Assembly: GCA_017882785.1 (NCBI GenBank)
Contig: JADGOV010000016.1
Coordinates: 1 to 42,126 of the forward strand
Length of the DNA: 42,126 nt
Direction: 5' to 3'
Origin: Frankiaceae bacterium
GTDB lineage: Bacteria; Actinomycetota; Actinomycetes; JADGOV01
The notes beneath the pieces are model-generated. The model was not told the origin of the DNA, did not search any database, and saw nothing but the letters and a program-made list of their open reading frames with translations. This document shows, in pieces, positions 1-42,126 of this stretch. Both the position numbers and the translations under genes were made by a program. The number at the start of each line of letters is the position of its first letter. Positions within the stretch are counted from its first letter, which is position 1.

Positions 1-954
1 CAGGGTGTCGCTGAAGCCGCCACCGGTCATAGCCGGTAGCAGTCGCCAATCGAAGCGTCGTCCCAGTACGGCGGCGGCTTCGACCACGCGCCGAGCGGGC
101 GGCTCCAACGTTTCCAACCGGCGGCGAACGGTGGCCGCGAACGTCCGCGGCACGCTGGGGGTGAGGGGGCCGGTCAGCCGGCCGTCGGCTGTGAGCGCAC
201 CGACCGAGGCCAGTCCGCTGAGCAGCTCCTCGGCGAGGAACGGCACACCGTCGGAGTGCTCCACGACGAAGTCGACCAGGTCTGTTGGCGGGGGACCTGA
301 GAGGCAGGACTCGATGAGACTGCGCACCTCGGTTCGGTGCAGCCGGTCCAGCGCCAGGACGGGAGCTGAGCAGGCCGTCACGACGTCGTAGAGCCGTTGC
401 GGGGTGTCCCGATCGTCGCGGGCGGTGAGCAACACGAACAGCGGGGTGGCGTCGGCCGCATGGGACAGATAGCTGAGGATGTCAAGGGTGTCCGGGTCGG
501 CCCAGTGGGTGTCTTCCAACACCAACAACGCACCGCCGGCACCGGCGAGCGCGCTTACCAGCCGGAGAACGGCCTCGCCGAGCACGATCCGACCCCCCGG
601 ACGGGAGCCCCGCGGGGACAAACCGGGCAACAGGGCGCCTAGCGCCGGCAGGTAGGGCCGCAGGCCCGGCGGGTTCGGCGCAGGGCGCCCGCGCAGCGCC
701 CCCGCGAGCGCCTCTGTCAATGGCCGGTACGGATCTCCGCCAGGGACCGCGCGGCCGACGAGGACGGTCGTGCCGGCGGCGGCAGCCAGGGTCGCGAATT
801 CCCCGGCCAGCCGGGTCTTTCCCACGCCGGCTTCACCGGTGACCAGAGCCAACTGGCCGTGCCGCCGGGTGACCACCTCCTGCAACAGGTGCTGCAGGAG
901 GTCGATCTCGGTGCTTCGGCCGACAAACCGCGAGGAGCCAGCCCGCCAGGTCAC
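1..954 (-). CDS. AAA/LuxR-type ATP-binding regulator, 5' part (runs off the left edge)
   Basis: The first 318 codons of a minus-strand gene are visible; the 3' end lies outside the window. A P-loop (GEAGVGKT) sits near residues 40-47 and a Walker B strand (LLVLED followed by THWAD) near 143-153. This matches the AAA_16-type ATPase half of large LuxR/MalT-like (LAL) regulators or related guanylate-cyclase-linked ATPases. The GTG at 952-954 is the likely start because an in-frame TGA lies two codons upstream; no strong Shine-Dalgarno is visible. An 8-bp inverted repeat (975-998) lies about 20 bases upstream. The HTH that would settle LuxR membership would be in the missing C-terminus. ATPase domain is secure; LuxR assignment is inference. 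Confidence 0.75.
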   Translation of the reverse strand, partial: MTWRAGSSRFVGRSTEIDLLQHLLQEVVTRRHGQLALVTGEAGVGKTRLAGEFATLAAAAGTTVLVGRAVPGGDPYRPLTEALAGALRGRPAPNPPGLRPYLPALGALLPGLSPRGSRPGGRIVLGEAVLRLVSALAGAGGALLVLEDTHWADPDTLDILSYLSHAADATPLFVLLTARDDRDTPQRLYDVVTACSAPVLALDRLHRTEVRSLIESCLSGPPPTDLVDFVVEHSDGVPFLAEELLSGLASVGALTADGRLTGPLTPSVPRTFAATVRRRLETLEPPARRVVEAAAVLGRRFDWRLLPAMTGGGFSDTL

Positions 955-974
955 GCCTCAGTATCGCCCGCTGC

Positions 975-998
975 GGACCGACTACGCTGTGTCGGTCC
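975..998. promoter_or_regulatory. 8-bp perfect inverted repeat, candidate operator or stem-loop
   Basis: GGACCGAC and GTCGGTCC flank an 8-base spacer. It lies between the stop of the receiver-PAS gene (1037) and the start of the ATPase gene (954), both on the minus strand. There is no T-run after it on the minus strand, so a classical intrinsic terminator is unlikely. A regulator-binding site or a U-less actinobacterial terminator are both possible. Confidence 0.4.
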
Positions 999-1036
999 TC
1001 GTTTGCCGCGATTGGGCGCGGTTGGCCGCGGTCGCG

Positions 1037-2323
1037 CTAGGTGAGCGCCGGCGGCAGCGGCATCGGCGAGTCGGTCGACCGGCGGCCGACCAGGCGCCAG
1101 GTCACGACCAGCCCGTCGCCCATCCGCCCGGCCCGCACGCGGTATGCCCCCCGGTTGAGGTGGCCGTCCACGTACGGCCGGTAGTCCAGGGACTCCACCG
1201 ACAACGGCTCGCCGGTTTGTACGACGCGGACGTAGGAGGCGAACAGCGGGCTCCCGCGCAATGCCGGAAACAGCTGCAGCAGTGGACGGCCCATGAGCTC
1301 TTCCGCTCGCTGGCCGGTGACCTCGACGATGGCCGGATTGGCGTGGTCGATGAGAAAGTCGGTGACGGTGCCGTTGTCGTCGCGGATCGCCGAATACAGC
1401 GCCACCGCGTCCAGCATGGTGTCCAGGGCCCGGCGGAAGCGACTGGCCGATTCCCGAGCCTCCCCTTCGGCCAGCCTTCGGCGGGAGATGTCGACGAAGG
1501 ACGCCACCGCCGCCTCCGGTTTGCTGGCCCCAGAGCTGCGCATGGGTCGCACACTGGCCAACAGCCAGGCGGATGTGGTGTCGGGCCGGCGGACCACGAC
1601 GTCCACCGCGGACAGTGGCCGCCCGATAGCCAATGCCGCCGAAATCGGATCACCGGTGACCCGTGAATCGCCACTGGGAGCGGTGGCGGTGGAGTCGCCA
1701 TGCTCGGCGCCGGTGATCCCCAACGCGGAGACGTGGCGTCCCACGAGGCGGCTGGTAGGCACGCCGAACAGCCGCGTCGCGCTGAAGTTGGCCGAGGTCA
1801 CCACGCCAGCGGCGTCCGTGACCAGGACGCCCTCTTCGAGTGCGTCCAGCAGCAGGTCGACGTAGTCATCGCCACCGGGCGCGGCGACCTCCGACAGTAC
1901 CTCCGGGCCGGCCGCAGGCCGCCGTCGGGGCTGCGGGCTGCGACCGCAGAGGGTGAGCAGTGCCGTGAGCACCGCGTCGTCGGGTGCCGCCTTCTCCAGA
2001 AACAGATCGGCTCCGGCCTCGAGCGCAGCGGCACCCATCCGATCCTCGCTGTACCCGGAGAAGATGGCGATCTTCGACCGGGGCGAGACGTCGCGGATGG
2101 CGGGAATCGCCTCCAGCCCGTCCATCCGGGGCATGGCGACGTCGAGCAGCACGACGTCGGGGTGGTGCAATTCGGCCAGTCGTACTGCCTCGACGCCGTC
2201 GGCGGCGGTAGCCACGACGGCGAAGTCCGGATGGTCGTCCAGCGTGACCTGCATGAGGAGCCGCAACGAGTGGGAGTCGTCGGCCAGCAGCACACGCAGC
2301 GCGGGGCCAGCGAGTCGAGGCAC
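1037..2323 (-). CDS. Receiver-PAS-PAS signalling protein without an output domain
   Basis: About 428 residues. The N-terminus is a CheY-like receiver: acidic pair D15/D16, phospho-acceptor D61 in LLDVAMP, Ser89 and K111. Two PAS-like domains follow, roughly 155-280 (VLVTDAAGVVTSANFSA) and 300-410. No kinase, GGDEF, EAL, PP2C or DNA-binding domain is visible, so it may be an adaptor or a divergent sensor. Upstream in-frame codons exist, but GTG 2323 is preceded by GGGAGG with a 7-base gap, the best start in the region. Its neighbours are an RsbW-like ATPase upstream on the same strand and a large AAA regulator downstream, which suggests a phosphorelay or partner-switching module. Function is inferred from domains only. 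Confidence 0.8.
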   Translation of the reverse strand: MPRLAGPALRVLLADDSHSLRLLMQVTLDDHPDFAVVATAADGVEAVRLAELHHPDVVLLDVAMPRMDGLEAIPAIRDVSPRSKIAIFSGYSEDRMGAAALEAGADLFLEKAAPDDAVLTALLTLCGRSPQPRRRPAAGPEVLSEVAAPGGDDYVDLLLDALEEGVLVTDAAGVVTSANFSATRLFGVPTSRLVGRHVSALGITGAEHGDSTATAPSGDSRVTGDPISAALAIGRPLSAVDVVVRRPDTTSAWLLASVRPMRSSGASKPEAAVASFVDISRRRLAEGEARESASRFRRALDTMLDAVALYSAIRDDNGTVTDFLIDHANPAIVEVTGQRAEELMGRPLLQLFPALRGSPLFASYVRVVQTGEPLSVESLDYRPYVDGHLNRGAYRVRAGRMGDGLVVTWRLVGRRSTDSPMPLPPALT

Positions 2324-2476
2324 GGCTGTACCTCCCGTCAGCGGCATCACTGGCACCGGATAATGCCACCAACTGATCGTCCCGGGCGCCATCACCCGAT
2401 AGAGCCGGTTTCGGGTCGAGCTGACTAGTCATCGCGGGCTGCTCACCGGAGTGGATCACCCCCTCAGGGTCGTCAG

Positions 2477-2884
2477 TCACTCACTCACGGGCAGCTCACA
2501 CCACACCCGCTTGCCCGACGACGCCATCTCGCTGCCCCAGTCGGCCGCGACCGCCTGCAGCAGTGCCAGTCCACGGCCACCCTCGGACCAGGTTGTGACG
2601 GCCATCGCCTGGGGCGCCACCCGACTGGAGTCGGCGACCGATATCCGGATCCGGTTCCCGCGCAGGGAGACGTCGAGGTAGATCGGCGGCGGTCCGTGAC
2701 GCAGTGCGTTGGTGACGAGCTCACTCACCATCAGTTCGGCGTCGTCGCGCACGTCGGGTCGCAGCGGCCACTGCGCGAGGTAGGACATGGCGAAATGCCG
2801 GGCGGCCGGCACGGTCTCGGGGCCTGCCGACAGGCTGAGGACGACGTGTCGCCTCTGCGCGGTCGGCTCTGCCATGGCGGGCAC
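2477..2884 (-). CDS. RsbW-like histidine-kinase-fold ATPase (anti-sigma factor type)
   Basis: 135 residues covering a single HATPase_c domain. The N box is ELVTNALRH (E55, N59), a G1-like VADSS contains D85, and the G2 loop is GGRGLALL near 102-109. This is the architecture of the many small actinobacterial ATP-binding regulators related to RsbW/SpoIIAB, which bind anti-anti-sigma factors, sigma factors or PP2C proteins. The GTG start follows GGAAGG by 7 bases; an in-frame ATG three codons later is an alternative. It lies just upstream of the receiver-PAS-PAS gene on the same strand. No cognate STAS protein or sigma factor is adjacent, so the partner is unknown. Confidence 0.85.
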   Translation of the reverse strand: MPAMAEPTAQRRHVVLSLSAGPETVPAARHFAMSYLAQWPLRPDVRDDAELMVSELVTNALRHGPPPIYLDVSLRGNRIRISVADSSRVAPQAMAVTTWSEGGRGLALLQAVAADWGSEMASSGKRVWCELPVSE

Positions 2885-2926
2885 ATACCCGCCTTCCGCG
2901 CGCGATCCTCCGTGCCCGGCTAATTC

Positions 2927-3760
2927 TCACCTCGCCGCCAGGGTGGCGAGCACGTCCTCGTGCAGATGGCCGTTGGACGCGATGACGCTGCCGCCGTCCG
3001 GGCCGGGGTGGCCGTCGAGGTCGGTGAAGCGACCGCCAGCCTCTTCGACCACGACCTGCAGTGCGGCCAGGTCCCACAGCGATACGGCAGGCTCACAGGA
3101 GATGTCCACCGCCCCCTCGGCGACGAGCATGTGGGACCAGAAGTCTCCGTAGGCCCGGTTCCGCCAACTGCGCTCGGCCAGCGTGAGCAGGCCCTCAAGA
3201 CGGCCTCCGGGCACCCATCCGCCGAGGCTGGAGTAGGACAGCGAGGCGTCCTCGATGTTCCCGACGTCGGAGACAGCGAGGCGCCGGGCTGCCGGGTCCG
3301 ACCCGCCGACGGAGGCCGCCGACCATGCACCAGTGCCGCGCGCCGCCCACCAGCGACGGCCGAGTGCCGGGGCGGATACGACACCGACGCACATCTCGGA
3401 GTCCACTCGTAACGCTACCAATGTCGCCCAGACAGGGACGCCGCGGACGAAGTTCTTTGTCCCGTCGATCGGGTCGATCACCCACTGGCGAGCGGCGGAC
3501 CGGTCGGACGCGTCCCCGAAATCCCCCCCGAAATCCCCCCCGAACTCTTCGCCGAGCACCGAGTCACCGGCCCGGGCCTGGGTGATCGCGCGGCGAAGCT
3601 CACGCTCGACGGTCTGATCCGCGTCCGTGACGGGGGTGAGGTCGGGCTTGGTCGACACGTGCAGGTCCCGTGCCCCGAACCGGGCGGTGGTGATGGCGTC
3701 GGCCGCGTCGGCCAACGCGAGCGCGAGACTCAGATCGGCCGGATCCGGCTGCGCCGCCAC
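2927..3760 (-). CDS. hisN: Inositol-monophosphatase-family phosphatase, probable histidinol-phosphatase HisN
   Basis: About 277 residues with the Mg-dependent IMPase signatures: a GEEFG glutamate motif, WVIDPIDGTKNF as metal site 1, and WDLAALQVVVEEAGG as metal site 2. The N-terminal LALADAADAITTARFG followed by TKPDLTPVTDADQ is typical of the actinobacterial HisN branch, which dephosphorylates L-histidinol phosphate. Plain inositol phosphatase activity cannot be excluded. Start is uncertain: GTG 3760 fits the family N-terminus, while GTG 3799 would overlap the rsgA stop. Neither has a clear ribosome site, so translation is probably coupled to rsgA. An in-frame 12-base tandem repeat inserts GGDFGGDFGD directly after the GEEFG motif. 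Confidence 0.82.
   Translation of the reverse strand: MAAQPDPADLSLALALADAADAITTARFGARDLHVSTKPDLTPVTDADQTVERELRRAITQARAGDSVLGEEFGGDFGGDFGDASDRSAARQWVIDPIDGTKNFVRGVPVWATLVALRVDSEMCVGVVSAPALGRRWWAARGTGAWSAASVGGSDPAARRLAVSDVGNIEDASLSYSSLGGWVPGGRLEGLLTLAERSWRNRAYGDFWSHMLVAEGAVDISCEPAVSLWDLAALQVVVEEAGGRFTDLDGHPGPDGGSVIASNGHLHEDVLATLAAR
3517..3546. repeat. 12-bp in-frame tandem repeat inside hisN
   Basis: Two perfect copies of a 12-base unit (cgaaatcccccc) plus the first bases of a third. On the coding strand it encodes repeated GGDF tetrapeptides next to the catalytic GEEFG loop. The C-runs make slippage likely. Confidence 0.85.
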
Positions 3761-3785
3761 GTCGGGGAGCGTACCGAGGACGGCG

Positions 3786-4805
3786 TTACGGGCCGCCACC
3801 AGGCAGGTCGGCCCGGGCCTGCAGCAGCACGCGGAGCGACGACAGCCGCTCCGGCGATGCGTGGCCCGCGGCCACCCAGCGGTCCAGTGCACAGTCCGCC
3901 CCCTGGTGGCGGCAGTCCCGCGGGCAGTCGGCCGCCCCCCGCGCCAGATCCGGGAAGGCGGCGAGCACTCGATCCGTACGGACGTGACCCAGTCCGAACG
4001 AGCGCACTCCCGGGGTGTCCACCACCCACCCGCCACCGTCGAGCGGGAGCGCCACAGCCGAGGAGGAGATGTGTCGGCCGCGACCGGTGGTCGGATTGAC
4101 CGGGCCGGTCAGGCGGGCCGCCGCCGGCACCAGCGCGTTGACCAACGTCGACTTGCCGACGCCGGAATGCCCGACCAGGGCGGTGAGGTGACCGCGCAGC
4201 AGCCGGCCCACCTCCGCGACGGCAATCGGATCCAGTTCGGCATCTGCCTGACCGCTCACGATGACCGGAAGATGCAGGCTGTGGTAACGCGCGAGGATGT
4301 CCTGCGGATCGGCGAGGTCTGCCTTGGTGAGGCAGAGCAACGGGGCGACGCCGGCATCGTAGGCGGCGATCAGACAGCGGTCGATCAAACCCACGCGGGG
4401 CGGCGGATCGGCCAGCGCCGTGACGACCAAGAGCTGATCGGCGTTGGCCACGATCGGTCGCTCCACCGGGTCGGCGTCGTCCGGCGTTCGGCGCAGCACG
4501 GTGCGCCGCGGCTCGATCCGGACGATGCGGGCCAGCGTCCCCGGCGCCCCTGAGGCGTCACCGACCACCTCGACCCGGTCCCCGACGGCGAGGGTGCGCC
4601 GGCCCAGCTCACGCGCCTTCATCGCGGTGACCTCACCGGCCCCCTCGGCGCTGGCGTCGTCGAGGGCGACGCGGAACCGTCCGCGGTCGATGGCGGTGAT
4701 GAAGCCGTGGACGGCCTTGGAGTGCTGTGGCCGTCGCCGGGTCCGCGGTCGGCTACCCCGCCCGGGCCTGACGCGTACGTCGTCCTCGTCGAGGTCGCGG
4801 GTCAT
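3786..4805 (-). CDS. rsgA: Ribosome small-subunit-dependent GTPase A
   Basis: 339 residues. RsgA is a circularly permuted GTPase that helps late 30S maturation. Visible parts are an OB-fold region (about 30-100), G4 TKAD at 160-163, the P-loop GHSGVGKST at 212-220, G3 DTPG at 263-266, and a C-terminal zinc knuckle with C294, C298, H300 and C305. A basic N-terminal tail (GRGSRPRTRRRPQ) is common in actinobacterial members. Its ATG overlaps the aroA stop as ATGA, and its stop lies next to or inside the start of hisN. The three genes therefore form one tight transcription unit. The aroA-rsgA pairing is also seen in mycobacteria. Confidence 0.96.
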   Translation of the reverse strand: MTRDLDEDDVRVRPGRGSRPRTRRRPQHSKAVHGFITAIDRGRFRVALDDASAEGAGEVTAMKARELGRRTLAVGDRVEVVGDASGAPGTLARIVRIEPRRTVLRRTPDDADPVERPIVANADQLLVVTALADPPPRVGLIDRCLIAAYDAGVAPLLCLTKADLADPQDILARYHSLHLPVIVSGQADAELDPIAVAEVGRLLRGHLTALVGHSGVGKSTLVNALVPAAARLTGPVNPTTGRGRHISSSAVALPLDGGGWVVDTPGVRSFGLGHVRTDRVLAAFPDLARGAADCPRDCRHQGADCALDRWVAAGHASPERLSSLRVLLQARADLPGGGP

Positions 4806-6094
4806 CGGCTCTCGGAGCCGTTCAGGACTCGGCGCCAGAGCGCCGGAAACTCCGGAAGCGTCTTGCCGGTCGTCGCCATGTTCTCCACAGCCACCCCCTC
4901 GACCGCCAGACCGACAACCGCGGCGGCCATGGCCATCCGATGGTCGTCGTAGGTGGCGACGACCCCGCCGTGCAGCCGTCGGGGTATGACGGCCAGCCCG
5001 TCAGCTGTCTCGCGCACCTCCCCACCCAATCGGGTGAGCTCGCCCGCAAGGGCCGCGAGCCGATCCGTCTCCTGGCCGCGCAGGTGCGGCACTCCGCGCA
5101 GGCGCGACGGTGTCTGCGCCAGTACGGCCACCGCGGCCAGTACCGGAACCAGCTCGCCCACGTCGGCCAGGTCGGCGTCCAGCCCGATGATCCTTCCGGT
5201 GCCCCAAAGCGTCAGGCCGGTCGCGTCGAGGACGTATGCGGCCCCCATCTGGCTCAGCAGCGCCGGCAGCGCCGCGCCAGGCTGGTCGGAGGAGCGGGGC
5301 CAGCCGGGCACCGTCACCCGGCCACCGGTCACGAGCGCCGCGGCCAGCAGTGGCGCGGCGCTGGACAGGTCGGGTTCGATGTCGATGACACCGGGCTGCA
5401 GCCGTCCGGACCGCACGATCCAACCGTCCGGCTGGATCGTGGTGACCTGCGCTCCGCGGGCACGCAGCATGGTCACGGTCATCGCCAGGTGCGGCCGGCT
5501 GGGTAGTCGGGGCCCGACGTGGCGCACCTGTATCCCGGCGTCGTAGGCCGGCGCGGCGAGCAGGAGTCCGCTGATGAGTTGCGAGGAGGCGGAGGCCTCC
5601 ACCTCGACCTCGCCGCCGGCCACCCGGCCGGTGCCGTGTACGAGGACCGGCATCCCTCCCCGGGAACTCTCCAGCACCACCCCCAGGCTCCGCAGGGCGT
5701 CGATCAGCGGGCCGAGCGGGCGGCTGCGCATCCGCCGGTCCCCGTCGAAGCTGATGTCACCGGTGGCGAGCGCGGCGACAGGGGGCAGAAACCGAGCCAC
5801 GGTGCCCGCGTTGCCCACCTCGACCCTGGCCGCCGACGGCGCCAGCGGCGGCCCACTACTCCGCACGAGGCATTCACCCGGCCGATCCTCCTGCACCTCG
5901 ACGCCGAGCGCCCGTAGGCCGCCGACCATCAGATCGGTGTCCCGACTGACCAACGGTCGGCGGATCAGAGTGTCCCCGGGGGACAGCGCGGCGAGCACCA
6001 AGGCCCGGTTCGTCATGGACTTCGAACCGGGCACCTCGACCACGGCGTCGACCGGCCCCCGCGCTCGAGGCGCCGGCCACGGCTCGCTGGTCAC
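4802..6094 (-). CDS. aroA: 3-phosphoshikimate 1-carboxyvinyltransferase (EPSP synthase)
   Basis: 430 residues, the usual length. It condenses shikimate 3-phosphate with phosphoenolpyruvate in chorismate synthesis. Motifs seen: PGSKSMTNR with K25, GNAGT at 94-98, DGDRRMRSRP, a SSASSQLISGLLL stretch, RGQETDRL, and DDHRMAMA near the C-terminus. These are the substrate-binding and catalytic segments of the family. The GTG start follows GGGAG by a short gap. The stop overlaps the rsgA ATG by four bases. It heads the aroA-rsgA-hisN run. The gene upstream, at 6289, diverges. Confidence 0.97.
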   Translation of the reverse strand: MTSEPWPAPRARGPVDAVVEVPGSKSMTNRALVLAALSPGDTLIRRPLVSRDTDLMVGGLRALGVEVQEDRPGECLVRSSGPPLAPSAARVEVGNAGTVARFLPPVAALATGDISFDGDRRMRSRPLGPLIDALRSLGVVLESSRGGMPVLVHGTGRVAGGEVEVEASASSQLISGLLLAAPAYDAGIQVRHVGPRLPSRPHLAMTVTMLRARGAQVTTIQPDGWIVRSGRLQPGVIDIEPDLSSAAPLLAAALVTGGRVTVPGWPRSSDQPGAALPALLSQMGAAYVLDATGLTLWGTGRIIGLDADLADVGELVPVLAAVAVLAQTPSRLRGVPHLRGQETDRLAALAGELTRLGGEVRETADGLAVIPRRLHGGVVATYDDHRMAMAAAVVGLAVEGVAVENMATTGKTLPEFPALWRRVLNGSESR

Positions 6095-6288
6095 GAGGCT
6101 CCCGCTGATGCGCAGTACGGTACACGGTCAGGTTACTGTCGGCGCCGACTCATCCCCGGCTGCGCCCTCCCGCGGCGCCGGCCCGGCGACTTGTCGACTG
6201 CCCGGCCACGGAGTAGACACGGAAGGCTAGTCACGGGGCCGACGACGGGCCCGGACGGGACGTGACGCCGAACAGAAAGGAGGATGTG

Positions 6289-6639
6289 GTGGACCCGATC
6301 GAAGCGCGACGACGTCTGGAGGAGCTGCAGGCCGATCTCGATCGGTCGGCAGCCACACTGACGGCCGAGGGCGCCGGTACCGGGAGCGAGCTCAGCTCCA
6401 TGGACCAGCATCCGGCGGACGCCGGCACAGATCTGCAGGACGCCGACCGGCAGGTGGCCGTACTGGAGGCCATCTCCGACCAGCGCCGCCAGGTCGTCGA
6501 GGCCTTGACCCGCCTCGACGGGGGCACCTATGGCACGTGCGTCGACTGCGGCGGACGCCTTCCGGAGGAGCGGCTGGACGCCAGGCCGGAAGCGGCAAGG
6601 TGCCTGACCTGCCAGGCCCGGGTCGAGGGGAGTCGTTGA
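6289..6639 (+). CDS. DksA/TraR-family C4 zinc-finger protein
   Basis: About 116 residues. The C-terminus carries a four-cysteine finger: CVDCGG, then CLTCQ some 20 residues later. An N-terminal helical stretch (ARRRLEELQADLDRS) could form a coiled coil. The middle, with MDQHPADAGTDLQ and LDGGTYGTC, is characteristic of the actinobacterial TraR/DksA family, proposed to enter the RNA polymerase secondary channel. GTG 6289 is preferred because AAAGGAGG ends five bases before it; an upstream GTG at 6262 would place this site inside the gene. It is divergent from aroA and lies just upstream of the sigR promoter. Confidence 0.85.
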   Translation: MDPIEARRRLEELQADLDRSAATLTAEGAGTGSELSSMDQHPADAGTDLQDADRQVAVLEAISDQRRQVVEALTRLDGGTYGTCVDCGGRLPEERLDARPEAARCLTCQARVEGSR

Positions 6640-6681
6640 GCGGACGAGGTCCGAGTCGGCCGTCGGTCCGCCGCCGGCCGT

Positions 6682-6708
6682 GGGAATCCGCCTGCTGCGG
6701 CGAGCGTT
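6682..6708 (+). promoter_or_regulatory. SigR/SigH-type promoter upstream of sigR
   Basis: GGGAAT (6682-6687), an 18-base spacer and GTT (6706-6708) match the published GGAAT-N18-GTT consensus of actinobacterial SigR/SigH. Placed upstream of sigR itself, it implies positive autoregulation under thiol stress, as in Streptomyces. The predicted transcript start, around 6714-6718, falls at or next to an in-frame GTG at 6718. Confidence 0.75.
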
Positions 6709-6909
6709 GCCGCAGACGTGACCGGGCTCCCCTCGCCGTCAGCTCGACCGTCCGACCGACCTCCCGCTAGACCGTCAGACCGTCCGTCCGACGGACCACG
6801 GTCACAGCGGCGGTCGCCCGCGACCGCTGCTGTGGGCCGGGGAAAGCCCCGAGCAGGCGTATTCTCGATCGTCTCCGGCGGTAGGTCATCGCCGGGTCGA
6901 TGGCGGGAG

Positions 6910-7545
6910 GTGGGACCGGTCCCCGAGAGCCTGGAGCAGCGCAGCGAGCGGTTCGAGCGAACGGCCATGCCGTTCCTCGATCAGCTGTACTCGGCCGCGC
7001 TGCGCATGACGCGCAATCCGGCCGACGCCGAGGACCTGGTCCAGGAGACGTTTGTCAAGGCGTTTGCCGCCTTCCATCAGTTCGAGGAGGGCACCAATCT
7101 CAAGGCGTGGCTCTACCGCATTCTGACGAATACCTTCATCAACAGTTACCGGAAGAAGCAGCGTGAGCCGCTGCAGGCGGACAGTGACAACGTCGAGGAC
7201 TGGCAACTGGCGCGAGCCGAGTCGCACACCTCCAGTGGGCTGCGCTCGGCGGAAACCGAGGCGTTGGATCACCTACCGGACGGGGATGTGAAGACGGCAC
7301 TGCAGGAGCTGCCGGACGACTTCCGGATGGCGGTCTATCTCGCTGACGTCGAGGGATTCGCATACAAGGAGATCGCCGACATCATGGGCACGCCGATCGG
7401 CACCGTCATGTCGCGCCTCCATCGCGGACGGCGCGGGTTGCGCTCGAAGCTGGAGGAATACGCACTGGAGCGTGGCTTCATCCGTCCCGCCCAGCTCGTG
7501 CCGCCGCCGGAGACCATCACCGCCGGGGCCGGTGAGCAATTGTGA
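6910..7545 (+). CDS. sigR: ECF sigma factor SigR/SigH (thiol-oxidative and heat stress)
   Basis: About 211 residues from GTG 6910. Region 2 contains [14 protein letters not shown], then [19 protein letters not shown] and YRKKQREP. The region 4 HTH is [26 protein letters not shown]. These match Streptomyces SigR and mycobacterial SigH closely. The VGPVPES start resembles the MGPV start of S. coelicolor SigR. The reading frame stays open back to GTG 6718, adding 64 residues rich in Pro, Arg and Ser; S. coelicolor makes a similar unstable extended isoform from its inducible promoter. The stop overlaps rsrA as GTGA, giving coupled translation with the anti-sigma factor. Confidence 0.93.
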
Positions 7546-7826
7546 GCTGTGGCAATCCGCACGCGACCGATTGCCGCGAGGTCATCGAGAAGGTTTACAT
7601 CTACCTCGACGGCGAGGCGCAGCACGATGACCGCCAACGGATCCGGACGCACCTCGAGGAGTGCGGGCCGTGCCTGCGCCAGTACGGCCTGGAGCAGGAG
7701 ATCAAGGCACTGGTGGCCCGCTGCTGCGGCAGCGAGCACGCGCCCGACGGGTTGCGGGACCGTCTGGTGATCAGGCTCCGGGAGGTGCGGGTCGAGATCG
7801 GCTCCGTGGACTACGGCGGGGACTGA
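7542..7826 (+). CDS. rsrA: Redox-sensing zinc anti-sigma factor RsrA/RshA
   Basis: 94 residues of the ZAS family. C3, C11, H37, C41 and C44 occupy the positions described for S. coelicolor RsrA, with the HLEECGPC motif at 37-44 and a further C61-C62 pair. In that family, zinc-bound reduced protein holds SigR; disulphide formation releases zinc and SigR. The GTG start overlaps the sigR stop by four bases. The whole circuit (inducible promoter, sigma factor, redox anti-sigma) is therefore present and looks intact. Confidence 0.95.
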
Positions 7827-7829
7827 CTC

Positions 7830-7904
7830 CTAGGCGTTTGGCTTCTTGCCGTGATTGGCCTTGTTCTTCGCCCGTGACCTGCGCTTTCGTGCGCGCTTCG
7901 CCAT
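7830..7904 (-). CDS. 50S ribosomal protein bL37 (24 residues)
   Basis: A very short, highly basic gene on the minus strand encodes 24 residues: it begins MAKRARKRRSR, continues AKNKANHGKK and ends PNA. This matches the actinobacterial bL37 protein first seen in mycobacterial ribosome structures, with its MAKR start and an NHGK(R/K)PN tail. The ATG is preceded by AAGGGA with a 5-base gap. It sits between rsrA and the biotin carboxylase gene, converging on rsrA. Its size makes it easy to miss in automated annotation. Confidence 0.9.
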   Translation of the reverse strand: MAKRARKRRSRAKNKANHGKKPNA

Positions 7905-8035
7905 GATCGTCCCTTCTCGTCGCCGCTTCGCCATCCAGTGTCTCAGGTACCGGGCTTTGCTGGTGCGGGGCGCCGGCTCCGCTAGTCTCGCCTGCCAGCG
8001 TCGGACAGGCCGGCGTCGGACTGGGAGGCTGGCGC

Positions 8036-9394
8036 GTGTTCACCTCGGTGCTTGTCGCCAACCGCGGTGAGATCGCCCGACGGGTGATTCGGACCGCCCG
8101 GCGGATGGGTCTGCGGACTGTCGCCGTCTACTCCAGCGCCGATGCCGAGCTGCCCTATGTCCGGGAGGCGGACGAGGCGGTACCGATCGGCCCGGCCGCG
8201 CCGGCCGCGTCCTACCTGGACATGGACGCGGTGCTGGCGGCCGCGCGGCGCACCGGCGCGCAGGCGGTGCACCCCGGCTACGGCTTCCTCGCCGAGAGCG
8301 CGACGTTCGCCCGTCGCGTGCTCGGCGCCGGCCTGACGTGGGTCGGACCGCCGCCGGCGGCGATCGAGTCCATGGGCGAGAAGGTCAACGCCCGGAACCT
8401 GATGGCAGAGGCAGGCGTACCCGTTGCGGGCGGCACCCGGCAGCCGGTGACGGAGGTGGCGGCTGCGCTGGACGCTGCGCGCGCCCTGGGATACCCCCTG
8501 ATGGTCAAGGCGGTCGCCGGTGGCGGCGGCATCGGCATGAGTGTGGTGCATGACGAGGGTGGGATGCGCAGCGCGTTCGGCACCGCGCGTACCAGGGCGG
8601 AACGCTTCTTCGGCAATCCCGGCATCCTTCTCGAGCGCTACCTGGAGCACGCCCGACACGTCGAGGTGCAGATCGTCGGCCTGCCCGACGGTCGGGTCCT
8701 CGCGCTGGGCGAGCGAGACTGCTCAGTGCAGCGACGTCACCAAAAGGTCGCCGAAGAGACGCCGTCGACCGGAGTCAAACCGGAGCTCCGGCAGCGGATG
8801 GTGGCGGCGGCGGTACGGGCCGGCCAGGCGGTCGGCTATCGCAACCTGGGCACCGTGGAGTGCCTCGTGGACCCGGTAGCCCAGGATTTCGTCTTCCTGG
8901 AGATGAACACCCGGCTGCAAGTGGAGCATCCGATCACCGAGCTGGTCACGGGTATCGACCTGGTGGAGCAGCAACTCCTCCTGGCCGGTGGCCAGCCGGT
9001 CACCATCGAGGCGGCAGCTGGCGCCAGTGGCGTGCCGGCCGGCGGGCATGCGCTCGAGTTGCGGGTGTACGCCGAGGATCCACGCCGCTTCCTGCCGTCC
9101 CCCGGCACCATCCGGGCCTGGGAGGAACCTCGCGGCGAGGGCGTCCGGGTGGATGCCGGCTACGAGGCCGGCAGCGTCGTCACCCAGTACTACGACCCGC
9201 TGCTGGCCAAGCTCTGCACGTGGGGCGCCGACCGCAGCGAGGCTCTCGCCCGGGCCCGACACGCGGTCGCGGCGTTCGTCATCGAAGGTCCGCGCACCAA
9301 CCTGCCGTTCCACGCCGAGCTGCTGGCCCATCCGGACTTCGTTTCCGGCACGTACGATACGGGGCTGGTGGCTCGGATGCGTGCGACGCCGTGA
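8036..9394 (+). CDS. Biotin carboxylase subunit of an acyl-CoA carboxylase
   Basis: 452 residues, the length of a free-standing AccC-type subunit. The N-terminal domain starts SVLVANRGEIARRVIRTA. The ATP-grasp contains a glycine-rich loop (VKAVAGGGGIGM), and EMNTRLQVEHPITELVTG carries the metal and carboxylation residues. The C-terminal biotin carboxylase domain includes LELRVYAEDP and PSPGTI. It carboxylates carrier-bound biotin using bicarbonate and ATP. Unlike actinobacterial AccA3-type proteins it has no fused biotinyl domain; a separate 71-residue carrier follows 43 bases downstream. GTG 8036 has GGGAGG seven bases upstream. No carboxyltransferase gene is in the window. Confidence 0.95.
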   Translation: MFTSVLVANRGEIARRVIRTARRMGLRTVAVYSSADAELPYVREADEAVPIGPAAPAASYLDMDAVLAAARRTGAQAVHPGYGFLAESATFARRVLGAGLTWVGPPPAAIESMGEKVNARNLMAEAGVPVAGGTRQPVTEVAAALDAARALGYPLMVKAVAGGGGIGMSVVHDEGGMRSAFGTARTRAERFFGNPGILLERYLEHARHVEVQIVGLPDGRVLALGERDCSVQRRHQKVAEETPSTGVKPELRQRMVAAAVRAGQAVGYRNLGTVECLVDPVAQDFVFLEMNTRLQVEHPITELVTGIDLVEQQLLLAGGQPVTIEAAAGASGVPAGGHALELRVYAEDPRRFLPSPGTIRAWEEPRGEGVRVDAGYEAGSVVTQYYDPLLAKLCTWGADRSEALARARHAVAAFVIEGPRTNLPFHAELLAHPDFVSGTYDTGLVARMRATP

Positions 9395-9437
9395 GCCACA
9401 GCGCGCGGTGCGGGCCGTCCCAGCGGAAGGGGAGCAC

Positions 9438-9653
9438 GTGTCCGACGAGGTCGTGGCGGAAATGGTCGCCAACGTGTGGAAGGTTGTCGTAGCGATGGGC
9501 GATCGGGTCGACGACGGGGACACGTTGGTCATCCTGGAGTCCATGAAGATGGAGATCCCGGTCGTGACGGAGTCCGCGGGCACGGTCGCCGAGCTACGGG
9601 TCGCGGAGGGCGACGTCGTGCAGGAGGGCGACGTCATCGCCGTCATCGAGTAG
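9438..9653 (+). CDS. Biotin/lipoyl attachment carrier protein (TB7.3 type)
   Basis: 71 residues, the same length as mycobacterial TB7.3. It is a single biotinyl domain with ESMKMEIPV, where the lysine between the methionines is the biotinylation site. It also has the usual C-terminal GDVVQEGDVIAVIE. GTG 9438 follows a GAAGGGGAG ribosome site. It lies close behind the biotin carboxylase gene, which suggests the two act together. In mycobacteria the equivalent gene also lies next to the SigH anti-sigma gene. Confidence 0.93.
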   Translation: MSDEVVAEMVANVWKVVVAMGDRVDDGDTLVILESMKMEIPVVTESAGTVAELRVAEGDVVQEGDVIAVIE

Positions 9654-9685
9654 ACTGCCGGCTCGGGTCTTGGGCCCCACGCGGC

Positions 9686-9886
9686 TCAGCGGTCGCTCAC
9701 CGTGCCGTGCCGGGCGCACCGTGCGACCCATCCCCGCGGCATCACTTGGACAACCATGCGGCGCCGGCACCGCCCGCAGAAGCGCGGGGGTTCCAGCGCC
9801 CGCGCCCGTGCACAGCTGTCGTGGTTCGCCGTGCCGGCAGGCCGACCGCAGTGATCGCAGTACGGCGCACCAGAGGGCGTGGGCAC
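9686..9886 (-). CDS. Small cysteine-rich protein, probable BsaP-like biotin synthase auxiliary protein
   Basis: About 66 residues. It has two CxxC pairs (CDHCGRP and CGRCRRR), an intervening HDSC and a late WVARCARHG. The order Cxx[24 protein letters not shown] matches, from memory, the actinobacterial family now called biotin synthase auxiliary protein BsaP, proposed to help biotin synthase. Placement beside a biotin carboxylase and carrier fits a biotin link, although no bio genes are in the window. The start is uncertain (GTG 9886). It is convergent with the carrier gene. A generic zinc-ribbon protein is the alternative. Confidence 0.6.
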
Positions 9887-9904
9887 GGCCGTAGGGTACC
9901 GGGC

Positions 9905-10306
9905 ATGCCGCTGGCAGCAGGGTTGCGCGCGACCGTGGACGCGGTCGTCACGGCGGCCGACACCGCTGCAGCGCTGGGCAGTGGCGACTTGGCCGTCCTG
10001 GGTACGCCACGGGTGCTCGCCCTGGCCGAAGCGGCGACCGTCCGAGCCGTGTCCGCCGCGCTGCCACCCGAGCGGACCACGGTCGGCATCAGGGTCGTCC
10101 TCGACCACCATGCGCCCGCCGCCGTCGGTGCGGCAATGCGGGCGGAGGCGATCCTCGAGCGCGTCGAGGGCAACCGGCTGGAGTTTCGGGTCGCAGTCCG
10201 GTCGGTCCAAGCGGCCAGTGCCGACACGCTGGAACTTGCTGCCGGTTCGATCACCCGGATGGTCGTCGACCGCGCCCGTTTCGCCGGCTCACCCCAGCTG
10301 GCATGA
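9905..10306 (+). CDS. Thioesterase-family hotdog protein (FlK-like)
   Basis: 133 residues. The N-terminal [38 protein letters not shown] pattern and the later [18 protein letters not shown] segment fit single-domain hotdog thioesterases related to fluoroacetyl-CoA thioesterase. The E in LALAEAA and the H residues in LDHHAP lie where the family has its catalytic residues. The substrate is unknown; acyl-CoA hydrolysis is the general role. It is divergent from the BsaP-like gene, the two starts lying 19 bases apart. Confidence 0.75.
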
Positions 10307-10426
10307 CAGCGCAGGTCGATACCCGGCCGCGGTGACCGGTCCGGGCCGGGCCGCACGGCGGCGTCGGGGCGGCAAGCCCGACTCGGTATCCTGGGTGCCT
10401 CGATCCCGGAGCGAAGTGCCTGCCCG

Positions 10427-11353
10427 ATGACTGCCCTGCGCGATGCCGCCGCGGAGATCGCCCCAGCGCCGCCGTACGTCACTGTTGTGCTGCCCTGCTA
10501 CAACGAACAGGATCACGTGCTGCTCGAGCTGGAGCGGATCACCGCGGCCCTCGACGTCAGCGGCTACAGCTATGAACTGCTCGTCATCGACGACGCGTCC
10601 ACCGACGCCACGCTGAGCGTGCTTCGCCAGGCCGAGTCGCGTTTTCCCTGGATGCGGCTGCTGCCGTTCCACCGCAACGGCGGATCGGGCACCGCCCGGC
10701 GCATTGGCACCGAACAGGCCAGAGGCGAGATCGTGGTCTGGACGGATGCGGACATGACCTATCCGAACGAGCGGATACCGGAACTGGTCGGACTGCTCGA
10801 CAGTGACCCGACCGTCGATCAGGTGGTCGGCGCGCGTACCAGTGAGGAAGGCCGCTACAAGCTGCTGCGCGTGCCGGCGAAGTACGCAATCCGCAAGGTG
10901 GCCGAGCGGCTGACCGGCACCCGGATCCCGGACCTGAACTCCGGTTTGCGGGCGTTCCGCCGCTCGGTCTCGTTGCCTTACCTACGGTTGCTGCCGCCAG
11001 GGTTCTCCTGCGTGACGACCCTGACCCTGTCCTTTCTGTCCAACCAGCACGGCGTCCGCTACGTCCCCATCGCCTATGCGAAGCGGGCCGGGCAGTCCAA
11101 GTTCCACTTCACCCACGACGCCTACCGCTACATCCTGCAGGTGCTGCGGATGGTGATGTATTTCGACCCGCTCCGAGTGTTGATGCCGGTGGCGCTCTGG
11201 CTGCTCGGCCTCGGGGCCGCCAAGACCGTCTACGACGTGATCGTGCATCCGGTACGGATCGCGATCAACACTGTGCTGCTGCTGGTCACCGGACTCATCG
11301 TGGCGGCTCTCGCGCTGTTGGCTGACCTGATCGTGCGGTCCCGACCGGACTGA
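10427..11353 (+). CDS. GT2 family glycosyltransferase (polyprenyl-phosphate type)
   Basis: 308 residues. A GT-A fold begins with VTVVLPCYNEQDHV; the DDAS loop and the metal-binding VWTDADMTYPN follow. IPDLNSGLRAFRR and a C-terminal pair of hydrophobic segments (about 245-265 and 275-302) resemble dolichol/polyprenyl-phosphate sugar transferases. It likely loads a sugar onto a lipid carrier at the membrane. It opens a glycan/lipid block extending to 18.8 kb, and converges on the methyltransferase. Confidence 0.85.
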   Translation: MTALRDAAAEIAPAPPYVTVVLPCYNEQDHVLLELERITAALDVSGYSYELLVIDDASTDATLSVLRQAESRFPWMRLLPFHRNGGSGTARRIGTEQARGEIVVWTDADMTYPNERIPELVGLLDSDPTVDQVVGARTSEEGRYKLLRVPAKYAIRKVAERLTGTRIPDLNSGLRAFRRSVSLPYLRLLPPGFSCVTTLTLSFLSNQHGVRYVPIAYAKRAGQSKFHFTHDAYRYILQVLRMVMYFDPLRVLMPVALWLLGLGAAKTVYDVIVHPVRIAINTVLLLVTGLIVAALALLADLIVRSRPD

Positions 11354-11365
11354 GAGCTGCCGGGC

Positions 11366-12130
11366 TCACCTCGGCCGGCGAGCGCGGAGCACCAGCCCCG
11401 TACCGCGATGCGGGAAAGCCCGCTGCAGGAGGCGGAATGGCGCTGTCGCCGCCTTCAGCGCCGGGGTGAGTGCGGCCGCGTCGGGCTGGTGCCAGCGCCC
11501 GCTGCCGCTGGTGCGTTCGGCCGGCGGGGAGCGGTCGTGCCCACCCGCGGCCGAGCCCGTACGGGAAACCGCCGCGGCGGCCCGGCGGGCCAGGCTGTTG
11601 CGGGCGGCCTCCAGCAGGTAACCCAGCGGCATCCCGTACAGGATGGTCCGCACGTCCACCAGGCCGGCCGAGCGGGCCAGCTCAACGAGAACCGGCGGGT
11701 CGTAGCGGCGCACGTGCCCCACGTGGACGTCGGCGGCGGCGAAGCGTGCGGCGTACGCCGGGACACTGAGCACCAGGATTCCTCCCGGCCGAAGCAGCGC
11801 GACCCAGTCCAGCAGTGCTGCCCGATCGTCGTCGACGTGCTCCAACACCTCGAAGGCGCAGACCAGGTCGAACGTCCTATCCAACGCGAGAGTGCCGAGG
11901 TCGGTGCGCACCTCCCCGCGGCCGAGCGCGGCCAGGCGTTGCCGGGCGACCGCCGCCGACAGCGGGTCCGGCTCCACCCCGACGTAGTCGTAGCCGGCCG
12001 CGGCGAACCGTGCGCCGACAGCGCCCTGGCCGCAGCCCACCTCCAGTACGCTGCACGCCCCCACCGGTAGCTGACGGCGCACCACGTCCCACCGCAGCCA
12101 GGCGTTGGCTGTCAAAGGCGGCAGGCTCAC
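11366..12130 (-). CDS. Class I SAM-dependent methyltransferase
   Basis: 254 residues. The SAM-binding motif I is VLEVGCGQGAVGARF, an acidic EPD ends the second strand, and a FDLVCAFEVLEHVDDD motif is followed by LRPGGILVLSVPAY. This is the UbiG/Methyltransf_11 pattern. The C-terminus is basic and disordered-looking. It starts with GTG seven bases after the stop of the glycosyltransferase upstream on the same strand, so the two are probably co-transcribed. Substrate is unknown; a glycan or lipid intermediate fits the context. Confidence 0.85.
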   Translation of the reverse strand: MSLPPLTANAWLRWDVVRRQLPVGACSVLEVGCGQGAVGARFAAAGYDYVGVEPDPLSAAVARQRLAALGRGEVRTDLGTLALDRTFDLVCAFEVLEHVDDDRAALLDWVALLRPGGILVLSVPAYAARFAAADVHVGHVRRYDPPVLVELARSAGLVDVRTILYGMPLGYLLEAARNSLARRAAAAVSRTGSAAGGHDRSPPAERTSGSGRWHQPDAAALTPALKAATAPFRLLQRAFPHRGTGLVLRARRPR

Positions 12131-12137
12131 GGCTGGG

Positions 12138-13262
12138 TCATGACTGGGCCGCCTGCTCGACGAGGCCGATCAAGCGCTGCCGGAACGGGACGACGACCAC
12201 GGACGGTCGAAAGGCACGGTCGGCCAGCGCCGCCGCCGCCTGCTGCAGGCTCCGCAACCGAGCCGGGTCCGCGCTCAGCCCGCGCAGCGCCGCGGCCAGC
12301 GCGACCGGGTCCCCCGGAGGGATCCGGACCGCCGCGGAGCCCAGCAGCCGACGCTGCGGGACCGTGTCGGAGGTGATGATCGCACAGCCCGCGGCGGCGC
12401 CTTGGAAGACCTTGTTGGGCACCACGCGCCGAGCCTTGGGCGAGGTGCCGAAGATACCCAGGCAGACGTCGGCGCCACGGACGATGGCCGGCAGCTCCGC
12501 CGGCGGTACCCAGTCGCGCCACAGCACCCGAGGGTTGGCCGAAGCGGCTGCCTGGGCCCGAGCGCGGTCCTGCCCGCCACCGACCATGAGCGCGGTCACG
12601 CCCGGACAGTCGGCGAGCAGGCCCAGCGCCGCACCGACCACCGGCGCGCCCTGTAGGGGGGTGTAGAGGCCGAAGAAGACCACCCGAAGGGGTGCCGCCG
12701 AGGCCGCTGGCCGCGGCCCGGCCGACCACGCCGACGGCGCACCCACCGCCACGACGACTGCCTTGGCGCGCCGGGCCGCCGGGAGCAGCCCGACGTGTTC
12801 GGTGGTGTCCACTACCACGAGGTCAGCCGCGGCGAGCGCCGCCCCATCCAACCAGGTCAGCAGCCGGCCTGTGAGCCAGCCGGCGACCCCCCGGTCGCGC
12901 GCAGTGTCTGCGGCCGAGATCAGATGGTCCAGCGCGATCGGAGTACGGCGGTAGAGCCAGCGCGCCAGCAGGACGTCGAAGTGCCCGAGGTACCCGACGA
13001 GCACGACGTCCGGAGCGGCGGTGCCGCGTCGGCGTGACCGCCGTACCCGCCGGATCAGTGCAGCCCACCGGCCTGCCAGCCGGCCGGCCAGAAGTGGCAG
13101 TCGCCACGGCTGGCGGAGCAACGCGACTCGGGCCGCGGTGTCCAGACCCAGGGGCTCATTGATCTCCAGAACCGAATCCCCCGCTGCTCGCAGCCCCTCC
13201 AGCAGAATGCCCATCCGGGGATGGGTGGCGGTGTCGTAGGTTCCGAAGCCGAGCACCCGCAC
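12138..13262 (-). CDS. GT4-like glycosyltransferase (group 1)
   Basis: About 374 residues from GTG 13262 (reading VRVLGFGTYD); the frame is open upstream to another GTG at 13301. A GT-B fold is indicated by N-terminal GFGTYDTATHPRMG and by the C-terminal half with LRVVFFGLYTPLQG, ADVCLGIFGTSPKARRVVPNKVFQGAAAG and DPVALAAAL. The PNK-x-FQ-x-AAAG segment sits where GT4 enzymes bind the donor nucleotide. It is co-directional with the methyltransferase and divergent from the flippase-like gene, a pairing that suggests one export pathway. Confidence 0.82.
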   Translation of the reverse strand: MRVLGFGTYDTATHPRMGILLEGLRAAGDSVLEINEPLGLDTAARVALLRQPWRLPLLAGRLAGRWAALIRRVRRSRRRGTAAPDVVLVGYLGHFDVLLARWLYRRTPIALDHLISAADTARDRGVAGWLTGRLLTWLDGAALAAADLVVVDTTEHVGLLPAARRAKAVVVAVGAPSAWSAGPRPAASAAPLRVVFFGLYTPLQGAPVVGAALGLLADCPGVTALMVGGGQDRARAQAAASANPRVLWRDWVPPAELPAIVRGADVCLGIFGTSPKARRVVPNKVFQGAAAGCAIITSDTVPQRRLLGSAAVRIPPGDPVALAAALRGLSADPARLRSLQQAAAALADRAFRPSVVVVPFRQRLIGLVEQAAQS

Positions 13263-13336
13263 GAGGCGACCATACGCGGCCCAGGAGGCGCCGGCGGGCA
13301 CCCGGCGACCGGGGTCAACGCCGCTACAGTGATCTC

Positions 13337-14290
13337 GTGCTGCGCCGCCTCACGGCGAGCCGGACGGTCCGGATCGGCGCCGCGCTGGCTGCCGCTGGTT
13401 TCGGGCTGCTGGCCGTGGTCGGTCAGTGGTCGCAGGTGCGGGCCGCGGCCGGGCAACTGAGCCTGGCGGCCGTGGCGGTGGCGGCGCTTGCCGTCATGGC
13501 CGGGCTGTTCGCCACCATGCTGTCGTGGCGGGCGCTGCTGGCCGACCTCGGCTCGCCGCTGGGCATCCCCGCCGCGATGCGGGTCTTCTACATCGGCCAA
13601 CTCGGCAAGTACGTGCCGGGCGGCGTGTGGTGGTTGGTGGGACAGGTGGAACTGGCCCACCAGCAGCGCGTGCCCCGCCAGCGTTCGGCGGCCGCGGGTG
13701 TGCTCACGGTCGTGCTGAGTCTCGGAGCGGGGCTGGGCATCGCCGCGCTGACCCTGCCGCTGCTGGCATCCCCGGCCACCGATCGGTACTGGCCGGTGCT
13801 GCTGGCGGTTCCGTTGCTGGCCTTGGTTGCGCGGCCCAGGGTGCTCAACCCGGCGCTGGACCGGGTCCTGCGCCGGACCGGCCGCGAGCCGCTGGAACAC
13901 CCACTGAGCCGGCGTGGGCTGGCCGAAACGGTGGCCTGGGCGGCGCTGGCGTGGGCGGCATTCGGCGTCCAGGTCGCCGTGCTGGCCGTCGATCTCGGCG
14001 CGACGGGTGCCCGGACTCTCTTCCTGTCCATCGGTGGCTTCGCCCTGGCCTGGTCGGTCGGCTTCCTGGCGGTGCTGGTACCGGCGGGCATCGGCGTCCG
14101 TGAAGCCGCCTTGGTGGCCGCGCTCGCCGCCGTGCTGCCGCCTGGGCCCGCGCTGCTGATCGCCGTCGTCTCCCGACTCCTCATGACCGTCGGTGACCTG
14201 TCCTGGGCCGCGGCCGCTGCCGCCCGCTGGCCTGGCGGGGGGGCGGCGCCTCCCCGCCAGGCGGGATCAGACTGCGTGGAGCCGGTCTAG
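13337..14290 (+). CDS. Flippase-like integral membrane protein (UPF0104/YbhN, AglD type)
   Basis: 317 residues with about eight hydrophobic segments. Diagnostic parts are YIGQLGKYVPGGVWWLVGQVE near 90-110 and VPAGIGVREA near 250-260, typical of the lysylphosphatidylglycerol-synthase transmembrane family (LPG_synthase_TM). Members work with glycosyltransferases on lipid-linked sugars or transfer lipids. It lies between a GT4 enzyme (divergent) and an acyltransferase gene (convergent). The last 24 bases overlap the end of that acyltransferase gene on the other strand. Confidence 0.85.
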   Translation: MLRRLTASRTVRIGAALAAAGFGLLAVVGQWSQVRAAAGQLSLAAVAVAALAVMAGLFATMLSWRALLADLGSPLGIPAAMRVFYIGQLGKYVPGGVWWLVGQVELAHQQRVPRQRSAAAGVLTVVLSLGAGLGIAALTLPLLASPATDRYWPVLLAVPLLALVARPRVLNPALDRVLRRTGREPLEHPLSRRGLAETVAWAALAWAAFGVQVAVLAVDLGATGARTLFLSIGGFALAWSVGFLAVLVPAGIGVREAALVAALAAVLPPGPALLIAVVSRLLMTVGDLSWAAAAAARWPGGGAAPPRQAGSDCVEPV

Positions 14291-14977
14291 CACCTCCGTG
14301 GGGGGTGTCTCGCCACGGATGACGCCCAGCTGCTCTCGAATGCGAGCCATGATCAGATCGGTGATGCCGTGGAGCACCTCGCTGGTCGGCTCGCGGCCGG
14401 CATACGCGCTGAGATCGACGGGCCGACCAGCATTGAAGTGGACGGTCTTGCGTACAGGCCGGCTGAACTTGGGCTTCTTGCCGGGGGTGAAGAACTCCTG
14501 CGCCCCCCACTGGGCCAGTGGGATCACCGGCGCGCCGCTGTCCAGCGCGAGGCGGGCGACACCGGTGTGCCCACGCATCGGCCAGTACGCCGGGTCCTTC
14601 GTGTTCGTGCCCTCCGGGAAAATCACGACGCAATCGCCGGCCTTGAGGGCCGCGGTCGCGTCCCGGAGCGCGTTCCCGGCCTGGTCACTGTCCCGGTAGA
14701 CCGCGATCTGCCCGGTGGCCCGCATGAGCGGGCCAAGGACGGGAATCCTGAGGATCTCCACCTTGGTCAGCAGGCGCGGTAGGCGTCCGTGGTCGTAGAG
14801 CGCGTTGCCCAGCACCACGCCGTCGGCCGGCGAGATGTGATTGGCGGCGACGATAACCCCGCCGCTCCGTGGCACGTTCTGCTCGTCGGTCCACTCTCGG
14901 TGGGTGAAGGCCGTCAGTACCGGTTTCACCATCGCCGCGATGACCAAGAACGATTTATCCGAAGGATGAGAACTCAC
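14267..14977 (-). CDS. 1-acyl-sn-glycerol-3-phosphate acyltransferase (PlsC family)
   Basis: 236 residues. The HX4D catalytic motif is NHISPADG (H47, D52), and the substrate-binding FPEGTN lies near 120. It likely acylates lysophosphatidic acid, or a similar glycolipid acceptor given the context. Its C-terminus (RGETPPTEVLDRLHAV) overlaps the end of the convergent flippase-like gene. The basic GKKPKFSRPVRKTVHF stretch is common in actinobacterial members. Confidence 0.9.
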   Translation of the reverse strand: MSSHPSDKSFLVIAAMVKPVLTAFTHREWTDEQNVPRSGGVIVAANHISPADGVVLGNALYDHGRLPRLLTKVEILRIPVLGPLMRATGQIAVYRDSDQAGNALRDATAALKAGDCVVIFPEGTNTKDPAYWPMRGHTGVARLALDSGAPVIPLAQWGAQEFFTPGKKPKFSRPVRKTVHFNAGRPVDLSAYAGREPTSEVLHGITDLIMARIREQLGVIRGETPPTEVLDRLHAV

Positions 14978-15203
14978 CTGTCACACTCCTGCAGTGCCGG
15001 TCGTGGTGGCCGGTCAAGTGGCCGGTTGTCGTTGTCGATGTGGACCCGGACCACCGTGCCGCGTCGCTGTCGGCTGCCCCGGAGACGGCTGGCCCGCAGG
15101 GACGGATGCCTCGACTTGGCGATGGTGGCTACCCGCAGTGTCTCAGGTTCCGACGGCAGGCCCCGTACCGGCGCCCCAGCGCGGCTCTACCGGGGGCAGC
15201 GTC

Positions 15204-16310
15204 TCAGGTAAGCAGTGCCGCGGCATCGGCGTCGGGCCCACCCGCCGTGGCAGCGTCCCCGGTGGCGGCGTCCTTGGCGTGCCCGTCCAGCGGACTCCTC
15301 GCCGTGGTCTTGGCCGTGCTCTTTACTGTGCTCTTCGTCGTGCTCTTCTTGGTGTCCTTCGCGGACCTTCCGGTGGCCGGGTTGCCGGCGGCCTTGCTGT
15401 TCGGTGACGTCCTGCCGTTCGGCGACGCGGGGTTCGCGGCTGCGGCATCGGCCGCCGCGGCCTTGGCATCCGCGAGAATGGCGTGCGGACTGTGCTCATC
15501 CAGCTGGGCCAGGGCGCCGGCGATCTGGTGAGCCACCCCACCGTCGATGAGCAGCGACATGTGCCCAACTCCGGGCACGAAGATGTTGCGGGCGTCGAGG
15601 TCGGGATGAACGATGCGCGCTGCCCGCTTCGGAATCATCAACGTGTCCAGATCACTCCAGAACGCGATGAACCGAGTCGTGCAGTTCGGCGCCGGCCACT
15701 GCAACTCCCGCACGAAATCACTTTCCGGAGTGACCTGACGACAGACGGCATGCGGCACCAAGCCGGCGGGCCGGGTTCCCTGATGCGGAGCGCCGAGCGT
15801 GACGAGAGTGTGCACACGCTTATCTCCGCCGAGCCGCTGCACGTAGTAACGGGCGATGACTCCGCCGAGAGAGTGACCGACGAGGTGGATGCGGTCGTGA
15901 CCGGTCGCCTCGCACAGCATCTCCACGCTGCGACCCAGCTCGCGTGCCGCCTCGGAGATGTCGTGCGTGACAACCTGATAGTTGACCGTCACGACCCGTT
16001 GGAAGCCACGGCGGCGAAGGACGCGGCGAAGAACGACGAAGCTTGATCGATTACCGATCATGCCGTGGAGCAGCAAGATGGGCGTGCCCGCCGCGTTCGC
16101 GTCGTGCATGAGCATGCCGCGCTGCAGTGGGGACATCTGACCGAGGCTGTAGATGTCGCTGTCCGGTCGCATCTTCTCCCGAAGGAACCCGCCGGGGTAC
16201 ATGGCGGCCTGCGCTGCGGTCCACGCCGCCTCCACCGCGATGCCACGCACTCGTTTGGCCACCCGGACAGTCGCGCCTGACACGCGACTGGGCCCCTCCG
16301 CTCCGCTCAC
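15204..16310 (-). CDS. Alpha/beta-hydrolase lipase/esterase with Lys/Thr/Ser-rich tail
   Basis: About 368 residues. An oxyanion segment ILLLHGMIGNRSSF and the nucleophile elbow GHSLGG are visible. The acid (DLDTLMIP region) and the histidine (VGHMSLL) follow in the usual order. This is the triacylglycerol lipase/LipA-like fold common in actinobacteria. Roughly the last 90 residues are low complexity, with repeats of KST and AKTT and many Ala/Asp. I chose GTG 16310 because GAAGGAGG lies seven bases upstream; the frame is open to 16490, but that would put this site inside the gene. A candidate promoter at 16396-16424 supports the shorter start. It is divergent from the next glycosyltransferase. 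Confidence 0.82.
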   Translation of the reverse strand: MSGAEGPSRVSGATVRVAKRVRGIAVEAAWTAAQAAMYPGGFLREKMRPDSDIYSLGQMSPLQRGMLMHDANAAGTPILLLHGMIGNRSSFVVLRRVLRRRGFQRVVTVNYQVVTHDISEAARELGRSVEMLCEATGHDRIHLVGHSLGGVIARYYVQRLGGDKRVHTLVTLGAPHQGTRPAGLVPHAVCRQVTPESDFVRELQWPAPNCTTRFIAFWSDLDTLMIPKRAARIVHPDLDARNIFVPGVGHMSLLIDGGVAHQIAGALAQLDEHSPHAILADAKAAAADAAAANPASPNGRTSPNSKAAGNPATGRSAKDTKKSTTKSTVKSTAKTTARSPLDGHAKDAATGDAATAGGPDADAAALLT

Positions 16311-16395
16311 GTGGATGCCTCCTTCGCCCAGGGGACTCGCACCGATTGCACCCATGAAACCCAGCCCGCCCGACCAGACTCTCACCGGAAGGATG

Positions 16396-16424
16396 GCTAT
16401 AGAAGCCCCTGTAGGCAAGTTCCA
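16396..16424 (-). promoter_or_regulatory. Candidate promoter of the lipase gene
   Basis: On the minus strand, TGGAAC, 17 bases and TATAGC form a weak -35/-10 pair in a locally AT-richer stretch, about 85 bases before the proposed GTG at 16310. The spacing is good; the -35 match is poor. Confidence 0.3.
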
Positions 16425-16595
16425 CCATACGCGCAGGAAGACGTTAGCCCATCCCGGCCGGACGTCGGAGGGCCCGCATGGTCCCGACATGGGCTTGGCT
16501 TCAACCGGCGGCGGTCGGCCAGGCGTAGGCTTTGGCTCGCCGTTGCCGACCGAAACGGCTACTCGATCCAGCCCGAGAAAGGACGCGAGGCCAGC

Positions 16596-17732
16596 ATGCA
16601 GGCCGCCCCCCGCGTACTCGTTGATGCCACCGCAGTGCCGGCCGACCGTGGCGGCGTCGGGCGGTACGTCGACGGTCTGATCGAGGCCCTCGGGCGCGCG
16701 GACGCCAACCTCGCATTGGCCTGCCAGCGGGCCGACGCGGAGCGCTACGCCCGATTGGCCCCGGACACCCAGATCGTCGCCGGCCCGGCAGCCATCTCAC
16801 ACCGACCGGCGCGGCTGGCCTGGGAGCAGACCGGGCTGCCGTTGGTCGCCGAGCAGGTGGGCGCCGATGTCGTGCATTCGCCGCACTACACGATGCCGCT
16901 GCGCGCTGGGCGCCCGGTGGTCGTGACCCTGCACGATGCGACGTTCTTCACCGACCCTGAGCTGCATACAGCGGTGAAGGGCACGTTCTTCCGGTCCGCC
17001 ATGCGGACCGCGCTGCGCCGGGCGAGTCGCTGCATCGTACCCTCGAAGGCCACCCGGGATGAGGTCATCCGCATCCTCGACGCCGACCCCACGAAGATCG
17101 ACGTGGCCTACCACGGGGTCGACACGAAGATTTTCCGGCCACCGACAGAGGCCGAGGTAAGTCGTGTCTCCGCCAGGCTGGGACTGCACGACACGCCCTA
17201 CGTCGCTTTTCTCGGCGCACTGGAGCCACGCAAGAACGTCTCCGCCTTGATCCGCGGCTGGGTCCGCGCCGTGTCCGGCCGGGAGAACCAGCCGGCGCTC
17301 GTCCTGGCCGGCGGCGTGGGATGGGACGATGAAGTGGACCACGCCGTGGCCGAGGTGCCGCCGCCCCTGCGGATCGTGCGGCCCGGATACCTGCGCTTCA
17401 CCGACCTGCCCGGTTTCCTGGGCGGCGCACAGGTCGTCGCCTACCCCAGCCGGGGCGAGGGATTCGGCCTGCCGGTGCTGGAGGCGATGGCCTGCGGTGC
17501 GCCGGTGCTGACCACCCACCGGTTGTCGCTGCCGGAGGTCGGCGGGGACGCGGTGGCCTACACCGAGCCTGACGTCGACGCCATCGCCACTGCGTTGGCC
17601 AGCCTGCTCGACGATCCCGCCCGGCGAGCCCGGTTGGGCGCGGCCGCGTTGGCCCGGGCGGGGGAGTTCACGTGGGAGGCGAGCGCCGAGGCGCATCTCG
17701 CGTCCTACGCCCGGGCCGTCGACAGCGCGTGA
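16596..17732 (+). CDS. GT4 glycosyltransferase (mannosyltransferase-like)
   Basis: About 378 residues from ATG 16596. N-terminal RVLVDATAVPADRGGVGRYV is the acceptor-side glycine loop. DVVHSPHYTMPL and TLHDATFF follow. The C-terminal domain has FLGALEPRKN, then SRGEGFGLPVLEAMACGAPV with the E-x7-E donor-binding motif. This is typical of group 1 mannosyl or rhamnosyl transferases. The frame continues upstream to 16311, but the MQAAPRVLVD start fits the family and has GAGG seven bases before it. It overlaps the next gene as GTGA, so the glycosyltransferase and the sugar-nucleotide enzyme are coupled. Confidence 0.88.
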   Translation: MQAAPRVLVDATAVPADRGGVGRYVDGLIEALGRADANLALACQRADAERYARLAPDTQIVAGPAAISHRPARLAWEQTGLPLVAEQVGADVVHSPHYTMPLRAGRPVVVTLHDATFFTDPELHTAVKGTFFRSAMRTALRRASRCIVPSKATRDEVIRILDADPTKIDVAYHGVDTKIFRPPTEAEVSRVSARLGLHDTPYVAFLGALEPRKNVSALIRGWVRAVSGRENQPALVLAGGVGWDDEVDHAVAEVPPPLRIVRPGYLRFTDLPGFLGGAQVVAYPSRGEGFGLPVLEAMACGAPVLTTHRLSLPEVGGDAVAYTEPDVDAIATALASLLDDPARRARLGAAALARAGEFTWEASAEAHLASYARAVDSA

Positions 17733-18808
17733 CCCTCGAGGCCGTCCTGCTCGTCGGCGGGCAGGGCACGAGACTTCGACCGCTCACCATCGCCACACCC
17801 AAGCCCATGCTGGCTGTGGCCGGCGTCCCGCTGCTCACCCACCAACTGGCCCGCCTGGCCGCGGCGGGGGTGACCCACGCGGTGCTCGGGACTTCCTACC
17901 AGGCGCACGTCTTCGCCGACCACTTCGGCGACGGCAGCGCCCTGGGCCTGGAGCTGGAATACGTTACCGAGGCCGACCCTCTGGGCACCGGCGGCGGCAT
18001 CCGCAATGTGGCCGACAGGCTGCGTGCGGGGCCGGATGACCCGGTGCTGGTGCTCAACGGCGATGTGCTCTCCGGCCACTCCCTGCGCACGCAGCTCGCC
18101 GAGCACCGGCGCGTCGGGGCGACGGTGACCCTGCACCTGGTGGAGGTGACGGACGCCCGGGCCTTCGGCTGTGTGCCCCTGGACGCTGACGGGAGGGTGA
18201 CCGCCTTCCTGGAGAAGATGGATGCTCCGGTGACCAACCTGATCAACGCCGGCTGCTACGTCTTCACCCGCCGGCTCATCGATGACATCCCCTGCGGTCG
18301 ACCCGTGTCGGTGGAGCGTGAGACGTTCCCGGCGCTCGTCGCCGCCGGTGCCCGCGTGCAGGGGTACGTGGAGTCCGCGTACTGGCTGGACCTGGGTACC
18401 CCAGCAGCTTTCGTGACCGGGTCGGCCGACCTGGTCACCGGTAAGGTGCCGTCCCCTGCGTTGCCCGGTCCAGCCGGGGACTATCTGGTGCTGCCGGGGG
18501 CGGCGGTGGCTGCTGATTCCGCGCTGACCGGCGGCAGCAGCGTGGGCCGCGGTTGCCGGGTCGAGGAGGGCGCTTGGATCGACCGTTCCGTCCTGCTGGA
18601 CGGCGCGGCTATCGGGGGTGGCTCACTGGTCCGGTCCTCCATCGTGGGCCGGCGTTCGACGGTCGGCGATGGCTGCGTCCTGACCGATGCCGTGCTGGGT
18701 GATGACGTTATTGTCGGCGCCGGAAACGAGTTGCTCGCCGGCATTCGACTCTTCCCCGGCGCCGTCCTCGACGAGGGAGCGGTGCGGTTCTCCAGCGACC
18801 TGGCCTAG
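17729..18808 (+). CDS. Nucleotidyltransferase, probable mannose-1-phosphate guanylyltransferase
   Basis: About 359 residues. The N-terminal signature AVLLVGGQGTRLRPLTIATPKPML is the NTP-transferase motif. VLNGDVLSGH carries the metal-binding Asp, and a C-terminal left-handed beta-helix contains hexapeptide-like repeats. It makes an NDP-sugar, most likely GDP-mannose, for the coupled glycosyltransferase. Glucose-1-phosphate thymidylyltransferase is the alternative. The GTG start overlaps the upstream stop by four bases. In many actinobacteria an orthologous pair lies close to the F420 genes, as here. Confidence 0.88.
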   Translation: MTLEAVLLVGGQGTRLRPLTIATPKPMLAVAGVPLLTHQLARLAAAGVTHAVLGTSYQAHVFADHFGDGSALGLELEYVTEADPLGTGGGIRNVADRLRAGPDDPVLVLNGDVLSGHSLRTQLAEHRRVGATVTLHLVEVTDARAFGCVPLDADGRVTAFLEKMDAPVTNLINAGCYVFTRRLIDDIPCGRPVSVERETFPALVAAGARVQGYVESAYWLDLGTPAAFVTGSADLVTGKVPSPALPGPAGDYLVLPGAAVAADSALTGGSSVGRGCRVEEGAWIDRSVLLDGAAIGGGSLVRSSIVGRRSTVGDGCVLTDAVLGDDVIVGAGNELLAGIRLFPGAVLDEGAVRFSSDLA

Positions 18809-18847
18809 CGCACCGCAGGGCCCCGTAGCGGTGAGATCGGCCACGAC

Positions 18848-19588
18848 CTAGGCCGCCTGGGCGCCCTCGGCTTCGGTCGTCAGCGGGAGCTTGTCCTCGA
18901 ACACGGCACGGAAACCGAGACCGGCAAGGGCCGCCCCGACCAGTGGCGCCAGCCAGAACAGCCAGAGTTGGCCCAATGCCCAGCCGTGCACGAAGATGGC
19001 CGGCCCGGTGCTCCGGGCTGGGTTCACCGAGGTGTTGGTCACCGGGATGCTGATGAGGTGGATCAGGGTGAGTCCCAGACCGATCGCGAGCGGGCCGAAG
19101 CCGACGGGGGCTCCACGGCCGGTCACCGCCAGAATGATTACCAGGAACGCGGCGGTCATCACGATCTCGGTGAGCAGACAGGCCGCGAGTGAGTAGTTGC
19201 CGGGGGAGTGGGCGCCGTAGCCGTTGGCGGCCAGGCCGTCTCGGCTGAGGGAGTATCCCGGCCGGCCGTTGGCGATGCCCAGTAGCACGGCGGCCGCGGC
19301 GATGCCGGCCACGACCTGCGTGACGATGTAGGGCAGGACGTCCTTCGCGTCGAATCGCCCGCCGACCCACAGGCCCACCGTGACGGCCGGATTGAAGTGG
19401 CCGCCCGAGATGTGGCCGAAGGCATAGGCCATCGTGAGGACCGTCAATCCGAAGGCGAACGCGACACCGAGTATCCCGATGCCCACCACGGGAAACTTGG
19501 CGGTGAGAACCGCGGCCCCACACCCGCCGAGGACGAGCCAGAACGTGCCGATGAACTCGGCGCCCAGCCGTCTACCAAGAGTTCCCAC
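18848..19588 (-). CDS. aqpZ: Aquaporin Z-type water channel
   Basis: About 246 residues with six hydrophobic segments and both NPA loops: HFNPAVTVG and [12 protein letters not shown]. Selectivity-filter residues appear to be Phe (helix 2, FAFGLT), His (helix 5, LIHLIS), Thr and Arg, the water-selective AqpZ set. The start is uncertain: GTG 19588 has GAGGAG four bases upstream and gives a standard [15 protein letters not shown]-terminus, while ATG 19612 is in frame upstream. The gene is divergent from the PfpI-like gene. Confidence 0.93.
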
Positions 19589-19743
19589 TGTGCTCCTCGT
19601 GCGTAGCGTCATCGGGGCGGACCCCGCTCGGGTGATGCGATCGCGATTCTGACAACTGATCCACACCGGGCGCAAGTCGACACGTCGACCGGTCGCTGCG
19701 CGCTGGACGGCTGGCGGGCCCCGTTCCCGGGTACGGGGCGGGC

Positions 19744-20295
19744 GTGAGCATCGAACACGTAGGCACCCGAGTAGGCCCCGGGAAGGCTGAGAAGAGAGTG
19801 CTCCTCCTGGCCGCGGATCTGTTCGAGGACATGGAGCTGCTGTATCCGCTGTACCGGCTGCGGGAGGAGGGGGTCCTCGTCACCGTGGCCGGCGTTGACG
19901 ACGCGCCGGTGAAGGGGAAGAAGGGGCACGGCCCGGTGCGGGTGGACACGACGGTGGACCGCCTGGCGGAGTCGGAGTTCGACGCCCTGGTCATTCCCGG
20001 CGGATTCGCGCCGGACACCCTGCGCCGGTCTCCCACCGTGCTGGCACTGGTCCGGTCCTTCGACGACGCTGAGAAGCCAATTGCCTTCATCTGTCACGCC
20101 GGCTGGGTGCCGATCTCGGCCCAGATCCTGCGGGGACGGCGGGCGACAAGTGTGGCCGCAATTCGGGACGACATGGTCAACGCCGGGGTGGACTGGGCCG
20201 ATGAGGCGACGGTGGTCGACCGGAATCTGATCTCCGCCCGTACCCCGGCTGATCTGGGTCCGTGGATGAAGGCTCTGCTCGCCGCGCTGCAGTAG
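19744..20295 (+). CDS. DJ-1/PfpI family protein
   Basis: 183 residues. The nucleophile elbow is ICHAGW, with Cys followed by His as in PfpI/YhbO-type members. [25 protein letters not shown] contains the conserved Glu. [13 protein letters not shown] and the late [13 protein letters not shown] also match. Members act as glyoxalase/deglycase-like enzymes or intracellular peptidases; the substrate here is unknown. It starts with GTG. It converges on the DUF3105 gene with 27 bases between them. Confidence 0.9.
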
Positions 20296-20322
20296 CTCGA
20301 CCAGGAGCCGGAGGCCCTCGCG

Positions 20323-21063
20323 CTACCGCGGGAGTGAAGCCGACGGCCGAGGTGTCGGGCTGGCGGTGGGCTTCGGGGTCAACGTGGAGCCCCCGGCGCC
20401 GCCCTCTTCGGGGGCTCGCTTGGCGTTGCCGAACGTCGTCGCGAAGGAGTTCACCACCGCAGCGGAGACGGCCCGGCAACGCTGGGTGCGTTGCCAGGAG
20501 GTGAGCACGAATGGGCGGCCGCCCGGCAGCCGGCCACCTCGCCACGGCACGGCGAGGAACCTGGTCGCGCCCGTCGCCGCCGATCGCAGCGTGGCCACCT
20601 CCGCGGCGGGGAGCGTGGCGTCATACCACCCGACGACGAAGCCTCGGGCCAGACTGTGCACGCCCCGCTCGGTCAGCAGCGGCACCGTCGCCTTCCGGTC
20701 GATGAAGGCGGGTTGTTCGGGCAGCGGATCCGGGTTGTAGTTGCCGGAGGATGGTGGCCTGCCCCGGTAGCGCACCGCCGTGCTCAACGCCTGCTTGCCA
20801 GCCAGGCCGTCATTGCGTACCCCGGTGCAGCCGGCCTTCTTCGCCGCCGCCGAGGCACCGGCGACGTATCCCACGCGGGTTGGATTCCACCGCACGAAGA
20901 CCACCGATGCGATGAGCACCGCTCCGACCGCGATGCCCGCCAGCATGGTCAGTCCGGTACGCCGGCGCTCGGCCACCCGCTGCCGCCGTTTGACCTCGTC
21001 ACGGCGGGCCCGCTGCTCCTTCGCCGCGCGCTTCGCCGCCTGGACGTGGTGCTTCCTGGCCAC
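20323..21063 (-). CDS. DUF3105 membrane-anchored protein
   Basis: About 246 residues. A basic cytoplasmic N-terminus (KHHVQAAKRAAKEQRARRDEVKRRQR) precedes one transmembrane helix near 40-65. The extracytoplasmic domain follows: AGCTGVRNDG, a PPSSGNYNP motif, HSLARGFVVGWYD and TSWQRTQRC. These match DUF3105, of unknown function. The C-terminal tail is Pro/Thr/Ser-rich. GTG 21063 was chosen because VARKHHVQ is the natural start of the basic tail; the frame is open further upstream. It is divergent from the DNA glycosylase gene. Confidence 0.85.
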   Translation of the reverse strand: MARKHHVQAAKRAAKEQRARRDEVKRRQRVAERRRTGLTMLAGIAVGAVLIASVVFVRWNPTRVGYVAGASAAAKKAGCTGVRNDGLAGKQALSTAVRYRGRPPSSGNYNPDPLPEQPAFIDRKATVPLLTERGVHSLARGFVVGWYDATLPAAEVATLRSAATGATRFLAVPWRGGRLPGGRPFVLTSWQRTQRCRAVSAAVVNSFATTFGNAKRAPEEGGAGGSTLTPKPTASPTPRPSASLPR

Positions 21064-21171
21064 AGTCCCCGTCCGTCGTCCGGCCCACCCGAGCGCGGTC
21101 CGCGCCGCGTCAGCGGTGATCAGTCTAGGTACCGGCGGCGACAGCGCGCGGCAGGCGGCAGACTGCACGTC

Positions 21172-22128
21172 GTGTCGCTGCCCGTCAGGTCCCTCTCCTT
21201 GGCCGCTGCCGCCGAGCCAGCCGCCCCGCTGCGCAGCACGTACCGGCCCTCGAGGCCGCTGGACCTGATCGGCACGCTGGACCCGTTGCGCCGTGGCGCC
21301 GGCGACCCCTGCCACCAGCTGGCGGCTGACGGCACGGTGTGGCGCACGTTCCACACCCCGCACGGCCCGGGCACGCTGGCCCTGCGGCAGTCGGCCGGGG
21401 GGGAGGTCAGCGCCACTGCTTGGGGGAGCGGCGCCGACTGGCTCCTCGCCACGCTGCCGGACCTGCTGGGTCACCGCGACGACGACAGCGGGTTCGTGCC
21501 GGGGCCGCGGTTGCGGGAGTCATACCGTCGGCACGCCGGGCTCCGAGTGACCCGATGTCGGCGGGTGCTGGAGATGGTCATTCCGGCGGTGCTTGAGCAG
21601 AAGGTGACCGGCGGGCAGGCTCGCCGCGCCTGGCGGTACCTGCTCTCGCGCTACGGCACGCCCGCGCCGGGACCCGGTCCGCGCGGTCTGATCGTCATGC
21701 CGGCGCCGCGGGCATGGCGGCGGATTCCGTCCTGGGAGTGGCACCGAGCCGGGCTCGAGGGAGCTCGGGCGCGGACCGTGATCATGGCAGCCGACGTCGC
21801 GGGCCGGCTGGAGGAAACCACCTCGATGGGCCACGCTGAAGCGGGGGTCCGGCTGCGGGCCGTGCCGGGAATCGGGCCATGGACAGCTGCGGAGGTGCTG
21901 CAACGGGCACACGGCGACCCGGATGCGCTGTCCGTGGGCGACTTCCACCTCCCCACCCAGGTCGGCTGGGCGCTGCTCGGCCGACCGGTGGACGACGCTC
22001 GGATGATCGAGCTGCTCGAGCCATGGCGCGGGCAGCGCTACCGGGCGGCCCGCCTGCTGGTGCTCAGCTCGCCGCGCGCGCCGCGTTTCGGGCCGCGGTA
22101 CGCGCCGCAGGACCTCCGAGACTGCTGA
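21172..22128 (+). CDS. DNA-3-methyladenine glycosylase-like HhH-GPD protein (AlkA type)
   Basis: About 318 residues. The helix-hairpin-helix is LRAVPGIGPWTAAEV near 220-235 and the catalytic Asp is in DALSVGDFHLP. The upstream VIPAVLEQKVTGGQARRAWR is also characteristic. It should remove alkylated bases in base-excision repair. No Ada domain or methyltransferase is fused. The start GTG 21172 is a choice among several weak options, with no clear ribosome site. A glycosylase of this type next to cofD/cofE genes is common in actinobacteria. Confidence 0.88.
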   Translation: MSLPVRSLSLAAAAEPAAPLRSTYRPSRPLDLIGTLDPLRRGAGDPCHQLAADGTVWRTFHTPHGPGTLALRQSAGGEVSATAWGSGADWLLATLPDLLGHRDDDSGFVPGPRLRESYRRHAGLRVTRCRRVLEMVIPAVLEQKVTGGQARRAWRYLLSRYGTPAPGPGPRGLIVMPAPRAWRRIPSWEWHRAGLEGARARTVIMAADVAGRLEETTSMGHAEAGVRLRAVPGIGPWTAAEVLQRAHGDPDALSVGDFHLPTQVGWALLGRPVDDARMIELLEPWRGQRYRAARLLVLSSPRAPRFGPRYAPQDLRDC

Positions 22129-22177
22129 CCCCGGGTTGTGCGGGCTGGCTACCGGCGGCGGGCGACCTGACTGCTGG

Positions 22178-23440
22178 CTAACGAACTGAGATCACGGCCT
22201 CCGGATCCCGGGATGGCCGACTCCGCGGTGGCCCGGCGGCGTAGCCAACCCCGACGGCGCCCATCGGTTCCCAGTCCACGGGCAGGTCCAGCTCGCAGCG
22301 GACCACGTCGCGGCAGAACATCGTGCTGGACACCCAGCAGGACCCCAGTCCCTCGACGGCGAGCGCGACAAGCAGATTCTGCACACCGGCGCCGGTGGCG
22401 ACGAGGAACATCTCGCGCTCGGCCTGAGCGCGTCGGACGTCGGGATAGACGTGCGCGCCCGCGGCGAGGAGGCAGGGCACGATGAGGTACGGCGCCCGGT
22501 ACAGCGGCTCGCCCCGTGCGAGTCGGCGCGAGATCGACTCGGTCGAGAACCCGTCCTGCACCAGGTCGTCCCGCCACGCCGCGGCCATGGCGTCGAGCAA
22601 CCGTCGTCGCAGCTGCGGGTCCTCGACGAGGACGAACCGCCACGGAACGGTGTGGTGCGGCGCCGGTGCGGTGACGGCGGCCGCCACCGCCCGGCGTACC
22701 GCTGTCGGGTCGACGGGTTCTGAGGTGAACTCGCGGATCGTCCGTCGTGCTGGCAGGACGTCGCGCGCGCCGAGGCGGAACATGTCCTCCTCGGCCGGTC
22801 GGACCGTCGTCCGGGCGCCATCGTCACTCTGGTGGTATGACAGTCCACGCACGATCGCCACCGGTACGCCGGCCAGCTTTCCTTTGACCAGGTCAGCGGC
22901 GGCAGCGATCTCGTCGGCGAGTGCGACCTCCGTGGCAACCAACGGGTTGCCGTACTCGTCACGGCGCCCGCGGTAGTCCACCAGCGGGGTGAGTCCGGCG
23001 ACTCCGATCGCGATGTCGGTGAGACCGCGGCGCCAGGGTCGGCCCGACGTGTCGGTGACGATCACCGCGACCGAGCCGTTAACGCGGACCTCGATGCGCT
23101 GCCGGATCCGCCGTGCGCTCTCATCGGGGTCCACCGGCAGCAGGGCGACGGTGCCCGGCGGCACGTTCGAGGCGTCGACACCCGCGGCGGCCAGCACGAG
23201 CCCGTGGCGGGTCTCCACGATCTGCGTGCTCCCGCGGGTAGCCACCACGCGGACAGTCTCGGATTCGATCGCGGCCTGCCGGTCGGCCTTGACCAGACGG
23301 CCCTCGGCCTTGCTGACGATTTTGGACGTGACCACGACGACGTCGCCGGGCTCGACGGCCACGGCGTCGGTGATCACCGCGCCGAGATCGTCACCAGGCC
23401 CGATCTCCGGCAGCCCGGGAACCGGGAGAACCTCGATCAC
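22178..23440 (-). CDS. fbiB: Bifunctional F420:gamma-glutamyl ligase / FMN reductase FbiB
   Basis: 420 residues in two parts. The N-terminal CofE-type ligase (1-240) contains [35 protein letters not shown] and [12 protein letters not shown]. The C-terminal nitroreductase-like domain (about 255-420) contains [13 protein letters not shown] and [12 protein letters not shown]. The full-length FbiB adds the poly-gamma-glutamate tail and reduces dehydro-F420-0. The fusion is characteristic of actinobacteria. The GTG start overlaps the fbiA stop by four bases, so the two are an operon. Confidence 0.96.
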
Positions 23441-24429
23441 CGGCGTACAGCTGACGCCAGCGACAGGGCCTGTCGGGCGATCGACGCGGCCGCCGGAACG
23501 TCGGTCATCAGCAGTGGCCCGGCCTGCACGATGGCGCCGGGCACCGTCGCGTCCGCGTCCACTGTGTCGACCAGCCAGCCGTCGAGCAGGCCACCCCGGT
23601 CCTGCTCGTCGTGTGCGCCCTGCTCGTCGTGTCCGCCACGTCCGCCGTAGTGGCGGCCGACGCCGACCGCGCTGGTCTCGACACCGATGGCCGGCAGCAG
23701 CTTGTCGGCCATGCCGCGCACCGGGGCACCGCCGATGATCGGGGACACGCCGACGACGGGCGCGTCGACGGCGGTGATCGCCGCACGGATACCCGGCACG
23801 GCGAGGATGGTGCCGATGCTGACCACCGGGTTGCTCGGCGGCAGCAGGACCACGTCCGCTTGCCCGATCGCATCGAGCACCCCGGGTGCCGGGTGCGCGT
23901 CCTCCACGCCGACGACAACGACGTCGCGGGCTGCGGGTTCGGCGCGTAGCCGGACCCAGTACTCCTGGAAGTGCACCGCCCGCCGCCCTTGCGTGTCCTC
24001 GATGACGATGTGGGTCTCGATGCGGTCATCGCTCATCGGTAACAGCCGAGCCCCGGGTTGCCAGCGGTGGCAGAGGGCGGCTGTCACCTCGGTGAGCGAG
24101 TAGCCCGCGTCCAGCAGCGAGGTCCGGACCAGGTGGGTGGCCAGGTCCCGGTCGCCCAGCCCATACCAGGACGGCCCGTAGTCGTAGGCCGCCAGCTCTT
24201 CCTTGACGTGCCAGCTCTCCCGGTCGCGACCCCAACCCTGCGTGTCATCGATGCCGCCGCCCAGGGTGTACATCAGCGTGTCCAGGTCCGGGCTGACCCG
24301 TAGGCCAAGCAGGGTGATGTCATCAGCCGTGTTGCCGATCACAGTGATCTCCGCCGTCGGTGCGGCGACCTTCAGCCCGCGAAGGAATCGGGCGGCGCCG
24401 ATCCCGCCGGCAAGAGCCACGATGCGCAC
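23437..24429 (-). CDS. fbiA: 2-phospho-L-lactate / phosphoenolpyruvyl transferase FbiA (CofD)
   Basis: 330 residues. The N-terminal [22 protein letters not shown], and later [14 protein letters not shown] and [18 protein letters not shown] are signature CofD segments. It joins the activated three-carbon phosphate unit to Fo in F420 biosynthesis. Near residues 266-285 a short low-complexity insertion contains a six-residue duplication (HDEQ repeated), from an 18-base DNA repeat. It is coupled to fbiB. A whiB gene often sits divergent from fbiA in relatives; here an acyl-CoA dehydrogenase gene does. Confidence 0.96.
23601..23632. repeat. 18-bp-period in-frame duplication inside fbiA
   Basis: The 14-base core cctgctcgtcgtgt occurs at 23601-23614 and again at 23619-23632, a period of 18 bases, so the reading frame is kept. 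It encodes two HDEQ tetrapeptides in a region that looks like a surface loop. Confidence 0.85.
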
Positions 24430-24445
24430 CGGGACATCCTCCCAG

Positions 24446-24464
24446 GAGAACCGGCCAGGTTCTC
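24446..24464. promoter_or_regulatory. Perfect 7-bp inverted repeat in the fbiA/acyl-CoA dehydrogenase divergent region
   Basis: GAGAACC and GGTTCTC flank a 5-base spacer, 16 bases upstream of the fbiA start. The size and symmetry fit a dimeric repressor site. Which regulator would bind is unknown. Confidence 0.4.
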
Positions 24465-24478
24465 GGCTCGACTGGCAG

Positions 24479-24536
24479 GGGGATGGGAGAGGATCGCGAC
24501 ATGGGTGTTCGCCGGGCGCAGAGATCCTCCATCCCC
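24479..24536. promoter_or_regulatory. Long imperfect inverted repeat between fbiA and the acyl-CoA dehydrogenase gene
   Basis: GGGGATGG...AGGATC (24479-24495, with a 3-base bulge) pairs with GATCCTCCATCCCC (24523-24536) around a loop of about 27 bases. It could be a leader hairpin for the dehydrogenase gene, or an operator. The pairing is visible; the role is inference. Confidence 0.4.
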
Positions 24537-24596
24537 AGACCGACGAGCCTGGGGCGTTCGCGCTTCTCCCTCCGACATACGTGAGGCGGCTTGATC

Positions 24597-25802
24597 ATGG
24601 ACTTCACACACTCCTGCCGGGCGAGCCGGCTGATCGGCGAGGTCGACACGTTCATGAGGGAGGCAGTACACCCCCGCGAGGGGGAGTACGCAGCGCAGCT
24701 CGACGGAGATCCGTGGGCGGTGCCCGCCGTGGTCGAGGAACTCAAAGCCACGGCCAGGAAGGCGGGCCTGTGGAACCTCTTCCTTCCCGACCCCGAGTAC
24801 GGCGCCGGGTTGAGCAATGTCGAGTACGCTCCGCTGGCCGAACTGATGGGCCGTTCCCCGCTCGGCCCCGAGGTCTTCAACTGCAACGCGCCCGACACCG
24901 GCAACGCCGAGGTGCTGCTCCATTACGGCAGCCGGGCGCAGCGGGAGCACTGGCTCACCCCGCTGCTCGCGGGGGAGATCCGCTCGGCCTTCTGCATGAC
25001 CGAACCGGAGGTCGCCTCATCCGACGCGAGGAACATGCGGGCTACCGCAGTCGCCGAGGGGGACGAGATCGTCCTCAACGGCCGCAAGTGGTGGAGTACC
25101 GGCGTCGGCCACCCGAACTGCGCGTTCGTCATCTTCATGGGGCTGACCGATCCGGACGCCCACCCGCACCTGCGGCACTCGATGGTGCTGGTCCCGACCG
25201 ACACTCCGGGCTTCACGGTGGAGCGGATGCTCAGCGTGTTCGGCATGCAGGACGAGCCGTACGGGCATGGGGACGTGAGCTTCAGGGACGTACGCCTGCC
25301 GCTGGACTCGGTGATCGCCGCCACAGGGCGCGGCTTCGAGATCGCCCAGGGCCGACTGGGTCCGGGCCGGGTGCACCACTGCATGCGCCTGATCGGGCTC
25401 TCGGAGCGGGCGTTGGAATCAGCTTGCCACCGCGCCACGACGCGCACCGCTTTCGGCAGCCCGCTGGCGAACCTGGGGGGTAACCGGGAACGGATCGCAC
25501 ATGCGCGCATCGCGATCAACCAGGCGAGGCTGCTGGTCCTGCACACCGCTTGGCTCCTGGACAGCGCGGGCATCGCGGGTGCCCGAAGCGAGGTGTCCCA
25601 GATCAAAGCGCTGGTGCCGGCCATGGCGCAGGGCGTCATCGACATGGCGATCCAGCTGCACGGCGCAGCCGGCCTGTCGCAGGACTCCCTGCTCGCGCAC
25701 GCCTTTGCGGGGGCTCGGGCGCTGCGTTTCGCCGATGGGCCCGACGAGGTGCACCTGAATGTGGTGGCCAAGGAGGAACTCCGGGCCTATGCGGGGGGGT
25801 GA
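24597..25802 (+). CDS. Acyl-CoA dehydrogenase (ACAD11-like)
   Basis: About 401 residues. FAD/substrate signatures are FCMTEPEVASSDARNM, LNGRKWWSTGVG, and GDVSFRDVRLP. QLHGAAGLSQDSLLAHAFAGARALRFADGPDEVH lies at the C-terminus. The family is the ACAD10/11 branch. It is followed three bases later by an APH-type kinase gene, so the pair reproduces as two proteins the kinase plus dehydrogenase fused in ACAD10/11. That pair is known to process 4-hydroxyacyl-CoAs through a phosphorylated intermediate, as in the Pseudomonas lva genes. ATG 24597 was chosen; TTG 24591 is in frame. Confidence 0.9.
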   Translation: MDFTHSCRASRLIGEVDTFMREAVHPREGEYAAQLDGDPWAVPAVVEELKATARKAGLWNLFLPDPEYGAGLSNVEYAPLAELMGRSPLGPEVFNCNAPDTGNAEVLLHYGSRAQREHWLTPLLAGEIRSAFCMTEPEVASSDARNMRATAVAEGDEIVLNGRKWWSTGVGHPNCAFVIFMGLTDPDAHPHLRHSMVLVPTDTPGFTVERMLSVFGMQDEPYGHGDVSFRDVRLPLDSVIAATGRGFEIAQGRLGPGRVHHCMRLIGLSERALESACHRATTRTAFGSPLANLGGNRERIAHARIAINQARLLVLHTAWLLDSAGIAGARSEVSQIKALVPAMAQGVIDMAIQLHGAAGLSQDSLLAHAFAGARALRFADGPDEVHLNVVAKEELRAYAGG

Positions 25803-25805
25803 CCG

Positions 25806-26921
25806 ATGAGCCGGAGTGTGCGTCCTGAACTGCCGGCCTCAGCAGAGGAACGGGAGGCCCTCACGCATCTGGCAGAGACCGCCTCCTCCGTCCGGGCCGA
25901 GGACGGCTTCGACGTCGGCGCCGTCCACTCTTGGCTGTCGGCTCGACTGGACGGGCTTGAATCTCTCCCTGTCGTACGGCAGTTCACCGGCGGCGCGTCC
26001 AATCTGACGTATCTGCTGAGCTACCCCGGCCGGGAGCTGATCCTGCGACGCCCGCCCAGGGGCAGCAAGGCTTCCTCGGCCCACGACATGAAGCGCGAAT
26101 ACTGTGTCCAGCAGCGGCTGCGCCCGCTCTACCGGTACGTCCCCGAGGTGCTGGCCCTGTGTGACGACCCCGCCGTACTGGGCTCGGAGTTCTACGTCAT
26201 GGAACGCATCCAGGGCCTGATTCCCCGTCGCCGGATGCCCGAGGGCGTGACGCTGAACGAGCAGCAGGCCCTCCTGGTGTCCACCAGGGCGATCGACGCC
26301 CTCGTCCAACTCCATCAGGTCGACCCGCGGAGCGCGGGTCTGTCCGACCTCGGCCGCGGCGCCGGCTACGTCGAGCGCCAAGTACGCGGCTGGTCGCAGC
26401 GCTTCCGTGCGGCACGTACGCCTAACGTGCCGGACTTTGAGAAGACCATGGCCTGGCTGGAGGGGAACCGGCCGGACGACGTAGCAACCTGCGTGATCCA
26501 CAACGACTTCCGGCTGGACAACCTGGTCCTCGACCGCGCCGACCCAGTGCGGGTCGTGGGCGTGCTCGACTGGGAGATGGCCACCCTCGGCGACCCGCTC
26601 ATGGACCTCGGCAGCGCTCTGGCCTATTGGGTCCAGGCGGACGACGACGACCTCATGCAGGCCTCCCGGCGGCAGCCGACCCACCTGCCCGGCATGCTGA
26701 CCCGCCGCCAGGTCGTCAACCACTACTGCTCCCGCACAGGCCTGCTGGCCGACAACTGGGTGTTCTACGAGGTCTTCGGCCTGTTCCGGCTGGCCGTCAT
26801 CGTCCAGCAGATCTACCGACGTTTCCATCTCGGCCAGACCACCAACCCCGCATTCGCGGACTTCTGGATATCGGTCGACTACTTCGACAGCCGCTGCCGC
26901 GCCCTGGCCTCGCTGGGCTGA
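25806..26921 (+). CDS. APH-family phosphotransferase (ACAD10/11 kinase-type)
   Basis: 371 residues. The N-lobe has QFTGGASNLTYLL and ELILRRPP; the catalytic loop is VIHNDFRLDNLVLD and the metal-binding motif is VLDWEMATLGDPLMDLG. This combination is the kinase domain found in ACAD10/11 and bacterial LvaA-like proteins rather than an antibiotic kinase. It should phosphorylate the hydroxyl of a 4- or 5-hydroxyacyl-CoA, which the adjacent dehydrogenase then processes. The ATG lies just after the dehydrogenase stop, so the two are almost certainly one operon. Confidence 0.88.
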   Translation: MSRSVRPELPASAEEREALTHLAETASSVRAEDGFDVGAVHSWLSARLDGLESLPVVRQFTGGASNLTYLLSYPGRELILRRPPRGSKASSAHDMKREYCVQQRLRPLYRYVPEVLALCDDPAVLGSEFYVMERIQGLIPRRRMPEGVTLNEQQALLVSTRAIDALVQLHQVDPRSAGLSDLGRGAGYVERQVRGWSQRFRAARTPNVPDFEKTMAWLEGNRPDDVATCVIHNDFRLDNLVLDRADPVRVVGVLDWEMATLGDPLMDLGSALAYWVQADDDDLMQASRRQPTHLPGMLTRRQVVNHYCSRTGLLADNWVFYEVFGLFRLAVIVQQIYRRFHLGQTTNPAFADFWISVDYFDSRCRALASLG

Positions 26922-27076
26922 CGCCATGCCGTTCACTTGGGCGTGACCCGCAGCCGCCGCGGTCCCTGCGGACAGTACGGGTCCGAACAGCGCCGGTCCC
27001 ACAGCCGGACCGGGGGCCGGCACGGTCGACGCAGCCACCGCCGCGTCCCGGCCGGGTGGGCGGGAGATCCCGGCAC

Positions 27077-27319
27077 GTGACGGCCGTCCACGAGGTCCTC
27101 GACGAGGTGCAGTCCCCTGCTGTCGACGTCCGCCGCGTCCTCACCGCCGTCGGCGCGGGAGACCTGCGGCAAGCCCGGGCCCGGCAAGTCGGAGACGGCG
27201 CCTGGACCCCCGAAATCCTCCTCATCGGCACCGACATCACCGACGCGGACACGGCGCGGCTGCAGCAGCTGCTCACCTCACTGCCCCGCGTGTCGATCGC
27301 CGCAGTCCGCGAAACGTAG
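27077..27319 (+). pseudogene. C-terminal remnant resembling BTAD/LysM-type regulators of mobile regions
   Basis: An 80-codon open frame ends with WTPEILLIGTDITDADTARLQQLL and VSIAAV. From memory this resembles the tail of large BTAD/LysM-containing proteins common in actinobacterial plasmids and integrative elements. No start signal or upstream domains are present, so a truncated remnant is likelier than a functional small gene. Codon choice remains GC-rich at third positions. The assignment is tentative. The flanking bases 26922-27076 and 27320-27550 show nothing I can name. Confidence 0.35.
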
Positions 27320-27557
27320 ACGATGTCGTCGTTGGTCAGGTGGGACGGGTGGCGGCGTCGGTGAGATGACCTCCGGGTTCTACCAGCGACATCCGGGCAG
27401 CCACGCTGCCGGGGCCCGAGCGTCCAGCAGAATGTCGGACCCACGTCGTTGCCCTGTGGTCCGTGCGGCATCCGAAGTTCCGGTTCTGCCTCGACCCGCC
27501 GGTCGAGCAGTCGGCCACCAGGGAGGTTCTCCTCGCCCTGGGACGGAACATGCGCGT

Positions 27558-27573
27558 CGCGCAGAGTTGCGCG
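27558..27573. promoter_or_regulatory. Candidate TetR operator
   Basis: CGCGCA and TGCGCG flank GAGT, a perfect 6-bp inverted repeat. It overlaps the putative -35 of the TetR-MFS operon, the usual layout for an autoregulating TetR repressor. Confidence 0.5.
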
Positions 27574-27596
27574 GTGTGTAGATTCTCGGTTATGGT
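27567..27596 (+). promoter_or_regulatory. Candidate promoter of the TetR-MFS operon
   Basis: TTGCGC, an 18-base spacer and TATGGT place the transcript start at or next to the GTG at 27603, so the TetR mRNA may be leaderless. No Shine-Dalgarno is visible before that GTG, which fits. Confidence 0.45.
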
Positions 27597-27602
27597 CTCA
27601 GG

Positions 27603-28238
27603 GTGGACGAGGTTGCGCTCTTGGGTCGTCGGGACCGGAAGAAGACCGAGACCCGTGAGGCGCTGCGCTCGGCTGCACTGCGACTGGCGATCGAGCGCGG
27701 CTACGACCGGCTCACTGTGGAAGCGATCACCGAGGCGGCGGACGTGTCGCTGCGGACCTTCTTCAACTACTTCTCCTCGAAGGACGACGCGCTGCTCGGT
27801 CCGGATGTGGACCGCGCCGGGGAACTCGCGGCCGCGGTGGCGGCGCGACCGGCGGGGGAGGCTCCGGTCGCGGCGCTGCGCGCTGTGTTCCTCGATCTCG
27901 CCGGATCCTTCGCCGAACGGCAACCGATGTGGCAGGCCCGGGTGGATCTTGTCCGAGCCAATCCCCAGCTCTGGCCACGGATGGTGGCCGGGTTCACCAC
28001 GTTCGAGCGCTCTGTGACCGAGGCGGTGGCGGCCCGCACCGCCTGCGACCCGGACGTCGACCTGTACCCCAGTGTGGTAGCGGCCGCGGTGGTCGGCGCG
28101 CTGCGCGTCGCCGTGGCGCAGTGGCGCGCCGCGGCCGAGAGCGCGTCCCTTCCCGATCTGCTGGCAGCGGCCTTCGACGTCCTCGCCGCCGGCCTGACCG
28201 CACCCGGATCCGCCCTGACGACGCGAACGTCCCGATGA
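27603..28238 (+). CDS. TetR/AcrR family repressor
   Basis: 211 residues. The N-terminal HTH reads [39 protein letters not shown], standard for TetR. The ligand-binding C-terminal domain is helical and carries [28 protein letters not shown]. The stop overlaps the MFS transporter ATG as ATGA. It very probably represses itself and the transporter and is released by a drug-like ligand. A candidate operator lies at 27558-27573. Starts with GTG. Confidence 0.93.
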
Positions 28239-29812
28239 CCACCTCGACGGCTGAGACGGTCGCACCGGCCCTGTCCCACCGGCAGATCCTTACGATCCTG
28301 TCCGGCCTGCTGCTGGGCATGCTGCTCGCCGCGCTGGACCAGACCATCGTCGCCACCGCCCTGCCCACCATCGTGGGAGACCTGCACGGCCTCACCCACA
28401 TCGCCTGGGTCACCACCGCCTACCTGCTCGCCGCCACGGTCACCGCCCCGTTGTGGGGAAAGCTCGGTGACCTGTTCGGCCGCAAGTACCTGTTCCAGGC
28501 CGCCATCGTCATCTTCCTGGTCGGCTCGGCGCTGTCCGGCACCGCGCACTCCATGATCGAGCTGATCGCCTGCCGCTTCGTGCAGGGCCTCGGCGCCGGC
28601 GGCCTCATGGTGCTCGCCCAGGCCTCCATCGCCGACGTCGTGCCGCCACGGGAACGCGGAAAGTACCAGGGCTACTTCGGGGCGGTGTTCGGCGCCGCCA
28701 GTGTGCTCGGCCCGCTGCTCGGCGGGTTCTTCACCGACCAGCTGTCCTGGCGGTGGATCTTCTACATCAACGTGCCCATCGGCATCCTCGCACTCGTCGT
28801 CACCACCGCCGTGCTGCCGAACACGATCGCCAGGGCCAAGCCGGCCATCGACTACGTCGGGTTCGCCCTACTCGCCGCAGCGATCAGCTGCCTGGTCCTT
28901 TTCACCACCTGGGGCGGCGCCCAGTACGCCTGGGGCTCGCCGACGATCCTCGCCCTGATCGCCGCGACGGTCGGGCTGCTCAGCGTCTTCCTCGCCGTCG
29001 AGCGGCGCGCCGCGGAACCCGTCATCCCGCCGCGGCTGTTCGCCAACCGCACGTTCAACGTCGCCAGCGGGGTCAGCTTCATCATCGGCTTCGCCATGTT
29101 CGGGTCGATCATCTACCTGCCGCTGTTCCTGCAGCTGGTCTCGGGCGCCTCCGCCACCAACTCCGGCCTGCTCATGCTGCCGCTGATGGCCGGGCTGCTC
29201 GTCGCGTCCATTGCCAGCGGGCAGGCCATCAGCCGGACCGGCCGGTACAAGGCCTTCCCGATAGCCGGCACCGCCCTCGCCGCGGTCGGGATGCTCCTGC
29301 TGTCCACGATGAGCGCCGCCACCTCCCGCGCTGTCGCCAGCCTCTACATGGTCGTGCTGGGCGTCGGCCTCGGCCTGGTCATGCAGGTCATGGTTCTCAT
29401 CACCCAGAACTCCGTCGACCGCTCCGACCTGGGTGTTGCGACCGCCACCGTGTCGTTCTTCCGCTCGGTCGGCGGCTCGGTCGGTGTCGCGCTGTTCGGG
29501 GCGCTGTTCACCAGCGGGCTCACCCGCAACCTCACCCACGACCTGCCCGCAGCCGTCGCTTCCCGGCTCGGCAGCGCCGGCGGCGGCAGCCTGCAGGCCG
29601 TCGGGACCCTGCCCGCCGACCAGCAGCTGGCCTACAAGACCGCCTTCGCCGACGCGCTGACCGCGGTGTTCACCTACGCCGTACCCATCATGGCGGTCGC
29701 CTTCTTCCTGACCTGGCTGCTCCACGAGGTGCCCCTGCACACCCGCGGCCAGTCCGGTACAGACACCGGCCCGCAGGTCGCCGCCGACCCCGCTACGGTG
29801 GCCCGCGGGTAA
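28235..29812 (+). CDS. MFS drug-efflux transporter, DHA2 family (14 TM)
   Basis: 525 residues with about 14 hydrophobic segments. Motif C-like and DHA2 signatures are visible: [22 protein letters not shown] in the first helix, motif A as [13 protein letters not shown], and [35 protein letters not shown]. It should export drugs or dyes using the proton gradient. It is coupled to the upstream TetR gene by a four-base overlap. A substrate cannot be predicted. The C-terminal 25 residues are polar and probably disordered. Confidence 0.93.
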
Positions 29813-30059
29813 CGGGGTCGCCGGAGTATTGGCGGGATCTCCGTGATGCGTTCGTCCGGGACCAGCGGGCCGGGGTGCCCGAGCGGGTCCCGGCCGGCCG
29901 CCACCGGGAAGCCAACGCCGACAACGTCTACCAGGCGGTCACGGCGAATTCGCCGCGTGCACCTCGGAGGCGTCGAACCTGATCCAGGAGGAGGACACCG
30001 ACGACTGGTTCGAGGTGTTCGTTCGGGGGGTGCCGCTCAAGCAGACCGGACGTCGGTGA
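29813..30059 (+). pseudogene. Frameshifted hypothetical protein remnant
   Basis: Two reading frames look coding in succession. The first contains SPEYWRDLRDAFVRDQRAG and, later, NADNVYQAVT. After a shift near 29940 the second continues EFAACTSEASNLIQEEDTDD, then WFEVFVRGVPLKQTGRR, and stops at 30057-30059. No start codon is visible in the first frame, which begins against the MFS stop. I do not recognise the family. The acidic, aromatic composition and good third-position GC argue for a once-real protein now truncated and frameshifted. Confidence 0.4.
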
Positions 30060-30142
30060 CCGTCGCGCCTGATGCCGTATCGGCTGCGGCCATCAGCCGT
30101 GATCAGTGCGTACCGTGAAAAGAACGCGTTGGGGTTGGCTTC

Positions 30143-30430
30143 GTGCTGCGGTGCCGATGTCGCTGCTGGTGGAATCAAGACGGCAAGCGGACGGACCGGT
30201 ATGGCGTCCGCCACCGACATTGGCGCGTCTCCCGCATGTCTCCGTCCTTCTACTTCAAGGATGGACGCAAGGTGGACAGACGGTTCGGCTTCGCCGTGAG
30301 CCCGACGGGCCGAACGTGCCGGTGGTGGCCAGTGCCCGGCGCCCCATCAGGATCGGTTGCTGCCGGGGACCATATTCAAAGAACTATCTGGACACGCTCG
30401 CGGCCCCCTGATGACACATCTCCACTATGA
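30143..30430 (+). CDS. Hypothetical small protein, doubtful
   Basis: A 95-codon frame contains WNQDGKRTDRYGVRHRHW and SPSFYFKDGRKVDRRFGFAV, with aromatic and charged content and strong third-position GC in its first 55 codons. That supports coding. The last 40 residues look random, so this may be a truncated gene. No family recognised. The rest of 30060-30555 shows nothing further. Confidence 0.3.
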   Translation: MLRCRCRCWWNQDGKRTDRYGVRHRHWRVSRMSPSFYFKDGRKVDRRFGFAVSPTGRTCRWWPVPGAPSGSVAAGDHIQRTIWTRSRPPDDTSPL

Positions 30431-30555
30431 CGGTTGTCGCGTGTCCGCAGCGGAGACGGTGTGGGCTCCCGTTGCGCAGGCGGCCTTCCCGTCCCCCCGG
30501 AGGGCGCGGCATTAGGGACCTGTGGTCAGGCGGGTTCTTCACTACCGTCTCCCTC

Positions 30556-31803
30556 TCAACCCCGACCTGCGTCGGTGCTCGCGGCTTGGAGCTGGTGCAC
30601 CAGATCCGTCTCGGTGGGAGCCGACTGTAGGGCTTGGACGACCGCGGCGGCGGCGACCGTCCAGGCCCGGGTGGACTTCGCGCTCAGGGAGGCCAGCGTG
30701 ATCTCCCCGCCGAGCCGGACGGCGGGGTCGAAGGGGACCTCGACGACCGCGGCGGCGCCCAGCTCCCGCAGGCGCGCCCGCAACGCCATAGCGATGTGGG
30801 GGTCCTCGGGCCCGCCGTCGTGGCCAAGGACAACCACCACCCGGGACAGCAGGCCGTCGGGGGCGGCGACCTGCCCGGCGTCGGCGCGCATCACGGCCAG
30901 GGCCTCCTCGAGCCCGGCCAGCGCATCGATCGAGACCAGGCACGGCAGCACCGCCGCGTCCGCGGTGCGCATCGCCGCCAGGTACGCCTCGTGCCCAGGG
31001 TTGTTGCCCGTGTCGGTCACGGTGAGCCGGTAGTAGGTGTCCAACACCCGCCGCGCCGCCAGTACGTCACCGGCCGTGAGGATCGGCCGGCCGCGCACTG
31101 ACCCGATCACGTCGGCGTGGGAGGTCTGCGGCGCGGTGTAGCCGCCGAGGTTCCCCGCCGAGCGGACGGTGCTGGTCCCGCCAAGCAGCTCGGCCAGGCC
31201 GCGGTCCGGGTCGCCTTCGGCCCGGCGGTTGAGGGTGCCGATGGACTCCGACGCTTCCCAGACCACGACGTAGCCGCCGCGGATGTGGCCGAGGATGCCG
31301 GCGAGGATCAGCGCCGTCGGCGTCTTCCCCGAGCCGCCCTTGGGGTTGGTCACGACAATGTTGACGGCCCGCGGCCAGGTGGCCCGGCGGATCGTGTCGA
31401 TCGCCGCGCGATGCGCCAGCTCCGCGGGGTCGGGGGTCACCTTCAGCCGGCCTCCGGTGGCGCGGGCCAGCCGACCCCGCCACCCCCAATGGGCCTGCCG
31501 CGGCTTGGCCGGTGGTGTGATCGAGACGGTCGTGGACGCCGCCGCCGCCGGTGCGCTACGGCCGGTGGCGGTCTTCGCCGAGCTAGGGCTAGGCCTTCTA
31601 ACCGCCTCGCCGCCCGTCGCGTACCCCCTGTCGCCAGACCGCGAGCGGTCCTGCAATATCACTTCAGATTCGACGTTCCTCGGTGGCGGTGGCCCCCCCG
31701 GGTCGACCACCGCGTCGGCCTCCGGACTCCGCTCCGCGGGGTGGGCCCGGTTGAACAGATCGAAGAAGCTGTCACTGTCGGTCGTGTTATCACTCTCAGT
31801 CAT
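30556..31803 (-). CDS. ParA/MinD-like ATPase of mobile-element type
   Basis: 415 residues. An N-terminal 120 residues are disordered and acidic then Pro/Ser/Ala-rich. The ATPase domain has a deviant Walker A (NPKGGSGKTP) with Lys before the double Gly, and a switch II-like TVTDTGNNPGHEAYL. The residue after GKT is Pro rather than the usual Thr/Ser. The ParA strand normally reading DxDPQ is VVVWEASES. From memory, related proteins sit in conjugation or integration modules of actinobacterial elements. No ParB, centromere repeats or conjugation genes are present, so it is an orphan. Confidence 0.8.
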   Translation of the reverse strand: MTESDNTTDSDSFFDLFNRAHPAERSPEADAVVDPGGPPPPRNVESEVILQDRSRSGDRGYATGGEAVRRPSPSSAKTATGRSAPAAAASTTVSITPPAKPRQAHWGWRGRLARATGGRLKVTPDPAELAHRAAIDTIRRATWPRAVNIVVTNPKGGSGKTPTALILAGILGHIRGGYVVVWEASESIGTLNRRAEGDPDRGLAELLGGTSTVRSAGNLGGYTAPQTSHADVIGSVRGRPILTAGDVLAARRVLDTYYRLTVTDTGNNPGHEAYLAAMRTADAAVLPCLVSIDALAGLEEALAVMRADAGQVAAPDGLLSRVVVVLGHDGGPEDPHIAMALRARLRELGAAAVVEVPFDPAVRLGGEITLASLSAKSTRAWTVAAAAVVQALQSAPTETDLVHQLQAASTDAGRG

Positions 31804-32536
31804 AATATGCTCTCTCTACGTCGTTGTCTGCGGAGCCTCCTGCACGACAGGTCAGAGCGGCGGGGGCGAGGCAGGCGGTCGCGCCGCAGCGGCGGCGGAC
31901 ACGACGGTCGTCAAAGTACCCACACTGCAGGAGGGGGGTGGTCTGCGGGTGGGCGGGGGCCACATGGTGCGAACCGCATCCGGCCGCTTCAGCGACGGTA
32001 GCGACCTGCTGGACGGCGCCGACCGGATTGGCCGGGCCGAGCGGCCCTCCTCCCGGGCAGTCACCGACGTGGTTACGGAGCAGCCCAGCCTTGGTGCGGC
32101 TCAGGTAGCGCCGCGTCGGGCGGTCCAGGCACGGACGGCGGCGGCACGGTCGGCTCGGCAGGGCAGCCACGGCGGCGAGCCGGGCCGCTGGCGCCGCGAT
32201 CGCCGAAGCGGTGGACTTGTGGACCGCCTTGCGGGCGACCCAGGTTTCCTCGGTCGCCGGGCCCGGCGATGCGCATCCGCGCAACTGTGGGTCTTGGGCA
32301 CATGGCGGGTGCCGGTGCAGACACGGACGTGCCCGTGCCGTGCTGAGGTCGAAATAATAGGCGTCTTCGGCGGTGGTTGGACTCTTCCGGACGTCCGTGC
32401 CATGGGTACGTGGTCGCTGCCCGGCAGCACGGTGGGGCTTTCGTTCGGATGGCTGCCTCCTTGCTCGGGGCCAGCTGCGCTGGCATTCTTGTCCCCCGGC
32501 GGGCAACGCCGTGCCCTGTTCCTTGCGGGGGCGGTT
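31804..32536. other. Intergenic stretch with no supportable gene
   Basis: About 730 bases upstream of the ParA-like gene. Several long frames exist on both strands, but their translations are Arg/Pro/Cys/His-rich without a recognisable domain. I see no RNA gene or repeat. The bases just before the ParA-like ATG are AT-richer (AGAGAGAGC, then ATATT) and probably carry its ribosome site. Confidence 0.5.
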
Positions 32537-32966
32537 ATGGGCGCAGCGCAGGATACGTACGAGCGGGTCCGTCAGTGCTTCAACCGACACGACCTCGACG
32601 GCCTTAGGGCACTCACCGCCGGCAGCACGGTCATCGTCCGGCCGACCCCTGGCCAGAGAGGAACCCGACGCAATCGGAAGCTACTTCGTTCAGCCTGTTC
32701 GGCATGACTCCGGACATCGAAGTGTACTGCTCGCGGTACGTCGAACCGGCGAACGTCGTCGTCGTGCAGGGCGGAGGGACGGGTACTCACCAAGGCCCGG
32801 CGGTGTTGCCGGACGGCTGCACCGCGCCGGCAACCGGGCGGAGCGTGGAGTGCCCGATGGTCGACATAGCCGAGGTCCAGGACTGCAAGATTGTCCGGTG
32901 GAGATGTACAGCGACCGCCTGACCCTGCTCACCCAGCTCGGCTTGGCACCGGCCGGATCGACATAA
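32537..32966 (+). pseudogene. SnoaL-like (NTF2-fold) protein, broken by three frameshifts
   Basis: Pieces of one protein appear in successive frames. They are QDTYERVRQCFNRHDLDGLRAL from ATG 32537, then EEPDAIGSYF, then SLFGMTPDIEVYCSRYVEP and MVDIAEVQDCKIVRW. The last is EMYSDRLTLLTQLGLAP, ending at TAA 32964-32966. Order and content match SnoaL-like/ester cyclase proteins of about 130 residues. At least three single-base shifts separate them. A cluster of sequencing errors is possible but unlikely given that neighbouring genes are open. Non-functional as it stands. Confidence 0.7.
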
Positions 32967-33593
32967 CGGACATCGACGAGGGCGCGTGACGCCGCCGGGT
33001 GCGAAGCCGGCCGGCTCGCGCCACTCATCCTTCCGAGCAACGGGATCGCGGTGGTTCCTTCGGTCAACCCGTAGCCAGAAGGGGAGCCACCGAACCTGCA
33101 CCACCGTGGGGGGTACGCTTCGCCGCCTGCGGCGCTCTCTAGCCCCCGCGGAGAGCCCGGATCGGCAACGACCTTCCTGGGCGGGCCGAAGGAACGTGAG
33201 GTCGATCAGCTGCGGTAGCGTCGGGGCGCCGTTCAGCCTGAAGTCCGCCGCCTCACCGGCCGGGAGCGTTTGGCGGTTTTCCAAGGCGGCGCATCGTGAC
33301 CGTGGATGATCCGCAGCGAGCGGCCTGACCGCGATCGGGATCAACAGGATCGCGGGCGAGCCCGGCGACAGCCGTGACGGCCACGTGTCAGCCTCTGGAC
33401 GGTCGATCAAGAACGCCGCCCCGCTGGGCGGCAGCACAGGACGCCGCCGGACGGGTCGTCCGTTGAATCCGCGGGCTCCGGCTGCGGTCCCCGGGCGACC
33501 CACCTGACCTCTCCATCGTTGTCCCCGACTGGCCTGGTTCGTTTCATCTCTTCCTGCGCGCTACGTCGATGCACTTACAGTCCGGACATGCGT
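32967..33593. other. Intergenic stretch with no supportable gene
   Basis: About 630 bases between the SnoaL-like remnant and the UbiD gene stop. No frame on either strand gives a convincing protein, and no hairpin, repeat or RNA gene stands out. Confidence 0.5.
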
Positions 33594-35225
33594 CTAGCCA
33601 TGTCGTGGGTCGAAATGTGTCGTGATCGACGGAACCGCGAGCGTCGCGAAGGGTGATTCAGAGAAGGTGTAGGGGAACAGGGGCCCTTCGTCCGCTCGCC
33701 CAAGTTGGTGCCGGAGGTTGCCGAATGCGCGGTAGATCACCGGATACGGCTGGCCGTTGTAACGAGTGAGGATGTCTCGCCACGTACGTGGTGAGTGCTC
33801 AATGAACGACTTCATATCCGCGGTGAGTTGGGCTTCGGTCATAGCGTCGACGTTCTCCGGCGGCGGCGGCATGACCGTGGCTGCACTGTGTGTAAAACTG
33901 TCGGCGTCGAAACCCGGGCCGATTCCGATAGTACAGTCCAACCCGATCTTTGATGCGGTACCGGGTGCGTCAAAGGTGTCGTTGATCTTCGGGTCAACGG
34001 TCATTGTATTGCACTCGGGAATGATGATCGTGTCACGGTGTGGCATATAGCGGAACGCCATGTTGGCTGCGATGGCGTTCTCGTCCCAAATGTCGACATC
34101 GTCGTTGAAAACCATTGCAATCTTCGGCAGCGCCTGTTTCGAGCAGGTAAGCATGATACCCAAGGCCTGCTTGGCATCGCCAGCTCCCCGCGGCCGGATC
34201 TTCGCGTAGGCGATGTTTGACAGTCCGCCAAGCGGAGCCCGAACCTCGACGACATCTATGCCAGCCATCTGCATTGCAGTGAACAAGTCAGCCTCAATGG
34301 CTGGCAGCTGCAACATATTATCGGTGTACCAGGGATACTTGCCACCGATAGTCGCGTACTGGTAGATCGCATTCTTCCGGTGGGTGATGCAGTGGACCTT
34401 GGCGCGGAAGTTGTGCTTGATACCACCGCCGTACATTCCGGAGAACTCCCCGTACGGCCCCTCATCGTACGCCAGGCCCTCGGTGTCGATGAGCTCGCAC
34501 TCGAGCACGATCTCAGCGTTCGCCGGGACTTCAACATCGATCGTCTCGCACCTGACCATCTTTGCCGCATGGCCGTAGAAGGCGCCCAGGACTTCGAAGT
34601 CATCAGTCTCGGGGGGTACACCCGCAAGTGCCGCAATGTGATCAAGAATGGGTCCACCGATCACCACTGCGATCTGGAGGTTCTGTCCCTTGCCTTGAGC
34701 CGCGATGGCATTGAGACGCGCCCGGTGCGACGTGCACGTCATGTCAAAATTCTTCTCGGTCGCCGTGCGGAACATGCTCCGGTACATTCCCCAATCCGGA
34801 ACATTAGTCTCGGGACTCTTGCTGATCACAAAGTTATCGTCGCAGTAAGCGTGTCCATCGCGATCGTGATGCAAGAACAACGGAAACTTCGTCAGGTCGA
34901 CATCGTCACCCTTGAGGATGACCTCCTTGCAGGGCGCCGTGTCGATGATCTCGGGTTTGATCCGCCCCTTCGCTCTATCGACAATCTTGAGACCTGTCTG
35001 GGTCTTGTCGCACTCCAGGGCCCAGGCGTACATGTCCTGATTCGAGTAAGCGTTCGCCAGAAACTGGAACTCGCAGTCTTTGATGTTCTCGACCAGCACG
35101 GCTGTGGTCGGATGATCCTCCATCACCCTGGGAAGGTCATTAACATTCGTCTCACCGCTGACGCGGACGAGCATTCCCGCCCTCTCCAAGTCGTTCACGA
35201 ACTCGGTCATACTCTGCTGGGGCAT
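33594..35225 (-). CDS. UbiD-family prenylated-FMN-dependent decarboxylase
   Basis: 543 residues. The prFMN-site residues are visible: Arg149 in DWGMYRSMF, and Glu255 and Glu260 in DEGPYGEFSGMYGGG, matching the R-E-E set of UbiD/Fdc enzymes. Later NIAYAKIRPRGAGDAKQALG also fits. It should reversibly decarboxylate an aromatic or unsaturated acid; the substrate cannot be read from sequence. GC content, especially at third positions, is visibly lower than in neighbours, suggesting transfer. No UbiX prenyltransferase is in the window, so the cofactor must come from elsewhere. An SRPBCC gene lies 66 bases upstream on the same strand. Confidence 0.9.
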   Translation of the reverse strand: MPQQSMTEFVNDLERAGMLVRVSGETNVNDLPRVMEDHPTTAVLVENIKDCEFQFLANAYSNQDMYAWALECDKTQTGLKIVDRAKGRIKPEIIDTAPCKEVILKGDDVDLTKFPLFLHHDRDGHAYCDDNFVISKSPETNVPDWGMYRSMFRTATEKNFDMTCTSHRARLNAIAAQGKGQNLQIAVVIGGPILDHIAALAGVPPETDDFEVLGAFYGHAAKMVRCETIDVEVPANAEIVLECELIDTEGLAYDEGPYGEFSGMYGGGIKHNFRAKVHCITHRKNAIYQYATIGGKYPWYTDNMLQLPAIEADLFTAMQMAGIDVVEVRAPLGGLSNIAYAKIRPRGAGDAKQALGIMLTCSKQALPKIAMVFNDDVDIWDENAIAANMAFRYMPHRDTIIIPECNTMTVDPKINDTFDAPGTASKIGLDCTIGIGPGFDADSFTHSAATVMPPPPENVDAMTEAQLTADMKSFIEHSPRTWRDILTRYNGQPYPVIYRAFGNLRHQLGRADEGPLFPYTFSESPFATLAVPSITTHFDPRHG

Positions 35226-35291
35226 CAGCCGTGCTGCCTCTCAGTAGATGATTATGCTGGATTCCTGAGCCGAACTGAGCGCCGGCCTGCG

Positions 35292-35714
35292 CTAGCGAAA
35301 GGCAGGCGCGGGCTGCCCAGTCTCGACGTACTGTTGAAGTTGGTGCATCAGCGCACCCCAGAGCGTGTTGCACTTGCGAAAACTTCCCGCGGTATTCGGC
35401 CAGCCAGCATGCGTGAACTCGAGTAGGGTCCGTCCATCATCGGTGGCCGAAATGCGGTAGTCGACCGTAGTACCAACCGAGTCGCCAGGGCCATCAACGC
35501 ATTCCCAGGCGACGTGGGCAGGCGCCTGCGACGTGACAATGTGCCAGCTGAAATGAGGGTGGCCCGCGAACTTGAGATTCCAGACGCTGCCCATCTCACC
35601 GGTGCCTTCAACCAATGCGGTGTGCCAGCTCCTCATGCCATCTGGCGTCGCGATCGCGTCGAACACCTGCTCCGGGATGGCCTTGATCTTGATCTCATGA
35701 GTGATCTCGGTCAC
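35292..35714 (-). CDS. SRPBCC (START/AHSA1-like) domain protein
   Basis: About 140 residues. The N-terminal THEIKIKAIPEQVFDAIATPDGMRSWH begins the SRPBCC fold. HFSWHIVTSQAPAHVAWEC and DGRTLLEFTHAGW, with a C-terminal helix ending at LQQYVETG, complete it. These proteins bind hydrophobic ligands in a helix-grip pocket. GTG 35714 has TTGGAGG six bases upstream, an excellent start; longer in-frame extension lacks one. It shares the lower GC of the UbiD gene and precedes it, so the two probably form a transferred operon. It could bind or hand over the UbiD substrate. Confidence 0.85.
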   Translation of the reverse strand: MTEITHEIKIKAIPEQVFDAIATPDGMRSWHTALVEGTGEMGSVWNLKFAGHPHFSWHIVTSQAPAHVAWECVDGPGDSVGTTVDYRISATDDGRTLLEFTHAGWPNTAGSFRKCNTLWGALMHQLQQYVETGQPAPAFR

Positions 35715-36302
35715 GATTGGCCTCCAAACTCGCTCAACGCCAAACTGGCGGGTTGACGCCGGGGCAGATCTAGGCACTGAGAACTGGCCCATTGCACGAC
35801 GCGATAGTACCGTCACTCTGCGTACTACGCCAGCTACGCGAAACCCCCGCGGTCAGTGCCAGACCGCGTCCCTGACGCGCTTGTCCATGGCAGGGAAGCT
35901 GGTCATTCGGTCATTCGGCACCCTCCCAAGCTGTGTCTGGAAGACACGGGGAGCAACGAGGATCACACCTACGTCAAGCGATGGAGGGGCTTCGAGGCCT
36001 CGCCCACATGTGCCGGTCGCGGGCAGGGCCAATCATCGCGAGTACGGGCTCGCACAGTGTCGCCGTGACCACAGGTGTGCTGTCACTTTCCCCGATGCCT
36101 TCTACCGCGCGTTCGCCTCCGCCTGCTGCTCCGCATCGTCCGTCCCAGCGGGGACCATGTCGGGCAATCTCGGCCGCCAGGCTGGTCTCGTGCGGTGCTC
36201 GCTGCAGTGCGACACGCCGTTCTCCTGCACAGTCGCACAGGCGGCCGTCACCGAAACGCAGCGGGACATCTCCAATCTCCGGCAGTCGGATCCCTATTCT
36301 CT
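35715..36302. other. Upstream region of the SRPBCC-UbiD pair; no supportable gene
   Basis: About 590 bases. Near 35730-35755 a short imperfect repeat (TCAAC-GCC and GGC-GTTGA) could form a stem in the leader of the SRPBCC gene. Beyond that I find no convincing frame. A minus-strand frame with CDC and GRW-like pieces was considered but matches nothing I know. Confidence 0.4.
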
Positions 36303-36732
36303 TCAGCGGGACCGTGGCCGCATGGACGTGCGGTCCCGGGCTTCGCCTCCAGGCAGCAGCTGGAACATCACGTGGAGGCCGACGAGCCCGTGCTCCGGGT
36401 GGTCGAAGGCCTCCGGGACCGTAGCGAATATCTGAAAGCCCAGCGCCTGCCACAAGTGCACAGTGGCCATGTTGGTCGCCGAGTGCCCGGCCTCCTCGGC
36501 CATGGCGATCCGACTCAACCATGAAGCTCGCGGTGGCGACGTGTGACCCGCGGCCGGGTCGGTCCGGACTCATCTTGGCTGAGCCCAGGATGGTGTCGTC
36601 CTCGAGCGAGAGGTTCTGGGGGTAGGCGTAGGTCTGGCCGGCGGCGACGATGGCGGAGAACGAGGGGCGCCCAGTCCGACGGTGACCCCGTCCAGGCCGG
36701 CGACGCCAGCTCAGCTCAGCGGTGGTGACCAT
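36303..36732 (-). pseudogene. GNAT acetyltransferase, internally deleted
   Basis: On the minus strand one frame gives SAIVAAGQTYAYPQNLSLED, GSAKMSPDRPGRGSHVATAS and a shortened acetyl-CoA loop (HGRGGRALGD). A second frame then gives MATVHLWQALGFQIFATVPE and AFDHPEHGLVGLHVMFQLL, the usual GNAT C-terminus. About 20 residues expected between the loop and the ATVHLWQ helix are missing and the frame changes, so an out-of-frame deletion has inactivated the gene. Its 5' end overlaps the end of the permease gene. Confidence 0.75.
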
Positions 36733-37936
36733 GACGGTGGTGACGCTTGCCCGCCAGCGCGTCGTGCTGCCCGCCGTGGCCGTGTCCGGTCGCGTCCTTG
36801 GGGGTGCCGTCCATCATGGCGAGCATCGCCCGGCCGCCCGTGCGCAGGAACCGGGTCACCAGTGCCGCGGCCAAGAGCAGGAAAGCGATATTGAGAAAGG
36901 CGGTGTAGTTCCAGGAGAACTGCGCGGTCTCGACCCGGGCGTGCCTGCCGGACGGGATCAGGCCGGCGACGCCGAATATGATCTCGACGAGGTAGCCGGC
37001 GACGACTGCGGCGGTGTAGAAGGTGGCCAGCAGGAACAGCGCCATCCGCCCGCCGTAGTACTTCCGGTAGATCATCAAGATGGGGAGGATCAGCAGGTCG
37101 GCGAAGATGAAGCTGACCACGCCGCCGAAGCTGATCCCGCCGTTCCATAGCACCGCCGCAAGCGGCACGTTTCCGATCGAGCAGACGAAGCTCAGGACGG
37201 CCACGAGCGGCCCCACGAGCGGTCCCCACAGCTTGGCGAGCAGCGGGTGGTCGACAAGGAAGAAGCGCTGCCAGAAGCTGTCCGGCACCCAGGCGCCGAT
37301 CGCGCCGGCGAGGAGCAACCCGAGCACGATGTCGCGCAGGACTGCGGCCCATTCCATGACGAAGATGTGGCTCACCGAGGTCACCCCCTCCGCGGAGGCG
37401 AGCCGGCGCCACATCGAGCCGCCCTGGGCAACGCTCATGTCCATCGCGGCGTGGCCTTCCATCGACCCCGCCACACCGCGGTCCGCCTGCCGCCGGGCGG
37501 CGTCGAGGAGCCGCGGCCGTAGGAACGCCCGGAACAGCAGCGCGATCACCACGATCATGATCGGGCCGCCGATGAACTCGCCGAGAGCGAACTGCCAGCC
37601 CATCAGCAGGATGAGGATGATCCCGAGCTCGATCACCAGGTTGGTGGAGGCGATCTCGAACGCCATCGCCGACGTGAAATGCGCCCCCTTGCGGAACAGC
37701 GACCGGGCCAGCGCGACCGCGGCATACGAGCAGGACGACGACGCCGCGCCGAGGCCGGCGGCGACCGCCAGCGTCTTCGGCCGGTCGTCGCCGAGCACCC
37801 GGATGATCGTCGCCCGATGGACGACCGCCTGTACCGCTGCGGAAAGGAAGAACCCCAAGATCAGCGCCCAGGTGACCTCCCAGGTCATGGAGACGGCCAG
37901 CTCCAGCGCGTGGCCCAAGGCGGGCAACAGGTTCAA
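36716..37936 (-). CDS. ArsP/UPF0718-type membrane permease with His-rich tail
   Basis: 406 residues, eight to nine hydrophobic segments. GAASSSCSYAAVALARSLF and a later FVCSIGNVPLAAVLW give the paired half-motifs of the permease family (ArsP_1/DUF318) that includes organoarsenical exporters. The last 25 residues are His/Gly-rich (GHGHGGQHD, RHHRHGHHR), suggesting metal binding. A degraded ArsR tail lies directly upstream on the same strand, fitting an ars-like unit. Metal rather than arsenical transport remains possible. Confidence 0.8.
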   Translation of the reverse strand: MNLLPALGHALELAVSMTWEVTWALILGFFLSAAVQAVVHRATIIRVLGDDRPKTLAVAAGLGAASSSCSYAAVALARSLFRKGAHFTSAMAFEIASTNLVIELGIILILLMGWQFALGEFIGGPIMIVVIALLFRAFLRPRLLDAARRQADRGVAGSMEGHAAMDMSVAQGGSMWRRLASAEGVTSVSHIFVMEWAAVLRDIVLGLLLAGAIGAWVPDSFWQRFFLVDHPLLAKLWGPLVGPLVAVLSFVCSIGNVPLAAVLWNGGISFGGVVSFIFADLLILPILMIYRKYYGGRMALFLLATFYTAAVVAGYLVEIIFGVAGLIPSGRHARVETAQFSWNYTAFLNIAFLLLAAALVTRFLRTGGRAMLAMMDGTPKDATGHGHGGQHDALAGKRHHRHGHHR

Positions 37937-38018
37937 CGCAGGCTCCTACTCCTCGTTGCTGGCCTTGGTCTGCGCGACGAGCTGCCGCAGGCCGCGTTCC
38001 CCCGGCGCAGGCGGCAAC

Positions 38019-38108
38019 TCAGCCGAGGCGGTAGAACACTCGGCCGGACTTTCGGGTCGCGACCAGTCCTGCGGTGCGTAGCAGGCGTAACACGTAGCAC
38101 GACGTCCA
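38019..38108 (-). pseudogene. ArsR-family regulator remnant (C-terminal wing)
   Basis: Thirty codons on the minus strand read CYVLRLLRTAGLVATRKSGR, then VFYRLG and stop. This is the recognition-helix end and beta-wing of an ArsR repressor. The HTH start and metal site are missing, and no start codon precedes it. It lies about 80 bases before the permease start on the same strand, where a full arsR would be expected. Confidence 0.7.
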
Positions 38109-38439
38109 CCCTCGCGACGATGATCCATGCCATCGTCAGGCCGGCGCGAGACTGCAGCGGCCGTCGCGGACGAACCTCAAGTGCTCGATTGCATCCTCAC
38201 CAGGCCCGACGCTCCTGAGCGGGTCGCCTGCCGCAACTGGGATGATTTTCAGACTGAGCAGCGCGTGACCGCCTCGTCGTAGCTGTGTTGGGCGTCCGCG
38301 AAGGTGCGCGGCTGGATGTGTCGGGATTCGGGTGAACCCGCCGAAAGAACGACGAATACCTGCGCTGACGCGGGGTCGGTGGCCGTTGTCCTGATCATCG
38401 CGTCCGTGCCGTTTGGCCCGGTCTGACGTTGGGTGTTCA
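38109..38439. other. Intergenic stretch between two gene remnants
   Basis: About 330 bases with no supportable gene. A minus-strand 92-codon frame (38249-38527) runs through it, but its 5' half is antisense to the transposase remnant and it matches nothing I know. Confidence 0.4.
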
Positions 38440-38800
38440 GTGGCAACGCGTTTGTCCTCCGATGATCAGCTGGAGCAGCTGCGGACGTCCCTGACATCGG
38501 GGGAGCCGAGCTGATCCGGTTCTTCACGATGACGCCCGACCATGTGGCGTTCGTCGCCCCGGGGCGCGGATGCGATCCGCCGGACCGCCAGGGGCTTGCC
38601 GTTCAACTCTGCCCGTTGCCGTTGCTGGGGTTCGTGCGGCACGAGGTGACGATGGCGCCGCCGGGGGCGGTGGCTCGCTGGCTGAGCGGATCAAGGTTGA
38701 TCAGACCGTGCTGGTGGAGTACGGCGCGCAGGAGCACCCGTACCGATCATCTGCGGCTGATGACCGGCCGCTGCATCGACAGCAAGGCCGGCCAGCCGCT
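38440..38800 (+). pseudogene. Tn3-family transposase, N-terminal fragment (DUF4158 region)
   Basis: From GTG 38440 the frame reads VATRLSSDDQLEQLRTS. After a shift comes GGAELIRFFTMTPDHVAFV and GLAVQLCPLPLLGFVRHEVT. Another shift gives LAERIKVDQTVLVEYGAQE, and the frame then returns to RTDHLRLMTG. That order is the DUF4158 N-terminal domain of actinobacterial Tn3-like transposases. About 110 of roughly 1000 residues remain; the DDE domain and terminal repeats were not found. It marks an old transposition event. Confidence 0.75.
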
Positions 38801-39023
38801 TCGGTGGTGGCAGTGCAATAGCCAGCGCCAGCGCCGCACCGATCCGGAGATCTTGACCGCCGATGCTGGAACCGGTCGGCGTGAAGGGAGTCGTGGTGGT
38901 GCTGATCTGGATTCTGGTGGGATCAGGCCACATGGTTTCGGGTGCCATGCTGACCCTGGGATTGTGGACTCCGAGGTGTCCAAACCGGGACCCTCGCGGT
39001 AGACAGGCAGCGTGGCTGTTTCG

Positions 39024-39288
39024 TCACGTCCTGGAACGGTAGTGGAGGTGAACTACGCCGTTGCCAATGGCGTTCGTCCGGCGTTCGAGCTCCAGGCGGA
39101 CATGGTCGGGAGGAGCCTCTGCCGCCTCCCACCACGATGGGCGTGACGAACAGGTGGCACTCGTCGACGCACCCGGCCTCGACCGCCTGGGCGGCGGGGC
39201 CGGGACCGGCCACGGTGATGTCACGTCCCGCTGTCGCTTTCATCTGTCGGACCGCTTCGGGATCGAAGTCCCGCTCGATCCGCGTCAT
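39024..39288 (-). pseudogene. Dihydrofolate-reductase-like (RibD C-terminal fold) remnant
   Basis: One minus-strand frame gives TRIERDFDPEAVRQMKATAG, AAQAVEAGCVDECHLF and VTPIVVGGG. After a shift near 39120 a second frame gives DHVRLELERRTNAIGNGVVH and LHYRSRT before the stop. These are the C-terminal two thirds of the actinobacterial DHFR-like oxidoreductase family. The N-terminal NADPH-binding part is absent; upstream codons to 39492 are open but do not match it. Inactive. Confidence 0.65.
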
Positions 39289-39539
39289 GCCGCCGCAGCT
39301 TCGTGCCGCCGTGCGGGCGACCCCCGCCTGATCCGACTCGGTGCTGTCCATCTCGGGGGCCGAAGGGACGTCCATCCAGGGGTGCACCAGCCCGGATGGC
39401 AAGCGAGTGTCCTTATCCCCGCTAGCCTTGTTGACTTGCGCCTGCGTGAGGCCTTTGGCGGCTTCGCGGTAGAGCGCCTTACACTTTCCCACGCAGAGAG
39501 CCGTGCCGACATTCTGGGAGGTTTCCAGTAAAGCGACGC

Positions 39540-39985
39540 CTCGTGTGGTCAGTTCCCGCCTTCCTCGGGCTCGCGGTGGTCGCCAACAAGCTCACCGTCG
39601 CGATCACGCTTACTGGCCTGGCGCCGAACAGCAGGCACCCCGCCCACATCCACGGGATGGGAACTGCTCGTCCAACTCTCCTGTGATCTACCCGCTCGAG
39701 AACGTCGTCGCCAACGCGACCGGCACCGCGAGCGTGACCTCCACCGTCGACGGCGTCGCCTCAATACCGGCATCACGATGGCATGTCAACGTCCATAACG
39801 GTCCAGCGCTGACTCCGCCCGACCCATTCTCCCCGATCGCGTGCGGCGAGGTGAAGGGCGGCTCGAATGAGGTGACAGTGCCGCTGCAACAGGGCTTCGG
39901 GCTGGCTGTCGCAGGCCGCATCCGGCACAGCGGCTTGGGTATCGACGGCGGAGCAGAACGCGGCGCTGCCAGGTCGAGGAGTTGA
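39540..39985 (+). pseudogene. CHRD-like secreted protein, frameshifted
   Basis: One frame reads LTVAITLTGLAPNSRHPAHIH. A one-base shift near 39655 then gives DGNCSSNSPVIYPLENVVAN and IPASRWHVNVHNGPALTPPD, PFSPIACGEV. The HPAHIH, NCSSN-P-VIYPL and VNVHNG-IACG series matches actinobacterial CHRD/SOD-like extracellular proteins. No signal peptide is preserved at the start. Probably inactive. Confidence 0.65.
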
Positions 39986-40138
39986 CCGCGGCCGGCTGCC
40001 ACCGGGTCTACACCGACCAGGCCCCAGCCGGGCAATTCCACGTCGACAGGTCGGAGGCCCGATGGAGGCGAATGTCAGTCACCGACGTGGACCATGCGCT
40101 GGCAGATCAGGCTGAGCGAGTCTCGTGTGGTGTCTGCG

Positions 40139-41323
40139 TCAGGAGACAGCCCGGCCGCCGATCACCTCGCGCAGCCGCACCCGGTGGCCGGTGATGAGTA
40201 GGGCGCGCCGGTAGATGGAGGAGGCGAGCGAGACGAGCAGCAACGCGGCAGCGGCGGTCAACGCCATGGCGAGCAGGAGCTGATAGATGGGAACCTCGCC
40301 GGAGGCCCAACGGGTCGGCATCGCCAGCGGTGCGGTCAGCGGGAACATCGAGACCGCGACGCTCCACCCGCTGCCCGGGTCGGAGGTGACGACCGTGACC
40401 GCAAGCACGTAGCCGATGATGAGGGTCATCGTGACCGGCAGGATCGCCGAGTTGACCTCGGTGATCCTGTTGATGAGGGCCCCGCTGGCCGCGAACAGGA
40501 ACGCGTAGAGCATGAACCCCAGGGCGAACCATGCCACCGCCAGCGCGATGTCGCCGGCCGCAACCGGGGGCAGCCCGATGTTGTCGGTGATCTGCACCGC
40601 GACGGCGAGCGGCGCCGCGAGGACGAGCAGCTGCACGAGCGTGGCCGTACCGACGGCCAGCACGGTGCCGAGGAGCACCTGGCTGGGGCGCAGGGTGGCG
40701 AGCAGCACCTCGGAGATGCCGGTGGACTTCTCCATGGCGACGGCGGTGGCGATGGCGGTCCCGGCGAAGATGATTGCCACGTACAGGACGATCCCGACGC
40801 CGAAGCCGACGCCGGCGCGTCCCTCGTCCTTTACCCGCCCGACGGTGACCTGCTGGGGCGGCCGGACCGACTGGAGGTCTGCGACCTGCTGTGGGCTCAG
40901 TCCTGCCTGGGCTAACCGGCGCGACGTCTGCAACGCGACGACGACCTGCGCCACCACGACCGGGAAGCTTCCCCCTGCCTTGGCCGAGGCGTAGAGCGTC
41001 TCCCCGGCGAGTCCGGCGGTGGCGTGACCGTCGCGCACGGCTTGCCGGACGGCGTCCTGGTCGCCGCGGGACACGTACTTGACGTGGAAGTCGGCGGTCT
41101 TCCCGGCCGCGTCCAGGGTCGCTACTACGTCCGCGGGGGCCTTGCCGGCGGTGGCGAGGGTGTACGTCGTCGGGCCGTTCTTACCGAGGATCTGGGGCAG
41201 CGCGACCCCGGCCAGTGACAGCAGCAGCAACAGTCCGGTGACGACCTTGAACGACCGAGACTTGACGTTTTCGACGAGCCCCCGCTGAGCCACCAGACGG
41301 GTGCCCTGCCACCCCGTGCCCAT
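40139..41323 (-). CDS. ABC-2 type transporter permease (NatB-like)
   Basis: 394 residues. One N-terminal transmembrane segment (about 25-45) precedes an extracytoplasmic domain of roughly 120 residues. Five or six C-terminal segments follow. MEKSTGISEVLLATLRPSQVLLG is the signature cytoplasmic loop of the NatB/YhaP ABC-2 family. It pairs with the ATPase gene upstream; the ATPase stop and this ATG share one base (TGATG). Likely exports ions, peptides or drugs; the substrate is unknown. Confidence 0.9.
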   Translation of the reverse strand: MGTGWQGTRLVAQRGLVENVKSRSFKVVTGLLLLLSLAGVALPQILGKNGPTTYTLATAGKAPADVVATLDAAGKTADFHVKYVSRGDQDAVRQAVRDGHATAGLAGETLYASAKAGGSFPVVVAQVVVALQTSRRLAQAGLSPQQVADLQSVRPPQQVTVGRVKDEGRAGVGFGVGIVLYVAIIFAGTAIATAVAMEKSTGISEVLLATLRPSQVLLGTVLAVGTATLVQLLVLAAPLAVAVQITDNIGLPPVAAGDIALAVAWFALGFMLYAFLFAASGALINRITEVNSAILPVTMTLIIGYVLAVTVVTSDPGSGWSVAVSMFPLTAPLAMPTRWASGEVPIYQLLLAMALTAAAALLLVSLASSIYRRALLITGHRVRLREVIGGRAVS

Positions 41324-42126
41324 CAGCGCACCCCTGCCGGGTCGAGGGTCCGGCCGGCGGCGGCGAGGAACAGTTGCGACAGGGTGGGCAGGTCGAGCCC
41401 GAAGTCGACGACCCGCCCGGCCGCCCGGGCGGCGTCCAGGAGGTCGAGCGGGTCGGTGCCGGGCGGGAAGGCCAGGCGCAGCTGGTCGGCCTCGTCGCTG
41501 ACTACGGTGACATCGGCGTAGGGGAGCAGCCAGTCGCGGTTCGGCGATTCCACATGGAGTCTCAACTGTCGCCGGCCCGACGATGCCCGCAGCGTGGCGA
41601 CGTGGCCCTGGAGCACCGTGCGCCCACGGTCGACCATGGCGATGTCCTCGCAGAGATCCTGCACGAGGTCGAGCTGGTGGCTGGAGAACAGCACAATGCA
41701 GCCGCCGCGGGCCCGCTGCTGCAGGGTCCCGGACAGGCTGGCTACGGCCACCGGGTCCAGGCCGCTGAACGGCTCGTCGAGCACGATGACCGCGGGGTCG
41801 TGCACCAGGGCCGTGGCCAGTTGGAGGCGCTGCTGCATGCCGCCGGAGAGCCTGTCGGTGCGGTCAGCCCACCGGTCGTCCAGGCCCAGCTCCTCGAGCA
41901 GCCCGCGGGCTCGCCTCGTCGCGTCCCGACGGGACAGCCCGTGCAGCCGCCCGAAGTGGACGACCTGGTCACCGGCCGGCATCCCGGGGTAGAGCCCACG
42001 TTCCTGCGGCATGTACCCCCAGCGACGGCGGGTCTCCTCGCCGACGGGACGGCCGTCGTAGCGCACCTCGCCGCGGTCGGGGTTGAACACCCCGAGCATG
42101 ATGCGCAACAGCGTCGTCTTGCCGGC
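41323..42126 (-). CDS. ABC transporter ATP-binding subunit, 3' part (runs off the right edge)
   Basis: The visible 267 codons begin inside the Walker A (AGKTTLLRIML). The Q-loop region (YMPQERGLYPGM), signature LSGGMQQRLQLATAL, Walker B VIVLDEPFSGLDP and the switch His in FSSHQLDLVQD are all present. The C-terminal 80 residues form the regulatory extension usual in NatA/CcmA-like exporters. It is coupled to the permease gene downstream. The start codon lies outside the window. Confidence 0.93.
   Translation of the reverse strand, partial: AGKTTLLRIMLGVFNPDRGEVRYDGRPVGEETRRRWGYMPQERGLYPGMPAGDQVVHFGRLHGLSRRDATRRARGLLEELGLDDRWADRTDRLSGGMQQRLQLATALVHDPAVIVLDEPFSGLDPVAVASLSGTLQQRARGGCIVLFSSHQLDLVQDLCEDIAMVDRGRTVLQGHVATLRASSGRRQLRLHVESPNRDWLLPYADVTVVSDEADQLRLAFPPGTDPLDLLDAARAAGRVVDFGLDLPTLSQLFLAAAGRTLDPAGVR

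Follow-up and report, generated by a model that had tools for sequence, protein, structure and literature searches.

A 42,126-nucleotide stretch of Frankiaceae DNA (hereafter the window) carries a gene of the UbiD decarboxylase family directly beside a gene for a small SRPBCC protein. The arrangement raises the question of whether the two genes form a functional unit and, if so, what an SRPBCC protein might contribute to a UbiD enzyme. The features of the window are listed below.

33594..35225, minus strand: UbiD-L, 543 amino acids, ATG start, complete open reading frame; UbiD family, long clade (Pfam PF01977, PF20695 and PF20696)
35226..35291, minus strand: intergenic gap of 66 nt between the SRPBCC stop and the UbiD-L ATG, both genes co-directional
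35292..35714, minus strand: SRPBCC/AHSA1 partner, 140 amino acids, GTG start at 35714, complete open reading frame (PF10604 and PF08327)
35721..35725, minus strand: ribosome-binding site GGAGG, 6 nt 5' of the SRPBCC GTG, read from the sequence
36716..37936, minus strand: ArsP_1-type permease, co-directional with and upstream of the pair; normal high GC3
30556..31803, minus strand: open reading frame without a match in the Pfam scan
38923..39492, minus strand: open reading frame with only a partial RibD_C match in the Pfam scan, possibly a broken reductase gene
25806..29812 and 40139..42108: APH-type phosphotransferase, MFS exporter and DrrA-like ABC transporter pair

A compositionally distinct gene pair

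An earlier note, made from the sequence alone, had singled out this pair for its base composition, its ribosome site and its intact catalytic residues. The pair is real: complete UbiD and SRPBCC/AHSA1 genes lie on one strand, and their common direction and short spacing are consistent with a single transcript. The ribosome site before the SRPBCC gene is as good as had been claimed, with GGAGG at a distance of 6 nt from the GTG. Total GC is 0.575 for UbiD-L and 0.607 for SRPBCC in a window of 0.697, and in a 1-kb profile every stretch outside the pair has at least 0.65. The low total GC is partly intrinsic to the protein, because relatives whose UbiD-L genes have a GC3 of about 0.9 reach a total GC of only about 0.64 all the same. 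The real compositional anomaly is the gap in GC3 between the pair (UbiD-L 0.733, SRPBCC 0.730) and the three flanking open reading frames measured, namely the MFS gene (0.923), the ParA-like frame (0.889) and the permease (0.926); in this form the reported difference from the surrounding genes holds. The ParA-like frame is the one at 30556-31803 (minus strand), which by eye resembles a gene for a ParA-type ATPase. Repeats between 31.5 and 38.5 kb are short and mostly imperfect, and no transposon or element border was assigned around the pair.

Conservation of the pair and of the cassettes around it

The search of other genomes for UbiD-SRPBCC pairs that the earlier note had proposed was carried out. 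A UbiD scan of genome contigs returned 19 loci, 18 with a complete gene (61-68% identity) and one fragment (L021), which shares its MAG with L005 and hence is not independent. The 18 complete genes derive from Antrihabitans, Mycolicibacterium, Ancylobacter, Aquabacter, Xanthobacteraceae, Neoroseomonas, Acidisoma and Acetobacteraceae, together with one Hyphomicrobiales, one betaproteobacterial and one Chloroflexota MAG. All 18 loci and the fragment have an SRPBCC gene of the partner family upstream of UbiD-L and in the same direction, with profile scores of 177-234 bits. Three more UbiD-L members, from Methylobacterium nodulans plasmid pMNOD02 (61%), G046 (69%) and G297 (68%), are paired as well, so that the SRPBCC gene stands upstream on the same strand at 22/22 UbiD-L loci besides the window, in several phyla. 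The pair is neither peculiar to the window nor of normal composition there, the two outcomes that the earlier note had named as counting against its proposal. The search was built on patterns from the window proteins and reaches close members (61-69% identity); remoter UbiD-L members might lack the partner. Distances among UbiD-L and among SRPBCC proteins are correlated (r 0.877 over 20 loci, with 0/5000 permutations as high), which is partly expected from shared descent. A literature search, covering mostly papers outside subscription, found no publication on the pair.

Two loci of unusual appearance were set apart from these counts or reinterpreted. The MAG that holds L005 contains a second copy of the cassette (L055:6746-10000), left out of the counts, in which SRPBCC and UbiX flank UbiD-L; its UbiD-L and FUSC genes match at their ends only, with internal gaps that represent either real deletions or an assembly artefact. 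An apparent fusion of FUSC and SRPBCC at L013 (a 521-amino-acid open reading frame) was rejected, the transporter having its own stop and SRPBCC its own start and ribosome site.

The partner follows this particular kind of UbiD. Full-length UbiD-L members score at least 1029.7 bits against the UbiD-L profile and other UbiDs at the examined loci at most 209.8, a separation by which UbiD-L appears as a discrete long clade within the UbiD family. A census of 345 same-class genomes found UbiD-L (E up to 1e-120) in three, including the window's own, and SRPBCC profile matches in 53 at E up to 1e-10; scores of 189-212 bits were confined to the same three UbiD-L genomes, the next best being 97 bits. 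A draw of 396 genomes across the phylum contained UbiD-L (E up to 1e-100) only in the window's own. Control loci of other UbiDs (L026-L035 with 1.5-kb flanks, L038, L039 and L051-L053) lacked a partner-family SRPBCC in 15/15 cases. One of them, on a plasmid of Legionella lytica (L052:5001-6437), encodes an orthologue of the second, shorter UbiD of the cassettes described below (63% identity to the Antrihabitans protein), with neither UbiX nor SRPBCC within 5 kb. Because this orthologue stands without SRPBCC, the partner appears to track UbiD-L and not UbiDs in general.

At the 18 full loci (flanks of up to 6 kb), the pair is frequently part of a larger cassette that includes UbiX (15/18), the second, shorter UbiD (13/18), which retains the catalytic Arg and Glu residues, and a FUSC-type (FUSC_2) transporter (10/18). 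Among these five cassette genes, SRPBCC alone accompanies UbiD-L at every locus. UbiX follows UbiD-L at 11 of the 15 loci, precedes it at L018, where it sits between SRPBCC and UbiD-L, and stands apart on the other strand at L003, L004 and L010. The second UbiD is either divergently oriented or more distant, and together with FUSC it occurs in at least three arrangements. On M. nodulans pMNOD02, SRPBCC and UbiD are separated by a UbiX that the plasmid gene table omits (L036:11295-11967); the tblastn match to this UbiX runs in two frames, indicating a frame-broken gene or a sequencing error. M. nodulans was consequently rejected as an independent case of a pair without UbiX.

None of UbiX, the second UbiD and the FUSC transporter was found in the window (the first two sought by tblastn). 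The claim that UbiX is missing is correct for the window copy but not for the system, given the 15 relatives with UbiX at the locus and a UbiX elsewhere in the same genome. That gene, on contig C108, is the only one in the genome above the family cut-off, and it adjoins a UbiD whose score for menaquinone decarboxylase (TIGR03701) is 633 bits, above the cut-off of 495.9; the open reading frames beside them presumably encode, from their appearance by eye, a prenyltransferase and a radical-SAM enzyme. With UbiX on C108, prFMN is presumably made and can reach the window UbiD-L in trans. All six relative genomes tested likewise encode UbiX, including those of L005, L007 and L017, whose loci lack it.

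Beyond the cassette genes, no common pathway emerges across the loci. Twenty neighbouring open reading frames from L003, L004, L007, L011 and L016-L018, picked mechanically and some perhaps not genes, included 10 without a Pfam match. Recurrent among the neighbours are generic ABC ATPases, short-chain dehydrogenases (L009, L015 and L018; 28-30% identity) and an amidohydrolase, the remainder being mixed. The amidohydrolase (Amidohydro_2) is orthologous in three Ancylobacter genomes (L020:1103-2143, L019:1259-2299 and L009:1307-2260; 50-90% identity) and may still have a role in those cassettes. A remote amidohydrolase lies near the cassette at L004 and a P450 at L016. Since no neighbour kind is found at every locus, the pair has the look of a self-contained, portable unit.

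The two proteins

UbiD-L exceeds the Pfam gathering thresholds for UbiD_N (29.2 against 24.3 bits), UbiD (169.3 against 23.3) and UbiD_C (72 against 24.2), and extends about 110 residues past the UbiD_C match. The catalytic Arg-Glu-Glu network, reported as intact, consists of R149, E255 and E260, which align with those of solved UbiDs and are invariant across the 21 aligned members. By family assignment UbiD-L is a putative decarboxylase of the UbiD superfamily, carrying the catalytic set. It scores 215.4 for NCBIfam TIGR00148, under the cut-off of 244.85, and lies far under those of TIGR03701, VdcC, PpcA/B, PRK10922 and the BagN/FevL models. The window protein keeps 194/204 residues that are invariant in the 20 other members retained; its 10 departures compare with 0-5 in 18 of those 20 and 13 each in L016 and L037. 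In sequence this fits a gene that has diverged yet remains intact. The predicted structure of UbiD-L is of low confidence (pLDDT 41).

The SRPBCC partner likewise scores above Pfam gathering, at 48.7 bits for AHSA1 and 41.1 for Polyketide_cyc2 (thresholds 27.4 and 22.1, respectively), and its AlphaFold2 model (pLDDT 91.4) has the SRPBCC helix-grip fold. The closest solved fold among the best 50 of 1606 Foldseek matches is 2m89 (TM-score 0.86 by query length), an Aha1-domain protein of Colwellia psychrerythraea that is the closest solved relative in both sequence and fold among the matches listed; 2m89 lacks the W57 and the GPG motif (75-77) of the partner family, and we know of no link between it and a UbiD. 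Folds named within these best 50 are Aha1, CalU16/DynU16, PR-10/Bet v 1 and PYL; neither a Pba3/4-like fold, as in LpdD-type chaperones, nor an HpaC-like flavin reductase fold of the PhdC type is named there.

The SRPBCC of the window keeps all 19 residues on which the 19 other members retained agree. The invariant pairs F55/W57, W70/C72 and H102/G104 are spaced i,i+2 on strands, and C115, W119, L122 and L126 share one face of the last helix, a placement in the model that would be expected of residues lining a cavity. Seven AHSA1 relatives whose genomes lack UbiD-L (L044-L050) served as a comparison for the partners. E7, W57 and N116 distinguish the partners from all seven, and C72 and the GPG motif each differ from six; H6, H102, W105, C115 and W119 are common to both groups. 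The pocket-type residues H102, W105, C115 and W119 may be inherited and not UbiD-specific, because all seven relatives without UbiD-L share them.

The role of the SRPBCC partner

The pair is very probably a horizontally acquired decarboxylase module. For its second component, a role as assembly or maturation factor or subunit of UbiD-L, proposed by analogy, has a likelihood somewhat short of even, and the reading as a whole, a horizontally acquired prFMN decarboxylase module in which SRPBCC acts with UbiD-L in one of these capacities, is put at about an even chance. In the mechanism envisaged, the UbiX on C108 would make prFMN and SRPBCC would act directly with UbiD-L: by binding the cofactor or the apo-enzyme it would help to load or oxidatively mature prFMN, or it would serve as a small subunit. 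Holo-UbiD-L would then reversibly decarboxylate an aromatic or heteroaromatic acid, and the FUSC transporter of some cassettes hints at an aromatic carboxylate as substrate.

Several UbiD enzymes with partners provide the comparison. In one study, LpdD is described as the prFMNH2 chaperone of the gallate decarboxylase LpdC, binding reduced prFMN, and VdcD as belonging to the active oligomer of the vanillate decarboxylase VdcC/VdcD (PMC10865409). As in the window, each of these systems joins a UbiD to a small dedicated partner other than UbiX, and the best PDB match of UbiD-L by sequence is the 'Phenolic acid decarboxylase' 7ae4. The same study likens LpdD to the proteasome assembly chaperone Pba3/4 (PMC10865409), whereas the window partner has the SRPBCC/AHSA1 fold; UbiD-L, for its part, scores 170.6 where the VdcC cut-off is 650. 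PhdC, as described in a second report, matures the prFMN of the phenazine-1-carboxylate decarboxylase PhdA and has an HpaC-like flavin reductase fold (PMC13040415). PhdA/PhdC resembles the window pair as an actinobacterial UbiD with a partner that matures, or in the window may mature, the cofactor, but the flavin reductase fold differs from that of SRPBCC. Phenylphosphate carboxylase, with two UbiD-type subunits and others, recalls the two UbiDs with catalytic residues in most related cassettes; UbiD-L, however, falls far under the cut-offs of TIGR02723 and TIGR02724, and the window has no second UbiD.

The chief alternative is that SRPBCC is a separate pathway enzyme or carrier, which would bind the acid or the product of UbiD-L and cyclise, dehydrate, hydrate or pass it on; the substrate-delivery or hydration module suggested in the earlier note is of this kind. 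SRPBCC folds form small-molecule pockets, the Foldseek matches include ligand-bound PR-10 and PYL proteins, the Pfam family names polyketide cyclases, and the invariant residues are placed as a cavity lining would be in the model. Candidate pathway genes also stand near some members (the amidohydrolases of L009, L019, L020 and L004, the dehydrogenases of L009, L015 and L018 and the P450 of L016), yet none is present at every locus or orthologous beyond Ancylobacter, which would be odd for a step in a fixed pathway. Gene linkage fits either a cofactor helper or an enzyme that shares its substrate or product with UbiD-L, and does not tell the two apart. An enzyme or carrier role is a possibility to be taken seriously, but a role in assembly, maturation or as a subunit is somewhat likelier and is favoured here, because LpdD, VdcD and PhdC have cofactor or subunit functions and no other pathway gene is constant.

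It is unlikely that the pair in the window is a non-functional remnant in decay, left behind when the other module genes disappeared. The missing UbiX, second UbiD and transporter fit such decay, as do the 4 of 7 nearby open reading frames scanned that have no family match, the frame-broken UbiX of the M. nodulans cassette and the 10/204 otherwise invariant UbiD-L residues that differ; against it, both reading frames are uninterrupted, the residues invariant in each family are retained at 194/204 and 19/19 positions, including the catalytic set, a good ribosome site precedes the SRPBCC gene, and UbiX can be supplied from elsewhere in the genome. A highly improbable reading is that a mobile segment passes the two genes on together without any functional interaction between them: foreign composition and a patchy distribution (3/345 same-class genomes) would suit it, but the pair is kept in several phyla while neighbouring genes and their order vary, the second UbiD and FUSC being placed in three or more ways, and both genes are present even where UbiX is inserted between them (L018 and, frame-broken, L036).

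SRPBCC may, as a tentative proposal held at less than even confidence, represent a further kind of prFMN-handling protein or obligate UbiD partner and define a UbiD clade that works only with it. Such dependence would explain why SRPBCC persists at loci that have lost or never had UbiX and the remaining cassette genes. Active preparations of some UbiD enzymes are difficult to get, and a UbiD clade with SRPBCC as its one constant companion offers a concrete two-protein system in which to examine diversity in UbiD maturation, as well as a new handle on the enzymatic carboxylation and decarboxylation of aromatic acids. The authors of the LpdD study expect wide diversity in UbiD maturation, with further chaperones yet to be discovered (PMC10865409); a helix-grip fold goes unreported for prFMN handling or UbiD partnership in the accessible portions of both papers (PMC10865409, PMC13040415).

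One further peculiarity of UbiD-L may concern its cofactor site. Residue 144, five before the catalytic Arg, is Asp (Glu in G046), and the second, shorter cassette UbiD also has an acidic residue there, at a position occupied by Asn in menaquinone-type UbiDs. That Asn is a metal ligand, and because an acidic residue replaces it, the cofactor metal site of the cassette UbiDs may differ from that of the menaquinone-type enzymes.
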